A stretch of DNA of 64,000 nt from NCBI RefSeq assembly GCF_900103955.1, contig NZ_FNIL01000001.1, positions 1-64,000 of the forward strand, written 5' to 3'. Below the pieces are notes generated by a model. That model made no database searches. It was not told the origin of the DNA and saw only the letters and a program-made list of their open reading frames with translations. The position numbers were made by a program, and so were the translations under genes. Positions 1-64,000 of the stretch are shown here, in pieces; position 1 is the stretch's first letter, and every line of letters begins with the position of its first letter. This DNA comes from Alkalicoccus daliensis (GTDB lineage Bacteria > Bacillota > Bacilli > Bacillales > Salisediminibacteriaceae).

Positions 1-282
1 GGAAGGGTCGTGCAAGTCGAAGGCGGTCGCCGTCTCCTGAAGAGAAGCACCTGTCTGGTTCCTAAAGTGTAATACATGCAGTTTGAATTGGACAGAATAA
101 ACTGGTTTGGAACGTGGTTTCTGTACTCCTTTTACTCCGTAATGTTGATAGGCACGAACCCACCGTTTGATGGGAGTGACACTAGGGATCAAGTATTTCT
201 TCGCCAATAACCGGTATCCCAGCTCTCCTTGCATATACTCCTTCACAATCATTAATTTAAATTCCTCACTATACATTGTCAT
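1..282 (-). CDS. IS3-family transposase OrfA, N-terminal 94 residues (cut by window edge)
   Basis: An open frame of 94 codons runs off the window start. It begins MTMYSEEFKLMIVKEY and contains an N-terminal helix-turn-helix (LLAKKYLIPSVTPIKRWV) typical of the InsJ/OrfA DNA-binding subunit of IS150-group elements. OrfA binds the terminal repeats and is normally fused to the DDE catalytic OrfB by frameshifting; that part is not in view. A second in-frame ATG sits two codons downstream. No strong ribosome-binding site precedes the start, in keeping with the low expression usual for transposases. Confidence 0.8.
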   Translation of the reverse strand, partial: MTMYSEEFKLMIVKEYMQGELGYRLLAKKYLIPSVTPIKRWVRAYQHYGVKGVQKPRSKPVYSVQFKLHVLHFRNQTGASLQETATAFDLHDPS

Positions 283-289
283 ACAAAAA

Positions 290-329
290 CACCCCAGAAG
301 TTAGATTTTTAACTCTAACTTCTGGGGTG
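290..329. terminator. Perfect hairpin between IS end and orfA
   Basis: A 15-bp perfect stem (290-304 with 315-329, extendable by one A-T pair) closes a short loop directly upstream of orfA. Similar hairpins at IS150-type ends are thought to block transcription entering from outside and so limit transposase production. There is no long T-tract, so it may act on translation rather than as a classic terminator. Confidence 0.6.
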
Positions 330-549
330 CACTACCCAAGCTTCCGCCGGGAAGCGGAGGAGAACCCAGTACATAGAAAGTCATAAATATACAATTCATC
401 TCACTTTATAAGACTCTGAGTATTTTCTAACTCCTTTCGAAATAACTGTGAACATTTTGTGGACCTCCTACTCCCTTCATAGTTTCTTCAAACTTTTCTT
501 TTAAACTTGGTAACAGTTAAAGAAAAGCAAAAGAAAGGGAGTATCAGCT

Positions 550-1959
550 ATGAATAAAACATGGAAATTATCGAGTGTCGTTACAATCAGTTCCGTTTTG
601 CTTTTAGCAGCATGTAATGGGGGAGACAACGAAACTGCGGCAAATGAGAACGCTTCTGGAAATGGAGGAAGTGGAAACGATACACATAATAATCATATGA
701 ATGAAGACATGAACGAGCATATGAACGAAAATATGGAAGAGCACATGAACGAAAATATGAATAACCATATGGATCATAATGAAGATATGAATGAGCACGG
801 GGAACATATGGATGACCATGAGGAACACATGAACGGAAACAATGAAGCAAGAGAAGCTTTTGAAGAAGAAGCGGCACAGCTTCCGGAAAGCTGGAATGAC
901 AATGCCGGAGAGAACCTGCAGGTGGATAGCACAAAAAACATTACCAGACTTTCCGGGAACAGCGTAGAGGAAATGTCTGTCATTGCCTCGCAGACGATCT
1001 GGCCGGCAACACATGAAGCAAATCAGCCGGGTACCGTAATTTTAGCAGAAGAGGACGAATGGCAGCATGCACTTGCCGCTTTGACGCTTGTGCACCATCC
1101 AAATGATGGTCCGCTTCTGTTGATGGAAGATGGCCTGACAGAGGACCTGGTGGCAGAAATAGAGCGCCTGGCACCACTGGGAAATGAAGAAGGAATCGAA
1201 GTACTCGTTGCAGCGGATCTTTCTGCAGAGGAAGAAGAGATGCTGGAAGGATTTGAAACAGATAATGTGTATGAAGAAGATCCGGCACAGTTCGCAAAAG
1301 AAATTGAAGAAAGCTTTGCCGAAATTATCGGTGAACTGCCGGACAGTGTTATCATCGGTTCCATGGAAGAGGAACATCAGGCTTCTTCGTTATTAGCAGG
1401 AAGCTGGATTGCCCATATGAATGAATCACTGCTTTACGTAAATGAAGAAATTCCAGCAGCGACAAAAGAAGCGCTGGAAGCAAGAAACGGAGAAGCGAAT
1501 ATGTATCTGCTCGGGAATGACGATGCTATTTCCTCAGAGGTAGAAGAGGAGCTTGAAGAATTCGGCAATGTCGTGCGTATTGAGGGAGACACGCCAGCAG
1601 AACTCTCCATCGCATTTGCAGAATATCAGGACGATTCCTTTGGATGGGGCATCGATGAGCCTGGCCACGGACTTGTATTTGCTTCGGTAAACGAACCGGA
1701 ACTTGCGATGCCAGCGATGCCGCTTGCGCACCTAGGCAAGCATGCGCCGCTTATCTGGATGGAGGAAGAGCTGGAGCAGCCACATGCGGACTATCTCGCA
1801 AAGCTGAAACCAAGCTTTGAAGAGGCACCGATGGAAGGACCATATAATCACGGTTATGTAATAGGCGGAGAAGATACAATCTCCTTCCAGGCACAGGGTA
1901 CACTTGATGCACTGCTGGAAATAGAACAGCTGGACGGAGACGGACACGGAGATCACTAA
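550..1959 (+). CDS. Lipoprotein with Met/His-rich tract and cell-wall-binding-repeat-like body
   Basis: This 469-residue lipoprotein has signal peptide 1-21 and lipobox LLAAC with Cys22. Residues about 46-94 form a repetitive Asn/Glu/Met/His tract (units such as MNEHMNE) that could bind soft metals such as copper. The rest (about 130-465) resembles tandem cell-wall-binding repeat type 2 domains (ITRLSG.. and VLVAAD, VIIGS, LLGND, YVIGGED strand motifs). The start follows AAAGGGAG. A hairpin and then a two-component system follow, so a sensing or resistance partnership is plausible but unproven. The metal role is inferred from composition only. Confidence 0.75.
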   Translation: MNKTWKLSSVVTISSVLLLAACNGGDNETAANENASGNGGSGNDTHNNHMNEDMNEHMNENMEEHMNENMNNHMDHNEDMNEHGEHMDDHEEHMNGNNEAREAFEEEAAQLPESWNDNAGENLQVDSTKNITRLSGNSVEEMSVIASQTIWPATHEANQPGTVILAEEDEWQHALAALTLVHHPNDGPLLLMEDGLTEDLVAEIERLAPLGNEEGIEVLVAADLSAEEEEMLEGFETDNVYEEDPAQFAKEIEESFAEIIGELPDSVIIGSMEEEHQASSLLAGSWIAHMNESLLYVNEEIPAATKEALEARNGEANMYLLGNDDAISSEVEEELEEFGNVVRIEGDTPAELSIAFAEYQDDSFGWGIDEPGHGLVFASVNEPELAMPAMPLAHLGKHAPLIWMEEELEQPHADYLAKLKPSFEEAPMEGPYNHGYVIGGEDTISFQAQGTLDALLEIEQLDGDGHGDH

Positions 1960-2007
1960 GAAGAAGCTGATCTTTTCACGGAGAAACAGTAAAATAGAAA
2001 CAGCAGC

Positions 2008-2049
2008 AGAAACTGCCGGATTGCATCAGTATGCAGACGGCAGTTTTCT
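2008..2049 (+). terminator. Hairpin between lipoprotein and two-component system
   Basis: An 11-bp outer stem (2008-2018 with 2038-2048) and an inner TGCAT/ATGCA stem are followed by a short T-rich stretch. It ends about 20 bases before the response-regulator start. It may terminate or attenuate lipoprotein transcripts so that the kinase genes are expressed at a lower level. Confidence 0.6.
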
Positions 2050-2069
2050 GTAAGGAAAGGAGTAATTTT

Positions 2070-2765
2070 ATGAAGCACCGTATATTAGCAGTAGATGATG
2101 AGCAGCAAATGCTCGACTTAATCGATGCCTGCCTTCCCGGAGAAACGTACGAAGTATCTGCTGAAACGAATACCTCCAAAGTGCTGGGACGCATCGATTC
2201 AGAAGATATTGATCTTATCCTGCTGGACGTGATGATGCCTTATAAAGACGGGTGGGAGCTGTTAAAGGAAGTGAAGCAGCAGAGCCGCATTCCCGTTATC
2301 ATGCTGACGGCGCTCGGGGATACGGAACAGGTGGTGCAGGGACTGCATGGAGGAGCGGATGATTACATAACGAAGCCTTTCGAGCCGAAGGAATTAACGG
2401 CCCGTATAGAAGCAGTATTAAGAAGAATCCGGCCTCAGGAGGATGAAAAGACACATCGTGCAAAAGGAATTTTAATAAAAGAGGAAACGAGAGAAGCGTT
2501 CGCGAAAGAAATTCCTCTTCCGTTAACAAAAAAAGAGTTTGAAATTCTGCTTCACTTTGTCCGAGCACCAGGGAGAGTGTTTACGAGAGAGCAGCTCCTT
2601 GACATTGTATCCACGTTAGGTGAAAAAGGGATGGATAGAACCATCGATGCCCATGTGAAAAATATCAGGGAAAAATTAAAGCAGGCAGTTCCCGAAGAAA
2701 CGTTTATTGAAACAGTGTGGGGTGTAGGCTACAGATTGCCGCAGGAAAGCGGGCACAGAAAATGA
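2070..2765 (+). CDS. OmpR/PhoB-family response regulator
   Basis: This 231-residue regulator has a receiver domain (residues 3-115; acidic pair D9-D10, phospho-acceptor D53 in LLDVMMP, switch K in ITKPFEP) and a C-terminal winged helix (about 135-228; LTKKEFEILLHF, DAHVKNIREKL, VWGVGYR). An ATG preceded by AAGGAAAGGAG was chosen over the upstream in-frame ATG at 2031, which has no ribosome-binding site. Its stop overlaps the kinase start (ATGA), so the two are translationally coupled. The adjacent Met/His-rich lipoprotein is a possible target; the signal is unknown. Confidence 0.92.
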   Translation: MKHRILAVDDEQQMLDLIDACLPGETYEVSAETNTSKVLGRIDSEDIDLILLDVMMPYKDGWELLKEVKQQSRIPVIMLTALGDTEQVVQGLHGGADDYITKPFEPKELTARIEAVLRRIRPQEDEKTHRAKGILIKEETREAFAKEIPLPLTKKEFEILLHFVRAPGRVFTREQLLDIVSTLGEKGMDRTIDAHVKNIREKLKQAVPEETFIETVWGVGYRLPQESGHRK

Positions 2766-4159
2766 AGCTGTCTTTAAAAGCAGCGGCACTTGTTTTTGCG
2801 GCGTTTTTACTCCTTATTTCGGTATTGAGCGCGGGCTTTTATTTTTTATCCTACAATTTTTATCAGGAGCAGCTGCTGACAGATATCGATCGAAGAATGG
2901 ATGCGCATAGAGAAGTAGTGGAAGAAGATTTTCACCCGGAAGTGTTCAACCACGTGCGGGTGATGGAGGAACGGGCGGAAGAAGTGAATTATATTTTATT
3001 TGACGGCGAGGGAAACGCAGTCGAAGAAACAGCAGGGATCAGTGACGAAGAGAGGGAAATCTACAACGGATGGCTTGCATCGCAGCTTCCACTGGCAGAC
3101 TCCTCTATGGAATTTGTAGATACTTCGCATCATACGATTGCACACGTATTTGCAGCGCATCCTGTCATTATTGACGGAACAGTAGAAGCATACCTTTTTG
3201 TAGACCAGGCGACGACCAGATTTGAAGCAACACGTGCTTCGCTGCTCTGGCTGACAATTGGCACATCGGGTATCAGCCTGCTGCTTGCCGGAATGCTTGC
3301 CTGGTTTTTCTCCCGTTTTATGACCCGTTCGCTGGTGAAGCTGACTAAAGCAACGGAGCAGGTAGCCAGAGAAAATTTTGATGCAGCGGTTTATACGCCG
3401 CGGCAGGATGAAATTGGGGAACTGAGCAGAAGCGTGCACATTATGACCAATCAGCTGAAATTTTACCGCGATTCCCGCCGGAAGTTTCTTTCAGATGTTT
3501 CTCATGATCTGCGCACCCCGCTCACCTATGTGAAAGCATATGCGGCTTTATTGAAGGACCAGCCGGCCATGCCGCCTGATCAGCTGAGCAAGCAGGCAGG
3601 CGTAATTCACGGAGAGGCCCTGCGCATGGAAAGATTGGTGGAGGATCTGTTTCAGCTGACTAAAATGGATGAAGGGCACTGGGAACTGGAACTGGAAGAA
3701 GAGGATTTGACTGATCTTTTAACAGATGCACGCCCAAATTTCGAAATGATGGCCCAGCAGGAAAACCGGCAGCTGCATATGAAACTTGCAGGCGTCCCTT
3801 CTATTGTTCATGTTGACAGTGAAAGGATGATTCAGGCGCTGACAAACATCGTCCGGAATGCGCTGCATCATACGCCGGAAGGGAAAACTGTGAGCATTTA
3901 TTTGTCGAGGGAACAGGGCGAAGCAGTGATTTCTGTAGAAGATGAGGGACCCGGAATTCCGGAGGATGAACTTCCCTTGATCTGGGAAAGGTTTTACCGA
4001 GCAGACAAGTCACGCACTTCTTCCGCAGGCGGCAGCGGCCTTGGCCTTCCTATTACCAAACAGATTGTAGAAGCGCATCACGGGAAAGTCGCCGCTGTTA
4101 ATAAGGAAAGTGGTGCAGTGTTTATTATCAGGCTGCCGCTGGTCAGGAAAAACAGCTGA
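2762..4159 (+). CDS. Membrane sensor histidine kinase
   Basis: This is a 465-residue kinase with TM1 (about 8-30), an extracytoplasmic domain of about 125 residues, TM2 (about 160-182), HAMP, and HisKA with phosphorylatable H248 in SDVSHDLRTPL. The ATPase domain shows the N box (NIVRNALHHTPEGK), G1 (DEGPGIP), F box (ERFYRAD) and G2 (GSGLGL). The external domain is acidic and carries several His residues (SHHTIAHVFAAH), worth noting beside a His/Met-rich lipoprotein. It partners the overlapping response regulator. Confidence 0.92.
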   Translation: MKLSLKAAALVFAAFLLLISVLSAGFYFLSYNFYQEQLLTDIDRRMDAHREVVEEDFHPEVFNHVRVMEERAEEVNYILFDGEGNAVEETAGISDEEREIYNGWLASQLPLADSSMEFVDTSHHTIAHVFAAHPVIIDGTVEAYLFVDQATTRFEATRASLLWLTIGTSGISLLLAGMLAWFFSRFMTRSLVKLTKATEQVARENFDAAVYTPRQDEIGELSRSVHIMTNQLKFYRDSRRKFLSDVSHDLRTPLTYVKAYAALLKDQPAMPPDQLSKQAGVIHGEALRMERLVEDLFQLTKMDEGHWELELEEEDLTDLLTDARPNFEMMAQQENRQLHMKLAGVPSIVHVDSERMIQALTNIVRNALHHTPEGKTVSIYLSREQGEAVISVEDEGPGIPEDELPLIWERFYRADKSRTSSAGGSGLGLPITKQIVEAHHGKVAAVNKESGAVFIIRLPLVRKNS

Positions 4160-4252
4160 GGTCTGTTAATGACTAATCGTCCGGCGGTGCATTGATTGAT
4201 AAAGTATATACAGTGAGCCAATTTCATAATTACATTTTCAAGGAGAATTGAA

Positions 4253-4290
4253 GAACGTTCATTGACATTAAACATTGAATGTTCGTTTTT
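4253..4290 (+). terminator. Terminator after the two-component operon
   Basis: The stem 4253-4264 / 4273-4284 (GAACGTTCATTG with CATTGAATGTTC, one mismatch) is followed by GTTTTT. It lies about 95 bases past the kinase stop. Confidence 0.75.
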
Positions 4291-4307
4291 CATAAGTGTT
4301 CCGGAGT

Positions 4308-4414
4308 GACAGACGGTGACTCCCGGAGGATCAGCGCAGTCTGAAGATCCAATAGAACGAAGGTTTTTTATCGTCCTATTTAGCTGAAGACAAGCCCTCG
4401 GGCAAGCAGCTGTC
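4308..4414 (+). repeat. Dispersed intergenic element, copy C
   Basis: This is one of four related elements in the window. It shares the blocks AGCGCAGTCTGAAGATCCAA and GAAGACAAGCCCTCGGGCAAG with the copies at 21.3, 43.1 and 59.6 kb, and its ends pair as GACAG/CTGTC. It also carries an internal hairpin (AATAGAACGA with TCGTCCTATT). It sits between convergent genes. Boundaries are approximate. Confidence 0.6.
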
Positions 4415-4605
4415 TATAACGAAGAGACCCTCTATTGTTCGTTTTGAATTATCTGATTTTGTATTATGAAATTGCTTCACAGTAAGTAAAAATTGAAGTT
4501 TCAGGGATAAAAGGAAATATCATATTACTTTCTTATCTCTTGGATATTACTCGAAGGCAGAGGGAAAATTTAAGGCGGGGGTTCCAAAAATTATTTATAA
4601 AAATA

Positions 4606-4645
4606 TCAGGATACCCAACCTTATATTTAAGGAAAGATATCCTGA
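4606..4645 (-). terminator. Terminator of the permease gene
   Basis: On the minus strand an 8-bp stem (TCAGGATA / TATCCTGA) is followed by TATTTTTATA, just downstream of the permease stop. Confidence 0.75.
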
Positions 4646-4664
4646 AATTTTTTGCAGTGTGAAA

Positions 4665-5987
4665 TTAGTGAGAATGGGAGCCTTCTTCTTCTGGAGGCTG
4701 CTTTTTCAAATAAAAGTGTTCGGATATAAAAATCAGCAGAACGAAAGTAACAGAAACGATAGTGATAAGAAGATCCGTCGTTATTTTATACCAGAGAAAA
4801 GCTCCTAACACTACGGCATCAAGTATTATCGCAGAAATTACTATGGAAGCTTTCGCGTTAATATCATCTTTTAATCGCGTCAGAATACCCCAATGAAACA
4901 TAATATCCATCGATAAATAAAAAATCGCGCCCAGCGTAGCAATACGCGGTAAATCAAAGAACACCGTGAGTATTATAGCAATTGCCGCCACGTAGACGAG
5001 CATGTGCTGCTGCAGATTCCCCGGTAATCGAAAGTGTTTATGTGGAATCAGCTTCATGTCCGTCATCATGGCAGTCATACGGGAGACCGCAAATATACTT
5101 GCTATAATTACAGAAATCGTCGCAAGAATTGCAATTCCAATAGTAAACCAAACGCCAAGCTCACCTAACGCAGGCTCTGCAGCTGCAGCAAGCGAATAAT
5201 CTCTTGCCTCAATAATTTCAGCTACTGACAGATTGCTTGATACTGCCCAGGTGATTAGAAAATATATCACTGCACATATAGCAATAGATATTGCAATCGC
5301 TCTGCTGATGTTTTTATGGGGGTTTACAATCTCAGCCCCGTTATTGGTAATAGTGGTAAACCCTTTAAATGCGAGAATCGTCAGCGCTAAAGAAGCAATA
5401 AAGTTAATACTTGTATGCTCCGGCGCGCTTCCTGTCAAAACTCCGTCAAAGGTGAAATTAGAAACCCAAAGGGCTGCAAGGGCGAATGCTGCAATCCCGA
5501 TAATTTTCAAAATGGAAATAATAGAAATGAATTTTTCGATAAATTGGTTTTTAGTTAAATTAATCAGGAAAGCAAATATGATAAGTCCCACCCCAAGCAC
5601 AGGAACCAGAAAGCTGTCAGAACCGATATTAAACAGCTGCAGGCTGTATGTTCCGAATGTACGTGAGATTAATGCCTGGTTGATAATCATAGAAATTGCC
5701 ATTAAAAGTGCAGCTGCACCTGTAACGGTCCCTTTGCCGTATGCCTTAGCAAAAAACATTCCTATGCCTCCAGCGGATGGATAGGCGTTCGCCATTTTTG
5801 CATAACCATAGGCACTAAAAACTGTAATCAGACCGCCGACGATAAAAGAGAGCGGAAATAAATAACCTGTAATTTCTGCGACTTGCCCGAGCAGTGCAAA
5901 AATCCCCGCACCAATCATTACTCCGGTACCCAGTCCAACGGCACCAGGCAGGGTAATACTGTTCTTTTCATAATTACCTTGTTTCAT
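4665..5987 (-). CDS. APC-superfamily amino acid permease
   Basis: This 440-residue integral membrane protein has about 12 predicted hydrophobic helices. The N-terminal motif GTGVMIGAGIFALLGQ is the conserved unwound TM1 region of amino acid/polyamine/organocation transporters, where the substrate amino and carboxyl groups bind. The start follows AAGGAGG. The C-terminus is hydrophilic and ends in a His-rich SHSH. It is monocistronic with its own terminator. Substrate specificity cannot be read from sequence alone. Confidence 0.88.
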   Translation of the reverse strand: MKQGNYEKNSITLPGAVGLGTGVMIGAGIFALLGQVAEITGYLFPLSFIVGGLITVFSAYGYAKMANAYPSAGGIGMFFAKAYGKGTVTGAAALLMAISMIINQALISRTFGTYSLQLFNIGSDSFLVPVLGVGLIIFAFLINLTKNQFIEKFISIISILKIIGIAAFALAALWVSNFTFDGVLTGSAPEHTSINFIASLALTILAFKGFTTITNNGAEIVNPHKNISRAIAISIAICAVIYFLITWAVSSNLSVAEIIEARDYSLAAAAEPALGELGVWFTIGIAILATISVIIASIFAVSRMTAMMTDMKLIPHKHFRLPGNLQQHMLVYVAAIAIILTVFFDLPRIATLGAIFYLSMDIMFHWGILTRLKDDINAKASIVISAIILDAVVLGAFLWYKITTDLLITIVSVTFVLLIFISEHFYLKKQPPEEEGSHSH

Positions 5988-6144
5988 AACTACCTCCTTG
6001 ACCAGATTAAAATAAATAGATTTTCTGTAAAATCAGTCCTTTTCAGCGTGAAAAGCTCAGCTGAAAACCAGCGCGTACTTTATGCATAAATGAGAAACAA
6101 GCTTTTAAGGGGTTTTTCCCTTATTCCTGCTGATAAAACAAATA

Positions 6145-6172
6145 GGAGCTTCCTGATAAATACAGAAGCTCC
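6145..6172 (-). terminator. Terminator of the SHOCT gene
   Basis: A perfect 8-bp stem (GGAGCTTC / GAAGCTCC) lies 50 bases downstream of the minus-strand gene, followed on that strand by TATTTGTTTT. Confidence 0.65.
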
Positions 6173-6222
6173 GCCGGAATAGGAGGAAGAGGGAGAAGAT
6201 TTTCAGAAGGAAACAAGGAAAT

Positions 6223-6459
6223 TTATTTTCTGGTCAGTACCTGTTTCTTTTCTTCATATTCCTGTCTATTAATTTCTCCTTTTGCATACCGTTCATTTAA
6301 AATGGCTATACTTGATTTATCTTTTGGAGAATCAGTATGAAAAAGCTTGCCGAGAAGATAAAAGACAAGAAATAACACAAGACCAATAAAAAGCAGCCAG
6401 ACAAACGCGCCGAGAAACATACCTGCACTCCAAAAACCGCCCTCCATCATATGGTTCAT
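6223..6459 (-). CDS. Small membrane protein with C-terminal SHOCT domain
   Basis: This 78-residue protein has one strong transmembrane helix (about 14-37) and a C-terminal SHOCT motif (AILNERYAKGEINRQEYEEKK, with the characteristic LxxRYAKGEIxxxEY pattern). SHOCT segments are short C-terminal oligomerisation or targeting modules. The start MNHMMEGG was chosen because GGAAGTGCGGAG precedes it; the longer upstream reading has no ribosome-binding site. Function unknown. Confidence 0.8.
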   Translation of the reverse strand: MNHMMEGGFWSAGMFLGAFVWLLFIGLVLFLVFYLLGKLFHTDSPKDKSSIAILNERYAKGEINRQEYEEKKQVLTRK

Positions 6460-6595
6460 CTCCGCACTTCCTTTCTTATCTTCTGCCTTGTTTCTATGAT
6501 AGGAAGAAATTATGAATAAAGTATGAAGTAACGAGATTTCTGCATAATTTATGTTAAAAGTGCATACATATTTTATCGGCAGCTGACCAAACAAA

Positions 6596-6621
6596 AAACG
6601 CGCACATCTCTGTACGCGTTT
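6596..6621 (-). terminator. Terminator after rpsN2
   Basis: The minus strand forms a 10-bp GC-rich stem (AAACGCGTAC / GTGCGCGTTT, one wobble pair) followed by TTTTTGTTT, ending within a few bases of the S14 stop codon. Confidence 0.85.
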
Positions 6622-6624
6622 GTG

Positions 6625-6894
6625 TTACCAGCTTGCTTTTTTTACACCGGGGAGCTGTCCCTTGTGCGCACGGTTACGGAACTCTATACGGGAAAGTTCA
6701 AATTTACGCAGTACAGCGTGCGGCCGGCCTGTTACTTTGCATCTGCGGGTCAGACGGGTAGGAGAAGAGTCACGAGGGAGTTTTCTCAGCGCTTCATAAT
6801 CTCCTTTTTCTTTTAATTCTTTCCGGAGAGCTGCATAGCGCTGTACCAATTCCTCCCGCTGTTTTTCTTTTGCGATTTTTGATTTCTTAGCCAT
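6625..6894 (-). CDS. rpsN2: Alternative zinc-independent 30S ribosomal protein S14
   Basis: This 89-residue S14 paralogue starts [16 protein letters not shown] and ends [17 protein letters not shown]. The length and the lack of the two CxxC pairs mark it as the zinc-free (C-minus) form. In Bacillus the equivalent yhzA is de-repressed by Zur during zinc limitation so that zinc held by the normal S14 can be spared. It is the second gene after an unknown protein, in an operon preceded by a Zur-like box. The internal ATG at MAKK was preferred to an upstream in-frame ATG overlapping the previous gene. Confidence 0.93.
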
Positions 6895-6916
6895 GACAAA
6901 TATCATTCCTTTCACA

Positions 6917-7291
6917 TTATTTTTTAAAAGAGAAAGCAGGAACATTCAATTGAAAATGTCTTTTTGACCCTTTCATGTTCTCTTCATAGGAGAGGTTAGA
7001 AGAAGTTTCAAATATTAAAGCCTGTTTCAGTGTCTCCTCTGTTAATTCATGCAGTTTTTGTTCAATGAACTGTACTTTTTCAAAAACAAAGTCTGCCGGT
7101 AATGAAAAAGCCGCTGCGGTCTGAATTACAGGTGAATTTGAAACCAATAGGGAGAAGAACTCTTCTTCTGTAGCTGCCTTATCTGCCAGCATTGATTCAA
7201 GTTTTTCATGCATAAAAAATATTTTGCGATCTTCTGCAGGTAAAGTACGCAAAAGCTGCGCCCGGATAAATTCATAGCGGGAATTATTCAA
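6917..7291 (-). CDS. Unknown protein co-transcribed with zinc-free S14
   Basis: This gene encodes 124 residues, predicted mainly helical, with no signal peptide, membrane segment or recognised domain. A TTG start was chosen because GGAGG sits eight bases before it; reading from an earlier TTG would put the ribosome-binding site inside the gene. It ends 22 bases before rpsN2, and a Zur-like palindrome lies 20 bases upstream of its start. It is therefore likely made under zinc starvation. I do not recognise the family. Confidence 0.75.
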
Positions 7292-7311
7292 AATTTCTTC
7301 CTCCAATCCTC

Positions 7312-7332
7312 AAATCGAAATCTTTACGATTT
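7312..7332 (-). promoter_or_regulatory. Zur box upstream of unknown gene-rpsN2 operon
   Basis: A 21-bp near-palindrome has left half AAATCGAAAT, a central C, and right half TTTACGATTT. It matches the Bacillus Zur consensus (AAATCGTAAT-N-ATTACGATTT) at most positions. It lies just upstream of the TTG start, where a bound repressor would block transcription. Confidence 0.8.
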
Positions 7333-7493
7333 AAATTAAAACATAACGAATTCTTTTTGTAAAGAAGCATCTCCGTTTTGTTTTGGAACAAATACTATAG
7401 TGCATTTATTGAGCGACAGCCCGAATATAGTTTAAAAAAGTCTTCATAAGTGCTTTTTAAATGAAACAAAGATAGATTAATTGAGGGAGATTC

Positions 7494-7592
7494 ATGAGCA
7501 GTAGACATAATAATGGAAGACAACTCTCTCGGAACCATCCACTGTTATGCAGATTCATTTCCTCATTCAGAAAAATATTTTCGAAAAAATGA
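7494..7592 (+). CDS. Possible 32-residue basic peptide
   Basis: A short frame starts ATG with GAGGGAG seven bases upstream and encodes a basic, Arg/Lys/Ser-rich peptide ending SSFRKIFSKK. It lies in the divergent intergenic region, upstream of the Zur boxes for the ZnuA-like gene. Only the ribosome-binding site supports it, so it could be chance. Confidence 0.25.
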   Translation: MSSRHNNGRQLSRNHPLLCRFISSFRKIFSKK

Positions 7593-7643
7593 AAATGATT
7601 CCTCTCTAAAAGTTACTATCTGCAGTTGAATCATTTTATTATT

Positions 7644-7664
7644 AAATCGTAAAGCTTACTGTTT
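7644..7664 (+). promoter_or_regulatory. Zur-like box 1 upstream of znuA-like gene
   Basis: The left half AAATCGTAAA matches the Zur half-site well; the right half CTTACTGTTT is weaker. Its centre is 23 bp from that of box 2, about two helical turns. Confidence 0.55.
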
Positions 7665-7690
7665 ACAAAACGTAACCTTTACGATAGACT
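7662..7690 (+). promoter_or_regulatory. Promoter of zinc cluster
   Basis: The -35 TTTACA (7662-7667), a 17-bp spacer and -10 TAGACT (7685-7690) overlap Zur-like box 2 completely, a layout suited to repression by zinc-loaded Zur. The resulting leader would be about 125 bases. Confidence 0.6.
7667..7687 (+). promoter_or_regulatory. Zur-like box 2 in the znuA-like promoter
   Basis: The core CGTAA-CCT-TTACG fits the Zur core CGTAA-TNA-TTACG, flanked by AAAA and ATAG. It lies between the -35 and -10 elements. Confidence 0.75.
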
Positions 7691-7823
7691 AAGTTTAGAT
7701 ATTGCCTGAACGCTGATTTTCCGCGTTCTATTACAGGCATGGCATATGAAAGTGGTAAAAAGATTTACCAGGCATATACTTACAGAAAAATAGTAATCAA
7801 TAATTAAAAGGGAGTTCTTCAAA

Positions 7824-9101
7824 ATGAAAAAAGCATCTTTATCAATCGTATTACTTTCCACTGCATTCCTGGCAGCCTGTGGAGCAGACAATGAGGGAAA
7901 TAATGAAACGGCTCAGGAAAATAACAATACAGCAGACGAGAACTCTACAGAAGAAACTGCTGACACGGAAGCAAATGAAGAAAGTGATCCAATTACTGTA
8001 ATGACAACACTTTTTCCGTTAGAAGATTTTGCGAATAAAATTGGCGGGGAAGAAGTCAACGTTGAGAACATTGTGCCTGCCGGAGCAGATGCGCACACAT
8101 TTGAACCGACTTCCCAGCAAATGATCGAAGCTGCGGAAGCGGATTTATTTATTTACAATGGCGCAGGTTTTGAAGGGTTTGTGGACCAGTTAGAAAGTAC
8201 TTTCGCCTCTCAGGATGTGGAAATGATCGAAGCTGCAGAAGGTATTGATTTAATTTCTTATACTCACGACCATGCTGATGAAGAAGATCATGACGGGCAT
8301 AACGATAACCACGAACATAATGACGAAGATAATCATGATCATGATAATGAGGAAAGTCACAATCACGATCACAATGATGGAGAAAATCATGACCACGAGA
8401 ATGAGGAAAATCATAACCACGATCATGAAAACAATCATGATCACAATGATGAAGAAAATCACGACCACAACCATAATAATGATGAAGATCATAATCATGA
8501 CCACAATAACGAAGAAAATCATAACAATGAGGAAAATAACCATGACCACGGCGAAGATGATCACGACCATGCACACGGTGAGGAAGATCCACACGTATGG
8601 CTTGACCCTACCCGTGCAGTAGGACTTGCTGAAAATATCCGGGATGCGTTCATTGAAATGCGTCCGGAACAGGAAGAGCTGTTTAATGAAAATTATGAAG
8701 CGCTGGTAAGTGATCTGGAGGAGCTGCACGAAACGTTTTCTGCGGAACTGAGTGACACTGCAAACGATACAATTGTCGTGTCCCATGCAGGATACGGCTA
8801 CTGGGAGGAGCAGTATGGCATTCAGCAGCACGGAATTGCGGGCTTGTCGCCAACAAATGAGCCTTCTATTCAGCAGATGGAAAATACGATTGCGATGATG
8901 GAGGAAAATAATATTAATTACGTATTATTTGAGCAGAATATCCCACAAAATATCACACAGGTCGTACAGGATGAAGTTGGTGCAGAAGCACTTTCACTTC
9001 ATAACCTGGAAGCTTTAACAGAAGAAGATATGGAAAATGAGGAAAATTATTTCAGCTTAATGGAATCCAATTTAGAAACGTTGAAAGAAGCACTGCAATA
9101 A
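7824..9101 (+). CDS. Zinc ABC transporter substrate-binding lipoprotein (ZnuA/AdcA type)
   Basis: This 425-residue lipoprotein has lipobox LAAC (Cys19) and an acidic linker. The cluster A-I binding fold shows zinc ligands H91 (DAHTFEP), H257 (PHVWLDP), H321 (VVSHAGYGY) and probably E370. Between the first two lies an unusually long loop (148-251) with about 30 His among Asp, Glu and Asn; ZnuA loops of this type bind extra zinc or sense its level. No permease or ATPase gene is adjacent, so it must use a transporter encoded elsewhere. Two Zur-like boxes precede it. It heads an operon with a flavoprotein and a CobW-type GTPase. Confidence 0.92.
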   Translation: MKKASLSIVLLSTAFLAACGADNEGNNETAQENNNTADENSTEETADTEANEESDPITVMTTLFPLEDFANKIGGEEVNVENIVPAGADAHTFEPTSQQMIEAAEADLFIYNGAGFEGFVDQLESTFASQDVEMIEAAEGIDLISYTHDHADEEDHDGHNDNHEHNDEDNHDHDNEESHNHDHNDGENHDHENEENHNHDHENNHDHNDEENHDHNHNNDEDHNHDHNNEENHNNEENNHDHGEDDHDHAHGEEDPHVWLDPTRAVGLAENIRDAFIEMRPEQEELFNENYEALVSDLEELHETFSAELSDTANDTIVVSHAGYGYWEEQYGIQQHGIAGLSPTNEPSIQQMENTIAMMEENNINYVLFEQNIPQNITQVVQDEVGAEALSLHNLEALTEEDMENEENYFSLMESNLETLKEALQ

Positions 9102-9122
9102 TTTGTCCGGGAGGGATCAGCA

Positions 9123-10280
9123 TTGTATGAATGGGTGATTATCGGCGGCGGGATCCACGGGTGTACCACTGCAAATTTTTTAGTGGAAAAAGGAGCGGCA
9201 GTTGACAGGATGAAAATCATCGATCCGCATGCAGCACCGCTTACCCGCTGGAAAAAACGTACTTCTTATATCGGTATGGAATTTCTGCGCTCTCCTTCCG
9301 TACATCATATTGACAGAGATCCCTTCAGTCTGCAGAAACACGCAGACCGCATAGAAGATACGAGAAATTTTTACGGGAAGTATAAGCGTCCCAATTTGGA
9401 AATGTTTAATGAACATGCGGAACAAACGTTTCAGAAAAAAGGATTGATGGAGGCATGGGTACAGGGGACAGTCCAGACACTGCAAAGAGAAAACAGCCGG
9501 TGGAGGATTGCCACGAAAGAAGGGCTCTCGTTTGAGGCAAAAAATGTAGTGGTCGCCATCCGTCCGAATAACCGGCTGCATATTCCTTCCTGGGCAGAAA
9601 AATTCCGTGGAGAAGGCATATATCATATTTATGAGGAAGAAGCACCTTTGATGGAATCACTTGCGCCTGCAGTTACTGTAATAGGCGGAGGAATCAGTGC
9701 AGCACATACTGTTATTAAGCTGGCACAGCTGTATCCCGGAAAAGTGACATTATTAAAGAGACACCCTTTCCGGCTGCATTCTTTCGACAGTGACCCCGGG
9801 TGGCTCGGACCGAAAAATCTCACTGCGTTTCAACAGACGAAAAGCTACGAAGCCCGCCGCGAGCAGATTACCAATGCGAGGCACCGGGGCTCTCTTCCAA
9901 AAGATATTTATATGAAATTAAAGCGTCTGGAAAAACAGCAGCTTATTGAAATAATAGACGGAGAAGTGGCGCAGGTAGAAAAAAAGAATAAACAGCTCCA
10001 AGTCCGGTTAAAAAGTGAAGAAACCTTTGTAACAGCTGCAATGCTGCTTGCTACCGGATTTCAATCTTCACTGGAAGACGAAAAATGGCTGCATGCGCTT
10101 CGGGAAAATGAAAATCTTCCTTGTGCAAAATGCGGCTATCCTATCGTCTCTTCCTCATTAGAATGGTGCGGTCACTTATACGTGACAGGACCGCTCAGCG
10201 AATTGGAAATAGGACCGGTTGCCGGAAACATTTCCGGAGCCCAGAAGGCAGCGGAACGGATTGCTGCCAGTGTCATTTGA
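9123..10280 (+). CDS. FAD/NAD(P)-binding oxidoreductase in zinc cluster
   Basis: This 385-residue protein has two Rossmann dinucleotide motifs, VIIGGGIHGC at the N-terminus (FAD) and VTVIGGGISAAH near residues 180-191 (NADPH). It also has a C-terminal LATGF motif, as in flavin-containing and N-hydroxylating monooxygenases. A CAKC pair lies near the end. Start TTG follows GGGAGGG. It sits 21 bases after the ZnuA-like gene and 18 before the CobW GTPase, so it should be co-induced by zinc starvation. Its substrate is unknown; a role in a metallophore or a redox step of zinc handling is speculation. Confidence 0.8.
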   Translation: MYEWVIIGGGIHGCTTANFLVEKGAAVDRMKIIDPHAAPLTRWKKRTSYIGMEFLRSPSVHHIDRDPFSLQKHADRIEDTRNFYGKYKRPNLEMFNEHAEQTFQKKGLMEAWVQGTVQTLQRENSRWRIATKEGLSFEAKNVVVAIRPNNRLHIPSWAEKFRGEGIYHIYEEEAPLMESLAPAVTVIGGGISAAHTVIKLAQLYPGKVTLLKRHPFRLHSFDSDPGWLGPKNLTAFQQTKSYEARREQITNARHRGSLPKDIYMKLKRLEKQQLIEIIDGEVAQVEKKNKQLQVRLKSEETFVTAAMLLATGFQSSLEDEKWLHALRENENLPCAKCGYPIVSSSLEWCGHLYVTGPLSELEIGPVAGNISGAQKAAERIAASVI

Positions 10281-10298
10281 GTGTGAAAGGAGAAATAT

Positions 10299-11477
10299 AT
10301 GACGAAAAAAATTCCCGTAACGGTCCTGAGCGGCTACTTGGGAGCGGGGAAAACGACATTATTGAATTATCTGCTGCATCAGGCGCAGGAAATGAAGGCG
10401 GCAGTTATTGTTAATGATATGAGTGAAATAAATATAGATGCGGCTTTAGTGAAGCAGGGCGGTTTTTCCCGGAGTGAGGAAAAGCTGGTGGAAATGCAGA
10501 ACGGATGCATCTGCTGTACGCTTCGTGAAGATTTAGTTATTGAGGTAGAAAAACTGGTACGCGCCGGAGATATTGATTATATTTTAATTGAATCGAGCGG
10601 GATTTCAGAGCCGATTCCTGTTGCACAGACATTTACATATATGGATGAAGAACTGGGGATAGATTTATCCTCGCTCTGTCAGCTGGATACGCTGGTAACG
10701 GTAGTTGATGCCAACCGGTTCTGGGAGGATTTTTCCTCCGGGGAAAGTCTCCTGGACCGCGCCCAGACTGCCGACGAGGAGGATGAACGGGAAATTGCAG
10801 ATCTGCTCATCGATCAAATTGAGTTTGCAAACACACTCGTACTGAACAAAATTGATCTGCTGTCTGAAGAAAACCGACGTAAACTGGAAGGCGTACTGAA
10901 GAAATTAAATCCTGAAGCAGAACTGTTGGAGAGCAGGTATTCTCAGGTCCCTCTGGACAGCATTTTAAATACCGGCCGATTTGATCTGGAGAAAGTGAGT
11001 CAGGGCGCAGGATGGATCAAAGAATTAAATGAGGAACATGTACCGGAAACAGAAGAATACGGCATCAGTTCCTTTGTGTATAAAAGAAACCGCCCGTTTC
11101 ACCCGGGAAGGTGGATGAAATGGCTTGAACGGTGGCCGGAAGATATCATAAGGTCCAAAGGGTTTTTCTGGCTTGCTTCGAGAAATGAGACGGCAGGCCT
11201 GCTGTCCCAGGCGGGAACTTCGCTGACTATCGAAGCAGCGGGAAGCTGGGTTGCTGCCTATCCGGAAGAAGAAAGAGCAGCGCTCTTAAAAGAAGATCCT
11301 GAACTTCTTTCAGTGTGGGATCCTGTGTATGGAGACAGAATCACAGAATTAGTGTTTATCGGACTCAAACTGAACCAGAAAGAAGTGGAAAAAGAGCTTG
11401 ATACGTGCTTGTTAACGGACAAAGAAATGCAGGAAAGCTGGCAGAAATATGAAGATCCGCTCCCTGCCTTTCAATAA
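10299..11477 (+). CDS. CobW/COG0523 GTP-dependent zinc metallochaperone (ZagA/YciC-like)
   Basis: This 392-residue G3E GTPase has Walker A GYLGAGKT (12-19), metal-binding CxCC (C70, C72, C73), ESSGISEP switch region and NKID (183-186), followed by a C-terminal CobW_C domain (about 255-375). Family members under Zur control deliver zinc to essential enzymes, such as the GTP cyclohydrolase FolE, when zinc is scarce. It is last in the zinc operon and followed by a strong terminator. Assignment to the ZagA/YciC subgroup rests on context. Confidence 0.9.
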   Translation: MTKKIPVTVLSGYLGAGKTTLLNYLLHQAQEMKAAVIVNDMSEINIDAALVKQGGFSRSEEKLVEMQNGCICCTLREDLVIEVEKLVRAGDIDYILIESSGISEPIPVAQTFTYMDEELGIDLSSLCQLDTLVTVVDANRFWEDFSSGESLLDRAQTADEEDEREIADLLIDQIEFANTLVLNKIDLLSEENRRKLEGVLKKLNPEAELLESRYSQVPLDSILNTGRFDLEKVSQGAGWIKELNEEHVPETEEYGISSFVYKRNRPFHPGRWMKWLERWPEDIIRSKGFFWLASRNETAGLLSQAGTSLTIEAAGSWVAAYPEEERAALLKEDPELLSVWDPVYGDRITELVFIGLKLNQKEVEKELDTCLLTDKEMQESWQKYEDPLPAFQ

Positions 11478-11486
11478 AAAACAGTT

Positions 11487-11518
11487 ATCCCCCGGGAATT
11501 TATACCGGGGGATTTTTG
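11487..11518 (+). terminator. Terminator of zinc operon
   Basis: A perfect 9-bp GC-rich stem (ATCCCCCGG / CCGGGGGAT) is followed by TTTTTGG. Confidence 0.9.
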
Positions 11519-11593
11519 GTGTAGCAAGTTACTTGAAAGCCTGGATATGATATCCTTAAAATGGAAGTAATGACTAAGAGGAGGAAAACTCTC

Positions 11594-12154
11594 TTGGAAA
11601 CAAAAGGTGAAATTTTACATATGATTCGAAATGACGCAGAAATGATGAAGATAATTAAGTGTGTGAGGGAATTAGAACTGCCGGACTGCTGGGTTTGTGC
11701 AGGCTTGCTGCGAGCGAAAATATGGGATGTACTTCATGATTTTTCTGAAAGAACCCCTCTGGCAGATGTGGATGTTATATATTTTGATGAAGAAAATACT
11801 TTGGAAGCGACAGAAAAACGATGGAAACAGAAGCTGCGTTCCAAAATGCCTCATGAACCCTGGTCAGTTAAAAACCAGGCAAGAATGCATAAAGTAAATA
11901 ATATTTCTCCATATGCTTCCGCGACAGACGCCATTTCCAAATTTCCTGAAACAGCTACAGCGCTCGGTATTAAACTAAATGCAGAGGATGAGTTGATTTT
12001 AACAGTACCCTGGGGGATCGAAGACGCTGTGAAGATGAAGGTACGCCCCACCCCGTTTTTTGAAGAAACCGAAGAAAGAATGCAGATTTATAGGGAACGG
12101 GTGCAGCAGAAAGACTGGAAAAGCAAATGGGGGAAATTAGAAGTAGTTTTTTAA
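11594..12154 (+). CDS. Nucleotidyltransferase-family protein (NTP_transf_6 type)
   Basis: This 186-residue protein resembles the DUF925/NTP_transf_6 family: VCAGLLRAKIWD, then the acidic pair in LADVDVIYFDEEN, WSVKNQARMHK, and PYASATDAISKFPETATALGI. The predicted fold is a minimal nucleotidyltransferase; biological substrates are not established. Start TTG follows GAGGAGG with nine bases spacing. The in-frame ATG at 11561 has no ribosome-binding site and would contain the Shine-Dalgarno within the gene. It stands alone after the zinc operon terminator. Confidence 0.8.
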   Translation: METKGEILHMIRNDAEMMKIIKCVRELELPDCWVCAGLLRAKIWDVLHDFSERTPLADVDVIYFDEENTLEATEKRWKQKLRSKMPHEPWSVKNQARMHKVNNISPYASATDAISKFPETATALGIKLNAEDELILTVPWGIEDAVKMKVRPTPFFEETEERMQIYRERVQQKDWKSKWGKLEVVF

Positions 12155-12244
12155 ATGGAAAAGTTGAGATGGTTTTATAAAATTTTTTTATTGGAGAAGG
12201 GCAGAGATTCTAAACGTTTTTAAATACATTTTAAGGAGGTTAAC

Positions 12245-12691
12245 ATGAAATATACCTGCCTGCTGATAACAGGATTAATCTTTTTACTGCCAGGGTGCGG
12301 ACCGCCCACTGATTTTGAAGAGGGGACTCTGTTGGAAACAAATAGAACAGCTCCAGATGAAGGTATTGGAGAACAGGGAGTTCATATTGCGGAAGATGCG
12401 GAGGAGTTTAGAGATTTCTGGGAAAGTTATGGCTACCGGGAAAGCCCGCCCGATATCGATTTTAATGAACATACAGCAATACTCATGCATACAGGAGAAA
12501 GTTCCTGTGAAAAAGAAGTGGCGGAAATTCATACTGGAGGCGGCAGTCTCACAGTGGACGTGGCGCAGGAAGAAGGACCATGCAACGACATTTATTATCC
12601 GAGGTCTTTCGTAATAACTGTCTCGCAGGAAACTATGCAGGAAGTGGAAGAAGTAATTTTTGAGGAAGAAACATTTCCTTTGGAAGAATAA
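12245..12691 (+). CDS. Lipoprotein with PrcB-like C-terminal region
   Basis: This 148-residue lipoprotein has lipobox LPGC (Cys18) and a strong AAGGAGG. The region from about 75 (AILMHTGESSC ... GGGSLTVDVAQEEGPC ... YPRSFVITV) resembles the small beta domain found at the C-terminus of PrcB-like proteins, but the similarity is judged by eye. Two Cys (about 85 and 109) could form a disulfide. Function unknown; it is probably attached to the outer face of the membrane. Confidence 0.7.
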   Translation: MKYTCLLITGLIFLLPGCGPPTDFEEGTLLETNRTAPDEGIGEQGVHIAEDAEEFRDFWESYGYRESPPDIDFNEHTAILMHTGESSCEKEVAEIHTGGGSLTVDVAQEEGPCNDIYYPRSFVITVSQETMQEVEEVIFEEETFPLEE

Positions 12692-12745
12692 TTTACTTAT
12701 CGAACCTTTATTTTTACTGCGGTTAAATTTCAAGGAGGAATTCAA

Positions 12746-13108
12746 ATGATTATTGGACTGCATCATGTACAGATAACGATCCCAAAAAATGAAGAAGAAC
12801 AAGCAAAAAATTTTTATTGCGATCTGCTTGGACTGGAAGAAGTAATAAAGCCGGAAACTCTGCAGGGACGTGGTGGATTCTGGCTGCGTGTCGGAAATCA
12901 GGAGGTACACGTAGGTACAGAAAACGGAGTAGAACGCCTTGCCACGAAAGCGCATCTGGCCTATCAGGTAAATAATCTGCATGAATGGAGAAACAAGCTT
13001 GAAGAAAATGGTATTGAAATTATTGAGTCAGTTCCTATCCCCGAAATGAAAAGATTTGAATTCCGTGACCCTTTCCACAACCGGGTGGAAATGCTGGAGC
13101 TTCTGTAA
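12746..13108 (+). CDS. VOC (glyoxalase/bleomycin-resistance) family protein
   Basis: This 120-residue single VOC module starts with LHHVQITIP. The metal-ligand positions look like H6 or H7 in the first strand, H45 in VHVGTE, and E117 in FHNRVEMLEL. Such proteins are dioxygenases, isomerases or lyases acting on small molecules; the substrate is unknown. A perfect AAGGAGG precedes it, and a TIM-barrel amidohydrolase follows 23 bases later, so the two may act on the same compound. Confidence 0.85.
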   Translation: MIIGLHHVQITIPKNEEEQAKNFYCDLLGLEEVIKPETLQGRGGFWLRVGNQEVHVGTENGVERLATKAHLAYQVNNLHEWRNKLEENGIEIIESVPIPEMKRFEFRDPFHNRVEMLELL

Positions 13109-13131
13109 AAACCATAAGGAGACGAGCGGAT

Positions 13132-13881
13132 ATGGATAAAATATTTGATGCACATTTGCATATTATCGAACCCGGATATCCTTTGATTGAAAACCAGGGT
13201 TTTGTGCCCGAACTATTTACCTGTACAGCCTATTTACATAGGATGAAGCATTACGAACTGCGCGGAGGTGCAATTGTATCGGGTTCTTTTCAAGGATTCG
13301 ATCAGTCGTATTTAATCAACGCGCTGAAAACACTTGGACAGGGATTTAGAGGCGTCACACAGCTTCCACCCGACTGCACAGATAAAGAAATTTTGGAGCT
13401 GGACAAAGCAGGCGTAAAAGCCGTGAGAATGAACATTAGACGCGGCGGCAGAGATCTGCTTGGTCAGCTGGAAGCTTTGGCTGAGAGGGTGTATGGGCTG
13501 GCAGGATGGCACGTAGAGTTATACATAAATGCAGCCGACCTGCCGGAAATTTCATCAATCTTAAAGAAACTCCCGGCAGTTTCCATTGATCACCTTGGCC
13601 TGCAAAAAGAGGGGTTGCCATTCTTGCTGCAATTAGCTGAGAAAGGAATGAGAGTAAAGGCAAGTGGTTTCGGCAGGGGAAATTTGAATATTGCGGAAAC
13701 CATCACGGCAGTTTACCAAGCTAATCCTAAAGCTCTTATGTTCGGCACGGATCTGCCTTCCACCAGAGCACCGCGTCCCTTTGAAGATAATGATATAGAC
13801 ATTATTAAAAAGGTACTCCCTCCCGAAGCTGTAAAAGACGTGCTCTATCGAAACGCAGAAGATTGGTATTTTAAGAAGTAG
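13132..13881 (+). CDS. Amidohydrolase-2 family metal-dependent hydrolase
   Basis: This 249-residue TIM-barrel hydrolase has FDAHLHI (HxH metal ligands, residues 7-9), a mid His in VSIDHLGL, and the distal Asp in MFGTDLPSTRAP. These are the usual features of amidohydrolase family 2 (2-pyrone-4,6-dicarboxylate lactonase-like). It is short but complete. Start ATG follows AAGGAGACGAG. It is probably co-transcribed with the VOC protein before it and a GNAT enzyme 11 bases after it. Substrate unknown. Confidence 0.87.
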   Translation: MDKIFDAHLHIIEPGYPLIENQGFVPELFTCTAYLHRMKHYELRGGAIVSGSFQGFDQSYLINALKTLGQGFRGVTQLPPDCTDKEILELDKAGVKAVRMNIRRGGRDLLGQLEALAERVYGLAGWHVELYINAADLPEISSILKKLPAVSIDHLGLQKEGLPFLLQLAEKGMRVKASGFGRGNLNIAETITAVYQANPKALMFGTDLPSTRAPRPFEDNDIDIIKKVLPPEAVKDVLYRNAEDWYFKK

Positions 13882-13892
13882 GAGTGATTTGG

Positions 13893-14366
13893 TTGATCTA
13901 TTTATTACCAATTTCAGAACAAGGATTTGAAATTTATTTAAAAGAAGCAATTATTTCTTACGCAGAGGAGAAAGTTAAGGCAGGGAATTGGATAAGAGAA
14001 AATTCGCTGGATAAAGCCGCAGCAGAGTATGGCCGGCTGCTTCCTGAGGGAAAATCGACTAAAAATAATTATCTTTACGAAATTAAAAAAGAAGAAAAAA
14101 CAATAGGGTTTGTGTGGCTGGCTCTAAAAACGCCACAAAGAGGATTTATATACGATATTAAAATTTTTCCAGCTCACCAGCGTAACGGGTTTGGGAAAGA
14201 AACTTTAATACTAATTGAAGAACAATGCTCAAAGCTGGGGATAGAGAAGATAGGGCTGCAGGTTTTCCCACATAATAAGCGAGCTATAGCCCTATATAAT
14301 AAGCATGGTTATGAAGTAACAAATATGAAAATGGAAAAAGAAATTCAAAAAAATAATCAAAGTTAA
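13893..14366 (+). CDS. GNAT acetyltransferase
   Basis: This 157-residue acetyltransferase has the acetyl-CoA-binding motif A, with beta4 YDIKIFPAHQRNGFGKETL (Q/RxxGxG/A pattern) followed by IGLQVFPHNKRAIALYNKHGY. A TTG start was preferred because TAGGAG lies eight bases upstream, overlapping the stop of the amidohydrolase gene. It is the last gene of the VOC-amidohydrolase-GNAT set. Acceptor unknown. Confidence 0.85.
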   Translation: MIYLLPISEQGFEIYLKEAIISYAEEKVKAGNWIRENSLDKAAAEYGRLLPEGKSTKNNYLYEIKKEEKTIGFVWLALKTPQRGFIYDIKIFPAHQRNGFGKETLILIEEQCSKLGIEKIGLQVFPHNKRAIALYNKHGYEVTNMKMEKEIQKNNQS

Positions 14367-14465
14367 GATGAAATGGAGCTTCTGCAGTACCCAGGCAGCT
14401 GAGAATTTTCTTTTTGTGTTTTATATTCCACAAACATCGATTGATCCTTCGCAATTAGCATAAGT

Positions 14466-14512
14466 AAGCGGGGGCATATTGAAAAACATGATTATTTCGT
14501 ATTCCCCCGCTT
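14466..14512 (-). terminator. Terminator overlapping end of small membrane gene
   Basis: A perfect 9-bp stem (AAGCGGGGG / CCCCCGCTT) has one arm inside the last codons of the minus-strand gene. It could serve both strands. Confidence 0.5.
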
Positions 14513-14761
14513 TACCTGCATAACCCCGAACACAAACAGCGCAAGCGGAAACATAAAAACTCCTATTACCGTAAAGTTCCCTCCAAAAAACAGCCGTAAG
14601 CCAATACTTATACTTAATGCGAGCAAAGGGTATCCAGCCAGATAAGTTAATTTACTTTTCGGGGCTTCATTATCAGCTCGCTGCTGCTGTTTCTTAAAAT
14701 CGAGCCCGATAATGAGAGCTCCCGTTATTAATAATACAGCAACAAAAATATACCAGAACAT
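14492..14761 (-). CDS. Small membrane protein, unknown
   Basis: This 89-residue protein has three hydrophobic stretches (about 2-20, 38-55, 62-80) separated by a polar loop (KKQQQRADNEAPKSK). The end is basic (QVKRGNTK). No family recognised. Its GGAGGAA ribosome-binding site precedes the ATG, which supports a real gene. Confidence 0.65.
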   Translation of the reverse strand: MFWYIFVAVLLITGALIIGLDFKKQQQRADNEAPKSKLTYLAGYPLLALSISIGLRLFFGGNFTVIGVFMFPLALFVFGVMQVKRGNTK

Positions 14762-14980
14762 CTGATTCCTCCATCATTCGTTTCTCTACTGATATCCTTT
14801 ATATTGGAAATTTAAACAGGGATTTCATTTTTAGCATGAAGTCTTTTATAGAAGAGTCGTGCTACCTTGAAAATAAAAGTTCCGCTAAAAAGATAATGTG
14901 GCAAATTCAGCTGACTGCAGCAGAAGTATTCTTTGCTGCATGAAAACTGCAATAAAACTATACTTTCTGCACTGCGAATT

Positions 14981-14987
14981 TGTCGAA
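14981..14987 (+). promoter_or_regulatory. Spo0A-like box 1
   Basis: TGTCGAA, preceded by GAATT and followed by AAA, is an exact match to the 0A-box core. Confidence 0.45.
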
Positions 14988-15048
14988 AAATGATCCGTCA
15001 ATTTACTGGTTCTTTCATCCTGTATATGGAGGGAAAAAAGATGCAATT

Positions 15049-15055
15049 TGTCGAA
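15049..15055 (+). promoter_or_regulatory. Spo0A-like box 2
   Basis: A second exact TGTCGAA in the same orientation lies 68 bp from the first and 80 bp before the carboxypeptidase start. Confidence 0.45.
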
Positions 15056-15135
15056 AGAAAGTGTAATATATAAAATGCTAAAAGAAAATATATTTATATT
15101 ACATCGCATGTATCTCACATAAAGGAGTTTTTTCT

Positions 15136-16143
15136 TTGAATGGTTTACGAAATAGTGTGTATTTAATTTTATTCACCATGATTTTCACATTCCCTTTCAC
15201 GAGCGTTAACGCAGATCCTGAGGAAGAAATTGCACTCTACAGTGAGGCAGCTATTGTAATAGATGCTGCAACCGGAGAAGTTATTTTCGGGAAAAATGAA
15301 CATCGTGAAATGTATCCGGCAAGTATTACTAAAATTGTTTCAGGCCTTGTGGCAATAGAAGAAGAAATTTTAAATGAAACTGCAGAAGTAAGTGAGTCTG
15401 CAGCCTCGGTAGATGGTACGAGAGTTTACCTGCTGCCCGGGGAAGAAGTATCAGTAGAAAAACTGGTTCAGGGGCTTCTGATTAACTCCGGCAACGATGC
15501 AGGGACCGCTTTGGCAGAGCACGCTGCTGGAAGTGAAAGAGCTTATGCCAACATGATGAACACATTTGTGGAAGAAAAAGTAGGAGTGGAAAATACAAAC
15601 TTTACCAATCCACACGGGCTGTATCATCCGCTGCATGTAACAACTGCAAGTGATATGGCAGAAATCTCCCGTTATGCTATGGAAAATGACACTTTCCGTA
15701 CTATTGTCGGCACCAGACAAATGGAATGGATCGGCGAAGGCTGGGATACAACCATTTACAATCATCACCGGATGCTCGGAAATGTGGAAGGCGTCACAGG
15801 GATAAAAAACGGGTTTGTTTCCCAGGCCGGGGCCACGCTTGTGACTTCAGTGGAGAGAAATGGCTCAGAGCTCATTATCGTAACTTTAAAAGCCCCTTCT
15901 GCGGATGAATCTTATCGCGACACGCAGAAACTAATACAATACGGCTTTGAAAACTTAACCACGCAGCATACCTGGTATGAAGCAGGGGTGGAAGAATTGG
16001 TGAAGTACCTGACTTTGCAGGGTACTGCAAGCGCAGCTACTGAGTCTTTTCCACGTGTGATTACCATTCATCCGGAAAAAACAAGCATTGTCTGGAAAAA
16101 ATGGAACGGGGAAATCATCTACGAACAGCCGCTATACCGATAG
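15136..16143 (+). CDS. D-alanyl-D-alanine carboxypeptidase (S11 family, DacF-like)
   Basis: This 335-residue exported penicillin-binding protein trims the terminal D-Ala of peptidoglycan stem peptides. A signal peptide (1-26, cleavage near NADPEE) precedes the catalytic SITK (S63-K66), SGN (118-120) and a third motif read here as KNG (224-226) rather than KTG. A C-terminal beta-rich domain (about 265-335) follows, without the usual amphipathic membrane-anchoring helix. Start TTG follows AAAGGAG. Two Spo0A-like boxes upstream suggest a sporulation or stationary-phase role. Confidence 0.88.
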   Translation: MNGLRNSVYLILFTMIFTFPFTSVNADPEEEIALYSEAAIVIDAATGEVIFGKNEHREMYPASITKIVSGLVAIEEEILNETAEVSESAASVDGTRVYLLPGEEVSVEKLVQGLLINSGNDAGTALAEHAAGSERAYANMMNTFVEEKVGVENTNFTNPHGLYHPLHVTTASDMAEISRYAMENDTFRTIVGTRQMEWIGEGWDTTIYNHHRMLGNVEGVTGIKNGFVSQAGATLVTSVERNGSELIIVTLKAPSADESYRDTQKLIQYGFENLTTQHTWYEAGVEELVKYLTLQGTASAATESFPRVITIHPEKTSIVWKKWNGEIIYEQPLYR

Positions 16144-16149
16144 ACAAAA

Positions 16150-16178
16150 AAGCAGGTCACACTGATCTGCTTTTTTTA
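16150..16178 (+). terminator. Terminator of carboxypeptidase gene
   Basis: The stem AAGCAGGTCA / TGATCTGCTT (one wobble) is followed by TTTTT. Confidence 0.85.
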
Positions 16179-16537
16179 ATGCGTGGATACTCCTTCGCTT
16201 GCCGGAGGAAATTTGCATTTTTATATTCAGCTATTTCTAATACCAGTTCATCGGAATTTGTTTGCATTTTTCACTTCCGTGCGATTGTTTCTTGCGCTTG
16301 CTGTGAATAAGTGGTTTTTGCAATAGAGTTCTTTAAAATTACTTTGCCAAAGCCTGTGAAAACAGATCTGTGCTGATCTCTGCTTCCAATGAAAAATACA
16401 CTTCTACAGCTGCAGAACTTTTTTGAGAAATAAACAGGGGTTTAGATCTTTTCTAATTGGTTAATACACAAAAGTAGGCAGAGATTTAATGGGAATTTTA
16501 TTATTTACACACTGAACGAATCAACAGGAGGGATAAA
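16179..16537. other. Intergenic region with candidate SigB promoter
   Basis: About 360 bases without a convincing gene. The only signal I see is a SigB-like promoter near 16440-16464. Confidence 0.4.
16440..16464 (+). promoter_or_regulatory. Candidate SigB promoter
   Basis: GTTTAG, 13 bases, then GGTTAA, compared with SigB consensus GTTTAA-N12-14-GGGTAT. The -35 is good and the -10 matches four of six. It lies 73 bases before a stress-type membrane protein. Confidence 0.4.
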
Positions 16538-17053
16538 ATGAGAACGAATTATGAAAGTAACTATGAAAACAATGGAACTTCAAAAAGCAAATTCATTACG
16601 CCGGCAGTGTTATTATCTGTAATTGGTGGTATCATCTTCTGGCTTTCAAAACGGTCAGACCAGAGTGATTCAAACGATTCACAGGGAGTAAAGGAAAAAG
16701 CACAGCAGGCAAATGAACAGATAGATAAAGAAGAACTGAAAGACCGGTTCATGCGTGTAGTGGATCTGGTAAAAACTACTGCAACAAGCCTTCAGGAAAT
16801 CTATGATAAGCATGGAGAAGATCTTATGGAGCAGACAAAGCAGGTAAAGGAACAAGCCGAAAATGTTGCTTCAACTGCAAAAGAAGCAGGCGAAGATTTG
16901 AAAGAAATAAAGGATACGACCGGTCAGGAAACGAAAGAAGAGTTAAAGGGAGTAAAAGATGCTGCAAAAGTTGACACTGGTTCTTCAGAATCAAATCCAG
17001 AAGCCGTGCCTTTTGATCAGACAATTCCTCCTTTCCGGGATCCCCGAAAATAA
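16538..17053 (+). CDS. YtxH-like membrane-anchored coiled-coil protein
   Basis: This 171-residue protein has one transmembrane helix near the N-terminus (about 21-37) followed by a long charged, Lys/Glu/Gln-rich helical region (50-145) of the type seen in YtxH-like general stress proteins. The C-terminus ends in a Pro-rich tail (VPFDQTIPPFRDPRK). Ribosome-binding site AGGAGGG. The upstream SigB-like sequence agrees with a stress role. No enzymatic motif seen. Confidence 0.75.
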   Translation: MRTNYESNYENNGTSKSKFITPAVLLSVIGGIIFWLSKRSDQSDSNDSQGVKEKAQQANEQIDKEELKDRFMRVVDLVKTTATSLQEIYDKHGEDLMEQTKQVKEQAENVASTAKEAGEDLKEIKDTTGQETKEELKGVKDAAKVDTGSSESNPEAVPFDQTIPPFRDPRK

Positions 17054-17069
17054 CAGAAAAGTAACCGGC

Positions 17070-17103
17070 AGCCGTTATGGAACTCTCCATAGCGGCTTTT
17101 TTA
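17070..17103 (+). terminator. Terminator after YtxH-like gene
   Basis: An 11-bp stem (AGCCGTTATGG / CCATAGCGGCT) is followed by TTTTTTA. Confidence 0.88.
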
Positions 17104-17317
17104 TGATTTTAAAACCTCATCATCTGCAGCATCAAATAATTCATTTTCTTTTACTTCATAATCCTGGTTAAAAAAACAAGCAGACTTCATCGTTTCTTCA
17201 CAAATTAGCTCCATAATGAAAACATGATGAAAAGGACCCTTTCTTCTGAAAGCCTGACACTATATAATGCTTACGGGACAGTTTCATCTTAAGATCATCA
17301 ATAGGGGAGAGAGTAAT

Positions 17318-18319
17318 ATGAAGAAAGTTGGCTTAACAGCGTTAGGGACAGCGCTTTTTATATTGTCCGCTTGTGCAGAAAATACGGATGACATTGAAGT
17401 CTCCATGCACAATGGGGCGGAGGCAACAACGCAGATGCAGGAAACCGAAGAAGAAAATATAGAAAAAACTGAACTTCGAGAAAAGGTTACATCATTTATG
17501 CATATACACGGTCTTTCTTATGACCCGCTGCAGCCTGATATATTATATGTGGGCACGCACCATGGATTATTTCAGATCGATGAACACAATCAGTGGCACT
17601 GGATAGCTCCGGAAGAAGAAAGGCACGACTTAATGGGATTTAATTTTTTAGATGATGAGACGATGATTTCCAGTGGGCATCCAGCAGCAGAATCTGACCT
17701 GCAAAACCCCATTGGTGTGGTGACCAGTAAGGACCGGGGGGGCTCATGGGAGCCGGTTGCGCTGCACGGAGAAGTTGATTTCCATGTGCTGGAAGTGAAT
17801 GCTGGGAATTCTGAAGTGCTGTACGGAGTAGATGCACAAGAAGCAGTACTGTACCGTTCCTTTAACAGCGGCAGTGATTGGGAAAAACTTCCCTGGACAG
17901 GTCTGCCCGAAGGAGAAGTAGCTGCATACGCAATAGTATCTGATCCTGAAGATCCTTCTTCCCTCATGATGGGCTTGCCGCAGGGGATATTTCATTCTTC
18001 CGACAGCGGAGAATCATGGGAATTGATGCACGAAGGGATGACCCTCTCTATTGGTGAAGGAAGTATGCATGGCGAAGGAGTGGTCACGGCCTATCTTTTA
18101 GGAGAACCATCCGGCCTGATGCAAAGCAGGGACTTTGGGGAGACATGGGACCCATTGAATCTGACTTTGGAACATAACGATGCAGTGATGCAGCTGGCTG
18201 TGCACCCGGAAAATGAGAATATAATTACGGTAGGGACTTCCCAGGAACATTTATATCAAACTATTGATGGTGGAGAAAATTGGACAATGATTGCGGAAGC
18301 CGGAGAACCGGTATCCTGA
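17318..18319 (+). CDS. Beta-propeller lipoprotein (F510_1955/sortilin-like)
   Basis: This 333-residue lipoprotein has lipobox LSAC (about Cys19) and an acidic linker, then repeated propeller units with Asp-box features (SKDRGGSWEP, SFNSGSDWEK, SSDSGESWEL, SRDFGETWDP, TIDGGENWTM). This is the pattern of proteins annotated as F510_1955 family glycosylhydrolase in bacilli, though hydrolase activity is not established. The start ATG follows AGGGGAGAGAG; an upstream in-frame start has no such site. Monocistronic. Confidence 0.85.
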   Translation: MKKVGLTALGTALFILSACAENTDDIEVSMHNGAEATTQMQETEEENIEKTELREKVTSFMHIHGLSYDPLQPDILYVGTHHGLFQIDEHNQWHWIAPEEERHDLMGFNFLDDETMISSGHPAAESDLQNPIGVVTSKDRGGSWEPVALHGEVDFHVLEVNAGNSEVLYGVDAQEAVLYRSFNSGSDWEKLPWTGLPEGEVAAYAIVSDPEDPSSLMMGLPQGIFHSSDSGESWELMHEGMTLSIGEGSMHGEGVVTAYLLGEPSGLMQSRDFGETWDPLNLTLEHNDAVMQLAVHPENENIITVGTSQEHLYQTIDGGENWTMIAEAGEPVS

Positions 18320-18329
18320 CATATAGCAG

Positions 18330-18366
18330 CCTCAGCCCGGCATTTGCTGGCCTGAGGTTTTTTTTG
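18330..18366 (+). terminator. Terminator after propeller lipoprotein
   Basis: The stem CCTCAG...CTGAGG with a GC-rich inner part is followed by eight T. Confidence 0.85.
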
Positions 18367-18661
18367 AATTGATTAGATAATTCACCAGCTATTCATTTAC
18401 CAGGAGTAAATTTTCACGTTACAGGAAGAACATGGTACACTAAAATGGTAAATACATACTTTATTGGAAGAGGTAATTCCAGTCTGGCTTCTCATTATTA
18501 TCACTTTTGTAAAGGAGAAGAACTTCCTCAAACCAGCACAGGGAATAAAAGCTGAATCAAAATTTTATAGCGTGGCTTTTCTGAAAACTTACTCTTTAAA
18601 GCGCTCAAATAAAATATTTCGATGTTGATATAGGAGATGCATTTCGAGGAGGTAAAGCACT
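18367..18661. other. Intergenic, nothing clear
   Basis: About 295 bases, AT-rich. Only a 24-codon frame without a ribosome-binding site is visible. GAGGAGG at the end serves the next gene. Confidence 0.4.
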
Positions 18662-19036
18662 TTGGAAATCATTTTATTGATACTTATTATATTAGGAATT
18701 ATTAAAAGTATTTTCCTGCTGCAGTCAAGTCTAGTAAAAAAGCTGGGGCTGCAGGAAGCTGGATGGAAGGATTTCAAAGAAAATGGCGGAATATTATATA
18801 AATTAAGCTGGTACGCAGCTTTAGGGCTTCTTATTTTAATTCTTCTATTATGGGGGATGGGTCAGGAGCTTATTTATGTAGTTACTGTTTATTATTTCAT
18901 ATATATTTCGACTAAAATGCTCTATGACTGGAAAAAGTCAGAAGAACCCCTGCGGGCGGCAGTAACACTTATTACAAGCGGAGCTGGATTAGGAGGAATT
19001 TTTATGTTTGGATGGATTGTTTATCTCATGCTTTAG
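18662..19036 (+). CDS. Membrane protein, unknown (4 TM)
   Basis: This 124-residue hydrophobic protein has about four transmembrane helices, a short soluble loop (LGLQEAGWKDFKENGG) and a KKSEE turn. Start TTG is preceded by GAGGAGG. I do not recognise the family. Confidence 0.7.
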   Translation: MEIILLILIILGIIKSIFLLQSSLVKKLGLQEAGWKDFKENGGILYKLSWYAALGLLILILLLWGMGQELIYVVTVYYFIYISTKMLYDWKKSEEPLRAAVTLITSGAGLGGIFMFGWIVYLML

Positions 19037-19136
19037 AAAATAGTTGCTGCTGCTTTGATGGAAAGCATCTGATTTACTAATTTACGATGTTTTGAAAAAT
19101 AATATAAAGTAAACCTTTATGAGGAGGAAAATAAAG

Positions 19137-19673
19137 ATGAACCCAGTATTGATTCAACCTACTCTCTATTATCAGAACGCCTACCTTGATTTTTATGAAG
19201 AATGGATAAACAGCGGAGAAGAACTTGCTCCTTCTATAATAAAGTATTCTCCGGATAAATTTGAAGAAATGCTTGCACATCTGCAGGAAGCAGCCCAGGA
19301 AGAAAAAACTCCCGCCGGAAGAGTACCTCATTCCACTTATTGGCTTGCAGCAGAAGACAAAATTCTCGGGGCAGTCAATATCCGGCACAGCCTGACGAAA
19401 GAACTTCGTAATACGGGTGGTCACATCGGTTACGGCATTCGTCCTTCGGAAAGAAGGAAAGGCTATGCCACAGAGTTGCTGCGGCAGGCGCTGCTGAAAA
19501 CAAATGAGCTTGGACTGAAAGAAGTGCTGGTGATGTGTAATTCTGATAACATAGGCTCTAAAAAAACAATCCTGCACAACGGTGGAGCAGCAGAATATGA
19601 TTTCATAGAGCCGGATGCTACTGTAATAAACAGGTTTTGGATCCACAGGGGCAATTGCACAGATCAAAAATAA
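19137..19673 (+). CDS. GNAT acetyltransferase
   Basis: This 178-residue acetyltransferase has motif A in GGHIGYGIRPSERRKGYATELLRQAL (R-R-x-G-Y/H-A-T acetyl-CoA loop) and a motif B around VLVMCNSDNIGSKKTILHNGG. It resembles YkkB/YesJ-like acetyltransferases of bacilli that act on small molecules. The start ATG is set by GAGGAGG; the upstream ATG overlaps that site. It converges on the photolyase gene, 11 bases apart, with no separate terminator visible. Confidence 0.87.
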   Translation: MNPVLIQPTLYYQNAYLDFYEEWINSGEELAPSIIKYSPDKFEEMLAHLQEAAQEEKTPAGRVPHSTYWLAAEDKILGAVNIRHSLTKELRNTGGHIGYGIRPSERRKGYATELLRQALLKTNELGLKEVLVMCNSDNIGSKKTILHNGGAAEYDFIEPDATVINRFWIHRGNCTDQK

Positions 19674-19684
19674 TTTGTATAAAG

Positions 19685-21124
19685 TTACTCTGTATCTAAA
19701 TCTTTAAACATCGCTATCGCACGTTTTCTTTCCTCTTTATGGTCGACACTTGGTTCTGGATAATCCTTCCCGATAATACAGCCTGCTCGTTCTTGTTCTT
19801 CTTTTTTCATTTTATGCGGTTCGTGTATGAATTTAACCGGCACTTCTTTTAATTCAGGAACGTATTTTTTAACGAAAGCACCTTCAGGGTCGAACCGGGC
19901 TCCCTGGCGGACAGGGCTGAATACGCGGAAGTACGGAGCGGCGTCTGTTCCAACAGAAGATGACCACTGCCAGCCGCCGGAATTAGAAGCGGGGTCATGA
20001 TCTATTAATTTCTCCCGAAAGTATGCTTCCCCAATTCTCCAATCCATCTGATAATCCTTTGTAAGGAAAGAAGCTGTAATCATCCTCAGCCGATTGTGCA
20101 TCCAGCCGACTTTATTCAGCTGACGCATTCCGGCATCTACGATAGGAAATCCAGTGCGGCCTTCTTTCCATTTCTGCAGAAGGTCTTCATCCTCACGCCA
20201 GGAAAGCTCTCTGTATTTTTCCTGAAATTCTTTCGTTTCCACTTCCGGAAACTGATGAAAAATCATGTTATAAAAATCACGCCAGGCAAGCTCTTTAATA
20301 AAAGTTTCCGGACCTTTCGCAGCTTGTTTTTCTCTGGCACTGTCCGCTGCCTGAAAAACTCTCCGTGCAGAAAGGGAGCCGGTTCGTAAATAAGGAGACA
20401 GTCTGCTCGTGCCGGCTTTTTCTGGGAGGTCTCTCGATTCATCATAATGCGGGAGCACTTTTTTGCAGAAGTGTTCAAGGCGTTTCCTTCCTTCTTTTTC
20501 TCCCAGACGCTGCCACGTGCACTCACATAGCTCTACTACTTTTTCCCAGGCTTTTTCACTTTCAGCATCGAGTGTTTCCTTTGTTCCATAGCTGCTTTTC
20601 AGATCTTTTTGTGTGACAGAAGAGAGGCTTGGCTTTTCTGCCTGCATCCAGTTTCGCGAATAAGGAGTGTAAACTTTGTAGGGAGATCCATCCTCTTTTA
20701 AAATATCTTCGGGCGGATGAATGTAATTTCCCGGCGTCTGCTCGAAATATGCACCATTTTTTTCTATCACACTGCGTGCTTCCTCATCCCTGGCAGCAGC
20801 AAAAGAAGTATACTCGACTGCGCCAAAAATGGTATGTATGCCGCTTAATTGATCAAATAACTGCTGAAAAGCTTCCGTTACGGACCCGCTTATTATATGA
20901 AGCTTCATCCCTGCCTCTTCACATTGCCTGGAAAAGTTGTCGACAGTCTGAAAAAAATAGTCATTACTCAGGTCAATTTGGCCGGTGAAATCAGGATGAA
21001 GATGAAACACAAACAGGATTTCTCCATTAGTTTGTTCTGCTGCATCCAAGGCTTTCTTGAGTGCAGGGTTATCATCAAACCGGAAGTCATTTCGAAACCA
21101 TACTACATATGTATCTGCTTGCAT
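19685..21124 (-). CDS. phr: Deoxyribodipyrimidine photo-lyase
   Basis: This 479-residue enzyme repairs UV-induced cyclobutane pyrimidine dimers using light. The N-terminal antenna-binding Rossmann domain starts VVWFRNDFRFDDNPAL. The C-terminal FAD domain shows LSPYLRTGSLS, ELAWRDFYNMI, GFPIVDAGMRQL, GWMHNRLRM and DPASNSGGWQWSSSVGTDAAPYFR, all hallmarks of class I CPD photolyases. Length is typical. GGAGGTG precedes the start. Useful for an organism exposed to sunlight, which fits a salt-lake or surface habitat (inference). Confidence 0.95.
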   Translation of the reverse strand: MQADTYVVWFRNDFRFDDNPALKKALDAAEQTNGEILFVFHLHPDFTGQIDLSNDYFFQTVDNFSRQCEEAGMKLHIISGSVTEAFQQLFDQLSGIHTIFGAVEYTSFAAARDEEARSVIEKNGAYFEQTPGNYIHPPEDILKEDGSPYKVYTPYSRNWMQAEKPSLSSVTQKDLKSSYGTKETLDAESEKAWEKVVELCECTWQRLGEKEGRKRLEHFCKKVLPHYDESRDLPEKAGTSRLSPYLRTGSLSARRVFQAADSAREKQAAKGPETFIKELAWRDFYNMIFHQFPEVETKEFQEKYRELSWREDEDLLQKWKEGRTGFPIVDAGMRQLNKVGWMHNRLRMITASFLTKDYQMDWRIGEAYFREKLIDHDPASNSGGWQWSSSVGTDAAPYFRVFSPVRQGARFDPEGAFVKKYVPELKEVPVKFIHEPHKMKKEEQERAGCIIGKDYPEPSVDHKEERKRAIAMFKDLDTE

Positions 21125-21314
21125 TTATAGACACCTCCGTAAATTTTTCAGTTTCCTTTACTACATTTCCTTAAATGCAGGGAAGAAAACCTGCAGGGCG
21201 GCAGAAGAAAACTTATACTTTAAAAATGAAATTGACACATCTGAAAAAGAAGAGTAGTTTAAAATCAGGATGAATGAAGTGGGAGATACACCATGAAAAA
21301 TGAAAATAGCCCAA

Positions 21315-21434
21315 GCTGTTGAAGGAAGTCAAGGCTGGACCAGCGCAGGTTCAGAATTCATTTCAGCGACATGTTCTCCGCTGAGGTTAGTCGGGAACAA
21401 GTCCTCGAGTAAGCCTTGCCGAGAGTGGAACAGC
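21315..21434 (+). repeat. Dispersed intergenic element, copy A
   Basis: This element lies in the leader of the KtrC-like gene. Ends pair as GCTGTT/AACAGC and the 3' flank is ATGA. It shares CAGCGCAGGTTCAGAATTCA and GGTTAGTCGGGAACAAGTCC with the 4.3, 43.1 and 59.6 kb copies. Being about 75 bases before the gene start, it may be part of the transcript. Confidence 0.65.
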
Positions 21435-21508
21435 ATGACATACCTTCTAATAACAAGCTATTTTCAAAGCAGCCTAGAAATAAAGAAATTTATCCAGGAG
21501 GAACAAGT

Positions 21509-22198
21509 ATGTTCAATAAAAAAAATAAAGAAAAGCAGCCACGCAAAAAACAGTTTGCTGTAATTGGGCTCGGGAGATTTGGCGGAAGCGTATGTAAAGA
21601 GCTCCACGCGCAGGGGCATGAGGTACTGGCAATAGATATCGATGAAGACAAGGTGCGGGAGTATGCAGAGTTTTCTACGCACGCTGTCAGTATTGATACC
21701 ACAGACGAAAAAGCATTAAAAAATGCTGGAATCAGAAACTTTGATCATGTGGTAGTTGCGATTGGAGATCATATTCAGGCGAGTATTCTGACCACTTTAA
21801 GTTTAAAAGAACTCGGGATTGAAAAAGTCTGGGTAAAAGCCCAGAATACGTATCATCAAAAAGTGCTGGATAAGCTGGAAGCAGATCTGGTAGTGCATCC
21901 GGAATATGACATGGGAAAGCGTATCGCACATAAAATGACTTCCGACAAAGTGATCGATTTTATTGAACTGGAAGACGACTACAGTATTGTGGAACTATAC
22001 GCCACGAAAAAAATGCACGGTAAAAGCTTAATAGATTTAAATATCCGTTCAGAATATGGAATTACGATTCTTGCTTTTAAAAGAGAGAAAAAAATGAATA
22101 TCAGTCCCAACGCGCAGGAAGAACTGCATGAAGGCGATTTGCTGATTGTGATGGGGCATACGAAAGACCTGGAACGATTCGAAAACGAGGCATTATAA
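21509..22198 (+). CDS. KtrA/KtrC-family potassium uptake regulatory subunit
   Basis: This 229-residue RCK protein has an N-terminal Rossmann domain (FAVIGLGRFGGSVCKEL, GxGxxG; DIDEDKVREYAEF) for ATP/ADP and NAD. The C-terminal TrkA_C domain (about 145-225; the site that binds c-di-AMP in KtrA/KtrC) follows. A Lys-rich N-terminal extension of about 15 residues is unusual. The start ATG follows CAGGAGGAAC. No KtrB/KtrD channel gene is adjacent, as for B. subtilis ktrC, so it likely pairs with a membrane subunit elsewhere. Copy A of the dispersed element lies in its leader. Confidence 0.9.
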   Translation: MFNKKNKEKQPRKKQFAVIGLGRFGGSVCKELHAQGHEVLAIDIDEDKVREYAEFSTHAVSIDTTDEKALKNAGIRNFDHVVVAIGDHIQASILTTLSLKELGIEKVWVKAQNTYHQKVLDKLEADLVVHPEYDMGKRIAHKMTSDKVIDFIELEDDYSIVELYATKKMHGKSLIDLNIRSEYGITILAFKREKKMNISPNAQEELHEGDLLIVMGHTKDLERFENEAL

Positions 22199-22227
22199 TC
22201 AGTCTGAAACTAAAATCTTATCAGCGT

Positions 22228-22273
22228 AAAACAGGAACAGATCTCTTTTGAAGAGAAGCTGCTCCTGTTTTTT
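22228..22273. terminator. Bidirectional terminator between KtrC-like and GNAT genes
   Basis: The stem AAACAGGAACAG / CTGCTCCTGTTT has a loop containing a further TCTCTT/AAGAGA stem, and T-runs on both strands. Serves two convergent genes. Confidence 0.75.
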
Positions 22274-22291
22274 AGTTTATAATTTTTTCTG

Positions 22292-22744
22292 TTAAAGCGT
22301 ACGGCCGTAACGTTTGGAAATAATGTCATAAAATCCGAGTGCATTATAAAGGCGCTTGGTAGCTTCATTGTTCATCCCTGTCTCCAGTTCAATCCCTTTT
22401 AATCCTTCATTTTCTGCCCATTGCAGCACATGGAGCAGCAATTTTTTTGCGATACCCTGTTTCCGCTCCGCTTTCTTCACATAGAGGTCATTCAGCCATA
22501 TGTAGTAACCGCCTTTATCAAGAGCCACACCTTTATTTAAAAAAGCACACCCGATTACTTCATTATTTCTTTCTGCCACAAAGAACTCAGAAGCACATTC
22601 TTCCTGAAGTGCGAGTGCAATCGTTTCTTCCAGTTTTTCTGGAGTAGGAACATTGCTCAGCTGCTCCATCTGTTCCATCATCAAGCCAGCTATGTTGGCA
22701 ATCTCTTCTTTCGTTCCCGGTTTTTCTACTTTATAAATTTTCAT
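22292..22744 (-). CDS. GNAT acetyltransferase
   Basis: This 150-residue acetyltransferase has the acetyl-CoA motif in LNDLYVKKAERKQGIAKKLLLHVL (Q/RxxGxA) and GIELETGMNNEATKRLYNALGFYD. Start follows AAAGGAGT. It is a typical small-molecule or protein N-acetyltransferase of unknown target, monocistronic and convergent with the KtrC-like gene. Confidence 0.87.
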   Translation of the reverse strand: MKIYKVEKPGTKEEIANIAGLMMEQMEQLSNVPTPEKLEETIALALQEECASEFFVAERNNEVIGCAFLNKGVALDKGGYYIWLNDLYVKKAERKQGIAKKLLLHVLQWAENEGLKGIELETGMNNEATKRLYNALGFYDIISKRYGRTL

Positions 22745-22898
22745 CAGGCAGGACTCCTTTGCATAATTTCAATTTGCTGTTCAAGGAATAGTCATTTATC
22801 CCCGTTTTGAAACGGTAGGATTTATGCGACAATCATGTTATAACTATAATAAGCGGATTTTGTGCTTTTTAACTTTCATAAAATGAGGGGACAGGACG

Positions 22899-23813
22899 AT
22901 GGAACAATTTTTCTCAACGTTTACTTTCAGGACGATCTGGACACCGGAACTAATTCTGGTGCTTGCTTTGGTCAGTGCTGTATACTTTCTTATCATAACA
23001 AAATACCGTCACAAGTTTCCAGATGCTGAACCGGTGGAAAAGAAACGGATTGTTTATTTTCATCTCGGTCTGGTCGCGGTTTACTTAGGGTTTGGCGGAC
23101 CACTTTACGTACTGGGCCATTTAATGCTCAGCATGCATATGATTTCTATGGCAATTGTATACTTAATTGCGCCGCCTTTACTGCTTCTGGGAATTCCAAG
23201 CTGGTTTTTCAAACGATTCCAGCAGATGCGCCCGGTGCGCGGGTTCTTTTTTGTGATAGGGTTTCCAATTTTAGGCCTGCTTTTATTTAACGCTGCTTTC
23301 TCTATTTATCATATACCAGCAGTGTTCGACTATCTACTTACAAATGAAGGTGCGCACAACTTCTATCAGGTTGCAATGCTTCTGCTGGCAGCACTGATGT
23401 GGTGGCATATTATCCCGCGGATTCAAACAATGTATACAATGTCTGAATTAAAGCGGATCGGGTATATGTTTATAAGCGGTGTATTATTTACTCCTGCCTG
23501 TGCGCTGATTATCTTTGCAGGTACGCCGCTGTATGCAACTTATACAGATCCGGCAACCTGGTCCATGGCAATTGCCTACTGCCTGCCTCCGGGAGCAGAC
23601 ATACCGTTTAACTTGATGTCCGGGGAACAGTCACTGACGTTTTTATCACCAACCAACGACCAGCAGTTCGGCGGCGCGATGATGAAAGTCATTCAGGAAC
23701 TTGTTTACGCAATTGCGATCGGTCACTCTTTCCGTCTTTGGGTAAAAAGAGATAAGGATGAAGCACCGAAGCTTGAGTTCCAGGAATATGAAATGTATCA
23801 ATCGAAAGCTTAG
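22899..23813 (+). CDS. ctaG: Cytochrome c oxidase assembly factor CtaG
   Basis: This 304-residue protein of the caa3_CtaG family has seven predicted membrane helices. Conserved features include HLGLVAVYLGFGGPLYVLGHLMLSMHM (paired His in helices), FSIYHIPAVFDYLL, HNFYQVAMLLLAALMWWHII and FGGAMMKVIQELVYAIAIGHSF. CtaG is required for copper insertion into cytochrome caa3 oxidase. It precedes a SCO copper chaperone gene by 15 bases, and the pair forms an oxidase-maturation operon. Confidence 0.93.
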   Translation: MEQFFSTFTFRTIWTPELILVLALVSAVYFLIITKYRHKFPDAEPVEKKRIVYFHLGLVAVYLGFGGPLYVLGHLMLSMHMISMAIVYLIAPPLLLLGIPSWFFKRFQQMRPVRGFFFVIGFPILGLLLFNAAFSIYHIPAVFDYLLTNEGAHNFYQVAMLLLAALMWWHIIPRIQTMYTMSELKRIGYMFISGVLFTPACALIIFAGTPLYATYTDPATWSMAIAYCLPPGADIPFNLMSGEQSLTFLSPTNDQQFGGAMMKVIQELVYAIAIGHSFRLWVKRDKDEAPKLEFQEYEMYQSKA

Positions 23814-23828
23814 AAAAGGAAGGATATT

Positions 23829-24449
23829 ATGAAAAATATTGCCGCACTTCTTATCGGGGCAGGCCTTCTTTCCGGATGCAGCTTTTTGTATGAAGATGCT
23901 TCAGAATCTGCCGCTGGCGGAGATGCTGTAATTGATGTGACTGTCTCGGAAGATCCATGGGTAGCAGGAAAATTCGAAGCGGTCAATCAGCATGAGGAAA
24001 CTGTTACTGAACAAGATTTAGAAGGAGAATGGTGGGTCGCAAAAACCATTTTCACCCGTTGCCCAACAGTTTGTAACGTCATGACACCGAACATGAAAGA
24101 ACTGCAGGCGGCTGCAGAAGAAGCAGGAATAGATATTAAAATTGTTTCTTTCTCAGTTGATCCTGAATTTGATACGCCGGAACGTCTGGAAGCCTATGGA
24201 GAATCCTACGGCGCTGACTTTGATAACTGGCACTTCGTAACAGGGTACGAGATGGAGGAAATTCAATCCTACGTGCTGGAATCTTTTAAGGCGCAGATTC
24301 AGGAAGTGCCGGAGCAGGAAGATATTATGCATCCGACCCGGTTTTTCCTGATCGGGCCTGATCGTAAAGTACACCGTATGTATGCAGGAGAAAACAGCTT
24401 CGATGCGGAAGTTACTGTAGAAGACATGCAGCAGGTAATTAATAATTAA
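23829..24449 (+). CDS. SCO1/SenC-family copper chaperone lipoprotein
   Basis: This 206-residue lipoprotein has lipobox LSGC (Cys17) and a thioredoxin-like fold with the copper-binding CPTVC (C78, C82) and the distal His168 in DIMHPTRFFLIGP. SCO proteins deliver copper to the CuA site of cytochrome c oxidase subunit II and maintain its cysteines. It is downstream of ctaG in one operon and followed by a terminator. The counterpart in B. subtilis is YpmQ. Confidence 0.93.
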   Translation: MKNIAALLIGAGLLSGCSFLYEDASESAAGGDAVIDVTVSEDPWVAGKFEAVNQHEETVTEQDLEGEWWVAKTIFTRCPTVCNVMTPNMKELQAAAEEAGIDIKIVSFSVDPEFDTPERLEAYGESYGADFDNWHFVTGYEMEEIQSYVLESFKAQIQEVPEQEDIMHPTRFFLIGPDRKVHRMYAGENSFDAEVTVEDMQQVINN

Positions 24450-24459
24450 AGGAAAGAAG

Positions 24460-24489
24460 CTGTGCCGTAAGGATGGCGCAGTTTTTTTC
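24460..24489 (+). terminator. Terminator of ctaG-SCO operon
   Basis: The stem CTGTGCC / GGCGCAG is followed by TTTTTTT. Confidence 0.85.
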
Positions 24490-24670
24490 TGTTTTCCGGG
24501 GAGAAAATAAATAGGAAATTTTCTTTTTAGGCTTCCTCAAAAATACAAGGGAGTAGTCATACAGTCTATTGAACTAAGTGATTTGTTATTTACTCAAAGC
24601 GTTCCCCAGCTTATCAAAGCAAAATAAGCTGGAATTTGCTAAACTGGAATAAAAGGAGGCTTGCGTTGAT

Positions 24671-25948
24671 ATGTTGGAAGCACGTACCCCGATGAAAGTA
24701 TCTGAAGCAGTAGAAAAAGTTCTTCAAATAGAGGCAGTACATAATAAAACAGAAACAGTCCCGCTGCAGGAAGCAGGCGGGCGGATATTAGCAGAAGCGG
24801 TGATTGCAGATGCACCGGTGCCGCCATTTAACAGATCCCCGTTAGACGGCTTTGCAGTCCGTTCCGCCGATACAAAAGGAGCAGGAAGGGACACCCCAGT
24901 GACACTTCAGGTGATAGAAACCGTCGGCGCAGGACACGTCGCAGAAAAAGTACCGCAGCCTGGAGAAGCTATCAGAGTTATGACTGGAACGATCATGCCG
25001 AAGGAAACTGATGCGATCGTTATGTTTGAATTAACAAAAGAAGCAGAAGACGGCAGTGCTATTACAATTACCAGGGAATTTAATTCATGGGATAACGTTG
25101 TGATAAAAGGCGAGGAAATGGAAAAAGGAACAGTAGTACTGGAAGCTGGCGAGCGGCTGCATGCAGGTGGAATTGCTGCACTGGCTACGTTTGGATATGA
25201 CCAGGTGCAGGTAACTGCAAAACCGGTGATAGGTGTATTCGCTACAGGAACAGAACTGCTGGAGCCGGGTGATCCGCTTGAGCCGGGTAAAATACGAAAC
25301 AGTAATGCACCGATGGTTGTAGAACAGCTCCGGGAAGCGGGAGCGGCACCGGTATATTACGGACAGCTTCCTGATGATTTTGATTTATGTTATTCCAGAG
25401 TACAAAACGTGTTAGGAGATGTGGACGCGCTTATTACTACTGGGGGAGTTTCGGTTGGAGATTTTGATTTTCTCCCGGCAATATATGAGAAACTCGGAGC
25501 AGAAGTATTATTTAATAAAGTTGCTATGCGCCCGGGGAGTGTTACAACAGTGGCACAGTGGAATGGCAAGCCGCTGTTCGGCCTATCCGGGAATCCGTCT
25601 GCCTGCTTCGTCGGATTTGAACTTTTCACAGGACCTTGGCTGAGGCATTCAATGGGAGATAAAAAACCTTACCTGCAGCAAAGTAAAGCACTGCTCGGAA
25701 GTGATTTTCCCAAACCGAATCCTTTCACAAGATTTGTACGCGGCCATATCACTTTTCAGGACGGAAGATTAATCGCTACGCCTGCCGGATTGGATAAGTC
25801 CCAGGTTGTTACCTCACTTTCAAGGGCAAATGCTCTTATCGTCCTCCCGGGGGGCACGAGAGGCTTTCAGACAGGAGATCAGGTGGCTGTCCTTCTTTTA
25901 CGGGGGGAAGGAGAAGCTTACTTTGAAGAACCGGTGAAAGACAGGTGA
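24671..25948 (+). CDS. moeA: Molybdopterin molybdenumtransferase MoeA
   Basis: This 425-residue MoeA inserts molybdate into adenylated molybdopterin. Motifs are PPFNRSPLDGFAVRS (domain with the conserved Asp), VMTGTIMPKETDAIV, GTELLEPGDPLEPGKIRNSN, ITTGGVSVGDFDF and GLSGNPSACFVGFEL. The length is usual. The ATG follows AAGGAGG at a rather long spacing of about 12. Its stop overlaps the mobB start, and moaE and moaD follow, all closely spaced. The early-pathway genes moaA, moaC and mogA/moaB are not in this window. Confidence 0.95.
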   Translation: MLEARTPMKVSEAVEKVLQIEAVHNKTETVPLQEAGGRILAEAVIADAPVPPFNRSPLDGFAVRSADTKGAGRDTPVTLQVIETVGAGHVAEKVPQPGEAIRVMTGTIMPKETDAIVMFELTKEAEDGSAITITREFNSWDNVVIKGEEMEKGTVVLEAGERLHAGGIAALATFGYDQVQVTAKPVIGVFATGTELLEPGDPLEPGKIRNSNAPMVVEQLREAGAAPVYYGQLPDDFDLCYSRVQNVLGDVDALITTGGVSVGDFDFLPAIYEKLGAEVLFNKVAMRPGSVTTVAQWNGKPLFGLSGNPSACFVGFELFTGPWLRHSMGDKKPYLQQSKALLGSDFPKPNPFTRFVRGHITFQDGRLIATPAGLDKSQVVTSLSRANALIVLPGGTRGFQTGDQVAVLLLRGEGEAYFEEPVKDR

Positions 25949-26412
25949 GAGTGTTCCAGGTTGTCGGCTGGTCAAACTCCGGTAAAACGACCCTCACTGC
26001 AGAACTGATCACTTTTTTTAGTGCGCAGGGTGTGAAAGTAAGTACCATCAAGCATCACGGAAAAGCAGAGGTGCTGCATCTGGACCGCGGAGAGACGGAT
26101 ACCGCAAAACATCGGAAAGCAGGGGCAGTCAGTTCGATGCTGACGAGCAAAGGGGAGCAGCAGTGGAACATTGAACAGCCTCTCTCCCTGGAAATGATGA
26201 TTCAAATGCATCTGCTTCTCGGGACTGAATTGCTGCTGATTGAAGGATATAAACAGGAAATGTACCCTAAAATTGCTGTCAGCGATAGTGGAGCGGCTCC
26301 TGCTTCGATTACCAACGTGAAAGCAGTATGGAATAAAGAAACGGACGAGTTGCATCACTCAATCGAAGAACTGGGGAGGATTGTATGGGAGAAAAGCGAA
26401 ATTATTTTGTAA
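25945..26412 (+). CDS. mobB: Molybdopterin-guanine dinucleotide biosynthesis protein MobB
   Basis: This 155-residue GTP-binding adaptor has P-loop GWSNSGKTTL (residues about 8-17), then STIKHHGKAE and the LLLIEGYKQE motif. It helps MobA convert molybdopterin to the guanine dinucleotide form. The GTG start overlaps the TGA of moeA by four bases, and the 3' end overlaps moaE, which points to tight translational coupling. Confidence 0.93.
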   Translation: MRVFQVVGWSNSGKTTLTAELITFFSAQGVKVSTIKHHGKAEVLHLDRGETDTAKHRKAGAVSSMLTSKGEQQWNIEQPLSLEMMIQMHLLLGTELLLIEGYKQEMYPKIAVSDSGAAPASITNVKAVWNKETDELHHSIEELGRIVWEKSEIIL

Positions 26413-26861
26413 CGGAAGAACCGCTGCCAACTGAAGAATTAATTCAATCGGTCATTCGGCCGGAAGCTGGGGCAGTGACGACATTTATTGGAACTGTTAG
26501 AGAACTCACAGAAGGAAAACGGACGCTTTCCCTAACTTATGAGGCATATAAACCAATGGCGGAAAAGAAGTTAGCCCAGCTGGGAGCAGAATTAGAAGCG
26601 AAATATGAAGGAACGAAAGTTGCAATGGCACATCGGATTGGGAAACTTGAAATTTCTGAAACTGCTGTAGTAATTGCAGTTTCTTCACCGCACCGGGACG
26701 CCTCCTTTAAAGCAAGCCGGGAAGCAATTGAGCGGATTAAAGAATTTGTCCCTATTTGGAAAAAAGAACACTGGGAAGACGGCGAAATGTGGATTGGCGA
26801 CCAGCTGGAAAATGTATCCTATAAAGATCAAAAGAAACCGGGAGAGGAAGAAAGCCCATGA
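26385..26861 (+). CDS. moaE: Molybdopterin synthase catalytic subunit MoaE
   Basis: This 158-residue MoaE transfers sulfur from MoaD thiocarboxylate to precursor Z. Recognisable segments are GAVTTFIGTVRELTEGK, LTYEAYKPMAEKKL, MAHRIGKLEISETAVVIAV, SPHRDASFKASREAIERIKEFVPIWKKE (catalytic Lys) and the WIGDQ end. It overlaps mobB by 28 bases and moaD by four. It has a highly charged C-terminal tail. Confidence 0.94.
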   Translation: MGEKRNYFVTEEPLPTEELIQSVIRPEAGAVTTFIGTVRELTEGKRTLSLTYEAYKPMAEKKLAQLGAELEAKYEGTKVAMAHRIGKLEISETAVVIAVSSPHRDASFKASREAIERIKEFVPIWKKEHWEDGEMWIGDQLENVSYKDQKKPGEEESP

Positions 26862-27094
26862 TTAAGGTATTGTTTTTTGCAGGTATGAAAGAGCAGGCGG
26901 GGACAGCAGAATATGAACTGCAGCAGAAGGAAATCGCTGTGGCGGAGATCCGTGCAAAGGTACGGGCAGAGTTTCCTGGGGTGACGGGGACAGACAGGGC
27001 GATGGTTGCGATCAATGAAGAATTTACGAATGAAGATGATACTGCAAGAACAGGGGATGTAGTTGCATTTATCCCTCCTGTTTCGGGCGGGTAA
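26858..27094 (+). CDS. moaD: Molybdopterin synthase sulfur carrier subunit MoaD
   Basis: This 78-residue ubiquitin-like protein ends in the essential Gly-Gly (FIPPVSGG), which is adenylated and thiocarboxylated before donating sulfur in the MoaE complex. The start overlaps the moaE stop (ATGA). Sequence MVAINEEF and ARTGDVVAFIPPVSGG are standard for MoaD. Confidence 0.94.
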   Translation: MIKVLFFAGMKEQAGTAEYELQQKEIAVAEIRAKVRAEFPGVTGTDRAMVAINEEFTNEDDTARTGDVVAFIPPVSGG

Positions 27095-27110
27095 GAAAGG
27101 AATGTCAGCT

Positions 27111-27401
27111 ATGCAGATTTTTATAAAAGATGAGGCAGCAGCGTGGTTTAAGGAAGAACTCCTGCAGAAAGAGGAGGAGTCTATACAGTTTTTTGTGAGG
27201 TATGGAGGATGCGGTGATTTTCAATCCGGCTTTTCACTCGGCGTCACTGTAAACACTCCGGAAGATCCTGCAGCAGTGACAGAAAAAAATGGAATTACTT
27301 ATTTCATTGAGGAAAAAGATGCCTGGTATTTTGATGAGAAAGATCTCACCGTAGTGTATGATAGAGAGAAAGCAGAAATTGCATATGAACACAGCTTGTA
27401 A
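27111..27401 (+). CDS. HesB/YneR-like protein
   Basis: This 96-residue HesB-like protein has the family pattern FFVRYGGCGDFQSGFSLGV near residue 30, but lacks the C-terminal CxC pair of A-type iron-sulfur carriers, as in the YneR group of bacilli. Its biochemical role is not established. The start ATG follows AAGAAAGGA. It follows moaD by 16 bases, probably in the same operon, possibly because molybdoenzyme biosynthesis needs Fe-S clusters (inference). Confidence 0.82.
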   Translation: MQIFIKDEAAAWFKEELLQKEEESIQFFVRYGGCGDFQSGFSLGVTVNTPEDPAAVTEKNGITYFIEEKDAWYFDEKDLTVVYDREKAEIAYEHSL

Positions 27402-27419
27402 CAAAGGGAGGAAGTCCCG

Positions 27420-27587
27420 ATGAGGCTTACGATAGGTCTTCTGATTTTTTCTCTCACTGCAGTCGGCTTATATGTTATTCTGGATCTCTGGACAAATGTG
27501 CCTATGGAAGTGGCAGTCATTGCTTCTCTGGGCGGAGGAGCATTACTGGAATGGAGTTTTTTACACTTCTCCAAGGAAAGAATCTAA
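27420..27587 (+). CDS. Small membrane protein, 55 residues
   Basis: A short frame MRLTIGLLIFSLTAVGLYV... follows GGGAGG at a good distance. It has two predicted helices separated by LWTNVPMEV, and ends HFSKERI. It lies 18 bases after the HesB-like gene, so it is likely the last gene of the molybdopterin operon. Function unknown. Confidence 0.6.
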   Translation: MRLTIGLLIFSLTAVGLYVILDLWTNVPMEVAVIASLGGGALLEWSFLHFSKERI

Positions 27588-27678
27588 TCTTATTTACAGC
27601 TGAAAAATAAGAAAAAACTGTTAAAATGATAGTCAGGGGATTGGAGATCGCTTTGAAATGGTGAAGGAGTGGACACGA

Positions 27679-28641
27679 GTGAAGCAAATAGGGATATTAG
27701 CTGTATTACTGCTTCTGTTCTCAGGCTGTGCGTTAGCAGAAGAGAAAAAAGAAGCAACGGTGGGCCTTTTGCTCACCCATCCGATAGAGGACCAGGAGTG
27801 GAATCAGCAGGGATATCAAGGAGCTTTACAGCTGGAGTCAGAGCTGGAAGCAGAAATTCACGTACGGGAAAATATCCGTACATTTGAGGAAGTAAGTGAA
27901 GCAGTGGAGGAGCTTGCAGCGGAGGGGGTAAATCTTCTCTTCGGTCATAGTTCCTTATACGCAGATATGTTTATGAATCTGAAAGATGAATATCCGGAGA
28001 TTCATTTTGTAACCTTTAACGAATCTACTACCGGGGAAAACATTACAAGTGTAAATTTTGAAGGCTATGCGATGGGATATTTTGCTGGTATGCTTGCTGC
28101 AGAAACATCCCCGCGTGGACATATTGCAGCAATCGGTGCTTATCCTTATCAGCCCGAGGTGCAGGGGTATGCAGCAGGAGCAATGGCGCATAATCCTGAA
28201 ATTGAAGTTACGCTCCGCTTCACGGAAAGCTGGGTGGATAAAGAGGAAGCTTTACTGCTCTTTGATGAATTAAGAAAAGACGGGGCAGATGTATTTTACC
28301 CTGCCGGAGATGGATTTCATAAAGACATTATTGAAAAAACGGAAGATGCCGGGCTTTATGCGATCGGTTATATAAGTGACCAGTATGAATTAGGGGAAGA
28401 AACTGTTCTTACGAGCACGATGCAGCATGTAGAGCAGGTATACTTAATGGTGGGTGAAAACTTTATCTCTGGTACACTGGAGGCAGGCAGTCTCTCATTT
28501 GATTTTCAGGACGACGCCATTTCCTTAGGAACTTTCAGTGACGCTGTTCCGGAAAACACCCGTCGCTGGCTTGAAAATGCTGTAGAAGCGTATAAAGAAA
28601 CTGGCCTTTTGCCACATGAGGAAGAAACAGAGGAGGGGTAA
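27679..28641 (+). CDS. BMP-family lipoprotein, Med-like
   Basis: This 320-residue protein has lipobox LFSGC (about Cys16) and the basic-membrane-protein/PnrA-like periplasmic fold (VGLLLTHPIEDQEWNQQGYQGAL, LLFGHSSLY, SVNFEGYAMGYFAGMLAA, VFYPAGDGFHKDI). Length and lone context match B. subtilis Med, a positive regulator of competence factor ComK, rather than a nucleoside ABC transporter component. There is no ABC transporter or comZ next door. The GTG start was chosen by AAGGAG nine bases upstream; an ATG seven codons earlier is possible. Confidence 0.8.
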   Translation: MKQIGILAVLLLLFSGCALAEEKKEATVGLLLTHPIEDQEWNQQGYQGALQLESELEAEIHVRENIRTFEEVSEAVEELAAEGVNLLFGHSSLYADMFMNLKDEYPEIHFVTFNESTTGENITSVNFEGYAMGYFAGMLAAETSPRGHIAAIGAYPYQPEVQGYAAGAMAHNPEIEVTLRFTESWVDKEEALLLFDELRKDGADVFYPAGDGFHKDIIEKTEDAGLYAIGYISDQYELGEETVLTSTMQHVEQVYLMVGENFISGTLEAGSLSFDFQDDAISLGTFSDAVPENTRRWLENAVEAYKETGLLPHEEETEEG

Positions 28642-28644
28642 GGT

Positions 28645-29199
28645 ATGAAAGAACATACATTAGCACCGGTAGCTGCAAGGGAGTCGATTCATTTATTAGG
28701 AGGGCTTATTCAAACAAGAGAAAAGCTTTTGGAGCTGTTAAATGATCTGGACGAAAAAGATATCCATCATAAAGTACAGGATTTCCCTACCATTGCAGGC
28801 TATTCTCTGCACCTCGCTCAAATTGAGTGGTGGTGGAACCATATGGTACTTCGGGAAGAAGGTATTTCTGAAGAAGACCGGGACCGCTTTTATTTCACGG
28901 AAAAGCAGGAAATTACCTGTCCGGAACATCTTGAAAAGGGGTATCTGCTTGCAAGGCTTGGGGAAGCAAGGATGAAAACCCGTGAGTATTATATGGATCT
29001 TTCTGATCAGGAATTTCATCGCCCGTCACTTACAATCAAAGATTTAAATGAAGAAGAAACTTATTCGGCTGAATGGGTGCTGTATCATCTGCTGAACCAC
29101 GAAAGCTATCATATTGGCCAGATGTATATGCTGCGCCGCTGGATAAATGGCCAGCGGGAAAAATGGGAACATTTTAATACTCCCTATTTGTCGCTGTAA
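28645..29199 (+). CDS. DinB/YfiT-like metal-dependent protein
   Basis: This 184-residue four-helix bundle of the DinB superfamily has a metal triad most likely at H56 (GYSLHLAQIEWWW) and the HESYHIGQ pair near 150-155. Family members include thiol-dependent transferases; many are unassigned. It begins three bases after the Med-like gene stop, so the two are co-translated. Confidence 0.82.
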   Translation: MKEHTLAPVAARESIHLLGGLIQTREKLLELLNDLDEKDIHHKVQDFPTIAGYSLHLAQIEWWWNHMVLREEGISEEDRDRFYFTEKQEITCPEHLEKGYLLARLGEARMKTREYYMDLSDQEFHRPSLTIKDLNEEETYSAEWVLYHLLNHESYHIGQMYMLRRWINGQREKWEHFNTPYLSL

Positions 29200-29219
29200 T
29201 AAAGGAAGGACGTGTCATT

Positions 29220-29546
29220 TTGTCACAAAATAAAGAAGCGATGACAAAGCTTGCGAAGCGGGTTGTCGAGGGATATGAAGAAGTGCATAATAAAAACTAT
29301 GCTCGTGCCCAGCAGCTGCTTGAGCCGCTTGTACCAATGCTTCACAGTGAAACGAAACCAAATATTAAGCTGCTTGCTTATTCAGCAATTGCACAAATAG
29401 GTGCAAAAGATGTAGACCATTTTCTGCAGACGTATGAAATGATTAAGCTGCAAAAACCATCAACATCGCAGGAAAAAGCACTCATTAAAAGAGTAGATGA
29501 ATTATTTGAAACTTTAATGGAAACGATGAATGAAGACAAGAAATAA
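29220..29546 (+). CDS. Small helical (TPR-like) cytosolic protein
   Basis: This 108-residue protein is predicted almost all helical, with repeat-like NKNYARAQQLLEPLVPML reminiscent of a tetratricopeptide repeat pair. It has no signal peptide. Start TTG follows AAAGGAAGGA. It ends the Med-like/DinB set before a strong terminator. I do not recognise a family. Confidence 0.65.
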   Translation: MSQNKEAMTKLAKRVVEGYEEVHNKNYARAQQLLEPLVPMLHSETKPNIKLLAYSAIAQIGAKDVDHFLQTYEMIKLQKPSTSQEKALIKRVDELFETLMETMNEDKK

Positions 29547-29558
29547 AAAGCGCATTTA

Positions 29559-29593
29559 AAAAACCACTGGAGACCTTTCTCCAGTGGTTTTTT
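29559..29593 (+). terminator. Terminator of Med-like operon
   Basis: A 12-bp stem (AAAACCACTGGAG / CTCCAGTGGTTT) is followed by TTTTTTTAT. Confidence 0.9.
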
Positions 29594-29730
29594 TATCTTA
29601 CCCATAATATATAATGCTGCATAAATTTAAGTCATGAATTACAAAAGTATCAATTTTAAAGGCAGAAGTTTTATTATTCACGCAGTTCCGACGGGAAACA
29701 TCAACGAAAAGCTGAAAATTTCAGTAACAA

Positions 29731-29967
29731 TTACTGCAGATGCTGTTCTTTTAAATAAAGTTTTTCTTTGAGTTTCCCTCTCATATAAAGGTATATACCG
29801 AAGCTGATAAAACTAAAAATAAGGAAAAGAATATTTACAAGTCCAAAAAGTTGTCGTCCCTGTGAGTTAATATAATTAAATATGCTGATTCCGATAAATG
29901 CAGCGAGCATGATAACTACCAGAAAAAGCAGCGTATTTTTAACTATGCTTAATTGTTCAACTGTCAT
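29731..29967 (-). CDS. Small membrane protein (2 TM)
   Basis: This 78-residue protein has helices at about 12-32 and 42-62, and a basic tail (RGKLKEKLYLKEQHLQ). GGAGG precedes the ATG. No family recognised. Confidence 0.65.
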   Translation of the reverse strand: MTVEQLSIVKNTLLFLVVIMLAAFIGISIFNYINSQGRQLFGLVNILFLIFSFISFGIYLYMRGKLKEKLYLKEQHLQ

Positions 29968-30074
29968 ATTGTTTCCTCCTTAATAGAAAAAATGTGGTGC
30001 ATTCAAAAAGCCTAATGTTTAATTCATATAATGACAAAGGCTGAATGTATTAAACACTATTAAATACAAATTTC

Positions 30075-30305
30075 TTATTCCTCCTCATTTTCTTCAATCA
30101 GTTTTTTTTCTTTATATAACCTATTAAGCTTAAGCTCCAGTTCACGAATTTCACGGTTCATTACCCAAATTCTATGTTTCTTTGTTAATTTTTGAAAACG
30201 ATTTTTTTTAAGCGCTAATTTTTCCTCTTCTCCCTTAATTAGGGTATTTAATTTACGGAGCTCTACACTCTCCTGCACTGCCTTTCCCTTTTCATGCATG
30301 TCCAT
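30075..30305 (-). CDS. Small charged coiled-coil protein
   Basis: This 76-residue protein is about half Lys/Glu/Arg, with heptad-like Leu spacing (LRKLNTLIKGEEEKLALKKN, LELKLNRLYKEKKLIEE). No Cys, signal peptide or membrane segment. AAAGGAGT precedes the ATG. Function unknown. Confidence 0.6.
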   Translation of the reverse strand: MDMHEKGKAVQESVELRKLNTLIKGEEEKLALKKNRFQKLTKKHRIWVMNREIRELELKLNRLYKEKKLIEENEEE

Positions 30306-30562
30306 AAATTTAACTCCTTTCTCGCACTGTCATGATAAGTCCATTACTTTCACTAGTACCCAAGTTTAGATGGAATTTAAGCACTGACTTTAAACTAAAG
30401 ATATGAAAACTGAAAGAACAACAATAAATAATCCTGTAAAAAAACCTGTGTATAAAGAAAAAATTTCTAAACGGGAATTAATATTGCAGTCACATGTTTT
30501 AGTTATCCGCTAAAAGGATACAGGGAGGATGGAGATCATATAAATTTTAAGGAGATGAGAAG

Positions 30563-30913
30563 ATGACAATTTTACACTTAAGTACAAAAAATAAAGAGTT
30601 TGAAGAAAAGCAACTGGATAACTTTAATATCGATGCTATTCAAGGCATGGTAAATGGCTCTCCGGAAGCGTTATATCTTCCAGAGAACATTGTACTCTGG
30701 AAAAATCCAAAAGCCGCAGTATTAAATGAAGAAAAAACACTGGTTCTCCGTCATGAAGGAGAAATGAGCGATTATATCCACGGTGAAATCGTCGTAACTG
30801 GAACAGATGGTACGAAAACAACAGCATTGAATGAAGAGCAGAAAAAACAATTTAAGGATCAGTTAGAAAAAGTAGAAGTGGACGGCGAAACACTTTACGC
30901 AGTAAATTATTAA
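30563..30913 (+). CDS. Hypothetical cytosolic protein
   Basis: This 116-residue soluble acidic protein, with AAGGAGATGAG before the ATG, has a beta-rich middle (ALYLPENIVLWKNPKAAVL) and a C-terminal VEVDGETLYAVNY strand. It has its own terminator. I do not recognise the family. Confidence 0.65.
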   Translation: MTILHLSTKNKEFEEKQLDNFNIDAIQGMVNGSPEALYLPENIVLWKNPKAAVLNEEKTLVLRHEGEMSDYIHGEIVVTGTDGTKTTALNEEQKKQFKDQLEKVEVDGETLYAVNY

Positions 30914-30933
30914 TCCAGGTTCATGAAATAGGG

Positions 30934-30969
30934 GTCATCCTATGAAATATTCATAGGATGACTTTTTTA
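30934..30969 (+). terminator. Terminator of hypothetical gene
   Basis: A perfect 12-bp stem (GTCATCCTATGA / TCATAGGATGAC) is followed by TTTTTTATT. Confidence 0.9.
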
Positions 30970-31493
30970 TTAAAGAAATACCGATAAAGCTGAGAGTCTT
31001 AAAAAAGGAGCCGCAGGCATACCTTCCTTATAGCAGCGCCAGACTAAAACAAACCTAATTCGAAAAAATAAAATAAAAATTAAAATATTTTGAATATTAT
31101 GTTTAATAAAAGAAATGGGGGGTATATAAAGAATAATACAATAGATTCACAGCATAGGAAACTCAGCCATCGCGTTGAGTCCATAATTCATCTGCAAAAC
31201 AATAAAAGGAACAGGGGAATATATCTTTGAACAAAAGTAAAAGATAAAATCCTGATTTTCAAGTAATCCTTAAAAAGTTATGCAGAATAAAAATTCAGGG
31301 AATACAAAATGAAAATAAGAAAAGATCCAGTGATTTCTTATTTTATAAACATTTAATTTCTTGAAGAAAAAATTGTGGAGAGCAACTGAGGCTGATTGTT
31401 AAGCTGAAAGTAAGCAACTTAAATGGTGAATGCTTACAGCGGAAAAGTAACAAAAACAGCCAAGAAATGGTTGAGTTCCCTAAGCTGTGAATT
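30970..31493. other. Long AT-rich intergenic stretch
   Basis: About 520 bases without a gene that I can support. The last 120 bases are less AT-rich and lead into a very strong hairpin, which may indicate a small RNA on the plus strand, but no promoter stands out. Confidence 0.4.
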
Positions 31494-31534
31494 AAAGAAC
31501 CCCTCTGTTTTACTTATAAACAGAGGGGTTCTTT
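31494..31534. terminator. Very strong bidirectional terminator
   Basis: A 17-bp perfect stem (31494-31510 / 31518-31534) with a 7-base loop has A/T flanks on both sides. It ends transcription of the NlpC/P60 gene on the minus strand, and would also stop any plus-strand transcript from the 31 kb region. Confidence 0.88.
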
Positions 31535-31548
31535 ATGCAAGTTATTTT

Positions 31549-32220
31549 TTACATTCTTTTTGCGCCGAGGTATCTATCTTTCCAGTATGGATTGTCCATA
31601 TCTGTTACAGTAACTCCCGTAGAAGCGCCGGAGTGGATAAATTTATTATTGCCGAGATAAATACCTGCATGCGAAGGACCGGTTCTTGTTTCAAAAAATA
31701 CAAGGTCACCTTTGGCCGGTGTAGAAACTTTAGATCCGGCATTCCACATCTGTGCTACTGTTCTCGGGAGATTCTTTCCATTTTCAGCAAATGCATGCTG
31801 GATAAAACCGCTGCAGTCAAATCCGGAAGGCGTTGTGCCGCCCCATAAATAAGGGCTGCCCAGGTGCTTTTTTGAAGAAGCAATGACATTATCCACCATA
31901 TTGGAAGCGGCGTTAGCCTGGTCAGCGATCGGATTTGGAGCAGCTGAAGCCATTCCGAGAGAACCAAGTGTGCGAGGGCCTGCCACACCGTAAAAATTTC
32001 CGTTGGGATTGGATATACTAGAAGAAAGCTGATATTCCTGCACCGCTTTCAATGTTTTCGGTCCAAATATTCCATCAATGTTCGTGGAACTGTTAAACCC
32101 TTTAGAGTGAAGCACCTGCTGCAGCTCTTTTACAAAATCCCCTCGCGCACCTATTTTCATAGATTCCGCATTCACCGATGCAACTGCAGGAGAAGACCCT
32201 GGCATAGTTATATTTGTCAT
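31549..32220 (-). CDS. PG-binding and NlpC/P60 peptidase protein without clear signal peptide
   Basis: This 223-residue protein has an N-terminal peptidoglycan-binding domain 1 (about 20-85; IGARGDFVKELQQVLHSKGF, DGIFGPKTLKAVQEYQ) and a C-terminal NlpC/P60 domain (about 110-220). Catalytic residues are Cys in FDCSGFIQHAF, His in GPSHAGIYL, and a distal His in FIHSGAS. It should cleave gamma-D-Glu-meso-DAP bonds. No signal peptide is evident, so release may be by lysis or an unusual route; it resembles spore- or phage-type hydrolases. The ribosome-binding site GGGAG is distant from the ATG. Confidence 0.85.
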   Translation of the reverse strand: MTNITMPGSSPAVASVNAESMKIGARGDFVKELQQVLHSKGFNSSTNIDGIFGPKTLKAVQEYQLSSSISNPNGNFYGVAGPRTLGSLGMASAAPNPIADQANAASNMVDNVIASSKKHLGSPYLWGGTTPSGFDCSGFIQHAFAENGKNLPRTVAQMWNAGSKVSTPAKGDLVFFETRTGPSHAGIYLGNNKFIHSGASTGVTVTDMDNPYWKDRYLGAKRM

Positions 32221-32442
32221 GTTGAGAAACGCTCCCTTTTTATTACAGCCTGCTTATCACATAATATATGTACAAACTGAGAGTCATACGAAATATATTT
32301 ATTCAATAAAATTCCATTAATAAGTAAAAAAATCTGTAAATAGACAACTTTCTACATATATTGAGAGTACTATCAGATGAGAAAAAAAGCAAGGTGCTAA
32401 TAGAAGTATTACACGTAAAATCTTAAGGAAGGAAGATGGAAT

Positions 32443-32979
32443 ATGAGAGCAAAAGTATTAGGGTTTATCGCAGCGAGTCTTGATGGATACATTGCTACAA
32501 AAGAACATTCACTGGCATGGCTGTTTAGAAACGAAGGAAAAGAGGATAATGGATATGAAGAATTCTACAAAACAGTTGATAAAGTGGTAATGGGGAGAAA
32601 AACCTATGAATGGATTATTGGGGAAATGAAAGATAATTTTCCATACAAGGATAAAGATTGTTATGTATTTACAAGTCAATATCCCGCACCTGCTGAAAAC
32701 GTCACTTTTATTCAGGAATCTCCCCCGGTTTTTATCCGCTCACTTTTACAGCAGGAAGGAAATATATGGGTAGTCGGAGGCGGAAGCATATTGAAACCTC
32801 TATTAGAAAATAGACTGATAGATGAAATAGAAATATCTATCACCCCTGTACTGATAGGAGAAGGAATCAGACTTTTTCAGGAAGGGAATTATGAGGAGGA
32901 TCTCGAGTTGATTAATATAAGAAAATTTGATGATTTCGTATCGCTTAAATATCGTTTTAAACATGAATCAACAGGTTGA
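32443..32979 (+). CDS. Dihydrofolate reductase-family protein (RibD C-terminal type)
   Basis: This 178-residue reductase has the RibD_C/DHFR-like fold: GFIAASLDGYIA, VVMGRKTYEWI, CYVFTSQYP, WVVGGGSILKPLLENRLIDEIEISITPVLIGEGIRLF. Members of this group are NADPH-dependent reductases of unknown substrates rather than true DHFR. GGAAGGAAGATGG precedes the ATG. Monocistronic. Confidence 0.87.
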   Translation: MRAKVLGFIAASLDGYIATKEHSLAWLFRNEGKEDNGYEEFYKTVDKVVMGRKTYEWIIGEMKDNFPYKDKDCYVFTSQYPAPAENVTFIQESPPVFIRSLLQQEGNIWVVGGGSILKPLLENRLIDEIEISITPVLIGEGIRLFQEGNYEEDLELINIRKFDDFVSLKYRFKHESTG

Positions 32980-33022
32980 AATAAAGAGGCTCCCACTTCA
33001 CCGGAAACCTCTATATTTCATT

Positions 33023-34009
33023 TTATGAATGAACAGACTGACGAATCAGATTTACAGCTTCCATCAAAGCTGTTTCTGCTTCATCTATTATGCCGATAAA
33101 GGTAACAAAATCATGAAATAGTTCCTCATAATGGCTGTGTTTCACCTTGACTCCTGCATCTCTCAACTTTCCCGCATAATCTGCAGCTTCCTCGGCAAGT
33201 GGATCCAATCCGGCCGTAATAATAAGAGAAGGCGGAAGAGAGGCAAAAACATTTTCTTCGGCAAACAGCGGAGAGGCATAAGGATCTCTGCCATCTTCAG
33301 ATGTTTCAAGATAATACCCATGAAATTTTTTCATGCCGTATTCGGATAAAAGTATTTCTTCCATCCCTTCCAATTTATCCTGTGCATCTGTAATTAAATC
33401 GAGAGAGGGACAAATTAATATCTGGCCCGCAGGCATCTGCTTATTTTCTTGCAGCAGTTTCATTGATAATGCGGCAGTTAAATTTCCACCGGCACTGTCC
33501 CCGGCAATAATAAGCTGACTCGTGTGCACCTGCAGTCTTTCAGCATGATCTTCCACCCAATTAACTACCTCATAGCATTCTTCTAATGCGAAAGGAAATT
33601 TGTATTCAGGAGAAAGTGCGTAATCTACGCTTATAACGACACTTTCGCTTTTTTCAGACAGCAGCCTGCATATATTGTCCGTCATTTCTATATTCCCCAA
33701 GCTGAAACCTCCGCCATGAAGGTATATTACTGCAGGAAAAGGACCTTCTCCTGCAGGAGTGTAAATTCGCACGGGAGTGTCTCTTTTCGGATTCCCGGCA
33801 ATACCATCCCGAATACTGCCTGAATAGGGAAGTTTGGGCGCTTTCTGGTTTACCTCCATTACTTTCTTTCTAGCCTCTTTTATATTTTCAAGTGGCAGCT
33901 GAGGAGTGCGGCGAACTGCCTGCATAACAATTTTTTTCCTCCAGGCATTGGGAGCTGTTCTTAAAATACCTCGCTTTAATTTATTGGAAATAACTGTTCT
34001 ACTGGACAA
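33023..34009 (-). CDS. Alpha/beta hydrolase, HSL-family esterase
   Basis: This 328-residue esterase has the hormone-sensitive-lipase signature HGGGFSLG (oxyanion hole), nucleophile elbow GDSAGGN, then an Asp in the AGLDPLAEEA region and a His in HDFVTF. It lacks a signal peptide, so it is cytosolic. The TTG start at MSSRTVISN was chosen because GGAGGG lies seven bases upstream; the longer reading would include it as coding sequence. Likely hydrolyses short-chain acyl esters. Confidence 0.9.
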   Translation of the reverse strand: MSSRTVISNKLKRGILRTAPNAWRKKIVMQAVRRTPQLPLENIKEARKKVMEVNQKAPKLPYSGSIRDGIAGNPKRDTPVRIYTPAGEGPFPAVIYLHGGGFSLGNIEMTDNICRLLSEKSESVVISVDYALSPEYKFPFALEECYEVVNWVEDHAERLQVHTSQLIIAGDSAGGNLTAALSMKLLQENKQMPAGQILICPSLDLITDAQDKLEGMEEILLSEYGMKKFHGYYLETSEDGRDPYASPLFAEENVFASLPPSLIITAGLDPLAEEAADYAGKLRDAGVKVKHSHYEELFHDFVTFIGIIDEAETALMEAVNLIRQSVHS

Positions 34010-34024
34010 TTTATATCCCTCCAA

Positions 34025-34818
34025 AGGAAAAATTTTTAAATTGAATCAATTGCAGATGTGGAACCTGATTGGAGATAATAAATAGAAAAGCATATGATAT
34101 AATTATAAGGGATTTAATAGTTTTTTTGTATTTATATGGTTTTTCATCATAACAAGTAGTTGACAATCATGGAAAATTGACAGCTTTCGGAGGAGCATCT
34201 CAGAGGCTGCTGATAAAGTGAAAAATAGCGCATTATTTATCTTTGTGGTGGGGGTTTCTACTGTACTTGCCGGCGGAAGCTTACCGTGGGGCTCCTCTTC
34301 AGCTATTTTGCAACGACTGCAGGATACAACAAAATAAGAAGAGCATGGACCCGCGCAGCCACATCCCTCTCGGACGAAGCCCGCGAGATGGATGCAAAAC
34401 CCTGGCTACCCTCATTGCTTTTAAGAGAATGTCCAGATAAAACGTTCGGACATCCTCTTACAGACTTCGCTTAAATCCGACAGGCGCCCTCGCCGGACAT
34501 TCCGGTGATACCCTCGTTTCTTAGCAGAAAGATCGGTCTGTCAGCACTTTTTCCATAGTATTTCTTCTCTATTTCAGTGAATATAAGTAAATTCATTAGA
34601 TATCTAAACTTCGTGGTGATGAGCCATTTAATTAGATTTTCACTAAAACAACAATGTTTAATGTAAACTCATGAATAGTATTAACAAAATACTTTTAACT
34701 TGGATTTTCTAAGCTGACATTATCAGGTCCCATTGCATTTTAATTCACGAATCATCCATATAAACTTATACCCAATATTTTATGAAAGATGCAGAAGTAA
34801 TGGAAAGGAGAGGCAAGG
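34025..34818. other. Long intergenic region with GC-rich palindromic island
   Basis: Nearly 800 bases with no gene that I accept. About 34240-34520 is GC-rich compared with its AT-rich surroundings and carries several short inverted repeats. It contains phrases such as CTTGCCGGCGGAAGCTTACC and GTGGGGCTCCTC, which resemble a palindromic repeat type scattered in Bacillaceae genomes. Short open frames there have no ribosome-binding site. Confidence 0.5.
34240..34520. repeat. GC-rich repeat-like element
   Basis: Contrast in base composition, hairpin potential (AAGAGAATGTCC / GGACATCCTCTT at about 34421-34458) and the CCGGCGGAAGC phrase suggest a decayed dispersed repeat. Related short phrases occur at 341-362, 48975-49010 and 49960-50010. 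Limits are approximate. Confidence 0.4.
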
Positions 34819-35388
34819 ATGTTCAAAAAGCTTTTTTATAGTTCAGTATTAACGGTTTGCCTATTATCTGCCGCAGGCTGTGGAAAAGAAGCACATATGA
34901 AAACTGCTGAAGAAGTTGTAAAGGAAGACCTGCTGGAGTACAGCGGTACTAACGCAGGTGACAATTCCAAGGTATTAGGATTGATACAATCACTGCCGGG
35001 AGGAGAAACGATGACTTCCCTGGACCTGAGTAGTTCATCTATTCGAGTGAAGTATGGCTATAACGATACATATGATAATGAGGAATATATTCAATACTGG
35101 TTTAATGAACAGCATACAGTAGAAAAAAACATAACATTTAACATAATTTACTTAGCGTGTCTCGTACCGAATGCACAATCGATTCACCTTGAAATTGAAG
35201 AAGATGGAGCATACGAAATTTCAAGGGAACAGCTTGAATCCGAACTAGCTTCCCGGAATATCTATCTGCCTGCTGCTGATGTTTTGTTTAATGAAACGGC
35301 TGCAGAAAAATTTCTTATGGAAAATATGAATAAACTGGAGGCAGTCGCTTATTCCCGGTCTTTTCAAGAAAGACTCCTGTATAGATAA
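34819..35388 (+). CDS. DUF4825-type lipoprotein
   Basis: This 189-residue lipoprotein has lipobox LSAAGC (about Cys21) and the DUF4825 pattern (YSGTNAGDNSKVLGLIQSLPGGE, then SSIRVKYGYNDTY, and YLACLVPNAQSIHLEIE). These domains also occur in anti-sigma-like and BlaR-type proteins; function unknown. Strong AAAGGAGAGG before the ATG. A GNAT gene follows 36 bases later. Confidence 0.8.
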   Translation: MFKKLFYSSVLTVCLLSAAGCGKEAHMKTAEEVVKEDLLEYSGTNAGDNSKVLGLIQSLPGGETMTSLDLSSSSIRVKYGYNDTYDNEEYIQYWFNEQHTVEKNITFNIIYLACLVPNAQSIHLEIEEDGAYEISREQLESELASRNIYLPAADVLFNETAAEKFLMENMNKLEAVAYSRSFQERLLYR

Positions 35389-35424
35389 ATTGACTATTCG
35401 ATAAATTCAGCGGAGGTGGAGTAC

Positions 35425-35964
35425 GTGTTTAAGTATAGCGTAGACAGTGACATCTCTATGAAGCTATTGCAGGAAAGACATACACAAGAACTTTATAGGC
35501 TTACAGACAGCTCCAGAGACTCTTTACGGGAATGGCTTCCTTGGGTCGACTTTATTAACTCAGCAGAAGATTCCGGGAAATTTATTCAACAAGCCCTCCA
35601 GCAGCTGGCAGAAAATAATGGATTTCAGGCAGGCATATGGTTTGAGGACAAACTCGCTGGCGTAATAGGAATGCATTATATTAACTGGGCTAATAAAGAA
35701 ACATCTCTCGGCTACTGGCTGGGTAAAGACTTTGAAGGAAAAGGAATAATGACAAAATCCTGCAAAGCAATTGTAGATCACTGCTTTAATGAACTGCATT
35801 TAAACAGAATTGAAATTCGGGCAGCTGTGCAAAACTATAAAAGTAATGCTGTACCGGAAAGACTTCATTTTCAAAAAGAAGGTACCGTCCGGCAGGCAGA
35901 ATGGCTGTATGATTATTTTGCTGATCACAATGTGTACGGACTGATAAAAGAAGACTGGAAGTAA
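35425..35964 (+). CDS. RimJ/RimL-type GNAT acetyltransferase
   Basis: This 179-residue acetyltransferase is similar to YdaF-type ribosomal-protein N-acetyltransferases: LREWLPWVDFINS, GVIGMHYINWANKETSLGYWLGKDFEGKGIMTKS, LNRIEIRAAVQNYKSNAVPERLHFQKEGTVRQAEW. The usual Ser in ..NxxSxxVxE.. reads NAVPE here. The GTG start after GGAGG was preferred over the upstream GTG that overlaps it. Probable target is a protein N-terminus. Confidence 0.87.
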   Translation: MFKYSVDSDISMKLLQERHTQELYRLTDSSRDSLREWLPWVDFINSAEDSGKFIQQALQQLAENNGFQAGIWFEDKLAGVIGMHYINWANKETSLGYWLGKDFEGKGIMTKSCKAIVDHCFNELHLNRIEIRAAVQNYKSNAVPERLHFQKEGTVRQAEWLYDYFADHNVYGLIKEDWK

Positions 35965-36090
35965 CCCACCTGGCTATACATCCATTGAATAAGCACAGCA
36001 GACTGCGGAGGTGAAATAAGAGGAAAATAACCAACCGCATATCATCAGTAAAATGATTAACAAAAAATTTTTATGTTTTTTTTGAAAAAA

Positions 36091-36104
36091 GTGATCCAAA
36101 TCAA
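36091..36104 (+). promoter_or_regulatory. FNR/Crp-type site candidate
   Basis: GTGAT-CCAA-ATCAA matches the FNR box TTGAT-N4-ATCAA at nine of ten defined positions. It lies about 75 bases before the wall-anchored repeat protein. No strong -10 was identified, so function is uncertain. Confidence 0.35.
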
Positions 36105-36177
36105 ATTACCCTGCGTTAGCTTAAGTAGAAAAGAAAACAACATTTCTTTTACTACAAAAAAAGAAGGGTGATTGATT

Positions 36178-37524
36178 ATGAATAAGATGAAAAAAGCAGC
36201 TTTATCTTCATGTGCACTGCTCGTATTTGCACCAACTGCCGCACTTGCCGCAGATCATGGAGAAATGGAGCCGACGAGTACCACGGCAGCAGCAGACTTA
36301 AGAGCAGATCTTGATTACCTTTTATCTGAACATTTTGTGCTTGCAGTAGAAACGATGCAGAAAACGTATGATGAGGCACCCGATGCGGAAGCTGTGGAGG
36401 ATGCTCTGTATCAAAACTCCATGGATATGGTTACAGCATTAGAGCCAATTTATGGAGAAGACGGGGCAGAGGCATTTGGAGACATTTTCATCAGCCATAA
36501 CGATTATACGGATGACCTTGTAGAAGCAGCGAAAACGGGCGATGAAGAAGCGCGTGCAGATGCTGAAGAGGAAATCGAAGAGTTTGTTATTGAATTTTCT
36601 ACTTTCCTTGATGCAGCAACAGAAGGAAATCTGCCACAGGAAGCAGCAGAAGAAGCGGTGCGAGCACATGAAATGGATGTGTTGAGTGCTTTTGACCACT
36701 ATGTTGCTGAAGATTATGAAGGAGCCTACACAAGCTACCGAGAAGGTTTTGACCGTATGTTTGATATCAGTAAGGCACTTTCCGGAGCAATAGTAACGCA
36801 GATGCCGGAAGCGTTCGATAATACCTCTGTCGATACACCTGCAGCAGATCTCCGCTCTGCGTTAAATCAGCTTGCAGGAGAGCACTTTGCACTGGCCACT
36901 CTGGGAATGCAGAAAGGCTTCCATCAGGCGCCTGACTATGATTTTGTAACCTGGGCAGAAGACCAGAATTCACTGGACTTTCAGGGCGCGATCGCTTCCA
37001 TCTATGGGGAGGAAGCAGGAGAGCAGTTCCTGGCTCTCTGGGAACCGGATCATATTAATGCGCAAAGTGAAATCGTAACTGCAGCTATTGAAGAAGATAT
37101 GGAAAAAAGAGAAATGGCAATGACCCATATTGACAGCTTTACGCAGGAATTTGGAGCATTCCTAGGCGCAGCTACAGAAGAAAACCTGCCGACGGAAGCA
37201 GCACAGGAATCACTGGCGGTGCATGAAGAACAGGTTCTCCGCACATTTGATCAGCGTACAGAAGAGAATTACCAGGATGCCACTGCTTCCTTCCGTGAAG
37301 GCTACCAGTTTATGTTCGGCGTAGGGGAAGCACTCAGCAGCGCGATTGTAACGCAAATGCCAGATGAATTCAGCCAGGAAGCTGAGATGCCTGAAGAGAT
37401 GCCTGCTACTGGCTTAGGCGGTACAAGCAGTGGAATGATCAGCCTTTGGGCAGTAACTGCAGCAGCGTTGGCAGCTGCCGGTGCATTTTTATTCGGCCGC
37501 AGCAGAATGAATAAAGAAGCATAG
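36178..37524 (+). CDS. Sortase-anchored surface protein with tandem helical His-containing repeats
   Basis: This 448-residue exported protein has a signal peptide (1-25), two tandem copies of a helical domain of about 176 residues (38-213 and 222-397), and a C-terminal sorting signal: MPATG (408-412), hydrophobic helix (420-440), RSRMNKEA tail. Both repeats keep three His (H52/H236 in EHF, H107/H292, H164/H349 in HE) and end AIVTQMP. This could be a four-helix metal- or haem-binding bundle, but I do not recognise the family. A class F sortase gene follows and is its likely anchoring enzyme. Strongly acidic. Confidence 0.85.
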   Translation: MNKMKKAALSSCALLVFAPTAALAADHGEMEPTSTTAAADLRADLDYLLSEHFVLAVETMQKTYDEAPDAEAVEDALYQNSMDMVTALEPIYGEDGAEAFGDIFISHNDYTDDLVEAAKTGDEEARADAEEEIEEFVIEFSTFLDAATEGNLPQEAAEEAVRAHEMDVLSAFDHYVAEDYEGAYTSYREGFDRMFDISKALSGAIVTQMPEAFDNTSVDTPAADLRSALNQLAGEHFALATLGMQKGFHQAPDYDFVTWAEDQNSLDFQGAIASIYGEEAGEQFLALWEPDHINAQSEIVTAAIEEDMEKREMAMTHIDSFTQEFGAFLGAATEENLPTEAAQESLAVHEEQVLRTFDQRTEENYQDATASFREGYQFMFGVGEALSSAIVTQMPDEFSQEAEMPEEMPATGLGGTSSGMISLWAVTAAALAAAGAFLFGRSRMNKEA

Positions 37525-37544
37525 ATTCCACAATTTTGAAAAAG

Positions 37545-37628
37545 AAGAAACTGTCTCTTGCAGGATGCAGCGGGAACTTCTATGAAAGTGTTTTTACTGA
37601 AAAGCCGCAGGTCCTGAGACAGTTTCTT
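37545..37628. repeat. 84-base palindromic element / terminator
   Basis: A 13-bp perfect stem (AAGAAACTGTCTC / GAGACAGTTTCTT) encloses a second GCGG/CCGC stem. It lies between the surface protein and its sortase. It is longer than a normal terminator and looks like a palindromic intergenic repeat. Confidence 0.55.
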
Positions 37629-37700
37629 CCCCATTTTCGGGGATTTATGAAAAATAGAAGTTCTTTTTCATAAATATCCGAATAGAGGAGCAGATATAAT

Positions 37701-38660
37701 ATGAAAAAATTCTTTTATTTATTAGTGTTTCCACTGCTTATTTTCAGTTTTACAGCTTTTGGTTTTTCACATGCAGAGAAGTTATTTTTCTCTTCTGCAG
37801 AAACACAGGTTATCTCTGAAAAAGATTCCGCAAACGAAGAGCTGGAAGAAGAAACTGGGGAGTTTGATGAGATGCACGAATTTGCCCACTTTCAGAAAAT
37901 GAGTGAAGAAACAGCAGCAGAGGAAGTAAAAACACCTGCACCGGAGCGTTTCCCTCCTGAAAGCCTGCAGATTCCTGGTATTGATGTAGACGGTCCTGTG
38001 GAAGAAGTAGGCATTTTAGAAAACGGCCAGATGGGAGTTCCGGATTCAGCAGAAGGTATCGGCTGGTTTGCGCCGGGTGTGAAGCCTGGAGAACAGGGAA
38101 ACGCAGTGCTTGCCGGTCATGTAGACAGCCGATCCGGGCCTGCGGTGTTTTATGATTTGAAAGAAATGTCTGCAGGGGATGAAGTGCAGGTGACAGATAA
38201 TGAAGGAAATGAGCTGACGTTTGAAGTTACCAGAGTAGTATCCTATGATCGTAAAGAAGCGCCGCTGGAAGAAATTTTCGGACGCAGTGAGAAACGTAAT
38301 TTAAATCTGATTACCTGCACCGGAACTTTTAATCAGGAAGAAGGAACGCATGACGAAAGGCTGGTAGTATATACGGAACTGGTAGAGGAAGAATCTGATG
38401 TCCCAGCGCTGCCGGAACCATCTTCACCGGAAGAAATCGATGTGAGAGGGTCTGTTTTCACTTGGCATGCAGTCAGTGAAAATGATATTGTCGGATACCG
38501 GGTTTATGAAGTAAATGAAGATGAGGAAGACATTCTTGTACAGAGCGTTGCTGCTTATGAAAGAAAGTCTTATACTTCTGAAACAGTAGGAACCAGTCAG
38601 CATTACGTAACGGCAGTCAACGAAGCAGGAATTGAATCACCGCCGTCAGAAATGAAATAA
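37701..38660 (+). CDS. Class F sortase with C-terminal fibronectin III-like domain
   Basis: This 319-residue membrane-anchored transpeptidase has an N-terminal signal-anchor (5-22), an acidic linker with SEEL/EEE runs, and a sortase domain (about 85-228) with catalytic H140 (LAGHVDSR), C206 (LITCTGTF) and R220 (DERLVVYTEL). The LITC..GTF signature and HVDSRSGPAVF fit class F. Residues about 235-319 resemble a fibronectin type III strand pattern, an unusual extracellular addition. It follows the MPATG protein, so a dedicated enzyme-substrate pair is likely. Confidence 0.9.
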   Translation: MKKFFYLLVFPLLIFSFTAFGFSHAEKLFFSSAETQVISEKDSANEELEEETGEFDEMHEFAHFQKMSEETAAEEVKTPAPERFPPESLQIPGIDVDGPVEEVGILENGQMGVPDSAEGIGWFAPGVKPGEQGNAVLAGHVDSRSGPAVFYDLKEMSAGDEVQVTDNEGNELTFEVTRVVSYDRKEAPLEEIFGRSEKRNLNLITCTGTFNQEEGTHDERLVVYTELVEEESDVPALPEPSSPEEIDVRGSVFTWHAVSENDIVGYRVYEVNEDEEDILVQSVAAYERKSYTSETVGTSQHYVTAVNEAGIESPPSEMK

Positions 38661-38672
38661 AAACAGCTTAAA

Positions 38673-38708
38673 GTATGTCTGCATGTGTACCTGCAGACAT
38701 ACCTTTTT
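38673..38708. terminator. Terminator between sortase and kinase (convergent genes)
   Basis: A perfect 11-bp stem (GTATGTCTGCA / TGCAGACATAC) is followed by CTTTTTAA on the plus strand. Confidence 0.85.
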
Positions 38709-38756
38709 AATGAGATGACTATTTTCTTTCTTCTTCCAATTCGAAAGAAAGAATTT

Positions 38757-40055
38757 CTATTTTCCTTCTGCAGGAAGTGTTACGCGAAAAACAGTTCCTT
38801 TCGGATCGTTTCTAAAAGCAGTAATTGTACCTGCATGTGCATGGATGATCCAGCGGGCAATCGACAAACCCAATCCTGTGCCGCCTGTTTCTCTGGACCT
38901 CGCTTTATCCTCCCGGTAAAACCGCTCAAATACCAGATGCAGATTTTCTTCTTTAATCCCTTGCCCTGAATCAATTACATCTATGATCAAGTCATGGGAA
39001 GACCGGTATGATTTCAGCAGAATACGGTCTCCTTCTTCCGTATATTTAAGCGCATTATCCAGTAAAATAACTAGCAGCTGATGCAGGCGTACTTCATCGG
39101 CTTTTATTATAAGCTGCGATTGCAGTTCCATCTGAAAAGCTTTCTCCTGAGATTCGGCAATTTCCTGATAGGGAAGACTGACCTTTTCAATGAAGCTGTC
39201 GATTTCTATATCTTTTTTCTCCAGCTGTGTTTCCGCTGAATCGGCTCTGGCCAGTGTAAGAAGATCTGAAGTCAATTTGGATAAACGCCTTGTTTCTGAA
39301 AGACTCAGCGCTATATGTTCAAATTTATTCATGATTTTCTCCTGCGGTGAAGTAAGCATTAATTCCAGCTTGTTTTGTATTACCGTCAGCGGAGTCCGCA
39401 GTTCATGCGAGGCATTCTCCACAAATTCTGTCTGCTTATTCCATGACTGCACGATCGGACCCATCATTTTTTTCGATAAATAATAGCTGGCGGAGATAGA
39501 AAGCAAAATAAACAGGAAGGAGAACAGCACAATCAGCCGTCCAAAATTAGATATAATAGTCTGCTCTGCATCCACATTTACTAAAAGCTGTGTATAGTAC
39601 GTTTCTCCAAATATACTGCTGTCCTCAAACAGCAGGTACCGGAAACTGTAGCCCCCTGGTATAGTCATCGTGGAAATTGTATTTAAATTATCCAGATCCA
39701 CCTCGTAATCCTGAAAATAATTCTGGTATAGCAGGAGGCCGATTTGATCCGCATTAATATTATCTCCATTTTCATTCCAGTTCAGCATAATAATGCGGGG
39801 ATTTAAATTGGCTCTGGTACGTTCTTCTACAGGACTTGCCGGAAGAATCCGCGGAGCGAAAATGCCTTCAGTTTCATTTTCTCTCGTTAATATCTCGCGA
39901 AGCTCCCGTAACTCGTTATCTGTCTCCGAATATAATGTATTCTGCACCTGAGTAAAAATAATGATCCCGAATATCGTAAAAATTATTGTAAATGCCAGGA
40001 GGTTCAGAATCATAAAACGCAGCTGCTGCCTTCTGAAGATCGGCTTGTTATTCAT
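38757..40055 (-). CDS. Sensor histidine kinase, CiaH-like
   Basis: This 432-residue kinase has TM1 (about 17-36), an extracytoplasmic domain of about 130 residues, TM2 (about 172-193), and no obvious HAMP. HisKA has H217 (NASHELRTPLTVI), and the ATPase has N box LDNALKYTEEG, G1 DSGQGI, F box ERFYREDKARSR and G2 TGGTGLGLSI. The start lies within the end of the regulator gene (8-base overlap), chosen over a longer upstream reading. The neighbouring htrA and a CiaR-type site suggest a CiaRH or CssRS-like envelope-quality system. Confidence 0.92.
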   Translation of the reverse strand: MNNKPIFRRQQLRFMILNLLAFTIIFTIFGIIIFTQVQNTLYSETDNELRELREILTRENETEGIFAPRILPASPVEERTRANLNPRIIMLNWNENGDNINADQIGLLLYQNYFQDYEVDLDNLNTISTMTIPGGYSFRYLLFEDSSIFGETYYTQLLVNVDAEQTIISNFGRLIVLFSFLFILLSISASYYLSKKMMGPIVQSWNKQTEFVENASHELRTPLTVIQNKLELMLTSPQEKIMNKFEHIALSLSETRRLSKLTSDLLTLARADSAETQLEKKDIEIDSFIEKVSLPYQEIAESQEKAFQMELQSQLIIKADEVRLHQLLVILLDNALKYTEEGDRILLKSYRSSHDLIIDVIDSGQGIKEENLHLVFERFYREDKARSRETGGTGLGLSIARWIIHAHAGTITAFRNDPKGTVFRVTLPAEGK

Positions 40056-40734
40056 TGCCTTCTCCAGTATCTGAAAGCATATAACCGAGTCCACGGAACG
40101 TCTGGATATAAGCATCATATCCGGATTTTTTTAAAGCTTTCCGCAGATTACTAGCATATACTTCGACCACAGTAGTGGAAGTATCAGATTCAAATCCCCA
40201 GATCCTGTCGAAAATCTGCTCTTTCGTCAGGATGACATCTTTGTTGTTTAATAAATATTCGAGCAGGTCAAATTGTTTTCCGTTCAATTTTAAAGGTTCT
40301 CCTTCAATGGTGACAGTTTTATTTTTCAAATGCAGCTTCAAATCTTTGAAGGTAAGAACGTTATTTTTAAATTCTCCTCCGCTTCTGCGGATGATTGCCT
40401 CCAGGCGTAAAAGCAGTTCTTCCCGGTGGAATGGTTTTACAAGGTAATCATCCGCTCCTGCTTTAAAACCATGAATTTTATCCTCTATTCCATCCTTCGC
40501 AGTAAGCATCAGCACCGGTGTGCCTATTTGGCTCTCCCGAAGCTTTTTTAACACCTCATAGCCGTTCATATAGGGCATCATCACATCCAGAATAATACAG
40601 TCATATATATTTTGTTCTGCCTGAAATAATCCTTCTTCTCCATCAAAAGCCTGAACTGTTTCAAACATTTCTTTCGTTGTGTCTTTTATCGTATCTGAAA
40701 GAGGACGGTCATCCTCAATAATTAATAATTTCAT
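40048..40734 (-). CDS. OmpR-family response regulator, CiaR-like
   Basis: This 228-residue regulator has a receiver (D8-D9, phospho-acceptor D50 in IILDVMMP, K in LVKPFHREEL) and a winged-helix output (about 130-222; LNGKQFDLLEYLL, TTVVEVYASNLRKAL, TFRGLGYML). It is divergent from the prsA-like/htrA-like genes with about 180 bases between. A perfect TTTAAG direct repeat there is the classic CiaR site of streptococci, which would place these genes in its regulon (inference). Confidence 0.92.
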   Translation of the reverse strand: MKLLIIEDDRPLSDTIKDTTKEMFETVQAFDGEEGLFQAEQNIYDCIILDVMMPYMNGYEVLKKLRESQIGTPVLMLTAKDGIEDKIHGFKAGADDYLVKPFHREELLLRLEAIIRRSGGEFKNNVLTFKDLKLHLKNKTVTIEGEPLKLNGKQFDLLEYLLNNKDVILTKEQIFDRIWGFESDTSTTVVEVYASNLRKALKKSGYDAYIQTFRGLGYMLSDTGEGNE

Positions 40735-40805
40735 ATTCTCTTCTCCTTCAGCTGGATTACATAAGATTATAAGCGTAACTGGAAAAAATGCAATTCCTGT
40801 ATGTT

Positions 40806-40822
40806 TTTAAGGTTTCTTTAAG
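40806..40822 (+). promoter_or_regulatory. CiaR-type direct repeat TTTAAG-N5-TTTAAG
   Basis: There are two exact TTTAAG hexamers separated by GTTTC, one helical turn apart. This is the consensus of CiaR in Streptococcus pneumoniae. It lies 90 bases before the PrsA-like start and 72 bases from the divergent regulator start. CATAAT downstream (about 40832-40837) could be a -10. Confidence 0.75.
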
Positions 40823-40911
40823 GTTCATAGATCATAATGATTTTATCAAAGATAATTTTACCGGAAATCAGTGAGAGAAACCGGGAATTCAAAGAAAAAG
40901 GGGATATTAAT

Positions 40912-41787
40912 ATGAAAAAGTATATATATGTCGGCGCAGGTGTAATTGGAGCTTCCGCTGTATTTATGATGACTGCATTTACAGACAGTGAAACTGTCGC
41001 AACGGTTGGGGATACAGTGATAGAAAAAGAAGCCTTATATGAAGAAATGCTTGCAGTAACAGGGGAAGAAACGCTGGAAGTAATGATAAACGAAGAAATT
41101 ATCAAACAGGAAGCTGAAAAGGCAGAAGTAAGCGTCACGCAGGAAGAAATTGAGGAAGAAATGGCAGTATATGAAGAAAATTACGGCAGCCAGGAAGCGC
41201 TGGAAGAAGCTTTAGCAGCAGGCGGAATGACACTGGAAAGTTTTGAAGAAGAAATAGAAAAATATACGCTGGTAGAAAAAATGATCGGTCCGGATATTGA
41301 AGTAACAGATGAAGAAATAAAAACATATTTTGAAGAAAACAAAGCAAATTATGAACAGCAGGAAGAGGTGGAAGCGAGCCACATTCTTGTAGAAGACAAA
41401 GAGGAAGCTGAAAATATCGTGGAGAAACTCGAAGCAGGAGAAGATTTTGCAGAACTTGCCTCTGAATATTCAACAGATGCTTCTAACGCCGAAAACGGCG
41501 GGGAATTAGGATTCTTCGGAAAGGGTGCAATGGTGGAAGCTTTTGAAGAAAAAGCCTTCAGTATGGAAGCAGGAGAAATCAGCGAGCCGGTGGAAACGGA
41601 GTTTGGCTATCATATTATCCATGTAACAGATAAAAAAGAAGCACAGGAAGCAAGCCTTGAAGAAAATGAATCAGATATCCGGGAACTGCTCGTTAATGAA
41701 GCAGTCAACCAGCAGTACCCAGTATGGCTGGACGAAATAAAAGAATCATATGAAATTAAAAACAGTTTAAGTGAGGGAGGAGAATAG
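40912..41787 (+). CDS. PrsA-like peptidyl-prolyl isomerase without lipobox
   Basis: This 291-residue exported foldase has an N-terminal hydrophobic segment (5-22), a SurA-like helical region, and a parvulin PPIC domain (152-242; EVEASHILVEDKEEAENI, FAELASEYSTDASNAENGGELGFFGKGAMV, GYHIIHVTD). Classic PrsA is a lipoprotein, but no Cys occurs near the signal end here, so it is anchored by the N-terminal helix or secreted. Very acidic (many EEE), as in halophile exported proteins. Two bases separate it from the htrA-like gene. Confidence 0.88.
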   Translation: MKKYIYVGAGVIGASAVFMMTAFTDSETVATVGDTVIEKEALYEEMLAVTGEETLEVMINEEIIKQEAEKAEVSVTQEEIEEEMAVYEENYGSQEALEEALAAGGMTLESFEEEIEKYTLVEKMIGPDIEVTDEEIKTYFEENKANYEQQEEVEASHILVEDKEEAENIVEKLEAGEDFAELASEYSTDASNAENGGELGFFGKGAMVEAFEEKAFSMEAGEISEPVETEFGYHIIHVTDKKEAQEASLEENESDIRELLVNEAVNQQYPVWLDEIKESYEIKNSLSEGGE

Positions 41788-41788
41788 T

Positions 41789-42964
41789 ATGGGATATTAT
41801 AAAGACGGAAACAAAAGAAACATAAGACAATTCCTTGCGCCGGGAATTGTCGGTCTTTCTGCAGGAGCATTAATTTTTGGAGGAATCGTCCCTGGCCTGA
41901 CGCAGACGGAGGCCCAGGGGAATACGGAAGTATATGAAGAAACACAGACAGAGGGTGTTTCCACAGTGGTGACGAACGATGTAACTGAAACCGTGGAAGC
42001 GACTTCCGATGCAATAGTAGGTATTACAAATATTCAATCCGGCAGTGAAAATCCTTTTGCAGTCCCGACATCTCAAAAGGAACAGCCGGCGGGCAGCGGA
42101 TCCGGTGTGATTTATAAAAGTGAAGGAGAAAAAGCTTTTATAGTAACGAATAATCATGTGATAGAAGAAGCAGAAGAAGTGCTGGTGACGCTGGCAGACG
42201 GTACTGAACTGGAAGCGGAAATTCTCGGTGGAGACGTATGGACGGACCTGGCAGTACTGGAAGTAGATAATGAAGAAATTGAGACAATTGCAGATTTCGG
42301 GGATTCTTCCGTGCTGAAACCTGGAGAGCCGGTAATCGCAATTGGTAATCCGCTCGGTCTGCAGTTCTCTGGTTCTGTTACCACAGGAGTAATCTCAGGT
42401 ACAGAGCGGCTGATTCCGGTAGACGTAAACCAGGACGGTGTAGAAGACTGGCAGTCTGAAGTGCTGCAGACAGATGCAGCGATCAATCCTGGCAACAGCG
42501 GAGGGGCGTTAATTAATGCAGAAGGAAAAGTGATCGGCATCAATTCGATGAAAATTGCCCAGGATGCTGTGGAAGGCATTGGTCTTGCAATACCTGCAAA
42601 TTCGGCACTGCCAATTATAGAAGACCTCGAAGAAAAAGGGACCGTGGACCGACCATCCATGGGAGTGACGCTCCTGGATGTAGCAGAAATTGCACCGCAG
42701 TACCGTGCGAGCCAGCTGCAGCTCCCGGAAGAGATGGAAGAGGGGGTAGTTGTAAATACCGTGCTTGAAGGTTCTGGAGCAGCGGATGTGCTTGAATCCC
42801 TCGATGTTATTACAGAAATTGATGGAGAATCCATCGCTTCTGTACTGGAACTGCGGCAGTATCTTTATACAGAAAAAGAAGCAGGAGAAACGATTGACCT
42901 GACAATTCTCCGTACAGGAGAAGAGCAGCAGGTGGAAGTGGAGCTTTCGGAAGCAGGTTATTAA
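41789..42964 (+). CDS. HtrA/DegP-like membrane-anchored serine protease
   Basis: This 391-residue protease has an N-terminal membrane anchor (about 18-38) and an acidic linker. The trypsin-like domain carries the triad H123 (VTNNHVI), D153 (TDLAVLEV) and S237 (NPGNSGGALIN), followed by one PDZ domain (about 290-388). It degrades or refolds misfolded exported proteins. The start ATG sits two bases after the PrsA-like stop, with AGGGAGG upstream. Together with the divergent two-component system this forms an extracytoplasmic protein-quality module. Confidence 0.94.
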   Translation: MGYYKDGNKRNIRQFLAPGIVGLSAGALIFGGIVPGLTQTEAQGNTEVYEETQTEGVSTVVTNDVTETVEATSDAIVGITNIQSGSENPFAVPTSQKEQPAGSGSGVIYKSEGEKAFIVTNNHVIEEAEEVLVTLADGTELEAEILGGDVWTDLAVLEVDNEEIETIADFGDSSVLKPGEPVIAIGNPLGLQFSGSVTTGVISGTERLIPVDVNQDGVEDWQSEVLQTDAAINPGNSGGALINAEGKVIGINSMKIAQDAVEGIGLAIPANSALPIIEDLEEKGTVDRPSMGVTLLDVAEIAPQYRASQLQLPEEMEEGVVVNTVLEGSGAADVLESLDVITEIDGESIASVLELRQYLYTEKEAGETIDLTILRTGEEQQVEVELSEAGY

Positions 42965-43008
42965 AGAAATTTATAACATTTCAGAACGATTTAAAAAATG
43001 AAATCTTT

Positions 43009-43040
43009 AAAGGGCTTCCTTAACAGTGGAAGTCCTTTTT
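43009..43040 (+). terminator. Terminator of prsA-like/htrA-like operon
   Basis: The stem AAAGGGCTTCC / GGAAGTCCTTT (one wobble pair) is followed by T residues. Confidence 0.85.
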
Positions 43041-43129
43041 AGTTCTCAAAAAAGGGTGCAAATTTAAATACTTAATTAATAAATATAGGCTATCTTGAAA
43101 AAGAAATTTTTGTTAAAAAGAAGTAATTA

Positions 43130-43345
43130 TACTGCTGCACTAACGGAGAGGCTTACCCAAAGACTTATTCTGGACTAATTTCTTTAACCGGGCACCGCTT
43201 TTATCGGTCCACAGTCAGCGGGGCAAAGACCGCCATATTGTCTTTAAAACCAGGATCGATTCCGCTCGGGCTTCGTGACCTTCCAAAAGGTCACTTGGAT
43301 TCTCGAACGGCGCTGGAACGTCCTTTCTTTCTTAACAAAGCAGAG
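43130..43345 (-). repeat. Dispersed intergenic element, copy D (inverted, long variant)
   Basis: Ends pair as TACTGCT and AGCAG. On the minus strand it carries CGAGAATCCAAGTGACC and GAAATTAGTCCAGAATAAG, matching the other copies. Roughly 90 extra bases, including a perfect GTGACC/GGTCAC hairpin (43275-43294), separate the two blocks. It lies between convergent genes. Confidence 0.65.
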
Positions 43346-43381
43346 TTAATGTTTGTAATATGAAATTTATCCTGCCCCCTG

Positions 43382-44143
43382 CTATTCCGAGCTTCTTTTT
43401 TCTTTACGTACTACGTAAAATAAATATCCAGCAATAAAAATATACGTAACTGTTATACTAATAGCTAATTGAGATTCTTCTTGAAAGGAAGTATATCTTA
43501 ACAGCAGGTCAGGTAAATGAATTGCTGCCAAAAAAAGAGGTAAAACAACAGTTTTTGACCAAATAGAAAAAGTAATTATAAAGCTGAAAAAGATAAGCCC
43601 TGTGAATATGCTTCCTATAATACCAAAATTAATTGTTGGAGAGTTGTAAAAAGAGTCAGCAATTATTATTCCAAAAATAAAAAATAAACTGAGCACAACC
43701 ACTGAACCCAAAATTAATAATTCTTTTATTCTTGATAATTGATTTTTTGCAATATAGCGGAAGGCAGTGAACACACTTGCAGTAAATAGAAGACTGTATA
43801 AAATAGTTCCTGTGATTATTATAATGCTATAACTTAAAGTTCCTTGAAGAAGGTCCCCAAAAACTGAGAAAGAAAACGCTCCTATTATTATTAATGGAAT
43901 ATATAACATCCAAGAGTGAATATCTGTTTTCATTTCTTGTGAGATACTCTGCATATATTGTTTTGGAGAAGCTCCTATAATTTGTTCAATAGATTTATTA
44001 TTGATTTCTGCTTCATATATGTGTGCTTCCAACTCTTCAGTAATTTCATTGATTTCTTTATCGTTTTTCCCACTGGAAAATAAATAGATCCTCAAATCAT
44101 CAATAAATTTCTGGCTCTTTTCAGATAATGTAAAATGATCCAT
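43382..44143 (-). CDS. HAAS-domain membrane protein partnered with PadR regulator
   Basis: This 253-residue protein has an N-terminal cytosolic HAAS-type helical region (1-85; LRIYLFSSGKNDKEINEITEELEAHIYEAE) and then about five or six membrane helices. HAAS proteins are commonly encoded after PadR regulators and are thought to contact them or act in small-molecule or stress responses. The start ATG follows GAGGTG; the upstream ATG lies in the padR gene. Function is inferred only from the pairing. Confidence 0.8.
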   Translation of the reverse strand: MDHFTLSEKSQKFIDDLRIYLFSSGKNDKEINEITEELEAHIYEAEINNKSIEQIIGASPKQYMQSISQEMKTDIHSWMLYIPLIIIGAFSFSVFGDLLQGTLSYSIIIITGTILYSLLFTASVFTAFRYIAKNQLSRIKELLILGSVVVLSLFFIFGIIIADSFYNSPTINFGIIGSIFTGLIFFSFIITFSIWSKTVVLPLFLAAIHLPDLLLRYTSFQEESQLAISITVTYIFIAGYLFYVVRKEKRSSE

Positions 44144-44153
44144 CACTTTCACC

Positions 44154-44483
44154 TCACTTTTTAATTTCTTGTGTAATAACAGCATTTACATTTTCTTCAA
44201 GCTGCTTCCACCTTATTAAAAAATCTTCTAAAGCTTGCTCCCCTTTAATAGTGAGAGAATAATACTTTCTTTTTGGCCCCGCGGTTGACTCTTTTCGAAC
44301 AGAGGTAACAAGCCCTTCACGCTGCATCCTCATTAGAATTGGATAAATTGTTCCTTCACTGACAGCACTAAAGCCGTAATTGCTGAGTCGTTCAGCCATT
44401 TCATATCCGTACGTTTCTTTTCCTTTAATTATTCCCAGCAGACAGCCATCGAGAATTCCTTTCATCATTTGTGTATGAGACAT
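44154..44483 (-). CDS. PadR-family transcriptional regulator
   Basis: This 109-residue winged-helix repressor (PadR subfamily 2) has GYEMAERLSNYGFSAVSEGTIYPILMRMQREGLVTS, GPKRKYYSLTIKGEQAL and a C-terminal dimerisation helix. It ends 10 bases before the HAAS-protein gene, a standard operon. Two matching palindromes in its own promoter indicate autoregulation. The ligand is unknown. Confidence 0.93.
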   Translation of the reverse strand: MSHTQMMKGILDGCLLGIIKGKETYGYEMAERLSNYGFSAVSEGTIYPILMRMQREGLVTSVRKESTAGPKRKYYSLTIKGEQALEDFLIRWKQLEENVNAVITQEIKK

Positions 44484-44507
44484 TAAATTTCCACCAATCT
44501 AATTATC

Positions 44508-44520
44508 TTGTATTACAAGG
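44508..44520 (-). promoter_or_regulatory. PadR operator 1
   Basis: The palindrome CTTGTATTACAAG lies just downstream of the -10 element. Confidence 0.7.
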
Positions 44521-44530
44521 TATAAAAGCA

Positions 44531-44559
44531 GTATAATTCTATTTGCCTTGTAATACAAG
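44531..44559 (-). promoter_or_regulatory. PadR-HAAS promoter
   Basis: On the minus strand, -35 TTGTAT, a 17-base spacer and -10 TATACT. The -35 lies inside operator 2 and the start site falls next to operator 1. Confidence 0.65.
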
Positions 44560-44561
44560 GG
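44547..44561 (-). promoter_or_regulatory. PadR operator 2
   Basis: The palindrome CCTTGTAATACAAGG overlaps the -35 hexamer. The two operators share CTTGTAWTACAAG and their centres are 40 bases apart. Confidence 0.7.
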
Positions 44562-44570
44562 TAAGATAAA

Positions 44571-44608
44571 AAACAACCGGCAGAATTTAATTTCTGCCGG
44601 TTGTTTTT
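44571..44608 (-). terminator. Terminator of 5'-nucleotidase gene
   Basis: A 16-bp perfect stem (44571-44586 / 44593-44608) with A/T flanks on both strands. Confidence 0.9.
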
Positions 44609-44623
44609 TATCTAGATATGATC

Positions 44624-46537
44624 TTATTCATCTGCAATATCAGTAATTCTTCCTTCTACGCTGTAATCTACTTCTCCGAGGTCTGCCATGTAGTCACGCA
44701 GCATCTCCCAGTCAGTAAATCCGACAATCGACACGCGGTCATCCTCAAAAATATTTGAGAAAACATCATAGCCATCGCCGCCAGCTGCTGTGAAATTATT
44801 CATCGCAATTGTATACATTTCGCTGTCCTGAGCGATTTCTTCTCCATCCACAATAATTGATTCCACACGGTCGCCGGGCTCTTCTGTACTGTCAAATGTT
44901 ACTTCAGTCCCTTCGGAAATCTGCAGAAATCCACCGTTTTCCTCAGGATAGTTTGAGAAACTATGTTCAAATGCTTCGTACAGTTCTTCTCCTGTAATTT
45001 CCATCAGGGAGAGACGGTTTCCGAATGGCTGTACCGTAATTAATTCTCCTACCGTCACGTCCCCAGCAGCGATCGGTGCACGGATGCCTCCGCCGTTCTG
45101 CACTGCCATCAATACTTCGTCACTGGCAGTTAATGCAGCATCGAGCTGCGCATCAGCAATTAAATTCCCAAGCGCAGTTTCGTTCGCACGTACACTTACG
45201 TTGCTGTCAGCTCCTAAACGGGGGTTAGGAAGTTCATTTACCACATAAGACCCAGCAGGCTGATTCTGCAGTTCTTCTACTGCTTCCGTATAAGGCTCCA
45301 GCATTTCTGCAGCAGTTGGATCTGCTTCATAATCTTCAGCAGCCAGCAGTTCTCCAGCGTAGTCCACGACTCTGCCTTGAGAATCAAACGTAAGGTTCAT
45401 CACACCCAGGAATTTACCGTATTCATTTGCCTGTCCGATAATTGTGGGGTCCTTCGGCGCACCGTCAGCATTTGTATCTATAATTACCGGCTCTTCCAAA
45501 GTAGTATGACTGTGTCCGCCGATGATCGCATCAATTCCTTCGACATTGGCAGCAAGCAGAAGGTCGCTGCCAATAGCAGGGCTGCTGTCATAGCCTAAGT
45601 GTGTGAGGGCTACAATCTTATCGATACCCTGTGCTTCAAAATCTGCCACGGCCTGCTCGGCAGCTGCTAAGTAATTAGAAAAAGTAACATTCATAGGGCT
45701 GGAGATGTTTACTGTATTCTCTGTATCTAAGCCGAAGATACCAATTTGTTCTCCGTCCTGTTCCAGAATAATACCGTCATAAATATTTCCCGCCTGCGGG
45801 TCATTGGAAATGCCGCCCTGGTTCAGGTGGTCAAACCCACTGTCTCCGGAAAAATCAATATTTGCAGCAACAATCGGAAAATCTGCTGCTTCAAAAAATT
45901 CCACTAGCTCGGGGTGTCCTTCGTCAGGATCTCCTAAATCAAATTCGTGGTTCCCTGGAACAAAAGCGTCATAACCCATATAATTCATAAATTCTACAGC
46001 ATCCTGGCCGCGAAATTCGTTAAAGTAAAGCGTTCCGGAAAAGATATCCCCCGCGTCCAGCAGAAGGCCTTCTCCGTATGTATCCTGAGCTTCGTTGTAC
46101 GCAGAAACAAGCTGAGGATAAGCATCAGTCCGGCCATGGTTATCATTCGTGTGAAAAATGTTTAAATCAAATGTATCGTGATCGAATGCCAGTTCCGTAT
46201 CTCCAACTGTAAGCGTCCCAGTCTGACCATCTAAATCTTCATGAGTAACAGTAACTTCAGAACGATTTCCCGAAGTGACTTCAACTTCCAAGTCGCCGGC
46301 ATTAATCTGATTGCCGTCTGTATCAGTGAATTCTACGTCAACAATTCGTTCCAGCGGCTGGCCTGCAGGGAAAGTCTTGTCAAAAGAGACAGAAAACGAT
46401 GATGAATCAATAATAGAAGTGTCTTCCACTGACCTTTTGGGACCATTGCCTTTGCCAGGTCCATCTGCTGCAACGGTTCCGGTAGCTGCGAGAATTCCGA
46501 CGGCCAAGAGTCCTGCTGTACTGCGTTTAAACTTCAT
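44624..46537 (-). CDS. Secreted bifunctional metallophosphatase/5'-nucleotidase
   Basis: This 637-residue exported enzyme hydrolyses nucleotides to supply phosphate or nucleosides. It has a signal peptide (1-24), an N-terminal beta domain of about 95 residues before the catalytic part, and a calcineurin-like domain (FHTNDNHGRTDA, LLDAGDIFSGT, GNHEFDLG, THLGYD, GGHSHTTLEEP). The C-terminal 5'-nucleotidase domain has QNGGGIRAPI and NNFTAAGGDGY. No LPXTG or other anchor is seen, so it is probably released. The start follows GAGGAGG. Confidence 0.93.
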   Translation of the reverse strand: MKFKRSTAGLLAVGILAATGTVAADGPGKGNGPKRSVEDTSIIDSSSFSVSFDKTFPAGQPLERIVDVEFTDTDGNQINAGDLEVEVTSGNRSEVTVTHEDLDGQTGTLTVGDTELAFDHDTFDLNIFHTNDNHGRTDAYPQLVSAYNEAQDTYGEGLLLDAGDIFSGTLYFNEFRGQDAVEFMNYMGYDAFVPGNHEFDLGDPDEGHPELVEFFEAADFPIVAANIDFSGDSGFDHLNQGGISNDPQAGNIYDGIILEQDGEQIGIFGLDTENTVNISSPMNVTFSNYLAAAEQAVADFEAQGIDKIVALTHLGYDSSPAIGSDLLLAANVEGIDAIIGGHSHTTLEEPVIIDTNADGAPKDPTIIGQANEYGKFLGVMNLTFDSQGRVVDYAGELLAAEDYEADPTAAEMLEPYTEAVEELQNQPAGSYVVNELPNPRLGADSNVSVRANETALGNLIADAQLDAALTASDEVLMAVQNGGGIRAPIAAGDVTVGELITVQPFGNRLSLMEITGEELYEAFEHSFSNYPEENGGFLQISEGTEVTFDSTEEPGDRVESIIVDGEEIAQDSEMYTIAMNNFTAAGGDGYDVFSNIFEDDRVSIVGFTDWEMLRDYMADLGEVDYSVEGRITDIADE

Positions 46538-46954
46538 GTAATAAAGCCTCCTCATAATTTTTGTGGTCTTTCGTAACCAATACTATGGGAATTTTTAGAA
46601 AGCTTCAATTAAAATATAAGGGGAAAAGAAGGAAAGCATCTAAAGAAGGAGAGAGGGTAGTAAAGTGTATCTAATTGTGAAAAACGCCGGCAGAAAAAAG
46701 AAACAGGAAAAAGGATAAATGTGTTATTAATGTATATCATCATAGTGAACAAAGATTTTCAGAGAACCTTTATTAAAAGGTAATTAGCAAAAGTTAAAAA
46801 GCTGCTTTATTTAAAAAGCAGCTCAGTAATATTTAAAGCAATATGGCGGGGGTGCATTCATTTCTTTACTGCAGGACGTAACAGGTGAACATCCCTGCTT
46901 TCAAAAAATTTTCTTTGTAAGGCAGGAACCTTATATTTTTACCAGCAGAGTAAT
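46538..46954. other. Intergenic between nucleotidase and ABC operon
   Basis: About 415 bases without a supported gene. It includes the terminator at 46801-46822. A very short frame (GTG at about 46664, 17 codons) has a ribosome-binding-like GGAGAGAGGG, but nothing else supports it. Confidence 0.4.
46801..46822 (-). terminator. Terminator of ABC operon
   Basis: A perfect 8-bp stem (GCTGCTTT / AAAGCAGC) is followed on the minus strand by TTTTTAACTTTT. It is about 130 bases past the permease stop. Confidence 0.65.
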
Positions 46955-47638
46955 TTACCTTAAGGAGGCTTTTCTTAAAAGCTGCTTACTTAAGTAAATA
47001 CATGCCATCCCTGCTAAAAGAAATACTAATAGGCTGAGCAGAATTTCTCCACTGCGCACATGCATAATCCATTCAAATAAATGTTCATGAATGTAGGGGA
47101 CAGGCAGGGACACCAATACTGCAGCTCCCGCTAAGTATAATGGTAATTTCCCAAAGCGCACGTGCAGAGATGCAAAAAATACCATTAAACAACCAATAAA
47201 TATACTTGAAATAAGATCCAGTACGAGCGAATGGAAAATATTCAAAGAATCACTCGCTGCCCAGGATATGAGAGAAATCGGCTGAATGGCAGCAATATTT
47301 TCAGCAAGGGTACTGAAGAATACGGTAAATAAGAAATGAAGCCCTGTCATTAAAAAGGAAAGACCTGCTACAAGAACAGCTGCAGCAAAAATGAGTTGTT
47401 TTCTGCTTGCACCAAGCTGAAGGACATAGTGGAGATCACTATTTACTGCTTTAAAGCTGTAGATCGCGACCCAGACAAGTGCCGGAATATAGCTGACAAA
47501 ATAAAATTGATCTATATTCCATAGTGTAGCCAATGTGTAGGAAGCGATAAGAATTAACAGCCATATGGACCAGAAAATGCGGAGAGACTTACCGAGCTCG
47601 TTCATCTGAACTTTCAGGATAGACTGGTAAATGTTCAT
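46955..47638 (-). CDS. ABC transporter permease
   Basis: This 227-residue membrane protein has about six helices, and its first codons overlap the ATPase stop (ATGA). Organisation with an YtrA-type GntR regulator and an ATPase resembles ytr-like or bacitracin-type envelope-stress exporters. Sequence similarity to a specific family is not clear to me. Confidence 0.85.
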   Translation of the reverse strand: MNIYQSILKVQMNELGKSLRIFWSIWLLILIASYTLATLWNIDQFYFVSYIPALVWVAIYSFKAVNSDLHYVLQLGASRKQLIFAAAVLVAGLSFLMTGLHFLFTVFFSTLAENIAAIQPISLISWAASDSLNIFHSLVLDLISSIFIGCLMVFFASLHVRFGKLPLYLAGAAVLVSLPVPYIHEHLFEWIMHVRSGEILLSLLVFLLAGMACIYLSKQLLRKASLR

Positions 47639-48507
47639 TGTACTTCTCCTTCTTTCATTCGATCTGTGTAATGAATATAAAAATCCTGCAGAGAAACTTT
47701 TTCTGTCTGAAGATCTTTTGGTACAGGAGGAACGTTATCTGAAGGAAATAAAACAACGGCTGTAGTATCATCGAAAAATACAGAGGTGTGTAACACGTCA
47801 CCGCTTTCTGCATAACCTTTTACTTTTTTATCTGCTCCCCGGATACGTAGGACCCGCTCGTTCAGCGAACTGATCTTTTCTTCAAAAACTTTTTCTCCCT
47901 CTTTCAGAATACACACAGACTCAAACAAATTTTCAGTTTCATCAATAAAGTGAGTGGAAAATAAAATTGTCCGCGGGTGCTCCATAAAATCTTCCAGAAG
48001 CACTTGGTAAATATGCTTTCTTGCTCCCGCATCCATGCCGATATAGGGCTCATCAAATATTGTCAGCGCAGCACGGCTGGCAATACCAATAATCATATTT
48101 AAAGCGGAGGACATACCTTTAGACAGCTCCTTGAGCCTGCGTTTCTTCGGAAGCTGAAACTGGCCCAGCAGTTCTTCAGCAAGCTCCTGCTCCCAATCAG
48201 GATAAAAGGGGCGCACTATTTTTATTACATCCCCTACAGTGAGAGTCGGTTTAAAATTATCGCTTTCCTGAATAAAGCAGATATCGGATAAAATTTTCCT
48301 GTTTTCAAATGGGGAAGCCCCGTTTACTTTAACGATTCCGGCATCAATGGAGGTAAGGCCTGCAAGAATCTGCATCATAGTTGTTTTACCGGCACCATTA
48401 GGGCCCAGCACTGCATATATACCAGGTGCAGAAATTTCCCAGCTGAACTCTTTTAATATGGATGTACCCTGCTTTATTTTTGTTACTTTTTCGCACTGAA
48501 TGATCAT
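47635..48507 (-). CDS. ABC transporter ATP-binding protein
   Basis: This 290-residue ATPase has Walker A GPNGAGKTT, Q-loop in CFIQESDNFKPT, and the signature position LSKGMSSALNMIIG (a degenerate LSGGQ). Walker B is LTIFDEPYIGMD, with H-loop FSTHFIDE. The start ATG follows GGAGGG one base after the gntR stop, so the three genes are co-translated. The second half (about 215-290) is an extra C-terminal domain common to this subfamily. Confidence 0.92.
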   Translation of the reverse strand: MIIQCEKVTKIKQGTSILKEFSWEISAPGIYAVLGPNGAGKTTMMQILAGLTSIDAGIVKVNGASPFENRKILSDICFIQESDNFKPTLTVGDVIKIVRPFYPDWEQELAEELLGQFQLPKKRRLKELSKGMSSALNMIIGIASRAALTIFDEPYIGMDAGARKHIYQVLLEDFMEHPRTILFSTHFIDETENLFESVCILKEGEKVFEEKISSLNERVLRIRGADKKVKGYAESGDVLHTSVFFDDTTAVVLFPSDNVPPVPKDLQTEKVSLQDFYIHYTDRMKEGEVQ

Positions 48508-48508
48508 G

Positions 48509-48871
48509 TTATATCCCTCCATCAATCATTTTTTTCACTTCTTCGACAGAAATGTCTAGCTGTTCTGCTTCTTCCAGCATTGGAAGTATAAATTCTTCAT
48601 AAAATAACTGCTGCCGCTCCGCAACAAGTTTTTTTCTGGCTCCTGAAGCTACAAACATCCCGACACCCCGCTTTTTGTAAAGTATTCCTTTATCGACAAG
48701 CCGATTAATTCCTTTTGCTGCAGTAGCAGGATTAATTTGATAATGTTTGGCAAACTGGTTCGTACTTGGCACCTGATCATCGGTCGTTAGTTTTCCGCTG
48801 ACAATATTATCGGAGATTCGTTTTTCGACTTGATGAAAGATGGGACTGCCGTCTTGAAAAGCGCCGTTCAT
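48509..48871 (-). CDS. GntR-family regulator, YtrA type
   Basis: This 120-residue short GntR protein has a winged helix (about 10-75; IFHQVEKRISDNIVSGKLTTDDQVPSTNQFAKHYQINPATAAKGINRLVDKG) and a short helical C-terminal dimerisation tail instead of a ligand domain. It represses its own operon with the ABC genes, usually induced by cell-wall-active compounds in related systems. The ATG with AGGAGG six bases upstream was chosen over the upstream TTG that overlaps that site. Confidence 0.92.
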   Translation of the reverse strand: MNGAFQDGSPIFHQVEKRISDNIVSGKLTTDDQVPSTNQFAKHYQINPATAAKGINRLVDKGILYKKRGVGMFVASGARKKLVAERQQLFYEEFILPMLEEAEQLDISVEEVKKMIDGGI

Positions 48872-48884
48872 AGGCAACCTCCTT

Positions 48885-48908
48885 GGTTAGTTACTTATGT
48901 AATTAACC
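48885..48908 (-). promoter_or_regulatory. YtrA-type operator
   Basis: A 24-bp near-palindrome with outer arms GGTTAGTTAC and GTAATTAACC (one mismatch) and a four-base centre TTAT, directly upstream of the gntR start. Confidence 0.75.
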
Positions 48909-49265
48909 GTATAACTAAATAATGGAATTGTCAATCTGTTTTTTGAAATTCAGCTGCAGTTCTCCTGCCGGGGGTAGTTCCTCCGCTTCCTTCGAGGTAC
49001 AAGAAAAAGCAGAATTCACAGGCATTTCTTTCTTTTATCAACATTTAAGCCTTATATTAGAGGATGTGTTTTTTTATGAAATCTGAAGATGAATAATTTT
49101 AATTTTGTAGCTTTTTCAAAAATATAGTAAATTTAAAGTGCGGCATTTATGGAAAGCAGCCTTCAGGAGAAGCTGCGAATAACAGCCGTTGCAGAATAGA
49201 AGGAAAAGCCCTTCAGTCAGAAATATAATGCGTTTTAAGATGAGAGTGGGAGAGGAGTTTTTAGA
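48909..49265. other. Intergenic, with GC-rich repeat-like fragment
   Basis: About 355 bases. 48960-49010 contains CTGCCGGGGGTAGTTCCTCC, a GC-rich phrase similar to one at about 49965-50010. The rest is AT-rich and shows no gene. Confidence 0.4.
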
Positions 49266-49889
49266 TTGAAGAAAAAGTTCATGCTTTTTTCAGCAGCGGC
49301 TGTTCTTCTTACCGGATGCAGTGACTGGGAAGAGGAAAGCACCAGCATCAGGTTTTCACACCCAGATGTGGATCCTTACGGGGAAACATTTCGGCAGCTG
49401 AATCTGGGCTATCCCATGGTGCTCGAATATGAACTTCGTGACCCGGATAATATTATGGTAGAACTGGAGGCGTCTCACTATGCCGAGGGGGAGCTGCAGG
49501 AAGTTGTCGGTAGTTTCGGATTCTATGGAGGGAACGAAGAAAATTCTTCTATGGAAGGATTGCTTGGACTTGGGATATTAAATCCGGGGGAAGAGGGAGA
49601 AACTTTTGTTACTTTTGCTGATGCAGGAAGCGTAAAAAGTATTTCTGAAACCCCAAGACTTTTATCAGAGGAAGAGGCTGCGGCAACCTGGGCAACTGCT
49701 GTAGAAGATGAGCAAACGCTGGAATTGAATATAGGGGAGAAAGAAGTAATCGCCATCTACCGGCAGATAGAAGGGGACAGCTTTTCTACTTACAGCCTCG
49801 ACGCGGAGTCGGTAGAAGAATTTCTTCAGGAAGATCCTTCTGTCATTCTTTTAACAGCCGAACTGATTGATAACAGCAGCGAAGATTGA
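49266..49889 (+). CDS. Lipoprotein, unknown
   Basis: This 207-residue lipoprotein has lipobox LLTGC (Cys18) and a strongly acidic body (many Glu/Asp; ends IDNSSED). Start TTG follows GGAGAGGAG. The body appears beta-rich (MVLEYELRDPDNIMVELEASHY). No known domain recognised. It probably faces the cell exterior. Confidence 0.7.
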   Translation: MKKKFMLFSAAAVLLTGCSDWEEESTSIRFSHPDVDPYGETFRQLNLGYPMVLEYELRDPDNIMVELEASHYAEGELQEVVGSFGFYGGNEENSSMEGLLGLGILNPGEEGETFVTFADAGSVKSISETPRLLSEEEAAATWATAVEDEQTLELNIGEKEVIAIYRQIEGDSFSTYSLDAESVEEFLQEDPSVILLTAELIDNSSED

Positions 49890-50030
49890 ATACTGCCACA
49901 GCGAAAAAACAATGCAGAAAAATTCGTCGGATTTTTAACTGCTGAATAGTGGCGTTGCCGGGGAGCTGAAATTGAGGCAGCCAGACTCCCGGCGGTAGTT
50001 TCCGCTGCATGCTTTTAGAAACGGTATTTT

Positions 50031-50807
50031 TTATGGCTGCAGCTCTGCCGCTGCTTTTATTGACCCAGTATGTTTCTCTGCAGTGAATTCTATTTTCTTT
50101 TCTGCTGCTTTTACGAGTGCAGCAAACAGCCGATGATTAAATGCGTCCTTCTGATAGCTGAATTCCGGGTGCCACTGAACAGCAAGCACAAAACGTTTCT
50201 CTGTCATTGCTGCGGCTTCGATAATTCCGTCTTCAGCTTCAGCCTGCGGAGTAAGCTGAGAAGATAGATTTTTAATCGCCTGATGGTGATAGCTGTTTAC
50301 TAGAATATCTTCCTCTTGAATCAATTGATACAGGAAGTTATCCTTCGGGATATATACACGATGACTCGGCTGATGATAAGGCGGGGACTGCTTATGTACC
50401 AGCTTCAGTTCAGTTTTCAGCTGTGTTGGAAGGTCTTGATACAGTGTTCCTCCAAGCAGCGCATTAAACAGCTGAATTGCCCGGCAGATGCCCAGTATCG
50501 GTTTATTTAATTCCAGCAGCCGGAAGAAAAGTATTTTCTCCATCTCATCTCTTTCCAGACAGAGAGGCCCGCAGACATCGAGCGGGTCCTCGCCATAGAG
50601 TGTGGGGGAAATATCGTGGCCGCCGGTGAAAAGAAACCCATCGTACATTTCAGCCAGCTGGCCGATCACTTCTTTATCTGCAGTAAGCGGGAGCATTACT
50701 GGAATACCTCCCGCTTCTTCAATGCCTTTCATATATCCAGGAAGCATCCAATAGCTTTCTTTCTCTTCGTCATAAAGCGGCAGTACGCCAATTACCGGTT
50801 TCAGCAT
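50031..50807 (-). CDS. Gamma-glutamyl-gamma-aminobutyrate hydrolase-family (class I amidotransferase-like) peptidase
   Basis: This 258-residue peptidase C26 enzyme has PGYMKGIEEAGGIPVMLPL, TGGHDISPTLYGE, the nucleophile Cys in PILGICRAIQLFNALLGGTLYQD, and the His-Glu pair in LAVQWHPEFSY. Relatives (PuuD) hydrolyse gamma-glutamyl-GABA in polyamine breakdown, but no puu genes are nearby, so the substrate may differ. GGGAGAGG precedes the ATG. Confidence 0.9.
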   Translation of the reverse strand: MLKPVIGVLPLYDEEKESYWMLPGYMKGIEEAGGIPVMLPLTADKEVIGQLAEMYDGFLFTGGHDISPTLYGEDPLDVCGPLCLERDEMEKILFFRLLELNKPILGICRAIQLFNALLGGTLYQDLPTQLKTELKLVHKQSPPYHQPSHRVYIPKDNFLYQLIQEEDILVNSYHHQAIKNLSSQLTPQAEAEDGIIEAAAMTEKRFVLAVQWHPEFSYQKDAFNHRLFAALVKAAEKKIEFTAEKHTGSIKAAAELQP

Positions 50808-50902
50808 AAAAAACCTCTCCCTTCACAATTCACTTTAATAAAATCAAGCGTAGTGATATTTAGATAATCCGTCAAGCTGATGAACAGCAAAGGAGGGAAC
50901 CA

Positions 50903-51196
50903 ATGAAATTTATTCTTTACACCCTGCTGACTATTGTAATTTTATATTGCATCGCAGCGGGTGCTGCTTATATTTTTAACTTTCAGCTGATCAATGCAGT
51001 ATTTATTACAGGGCTGCTGGGCTGCTTTTTCACTTACGGCGGATCCGTCTCTGTACTTGGGGAAGGGGCAGCTTCTGCAGGTTCGCTTGGAAATTACGTA
51101 CCCGGAAAGATCGGGAACAGTTTTATTGGCAGCATCAGTCCATTTTTCTTCGGAGCATTTATTACAGTGCTGTCGACCATGCTTTTACTTCTTTAA
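50903..51196 (+). CDS. Small membrane protein, unknown
   Basis: This 97-residue protein has three hydrophobic helices (about 2-22, 29-52, 76-97) and a Gly/Ser-rich connecting loop. AAGGAGGG before the ATG makes it a convincing gene. Family not recognised. Confidence 0.7.
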   Translation: MKFILYTLLTIVILYCIAAGAAYIFNFQLINAVFITGLLGCFFTYGGSVSVLGEGAASAGSLGNYVPGKIGNSFIGSISPFFFGAFITVLSTMLLLL

Positions 51197-51203
51197 GAGA
51201 GGT

Positions 51204-51614
51204 TTAACATTTTCTCGCAATTTTAAAGCCGTTCGTTATTTTTTCAAATCCCTGCTCCGGATAATAACTCATTGCTTCCGGAGCGGAAAGTAATATTAAA
51301 GCTGATTCTTCACCAATTCTGCGCTGCACAGCAGCGAGTAGTTCTCTTCCTATACCCTGTCCCTGAAAACTTCGTAAGACAGCAAGATCTGATAAATAAC
51401 AGCAATAGCTGAAATCTGCCAGTCCTCTTGCAACACCAATTACCTGGTTTTCATAACTGGCTGTTACGAGAATGTTTGCATGGTGGAGCATTTTTTCCAA
51501 TCTGCGCATATCGGTCCAGGGTCTTTTTATCCCTGAATATTGAAATACATATGCCAGCTCTTCTGCAGACATCTCACCATTTTCCTGATAAGTAATTCCA
51601 TTTTTTTTATGCAT
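51204..51614 (-). CDS. GNAT acetyltransferase
   Basis: This 136-residue acetyltransferase has the motif LSDLAVLRSFQGQGIGRELLAAVQRRIG (QxxGxGR) and ALILLSAPEAMSYYPEQGFEKITNGFKI. It fits the YhhY/aminoglycoside-type small GNATs of bacilli. GGAGG before the ATG. Divergent from the GabR-type regulator gene, with about 75 bases between. Confidence 0.87.
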   Translation of the reverse strand: MHKKNGITYQENGEMSAEELAYVFQYSGIKRPWTDMRRLEKMLHHANILVTASYENQVIGVARGLADFSYCCYLSDLAVLRSFQGQGIGRELLAAVQRRIGEESALILLSAPEAMSYYPEQGFEKITNGFKIARKC

Positions 51615-51689
51615 TTCACAAAAACCTCCTTTAATTTCTTTGATTATAGTTAGTATCTGGTATATTTAAAATAATCAGTAGAAGAAAAA

Positions 51690-53126
51690 ATGACCATGCC
51701 AGTTGTAAAGGAGCCGAAAGTTACCGTGGATATCTCAATTCTGCTTAACAAAAAATTGGACAGCACGCTGTACATGCAGATTTATTATCATCTGCGGCAG
51801 GAAATTAAAACAGGCAGGATTAAGCCGAAAGAAAAACTGCCTTCCAAAAGGAAGCTAGCGGATCAGCTGGGAGTAAGCCAGCATACAGTGGAAACAGCTT
51901 ATCAGCAGTTAAAGGCTGAGGGGTATGTGGAAAGCCGACCGCGTTCTGGTATCTATGCAGCTGTGCTTCCGGAGGATGAATGGCTGCTGCCTGCACTGCC
52001 AGTGGAAGAAGAAAGCCTAATAAGTTCTGGCAGAAACAAAATAGAAATTGATTTTAGTCATGGAAAGGTGGATCTAAGATCTTTCCCCCTGCACTTGTGG
52101 AAAAAACTTTCCAATGAAACACTGCAGCAGACATCGGAAGAATTATTTCTGAATGGAGACCCAAAGGGAGAACTTAATCTGAGAGAGGAAATAAAGAAGC
52201 ACCTCTACCAGTCTCGGGGAGTGGAGTGTACGGCTTCGCAGATAATTATAGGAGCAGGCACACAATATTTAATGCATTTACTTGTTATGCTGTTAGGCCG
52301 GAACAAAAATTTTGGAATGGAAAATCCCGGATTTCATCGTACCAGAGGAGTTTTTGAACGGGAAGAAGTAAGCTGGAAACCCATTGCTCTTGATAAGGAA
52401 GGCATAATGATTTCAGAGCTGGCAGAAAAACAGATAGAAGCTGTATACATTACTCCTTCCCACCAGTTTCCTTTGGGGCATATTATGCCTGTGAAACGAA
52501 GAATAGAACTGCTCCAGTGGGCCCTGCAAAATAACTCTTTTATTATTGAAGATGATTATGATGGGGAGTACCGTTATGCAGGACAATCTATTCCTGCGCT
52601 GCAAGGTCTTTATCGGGGAAGAGAGCAGGTAATCTACTTAGGAACATTTTCAAAAACACTGCTTCCCTCTCTTAGAATAAGTTATATGGTGCTGCCGGAA
52701 GTCCTTGTTAAAAAATTCGATGAGCAGCTGCTGCTGTATAAGCAGACAGTTTCCCGGCTTCACCAGCACACTTTGTATTTATTTATGAAGCGGGGACACT
52801 GGCAGACCCACGTAAATAAAATGAGAACGAATTATCGCAGAAAACAAGAACAGCTCCTGCTGTCAATCGAAGAGCACTTTGGAGAAAGAGTAAAAGTGAA
52901 AGGGGAAAAATCCGGCCTGCATATTCTGCTGCAGTTAAAAACAAAGGAGGGAGAAAGAAAGCTGATTGAGCTTGCTGAGAAGCAGGGAGTGAAAGTATAT
53001 CCTGTATCTATTTATTATGCAGATAGAAACGCGCGTTATTCCGAAGTGCTGTTAGGCTTCGGCGGACTCAGCAAGCAGGAAATTGAAGAAGGAATAATTA
53101 GGTTAAAAGCGGCGTGGTACGAATAA
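51690..53126 (+). CDS. MocR/GabR-family PLP-dependent transcriptional regulator
   Basis: This 478-residue regulator has an N-terminal GntR winged helix (about 20-90; TLYMQIYYHLRQEIKTGRIKPKEKLPSKRKLADQLGVSQHTVETAYQQLKAEGYVES) and a fold-type I aminotransferase domain (about 125-478; EDDYDGEYRY, with PLP-binding Lys in GTFSKTLLPSLR). GabR-like proteins sense PLP or amino compounds and usually control neighbouring genes. The divergent GNAT or the metallophosphoesterase 12 bases downstream could be targets. The start has a weak ribosome-binding site. Confidence 0.92.
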   Translation: MTMPVVKEPKVTVDISILLNKKLDSTLYMQIYYHLRQEIKTGRIKPKEKLPSKRKLADQLGVSQHTVETAYQQLKAEGYVESRPRSGIYAAVLPEDEWLLPALPVEEESLISSGRNKIEIDFSHGKVDLRSFPLHLWKKLSNETLQQTSEELFLNGDPKGELNLREEIKKHLYQSRGVECTASQIIIGAGTQYLMHLLVMLLGRNKNFGMENPGFHRTRGVFEREEVSWKPIALDKEGIMISELAEKQIEAVYITPSHQFPLGHIMPVKRRIELLQWALQNNSFIIEDDYDGEYRYAGQSIPALQGLYRGREQVIYLGTFSKTLLPSLRISYMVLPEVLVKKFDEQLLLYKQTVSRLHQHTLYLFMKRGHWQTHVNKMRTNYRRKQEQLLLSIEEHFGERVKVKGEKSGLHILLQLKTKEGERKLIELAEKQGVKVYPVSIYYADRNARYSEVLLGFGGLSKQEIEEGIIRLKAAWYE

Positions 53127-53138
53127 AAAGGAGGTATT

Positions 53139-53996
53139 ATGAAAAGAAAAAGTCTCATTGTGATCACACTGTTACTTCTAACGGGACTAGGTGGCACATA
53201 CTTTGTTTACTATCAGAATAATGCGCTCGTAACAACAGAAATTTCCTACACCTCAGCGGAGCTGCCGGCGTCTTTTGACGATTTTCGCATCGTTCATTTA
53301 ACTGATTTACATAATAAATCTTTTGGGAACGACCAGGAACGGCTTCTCTCCATGATTCTGCAGGCAGATCCGGATATTATATTTTTTACAGGAGATCTCA
53401 TTGATCAGGATACGGAAGATATGCATAACAGCATGTTATTAATGCAGGAGCTTGCTGGCCTGGCCCCAACTTATTTTGTTACAGGCAACCATGAATGGTG
53501 GTCTGGAAATTACGAGGTACTTGAAGCGCAGTTGAAAGATGCTGGCGTGAATGTATTAAGAAACGAGTCCACAGAAATCATTAAGGAGGAGGAAACGATC
53601 CAATTGCTCGGCATAGATGATCCTGCGCAGGGCAGCAGCTACAATACAGAAGCATTACTGGAAGAGCATCTTCACTCTGCAGCGGAGGAAATTGACGAAA
53701 CAGTTTTTCAGATTCTCCTCTCCCACAGACCGGAAGTTTTCGACATGTATACGGATTATCAGATACAGCTTGTTTTCACTGGCCATGCGCATGGAGGACA
53801 GGTGAGGCTTCCATTTATAGGTGCGCTGGCAGCACCGGATCAAGGTTTTTTTCCTGAATATACTGCAGGAACATATACGCAGAATAATACTACTATGGTT
53901 GTTAACCGCGGATTAGGAAACAGCGTTATTCCTGTGAGAGTGTTTAACCGCCCTGAAATCATAGTTATGACGCTGCATTCTTCTTCTCAGCAATAG
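53139..53996 (+). CDS. Membrane-anchored metallophosphoesterase
   Basis: This 285-residue protein has an N-terminal transmembrane segment (about 5-25) and an external calcineurin-like domain with IVHLTDLHNKSFG, IIFFTGDLIDQD, YFVTGNHEWWSG, LLSHRPEVF and FTGHAHGGQVRLPF (the GHxH metal ligands). It is like YkuE, a cell-envelope phosphoesterase of B. subtilis. AAGGAGG before the ATG. It is co-directional with the GabR-like gene. Confidence 0.9.
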   Translation: MKRKSLIVITLLLLTGLGGTYFVYYQNNALVTTEISYTSAELPASFDDFRIVHLTDLHNKSFGNDQERLLSMILQADPDIIFFTGDLIDQDTEDMHNSMLLMQELAGLAPTYFVTGNHEWWSGNYEVLEAQLKDAGVNVLRNESTEIIKEEETIQLLGIDDPAQGSSYNTEALLEEHLHSAAEEIDETVFQILLSHRPEVFDMYTDYQIQLVFTGHAHGGQVRLPFIGALAAPDQGFFPEYTAGTYTQNNTTMVVNRGLGNSVIPVRVFNRPEIIVMTLHSSSQQ

Positions 53997-54095
53997 TTTT
54001 CTGTGAAATGAGTTTCTTCAAATTTCTGGAGCAGGTAACCTAGTATACTTAAGGCAGAAGAAATACGTTCTGTTTTAAGAAAGGGGAGAGCCGAG

Positions 54096-54536
54096 ATGAA
54101 AAAAGTGATAATCATTTACACGAGTATGACAGGGAATACAGAAGAGATTGCTTCACTTTTACAGGAGGAAATAACAGGATGCGAAGTAGTGATGAAAGAA
54201 ATGGATGAGATGCAGCAGAAGGATTTCGCGTTGTATGATGGGTTTTTAATCGGAACTTATACTGATGGTGATGGAGAACTTCCTTTTGACAGCGAAGAAT
54301 TTTTTGATCTGTTGGAGAAAGTTCCGTTAGAAGGAAAAGCGGCAGGATGCTTCGGCTCGGGCGACAGCGCCTATAATGAATTTTGCGGGGCGGTGGACTT
54401 ATTCCAGGCTGAAGTCCTGGAAAAAAATATGAATGCAGTAATACCGCCCTTAAAAATTGAATTGGCCCCGGTGAAGGAAGACAGGGAGAATATTAAACGA
54501 TTTACTCAAGAATTTTTGCAAAAACTTAATTCCTAA
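54096..54536 (+). CDS. Flavodoxin
   Basis: This 146-residue short-chain flavodoxin has the FMN phosphate loop TSMTGNTEE (residues about 8-16), then DGFLIGTYTDGDGELPFDSEEFFD and KAAGCFGSGDSAYNEFCGAVD. It carries low-potential electrons to reductases. GGGGAGAG precedes the ATG. Monocistronic, although no strong hairpin follows before the next gene. Confidence 0.92.
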   Translation: MKKVIIIYTSMTGNTEEIASLLQEEITGCEVVMKEMDEMQQKDFALYDGFLIGTYTDGDGELPFDSEEFFDLLEKVPLEGKAAGCFGSGDSAYNEFCGAVDLFQAEVLEKNMNAVIPPLKIELAPVKEDRENIKRFTQEFLQKLNS

Positions 54537-54647
54537 AGCGTAACAGTTATTTTCCTGATACAGCTGCGTATTCATATTTCCTGTTAGGGTCCTGGTATAA
54601 AAGGGTATCTGCAAGTAGAAGTATCTTTCTGTAAAGGAGCTCTTTTT

Positions 54648-55550
54648 ATGAATGACGTCTGGGAATTTATAATGACGAATGAGATTGTCTATACATTAAC
54701 TATAGCTGTCATCGGGGTATTAGTAATTCTATTTATTACAAATATTATGAAAAAAAGTCTCAGCCGCTATGTAAAAGATGATAATAACTGGTATAAAGCA
54801 AGAAAAGCAGCGAATATTTTAGGGTTCGTGCTTATTACTGTTTATTTAGCAATCATATACAGTGACATGCTGGGCGGAATTACGGTAGTTTTAAGCGTAG
54901 CCAGTGCAGGAATCGCTTTTTCTTTAAGAGAAGTAATTGCAAGTATTGCCGGATGGCTGACGATCCTTGTAGGTGGAATGTTTGGAACGGGCCATAGAGT
55001 ACAGCTGGGCGGTGTTACAGGAGACGTAATAGATATAGGGGTCCTCAGAACGACGATTATGGAAACAGGGGACTGGGTAAATGCGGATTTATATAATGGG
55101 CGGATCGTAAAAATTGCAAACAGCTTCGTATTTACGGAGCCTGTTTATAATTATTCTACAGATTTCCCCTTCCTTTGGGATGAAATTACACTGCCGATTA
55201 AATTCGGAAGTGATTATACTTATGTTAGAGAACTGATCCGGAGCACCGCTTTTGAGGAAATAGGAATGTACAGCGGTCAAACGGAAGCTTACTGGGACAG
55301 CATGGTAAGAAAATATATTATTGAAGATGCAAAAACTGAACCAATGGTGACCCTGGCTGTCAATGATAACTGGGTTGAATTTACTCTCCGGTATGTAGTG
55401 GATTACAAATCCAGAAGATTAACAAAGGACAAGCTTTTTACGAGTATTCTGGAGAAAATTGAACGCCATCCGGAAAAAGCTGGTCTGGCTTCTGCAACAT
55501 TTGAACTCGTGAATGCACCTCCTGTAGATGTAAATGTAAAAAATAAGTAA
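54648..55550 (+). CDS. MscS-family mechanosensitive ion channel
   Basis: This 300-residue channel protein has three N-terminal membrane helices (about 12-30, 53-73, 78-110, the last lining the pore) and the MscS beta domain (SLREVIASIAGWLTILVGGMFGTGHRVQLGGVTGDVIDIGVLRTTIMET, NADLYNGRIVKIANSFVFTEPVYNYS). It opens when the membrane is stretched and releases solutes in hypo-osmotic shock, an essential job for a halophile. Strong terminator follows. Confidence 0.92.
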   Translation: MNDVWEFIMTNEIVYTLTIAVIGVLVILFITNIMKKSLSRYVKDDNNWYKARKAANILGFVLITVYLAIIYSDMLGGITVVLSVASAGIAFSLREVIASIAGWLTILVGGMFGTGHRVQLGGVTGDVIDIGVLRTTIMETGDWVNADLYNGRIVKIANSFVFTEPVYNYSTDFPFLWDEITLPIKFGSDYTYVRELIRSTAFEEIGMYSGQTEAYWDSMVRKYIIEDAKTEPMVTLAVNDNWVEFTLRYVVDYKSRRLTKDKLFTSILEKIERHPEKAGLASATFELVNAPPVDVNVKNK

Positions 55551-55555
55551 TAATA

Positions 55556-55588
55556 AAGCGGCATGCCTTAAATCAGGGCATGCCGCTT
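55556..55588. terminator. Terminator between mscS-like gene and lmo0937-type gene
   Basis: A perfect 12-bp stem (AAGCGGCATGCC / GGCATGCCGCTT) between convergent genes. Confidence 0.85.
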
Positions 55589-55612
55589 GTTTGAGAATAT
55601 AGAAAGGTTTAT

Positions 55613-55762
55613 CTAAACTGGTGAATTTCTTCCTGTAATCAAGCGGATAATGACAACTACTAGTGCAACAACTAAAAGAATATGAATGAGACCGCCGGCA
55701 ATTTCAAATGCAAAACCTAAAATCCATAATAAAACGAGAATACCGATTATTGTCCAAAGCAT
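55613..55762 (-). CDS. Small membrane protein, lmo0937 type
   Basis: This 49-residue peptide (MLWTIIGILVLLWILGFAF, then EIAGGLIHILLVVALVVVII, ending RLITGRNSPV) is the compact two-helix family known as lmo0937. GGAGAGGAGGTG precedes the ATG. A SigB-type promoter lies 80 bases upstream, in line with its stress association in Listeria and bacilli. Below the usual length cutoff, so easily missed. Confidence 0.88.
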   Translation of the reverse strand: MLWTIIGILVLLWILGFAFEIAGGLIHILLVVALVVVIIRLITGRNSPV

Positions 55763-55841
55763 ACCTTTCACCTCCTCTCCAGAAAATAAGTACTTCGATT
55801 CACTTTTATTCCAACAATTTTGTGAAGCTGATTACTGAATT

Positions 55842-55866
55842 ATTCCCTCTGTTCTAAAAGCTAAAC
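55842..55866 (-). promoter_or_regulatory. SigB promoter of lmo0937-type gene
   Basis: On the minus strand, GTTTAG-N13-GGGAAT, compared with GTTTAA-N12-14-GGGTAT. Confidence 0.8.
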
Positions 55867-55876
55867 AAATAAAAAA

Positions 55877-55902
55877 CGCCTCATCACTGTGAGGCGCTTT
55901 TA
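55877..55902 (-). terminator. Terminator of general stress gene
   Basis: A perfect 7-bp stem (CGCCTCA / TGAGGCG), followed on the minus strand by TTTTTTATTTG. Confidence 0.8.
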
Positions 55903-55918
55903 AAAGAGGTTATGTTTG

Positions 55919-56332
55919 TCAGCTGGGAGCAGATGTTTCCAGTGTGGAATCTTTATCATTTTGATTAAAAGATTTGTCGGCTGCCATTAAAATGATTTTT
56001 CGGTCAGTTACAAAATCATTGTGCTTTTTCGCTTCTTCTTCGGAGAGGCCCAACTCTTTAAATCGTTCCTTAAAATCGGAAGATTCGTTTGAAGAAGATT
56101 CTTTCTGGGAAAATCCGGATTTCAGCTTCTTCCAGAAAGATCCCTCTTCTTTTTGCACAGCAGGTTCTTTTTCTACTTTTACATCTGTCTGTGCTTCGAT
56201 GAGAGAAGTTTTCTTGTTCCTGTCCGCGATAACTAAAATTTCATCCATTGTATAATTATCATGAGTTAATCGATTGATCGCTTTAATGACTTCTGATTCC
56301 GACTCAAATACACCAGTCACTTTTTTACTCAT
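55919..56332 (-). CDS. YflT-domain general stress protein
   Basis: This 137-residue protein has an N-terminal YflT/GSP17M domain (SKKVTGVFESESEVIKAINRLTHDNYTMDEILVIADRN), a charged linker, and a second half KERFKELGLSEEEAKKHNDFVTDRKIILMAAD. Such proteins are SigB-dependent and their biochemical role is unknown. AAGGAGGAG precedes the ATG, and a matching SigB promoter lies about 75 bases upstream. Confidence 0.9.
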   Translation of the reverse strand: MSKKVTGVFESESEVIKAINRLTHDNYTMDEILVIADRNKKTSLIEAQTDVKVEKEPAVQKEEGSFWKKLKSGFSQKESSSNESSDFKERFKELGLSEEEAKKHNDFVTDRKIILMAADKSFNQNDKDSTLETSAPS

Positions 56333-56407
56333 GGTAACTCCTCCTTTTTATTTTAAAAAAAAATGCAAATATAAATAGAGCTGTTTTCATTCGTTCTTAG
56401 TTCCACT

Positions 56408-56432
56408 ATTCCCAGTATGACGGAGCTGAAAC
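56408..56432 (-). promoter_or_regulatory. SigB promoter of YflT-type gene
   Basis: On the minus strand, GTTTCA-N13-GGGAAT. Confidence 0.8.
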
Positions 56433-56693
56433 AACAGTGCAGGCATAATATTAAATAGAAAAATAAAAAAATGTGAAAATTACAAAAATTATAGGAAAGT
56501 ACTTTTCCAGTGTCATAAAGTGTATTTAAAATAATAGGGGAGAGACTCTTGAGAATAAAGGACTTACACTGACTTCTGACTTAAAAAAATCGTTTATTTT
56601 AACACCGGCGTTTGAGGGGCGGCACGAAGCAGGATTGAGTAGGATTTATTATGTGAAATCAAGGGAAAATGTGAAAAGATACTTTTGTTACTT

Positions 56694-56864
56694 TGTATCT
56701 ATAAAAAGGAGTCCAGCCCCCAGGTAGAGCATTTTTGCAACTGCCGACGAGAGATTGGAAACGGTAAAAATTACTCTCTCAAATACAATCTTGCCTGCGG
56801 CTGTTTTGGAAATGCAGGTTTTTTTCTGCTTACAGCGAATGTAATATTAGGAGAGGTGGAAAGT
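56694..56864 (+). other. Structured leader before histidine phosphatase gene
   Basis: A non-coding leader with a GAGAGA/TCTCTC hairpin (56749-56780) and then CCTGC/GCAGG followed by seven T (56794-56825), about 40 bases before the gene. The pattern is of an attenuated leader, but no known riboswitch consensus was recognised and the stem is short. Confidence 0.4.
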
Positions 56865-57446
56865 ATGGAAATTAACTTAATTCGGCACGGTAAATCTTTA
56901 TACAGCGATAAAACTAAAATAAATATGAGGAATTACGAAAACTGGAGCAGAAACTATGACAGCAGCGGCGTCCATGTAGAAAAAAATTATCCGCTGTTAA
57001 CCATAGAGAAAGTAAAAACTTCAGAATTATTACTAACAAGCAATTTAAAAAGAACGAAAGATTCTGCAGCTTATTTATCCCCGGAGGCTTCTTTTGTTTC
57101 AAGTTCTTTATTCAGGGAAACTGAACTGCCTGTTCTGCAGAAGTTTGAATTTCTTAAAATAAAACCAATTTACTGGGACATACTGTTGAGACTGCTTTGG
57201 CTGGGAGGCTGCTCCACCAAATGTGAATCGTATAAAGAAGCGAAATACAGAGCGGTTCATGCTGCAGATTCGTTAGTTGAATTTGCAGAGAATTATTCGA
57301 AAATTACACTGATAGGCCATGGATTTTTTAATTACCTTATCTCCAAAGAACTTAAAAAGAAAAAGTGGAAAGGGAACAGTAGAATCAGCTTTAAAAATTG
57401 GGAGTGCACTACTTATCAATACAAAAATATGGGAAGGTTTAGATAA
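56865..57446 (+). CDS. Histidine phosphatase-superfamily protein
   Basis: This 193-residue enzyme has the phosphohistidine motif LIRHGKS (residues 5-11), an Arg in SNLKRTKDSA, and the second catalytic His in LIGHGFFNYLI. The ATG after GGAGAGGTGG was chosen; the longer reading runs through the leader hairpins. It may be a phosphoglycerate-mutase-like phosphatase of unknown substrate. It stands alone. Confidence 0.85.
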   Translation: MEINLIRHGKSLYSDKTKINMRNYENWSRNYDSSGVHVEKNYPLLTIEKVKTSELLLTSNLKRTKDSAAYLSPEASFVSSSLFRETELPVLQKFEFLKIKPIYWDILLRLLWLGGCSTKCESYKEAKYRAVHAADSLVEFAENYSKITLIGHGFFNYLISKELKKKKWKGNSRISFKNWECTTYQYKNMGRFR

Positions 57447-57699
57447 TCTGAAGATATCGATACCAGTGTAGAAAGCGCGGATTTTACTACCAACGATAAA
57501 ACCATTAATCCAGTTTTGTCCAAGGGAATTTCAGTCCTATCAATTAAGGGATGAGTGGAGTCTGTTCAATTCATTTAAAAAATTATTCAGTAACATTCAG
57601 GGAATTTCACTGGAAACAGAGTAAGAAAATGGATAAAGATACTTGCTGTCCTCCTGCTTTTTACGTTACAGTTTAGATGGTCATAGTAGGAGGGATACA

Positions 57700-58443
57700 G
57701 TGAAGAAAATGTTGTTGATCAGTTTCGCTGGAGTGATTGGGTTAAGTGCCGGGGGATGGTACATTTATAATGAACTTGAACAATTTCCTGACGCGCCTGA
57801 AACAAAAGCGGTAGAAAACAATGAAGATAAAAGTGGGGCAGAACAGTCTGATGAAAATGCAGATTTTTCAAAAAGAATGACAATGAAAGAGTATAAAGAT
57901 GAACAGGAGGAGGAAACAAAAGATCCGGTGGACAATGAAGAACAAAGCAGTCTTCCCGAACAATCGGAAGAGGACAGAGTATATTTTATGGAAGGAAAAT
58001 ACTTTGATCTTACACTCTCTGAAGAAGAAAATGAACTTCAATTTCAAGAAGGTAAAGCGGAAGAAGCAGCTGAGGTAATAGCAGAACTGCACAATTCCTT
58101 TAATGAAATTGCAGGCTATGGAGGAGCAGAGACGCTACAGTTTAAGGAATATAAAGAAAATGAATATAAGCAGATTCAGGAAGATGCTTCTTATTTAAAA
58201 GAAGATTTGGTAGCGCAGTCTCGACTGCTTATAGATCTTGAATTTTTATATCGAATGAACCAATTTGCCGTACATTATGAAGACAGAATGGCAATTAGAT
58301 ATGCACATCGAATTATTCACGACCTTGATATACATATTAATGATAATGGGACAGACACCAGCAAAAAAATCTGGGGCATTACTCAGGCTTTTGGTAGTAA
58401 AGAAGGTATTCAAAGAATGCACCGATATATAGAAAATCAATAA
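57700..58443 (+). CDS. Membrane-anchored acidic protein, unknown
   Basis: This 247-residue protein has an N-terminal signal-anchor (about 4-21), an acidic low-complexity linker (about 35-110, rich in Glu, Asp, Ser, Asn) and a helical domain (about 130-247; LTLSEEENELQFQEGKAEEAAEVIAELH, YRMNQFAVHYEDRMAIRYAHRIIHDLDIHIN). The GTG start follows GTAGGAGGG. I do not recognise the domain. Likely extracytoplasmic. Confidence 0.7.
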   Translation: MKKMLLISFAGVIGLSAGGWYIYNELEQFPDAPETKAVENNEDKSGAEQSDENADFSKRMTMKEYKDEQEEETKDPVDNEEQSSLPEQSEEDRVYFMEGKYFDLTLSEEENELQFQEGKAEEAAEVIAELHNSFNEIAGYGGAETLQFKEYKENEYKQIQEDASYLKEDLVAQSRLLIDLEFLYRMNQFAVHYEDRMAIRYAHRIIHDLDIHINDNGTDTSKKIWGITQAFGSKEGIQRMHRYIENQ

Positions 58444-58455
58444 TCATTAGGAAAA

Positions 58456-58479
58456 GCCCGGGAGATGATTCTTCCGGGC
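58456..58479. terminator. Bidirectional terminator between convergent genes
   Basis: The stem GCCCGG(GAGA) / (TCTT)CCGGGC has moderate T/A flanks. Confidence 0.6.
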
Positions 58480-58502
58480 AGCTGATATTTGAAAAAATGT
58501 GA

Positions 58503-59435
58503 CTATGCGGCAGCTTTTTTTGCAGGCGGCACGGCTTCTTTTGCGATAGACAGGTAAATTACCATTACTAAAATAATGGCTGTTCCGAACATCTGATACC
58601 ACCCAAAAGGAATCTGCAGCCAGAGAACGGCTGTAACAATGGCAGCTAAAGGCTCCATGCTGCCCAAAAGGCTCGTTTCCTGCACATCAAGATATTTTAA
58701 ACTTTCCAGGAAAAACCAGAAGCCCAGCATAGTGCCAAAAATTATCACAAAGCCTAAATACAGCAGTGTCGTCATACTCCATCCGCTGATATCAAACGGC
58801 TGCGGAAGGTGAAAAGCACCGATTGCGGTACCGCCGATCAGCATTGCCCATCCTATCACATAGAGAGATCCCCATTGTTTTAAGAGAGGACCGGCATAAA
58901 GTGTGTAAAATGCCAGCGCAACACCTGAGAGAATTCCCCAGAAAATAGATCGGCCTGATACAGCAAGTGTATAAAGGGATCCATCCGTTAACAGTAAAAA
59001 TGTTCCACTAAGGGCCATTATCACGGCTGATATATTTCTGGCATTCAGTTTTGTTAATTTCCTGACTGTTAAATAGGCCAGCACAAACACTGGAGCAAGA
59101 TATTGAAGGAGAGTGGCTACGGCTGCATTTCCATAATTGATGGAAGCCATATATGTATATTGCACGCCAAGCATACCTAAAATTCCAAAAGTAATTACTT
59201 GAATCCGCGCATTTTTATCTTTCCATATAGCGAAGACAGGAAGCTTTCCCCGGAGGAACGAGGCAAGTATTATCATTAACATTCCCGCCAGCAGCAGTCT
59301 CACGGAAACGAGCCACCCTACAGTTATTCCTTCCTCCTGGAATAAATACTGTGAAACTGTCCCCCCGATACCCCAAAATCCAGCGCCGGAGAGGACGAGA
59401 AGAAAGCCGAATATTCTTTTTTTATTGTCCGTCAT
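58503..59435 (-). CDS. EamA/DMT-family transporter
   Basis: This 310-residue membrane protein has ten helices in two EamA repeats (about 8-140 and 155-300), with the features GAGFWGIGGTVSQYLF and GSMEPLAAIVTAVLWLQ. Members export amino acids or other metabolites. The ribosome-binding site is weak (GAGTG). Substrate unknown. Confidence 0.9.
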   Translation of the reverse strand: MTDNKKRIFGFLLVLSGAGFWGIGGTVSQYLFQEEGITVGWLVSVRLLLAGMLMIILASFLRGKLPVFAIWKDKNARIQVITFGILGMLGVQYTYMASINYGNAAVATLLQYLAPVFVLAYLTVRKLTKLNARNISAVIMALSGTFLLLTDGSLYTLAVSGRSIFWGILSGVALAFYTLYAGPLLKQWGSLYVIGWAMLIGGTAIGAFHLPQPFDISGWSMTTLLYLGFVIIFGTMLGFWFFLESLKYLDVQETSLLGSMEPLAAIVTAVLWLQIPFGWYQMFGTAIILVMVIYLSIAKEAVPPAKKAAA

Positions 59436-59607
59436 AATTTATCACTCTTTTTCATTAAGCTTTGTTAAAGTCTAAGATTTTATAAGAGTTGTACGACTCA
59501 GGTTCGTTGTTGTCTGCCACCGGCTGCAGCTGAATTTCTTATGATAACAATAAACAATAACAGAGACACTCATGCAAAATTTTTGCTCCATGAAGTATGC
59601 AAATTAA

Positions 59608-59730
59608 TACTGCTGTGTAACGAAGGAGAGGACGCCCAAAGGACTAGCGCAGTTGGAGAATCCAAGTGGCCTGTGAGAGAAATTAGTCGAGAACAAGCCC
59701 TTGGCAAGCCTCTCCGAAAGTGAAGCAGTA
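59608..59730 (+). repeat. Dispersed intergenic element, copy B (best preserved)
   Basis: Perfect 7-bp terminal inverted repeats (TACTGCT / AGCAGTA), an inner GGAGAGG/CCTCTCC stem, and the blocks GCGCAGTTGGAGAATCCAAG and GAAATTAGTCGAGAACAAGC. Its last base starts an ATGA. It looks like a folded RNA or a non-autonomous mobile element. No coding potential. Confidence 0.7.
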
Positions 59731-59870
59731 TGATTACTTCTTTTTAGCAAACTTTTATTTTCAAGGTAGCATGTATTAATTTTTTATATGGAAATCTTAT
59801 CATGAGGAGGCTTCTTCATAAATAGATATTTGAAAAGGATAAATAATGTTGGCGAGAAAGTATACACTTA

Positions 59871-59903
59871 AAAGATGCTTCAGTTTTATTCTGAAGCATC
59901 TTT
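59871..59903 (-). terminator. Terminator of acidic lipoprotein gene
   Basis: A perfect 13-bp stem (AAAGATGCTTCAG / CTGAAGCATCTTT) just downstream of the minus-strand gene. Confidence 0.9.
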
Positions 59904-59911
59904 CTTAGGAA

Positions 59912-60805
59912 TTATCCGTGATTTTCTTCGTCCGGGTCTTCTTCTCCTTCTCCCATTTCTTCTACTGGATCCATTTCTTCGTAGCTTACGTCATCTGCTG
60001 TTACATCATCCAACGTTAACAGACTTTCATCTTCCTCAATCCCCAGTTCATATTCCAAAACATTCATTTCTGTTGATTCCTCTCTGTCTTCTCTGCTTAT
60101 ATTTCTTACTACCCGGACTGGAAAATAAGTTTCTGCATCAAACCAGTATTCAATCGTTTCAGATTCATCCTCAAATATCACATTATGTGCTGTATATCCG
60201 TTGACTTCCTCTTCACCGAGGTACTCAGCATCATGCGTTTCCATATAATTTTCTATAAAAGGAGCTTCCCCAGACTCGTGTGTTTCTTCTTCACGATCCT
60301 CCGGGCTGATGTCAAGCACGTGGACAGTATCAGTATCTTCTGTATAAAACAGAGTTTCTTCCTCATTCACTACAGAAAATTCTTTTGGCCCATCTTCCAT
60401 ATGAGATTCTCTGCGTTGGAAATGTACGTTGTCTTCCTGAGGAAAAAACCAGAATTCCGTTTCTGCAATTTCTTCCTCAGCATCTCCCTCCTGATCAAAA
60501 ATGTGTACAGATTCCTCGTGCACATAATAATTTCCACGTTCCTCTTCCGCTAAAATAACGTCATGCAGGAGTGCTTCTAACTCTTCCTCAGTATCTTCTT
60601 CCTCTTCCTCGGCATCTTCGTTCTGGTTGTTTTCCTCAAGTGCATTAGTATTCAATGATATTTCTTCATTATTATTCACATTTAAATTATTTTCTTCATT
60701 TAGATTATCCTCATTAGAATTATCTTCAGAAGTATCGTCAGAATTACATCCTATTACAAGTGCGGTAATAGCTATAAAACTCGTAAATTGATAAGTTTTT
60801 TTCAT
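59912..60805 (-). CDS. Extremely acidic lipoprotein
   Basis: This 297-residue lipoprotein has lipobox VIGC (Cys20) and a long Asn/Glu/Asp linker (22-80), followed by a beta-rich domain (about 85-275) that recalls LolA/outer-membrane-lipoprotein-sorting folds of Firmicutes (YYVHEESVHIFDQEG, YLGEEEVNGYTAHNVIFED, YWFDAETYFPVRVVR). The acidic surface is an adaptation expected in halophiles. Function unknown. Confidence 0.75.
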   Translation of the reverse strand: MKKTYQFTSFIAITALVIGCNSDDTSEDNSNEDNLNEENNLNVNNNEEISLNTNALEENNQNEDAEEEEEDTEEELEALLHDVILAEEERGNYYVHEESVHIFDQEGDAEEEIAETEFWFFPQEDNVHFQRRESHMEDGPKEFSVVNEEETLFYTEDTDTVHVLDISPEDREEETHESGEAPFIENYMETHDAEYLGEEEVNGYTAHNVIFEDESETIEYWFDAETYFPVRVVRNISREDREESTEMNVLEYELGIEEDESLLTLDDVTADDVSYEEMDPVEEMGEGEEDPDEENHG

Positions 60806-60975
60806 TTAAAACACTCCATTATATTTAAATGTCTTTGTGCCTTATTTCTGTTCCCTTTACCATATCAATAAAACCTGTAAATGCCGCAGCTGATTAAATA
60901 ATACACCGGATAAAGATTGATAAATAATAAGGTTTTCCACTTCATGCAGAAGGAAATCCAGCCTATTGCAATTTT

Positions 60976-60994
60976 TTTAGTACTAGGTCATAAT
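60976..60994 (+). promoter_or_regulatory. FapR-like operator before fabH
   Basis: TTTAGTACTAGGTCATAAT is close to the FapR consensus ATTAGTACCTAGTCTTAAT. FapR represses fatty acid genes until malonyl-CoA releases it. Confidence 0.8.
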
Positions 60995-61030
60995 ATTACA
61001 TATAAGCACGTATTTTGAGGAGGAACAATT

Positions 61031-61963
61031 ATGCGCGTAGGAATTTGGGGCATGGGTACGTATGTGCCGGATTATGTCCTTACCAATCAGGATCTCGAAA
61101 AAAGAATCGATACTTCTGATGAATGGATCAGTACTCGAACAGGAATTAAAGAGCGTCGCATCGCAGCTGACGATGTGGACACTTCACATATGAGTTTTCA
61201 TGCAGCACAAGAAGCTTTGGATAACGCTGGAATCACAGCAGAAGAACTTGATATGATTATCGTAGCAACTGTTACTCCGGATAAAAGCTTTCCGTCTGTA
61301 TCATCGATGCTTCAGCATCAGCTCGGCGCAACGAAAGCTTCAGCGATGGATCTCAGCGCAGCATGTGCCGGATATGTCTACGGGCTCGTTACTGCGAAAC
61401 AATTTATTGAAAACGGAACTTTCAAACACGTGCTTGTAATCGGTACAGAAAAGCTGTCTAAAATTGTGGACTGGGAAGACCGCAATACAGCCGTGCTTTT
61501 TGGTGATGGCTCTGGAGCCACAGTGCTTGGCCCAGTTGCGGAAGACCGCGGTATTCTATCATTTGAACTCGGTTCAGACGGCAGCGGTGGAGAGCATATC
61601 CGCAAAGATGAATATATGGTGATGAATGGCAGGGAAGTATTTAAATTTGCTGTTCGGCAGATGGGGGAATCCAGTTTAAATGTTGTTAAAAAAGCTGGCC
61701 TTACAAAGGATGATGTAGACTTTCTTGTACCTCATCAAGCAAACATACGTATTATGGAAGCTGCACGGGAGCGGCTGGATCTGCCGATTGAAAAAATGTC
61801 CAAAACAGTGGACCGTTACGGAAATACCTCTTCCGCATCTATTCCTCTGTCTCTTAAATATGATTTAGATCAGGGAAATATTAAAGATGGCGATACAGTA
61901 GTGCTCGTAGGATTCGGTGGCGGACTTGTTTGGGGTGCAATAGCGCTTGTCTGGGGAAAATAA
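61031..61963 (+). CDS. fabH: Beta-ketoacyl-ACP synthase III
   Basis: This 310-residue enzyme condenses acyl-CoA with malonyl-ACP to start fatty acid chains. The catalytic triad is C112 (LSAACAGY), H235 (VPHQANIRI) and N265 (RYGNTSSAS). The length is typical. AGGAGG precedes the ATG. It is the first gene of fabH-fabF and preceded by a FapR-like operator. It supplies branched-chain fatty acids in bacilli through preference for branched acyl-CoA starters (family knowledge). Confidence 0.96.
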
Positions 61964-61982
61964 GAAAAGGGGCGACTTTATT

Positions 61983-63224
61983 ATGACGAAAAAAAGAGTA
62001 GTAATTACAGGATACGGAGCAGTGACTCCGCTTGGAAATACAGCTGAAGATACATGGGAAGGCATTAAAAATGGAAAATCAGGAATAAATACTTTTACTC
62101 GCTACGAAGATGCGAATTTCCCGGCGAAAGTGGCAGGGGAAGTAAAAGACTTTGATCCAGGAAATTATATGGATCCAAAAGCAGCGCGCAAAATGGATAG
62201 ATTCACACAATTTGCTGTCGCAGGAGCAAAAATGGCAGTGGAACATGCTGGCCTTGAAATTACAGAGGAAAACGCACCCCGCGTAGGAGTCTGGATCGGA
62301 TCCGGCATTGGCGGAATGGAAACATATGAAAAACAGTTCCGCTTGTATGAAAAAAGAGGATACCGTCGAGTTTCACCTTTCTTTGTGCCGATGCTTATTC
62401 CGGATATGGCAGCCGGTCAAGTATCAATAGAACTTGGAGCGAAAGGGGTAAATTCCTGTTCAGTGACTGCCTGTGCCTCAGGAGCAAATTCTATAGGAGA
62501 TGCCTACCGCACAATTGAGCGTGGTGATGCGGACGTAATGATAACAGGTGGGGCGGAAGCGCCGCTGACAGAAATGTCATTCGCAGGGTTTTCTTCCGCG
62601 AGAGCTTTATCTACAAATGAAGATCCTTTAAAAGCAAGCCGGCCTTTTGATAAGAACCGTGATGGTTTTGTTATGGCAGAAGGGGCAGGAATATTAATTC
62701 TGGAATCTCTGGAAAATGCACAGGCACGAGGTGCAGAAATTTATGGGGAAATTATCGGCTACGGTGCTACAGGAGACGCTTACCACGTAACGGCTCCCGC
62801 TCCAAATGGAGAAGGAGCTTCCCGTGCAATGAAGCAGGCACTGGAACAGGCAGATGTGCAGCCGGAAGAAATCGATTATATTAATGCGCACGGTACAAGC
62901 ACGGAATACAATGATCATTACGAAACAGAAGCGATCAAAACTGTATTTGGCGATCACGCATACAAATTAGCGGTAAGTTCCACTAAGTCCATGACAGGAC
63001 ACCTTCTCGGTGCTGCCGGAGGAATTGAAGCAATCTTTTCGGTACGGGCGCTGCAGGAAAACATTCTGCCACCGACTATGAACTATGAAACACCTGATGA
63101 AAACTGCGACCTAGATGTGGTTCCGAACGAAGCACGCTCCCAGGAAACAAATCTCGTAATCAGTAATTCTTTAGGCTTTGGAGGGCATAACGTTTCTCTC
63201 CTCTTCAGAAAATATACAGGTTAA
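61983..63224 (+). CDS. fabF: Beta-ketoacyl-ACP synthase II
   Basis: This 413-residue elongation enzyme has active-site Cys164 ([10 protein letters not shown]), His in NAHGTST and His in [12 protein letters not shown], then the [10 protein letters not shown] end. It extends acyl-ACP chains. The ATG start was chosen over the upstream frame overlapping fabH; the ribosome-binding GGGG is modest. A strong hairpin follows the stop. Confidence 0.96.
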
Positions 63225-63570
63225 ATGCAAAAGCTTCTTTTTCCGTAAATGAAAAAGAAGCTTTTGAACGTTTAAAAGGAAAAATTACGGATGTTTATCA
63301 TATTCATTGTTAGGCTTTTCATTCACTTTACTTTGGAAAACGTATATTTGAAAATCATTCACTTTTCCAAAAGGTTCGTTTTATTATGAGAGTAAAAGAG
63401 TCTTTTCTTTGTCATGGGGGTAACGTGAAAAGATGCAGATTGAAGTGAAGCAGGATAACTTCAATCAATGAGACGGAAGTCTTATTTTGTTAGCGCCTTG
63501 AGGTCATTCCTTTATTGTTAAAAGTCTATTATAATAAATGTAAATCAGGCGGGAGAGAGGAGGAACACTG
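63225..63570. other. Intergenic after fabF
   Basis: About 345 bases. A hairpin at the start ends the fab operon. The remainder is AT-rich with a possible -10 (TATAAT about 63532) before the last gene; no other feature seen. Confidence 0.45.
63228..63266 (+). terminator. Terminator of fabH-fabF
   Basis: A 16-bp perfect stem (63228-63243 / 63251-63266) with T-rich arms. Confidence 0.85.
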
Positions 63571-64000
63571 ATGCGCAAATGGGTAACCATTTTTTTAGCA
63601 GCGGCAGGGATATTATTTGTGTTGAATAGTATCGAATTAATTCAGCTTCACTTTTCACAAATTCTCCTGCTCGGAATAACAGTTGTTCTGCTTCTCCTCG
63701 GCTTTGTTTGGTTTCTGCAGGGGATCAGCATTTTTTATCGATCGCTCAAAAGAGATAGAAAACATATTGGAAGACTGACAGCAGGAATTTGGCTGATTAT
63801 TACAGCTTTCGCTGCAGGAAGTCAGTTGTCTGAAAGACTGAATCTGCAGACTGCCGATTTCTGGAGCTGGACTTGGGGGCTGCTTTTATTTTATTTGGCC
63901 TTTAAACTTTTTATGGACAGAGACAGAACAAAAGTAGTGAAATTTGATAAAGAACAAGGCGGCCGCTTAAAAAACCGCAATAAAAAAAATAATACTTTTA
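63571..64000 (+). CDS. Multi-pass membrane protein, LiaF-like N-terminus (cut by window end)
   Basis: The visible 143 codons encode four hydrophobic helices (about 5-20, 29-50, 65-80, 90-110) and then a basic stretch (DRDRTKVVKFDKEQGGRLKNRNKKNN). Small four-helix N-termini followed by a cytosolic region are seen in LiaF/VraT sensors, but the similarity is only topological. Start ATG after AGAGAGGAGG. Truncated by the window. Confidence 0.6.
   Translation, partial: MRKWVTIFLAAAGILFVLNSIELIQLHFSQILLLGITVVLLLLGFVWFLQGISIFYRSLKRDRKHIGRLTAGIWLIITAFAAGSQLSERLNLQTADFWSWTWGLLLFYLAFKLFMDRDRTKVVKFDKEQGGRLKNRNKKNNTF

Follow-up and report, generated by a model that had tools for sequence, protein, structure and literature searches.

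The window analysed here, a 64-kb stretch of the genome of Alkalicoccus daliensis, contains four look-alike stretches that a sequence-only reading had grouped into one family. Inspection of their sequences confirms that all four are present and homologous, and all are recovered by R1, a covariance model built from 27 hand-chosen cores, among which the copy at 4302 is the only one from the window. At E≤1, the R1 matches in the window fall at precisely these four places and at no others. The features of the loci are:

4302-4426, + strand: RNA-like core, copy 1 (R1 118.3 bits, E 1e-33; this copy is included in the model's alignment)
21318-21432, + strand: RNA-like core, copy 2 (R1 E 3e-13; outside the model's alignment)
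43133-43338, - strand: RNA-like core, copy 3, long-P4 form (R1 E 5.4e-6; outside the model's alignment)
59615-59727, + strand: RNA-like core, copy 4, with P1, P2, P5 and a shortened P4 (R1 E 9e-22; outside the model's alignment)
4215-4478, + strand: complete element of the second end type, read from the sequence, with terminal inverted repeats (TIRs) GAGCCAATTTCATAAT / ATTATGAAATTGCTTC enclosing the RNA-like core
4210-4214, no strand: ACAGT, recurring at 4479-4483 on the right side of the element and read as a 5-bp target duplication
21287-21474, + strand: diverged own-genus-type element, copy 2 (nhmmer 73.3 bits at 21287-21473; left boundary undefined)
43089-43357, - strand: diverged element with long P4 domain, copy 3 (nhmmer 113.4 bits; left boundary undefined)
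59458-59771, + strand: probable complete unit, by analogy with other own-genus units, with left TIR AGCTTTGTTAAAG and right TIR TTTTCAAGGTAGC plus A
59570-59593, + strand: own-genus-type left hairpin, TCATGCAAAATTTTTGCTCCATGA (58 places match the left-end pattern, versus 0 when it is reversed)
59734-59771, + strand: right end TTACTTCTTTTTAGC...TATTTTCAAGGTAGC plus A (by the TATTTTCAAGGYAGC pattern in the genome)
14861-14897, - strand: orphan right end without a core (no R1 match; nhmmer E 1.5e-5; exact pattern at 14861-14875)

The elements are longer than first described, the copy at 59608 lying within 59458-59771 and the copy at 4308 within 4215-4478. By analogy, the 59608 copy is probably the inner part of the longer unit, whose flanks, TTTCATTA and TGTATTAA, match by eye at 6 of 8 positions, which is weak when taken alone. 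The 4215-4478 element has an end type common to 22 more core-bearing elements in the named genomes; its ACAGT repeat is 5 bp long, as against the 4-bp rule in that type. Two earlier proposals about boundaries have to be given up. The sequences TACTGCT/AGCAGTA, proposed as element ends, are internal and form the outer helix of the rod described below, a helix with moderate support in that at least 6 pairs form in 71% of 148 distinct cores versus 49% for mis-paired arms. Insertion at a fixed tetranucleotide was also proposed; the ATGA/ATAA in question is not a target, because it is located inside the conserved right part, within the longer element. Judging from its sequence, the 59608 copy resembles a long-type core from which most of the P4 domain has been deleted. 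In long-P4 copies (43089-43357, and host loci among L031-L060) the extra domain is about 100 nt long. The lone right end at 14861-14897 (- strand) adjoins a different palindrome, TGCAGAAAGTAT...ATACTTCTGCTGCA.

The family extends well beyond the window in the host genome (G000; 3.78 Mb in 28 contigs). With 40 candidates scored for each copy, the BLAST matches listed there are 46 for the 59608 copy and 40 for the 43130 copy, self matches and split halves being counted in both cases, and these figures fall short of full counts. The 43130-43345 copy, too, has relatives in the genome. The right-end pattern TATTTTCAAGGYAGC occurs at 100 places (59 exact and 41 with one mismatch; 2 for the reversed control), and the left-end pattern at 58, with none for its reversed control. 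When flanks are aligned, conservation extends to both sides, with ACAGAGACACTCATGCAAAATTTTTGCACCATGAAG on the left and TTACTTCTTTTTAGC...TATTTTCAAGGTAGC on the right. Decay takes several forms: locus L214 keeps both ends and has no core, and in L222 little of the core is left and the right end has decayed. A 5.3-kb pair of left and right ends on contig C15 was considered as one element and is read instead as two separate decayed copies.

Own-genus units are in many cases composite, with extra repeat modules ahead of the part first described. A modules (L003, L007, L010, L016) and B modules (L006, L024, L026, L029) lie as far as 400 bp upstream of the left end and form composite units with the own-genus element; some A modules contain an extra domain arranged like that of the long-P4 copies, with a loop resembling GRCGGUCUYUGUC by eye. 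The A and B modules resemble the core by eye; R1 gives no match in L327 and only E 0.06 in L321. At 1538-1639 of L026 the core has become a perfect palindrome of greater length, of the kind that template switching at a hairpin would produce. A different MITE, ISL3-like, lies upstream of the left end in L222 and L014, where it has inserted in the right part of a neighbouring module; its ends are GGCTCTTAC...GTAA(G/A)AGCC, its 8-bp duplications are TCAGACTT and ATGAACAT/ATGAGCAT, and its empty site is seen in uninterrupted copies such as L016. This nested MITE is like the present elements in its 8-bp duplications and GGCTCT-like ends, but it differs in the ends themselves (GGCTCTTAC) and in that no core was seen in it. 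Repeats also lie at or near the ends of contigs C1, C2, C8, C9, C10, C19, C22, C23, C27 and C28; because several host contigs end within or beside repeats, the repeats are the probable cause of the breaks in the assembly.

In related genomes the same core lies between GGCTCTGTTAAAG-type inverted repeats, and TIR pairs of two kinds, GGCTCTGTTAA / TTAACAGAGCC and GAGTGAATTTCAT / ATGAAATNNATTC, were found. For the first type, the 8-bp flanks are identical in 15 of 19 pairs and agree at seven positions in one, six in one and five in two; random draws of flanks among the 19 elements gave 8 matches in 4.8%, which is about the share of self-pairs. The left flanks of these pairs have an AT content of 94%. 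An R1 match (E≤1e-4) is present at thirteen of the 19 loci, nine of them with exact duplications, and the six loci lacking such a match are one 47-bp and three 89-bp core-less copies together with the host composites L327 and L321. Ends like GAGTGAATTTCAT occur in Alkalihalobacillus trypoxylicola, Salsuginibacillus and Texcoconibacillus, and at the window copy 4215-4478. In this second type a 4-bp duplication is present in 13 of 23 core-bearing elements versus 9.6% for mismatched elements, a length that was chosen after looking: with the right boundary placed one base further out a 3-bp match was present in 25 of 37 orientation-counted rows, and the 4-bp length emerged once the boundary had been shifted. 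For the own-genus type, 51 distinct right ends were examined. A loose rule, for which there was no control, gave a repeated 8-mer before a left-end-like motif in 19 of the 51. Under a strict rule, a left-TIR motif lies within 1 kb of 29 of the 51; the flanks agree at 7 or 8 of the 8 bases for 13 of these 29 and at all 8 for seven, compared with 0.8% (at least 7 of 8) and 0.0% (8 of 8) for flanks taken from other elements.

The elements thus have terminal inverted repeats and target-site duplications, the features that define MITEs, and the copies therefore inserted as DNA. The earlier view of a non-autonomous mobile element is borne out by these TIRs with 8-bp or 4-bp duplications. Core-less copies with duplications also exist, such as the 47-bp L315, and it follows that either insertion does not require the core in cis or the core disappeared later. 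In genome G113, the core is missing from three 89-bp elements (L322, L325 and L337), with break points that differ but lie near the base of P1; these elements are flanked by the duplications ATTACGTT, TTTTTTTT (uninformative) and AATTATTA. An empty site corresponding to the window copy was sought among seven same-genus genomes, with stretches from six of them compared, and none was found. Among the neighbouring genes, an EamA relative is present in all six (50-59% identity), and the other three neighbours tested are present in none. R1 matches occur in two of the six same-genus stretches, the nearest lying about 0.8 kb from the EamA gene.

The distribution of the core is broad. Of 120 genomes sampled across the order, 44 have R1 matches (E≤1e-5), representing 31 of 73 genera, and nine of the 120 have at least 29 matches each. 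A pattern scan of the named genomes gave at least 100 stretches, most of them in A. trypoxylicola and often several in a row; other genera among the stretches listed are Salipaludibacillus, Texcoconibacillus, Salsuginibacillus and Alkalicoccus, along with a Bacillus sp. MAG. In A. trypoxylicola, five loci (L100, L126, L137, L158 and L160) contain tandem duplications of full or partial cores, with two to four units spaced 66-325 bp apart. A search of plasmids matched three records, one from Radiobacillus over the whole query and two from Kurthia over 31% of it, and the same query had no match in phages.

The core itself is a single nested rod composed of P1, P2 and P5, plus a free hairpin, P4. 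P1 and P2 are separated by an internal loop, GAC/AAAGC; P2 is CCC.RAGG/CCUYGGG, and beyond it lies a loop in which AGCGC is opposite AAGC. P5 is GUCU-GA-AG/CU-GA-AGAC, in which the tandem G.A does not vary among the 27 cores of the model alignment (A1) and its neighbours covary. To obtain A1, 174 cores were extracted, 168 kept and reduced to 63 representatives, and 27 of these were picked by hand and aligned, copies with deletions or rearrangements being left out. In A1, 96.9% of cells are paired, a figure that is favoured because the structure was chosen on the same sequences, and 21 of 31 pairs are double-changed, in 146 cells; none of 500 shuffles did as well, slid structures pair 29-51% of cells, and RNAalifold recovers the same helices without a supplied structure. 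A second alignment, A2, consists of 29 distant matches fitted to the model's structure, to which 28 of the 30 distant and TIR-type loci contributed; it has 89.5% of cells paired and 27 of 31 pairs double-changed. Compensatory changes therefore preserve the same rod in many genera, whichever of the two kinds of ends surrounds it, and the suggestion that the copies form a structured RNA family stands, together with the mobile-element reading rather than in place of it. An alternative helix, P3 (GGAUC/GAUCC), was rejected; the nested rod is preferred because P3 competes with P2 and P5, which covary, while the bases of P3 hardly vary. The structural evidence is the covariation and not the folding energies of single copies, which are modestly low relative to shuffles (z of -1.8, -2.2, -3.1 and -0.6), and minimum-energy folds do not show the rod in all single copies.

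Covariation could arise in other ways than through selection on a fold. One scenario is that of a passive palindromic DNA repeat, in which the two arms are converted to each other through template switching at quasi-palindromes. The template-switch-like copy L026 and the near-perfect hairpin of P4 are what such a process would leave behind; however, there is almost no variation in the loop bases or the tandem G.A, though they are not Watson-Crick arms, each of the four tandem G.A positions being kept in 166 to 168 of the 168 cores. The stems of these cores also contain about threefold more G-U than A-C (4674 Watson-Crick cells, 163 G-U, 55 A-C and 316 others, gaps included), a count that is not independent and has no P value because the 168 cores are related. 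We consider conversion an improbable source of the pairing. The excess of G-U points to the core's own strand as the structured one.

The genomic context of the elements offers little sign of a fixed regulatory role. Among 41 elements whose flanking genes were called by a simple ORF script, 12 are arranged >E<, 11 >E>, 9 <E< and 6 <E>, and three have one side unknown. The lack of a preferred orientation speaks against a simple strand-specific role in cis. A riboswitch or cis-regulatory leader was considered and rejected, since all four orientations occur among the 41 elements and there is no fixed position upstream of genes. No sigma-70-like promoter was found within 59400-59900, and the interval 4150-4550 has one alone, on the opposite strand.

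Comparison with known families gives one candidate relative. Rfam at gathering thresholds finds nothing in the window, and at E≤10 neither tsr24 nor HEARO is found in five host loci. In 7 of 20 distant loci, tsr24 (RF02577) matches the core, each time on the strand and at the place of the R1 match, with a best score of 32.9 bits against a gathering cut-off of 50, so that all of these matches are sub-threshold. The likeness to tsr24 extends from the rod (GGCGAGACuCC ... aGcCGAAGACC ... GgCuGAGaC ... GGaAAGCGAAGCC) to its loops and G.A helix; the differences are that the scores fall below the cut-off and that the host loci are unmatched. From the sequences, tsr24, a small RNA of Staphylococcus aureus, looks like a relative of the core. 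The earlier remark that the copies were not recognised as a known family was nearly right, but has to be modified for these sub-threshold matches to distant cores. No usable paper on tsr24 was found in the open-access literature, and the term is absent from PMC5826253. Nor was a description of the repeat family found in that literature, a search outside which most subscription papers fall.

A comparison with HEARO had also been proposed. HEARO is absent from all four Rfam scans, and was rejected with no match in the window, in five host loci (E≤10) or in 20 distant loci (E≤1). HEARO inserts directly before ATGA or GTGA, and the position of the ATGA here, inside the conserved right part, disagrees with that rule. 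More generally, the copies might be non-autonomous relatives of elements with HEARO/omega RNAs (IscB, IsrB) or TnpB-type guide RNAs, as they are high-copy, standalone elements with a structured RNA and had been read as having ATGA at two ends, but the missing HEARO matches, the internal ATGA and the target duplications make this very improbable. The RRXRR domain (PF14239) has 0 matches in the host, although it matched none of the control genomes either.

Several bacterial repeat families are comparable by description only. ERIC/IRU, Correia/nemis and RUP are short repeats that are not autonomous, and in some of them RNA structural motifs are transcribed (PMC2229807); they are similar as RNA-coding, MITE-like repeats and occur in other hosts, but the present core differs from them in being common to elements with different TIRs and duplication lengths. 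In the Bacillus cereus group, bcr1-bcr18 are intergenic repeats, of which bcr1-3 are MITE-like, and 40-51% of copies are in mRNA (84 of 165 and 62 of 155 in two strains; PMC3446304). There, bcr3 accompanied a longer mRNA half-life, which the authors did not consider firmly conclusive (PMC3446304). These repeats are intergenic and partly MITE-like, as here, but differ in that their mobility is linked to a TTTAT motif (PMC6542083). Bhal-1, a stem-loop family of 36 copies and 74 bp in B. halodurans (PMC2267715), is also a structured intergenic repeat, in a related alkaliphile. RNA-bearing MITEs are a kind already known, and what is unusual here is that one RNA core is common to different transposon ends.

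The source of the transposase was sought in the host genome. The Y1 transposase domain, PF01797, has 0 matches there, with matches in 5 of 14 controls and in 6 of 8 searched genomes. The IS240 type is likewise absent from the host, and at four loci of two other genomes it has no GGCTCTGTTAA-type ends. ISL3 has three matches in the host genome; ISL3 ends were readable at 5 of 11 loci examined and in each case differed from those of the elements, but those of the full-length host copy (L344) were unreadable, so that ISL3 stays a candidate; some ISL3 genes of the genus have ends like those of the ISL3-like MITE. Among the TIR pairs no autonomous element was seen, the 16 pairs with at least seven flank positions alike spanning 47-593 bp in loci that are mostly about 3 kb long.

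These results bear on the earlier guess of an IS200/IS605-like element, which is contradicted by the TIR-type ends, the 8-bp and 4-bp duplications and the absence of a PF01797 match in the host. Elements of the IS200/IS605 and REP/RAYT kinds are not known to have target duplications, and transposition of single-stranded DNA is not known to make them; membership in either group was rejected on the duplications and on the lack of a Y1 match in the host. A broader form of the idea is that the core acts as a single-stranded DNA hairpin in transposition or replication, in the style of IS200/IS605 or REP, with no RNA involved. Covariation and strand asymmetry would suit single-stranded DNA equally, and hairpin slippage is seen in core deletions near the base of P1 and in the palindromic rearrangement of L026. 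On the other hand, the host has no Y1 match, the ends are TIRs with duplications of the two lengths given above, and tsr24, which Rfam types as a small RNA, matches the core in distant loci. On balance, a role of the core as DNA seems to us rather unlikely.

The core could also be a trans-acting transposon RNA that aids the transposase, or serves to guide transposition or set its timing, and for that reason is carried by different ends. This would fit with the presence of the same core in two end types with different duplication lengths, and with the conservation of pairing while the ends change. However, no autonomous partner or cognate protein was found, Y1 and IS240-type matches are absent in the host, and core-less copies carry duplications too. 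We regard such a role as unlikely, though deserving of consideration.

We suggest that the copies are probably a MITE-like transposon family of Bacillales with a conserved structured RNA module inside. It is plausible, although short of probable, that the core functions as RNA, either in the transcripts in which it lands or from a promoter of its own. A transposase acting in trans would move the elements via their ends. If the core functions as RNA, it would supply a stable fold recognised by a protein or an RNase, making insertions tolerable or useful, with the consequence that core-bearing lineages might persist. The most economical reading would be that of a fold that matters once transcribed and is recognised by a host factor. 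Held more tentatively, the core is possibly a selfish RNA module, captured repeatedly by different transposon ends (the 8-bp and 4-bp types) across Bacillales, acting in trans or on the transcript that contains it, so that its carrier spreads or is tolerated more readily, with tsr24 as a relative.

Small mobile repeats usually keep their ends while the middle decays. In contrast, an RNA-like middle here stays constant over a bacterial order while the ends change. The family is a specific example, amenable to testing, of selection on an RNA by a transposon or for its benefit, and through it a small RNA of S. aureus becomes linked to a mobile family. In practical terms, annotators could label a common Bacillales repeat for which no name was found.
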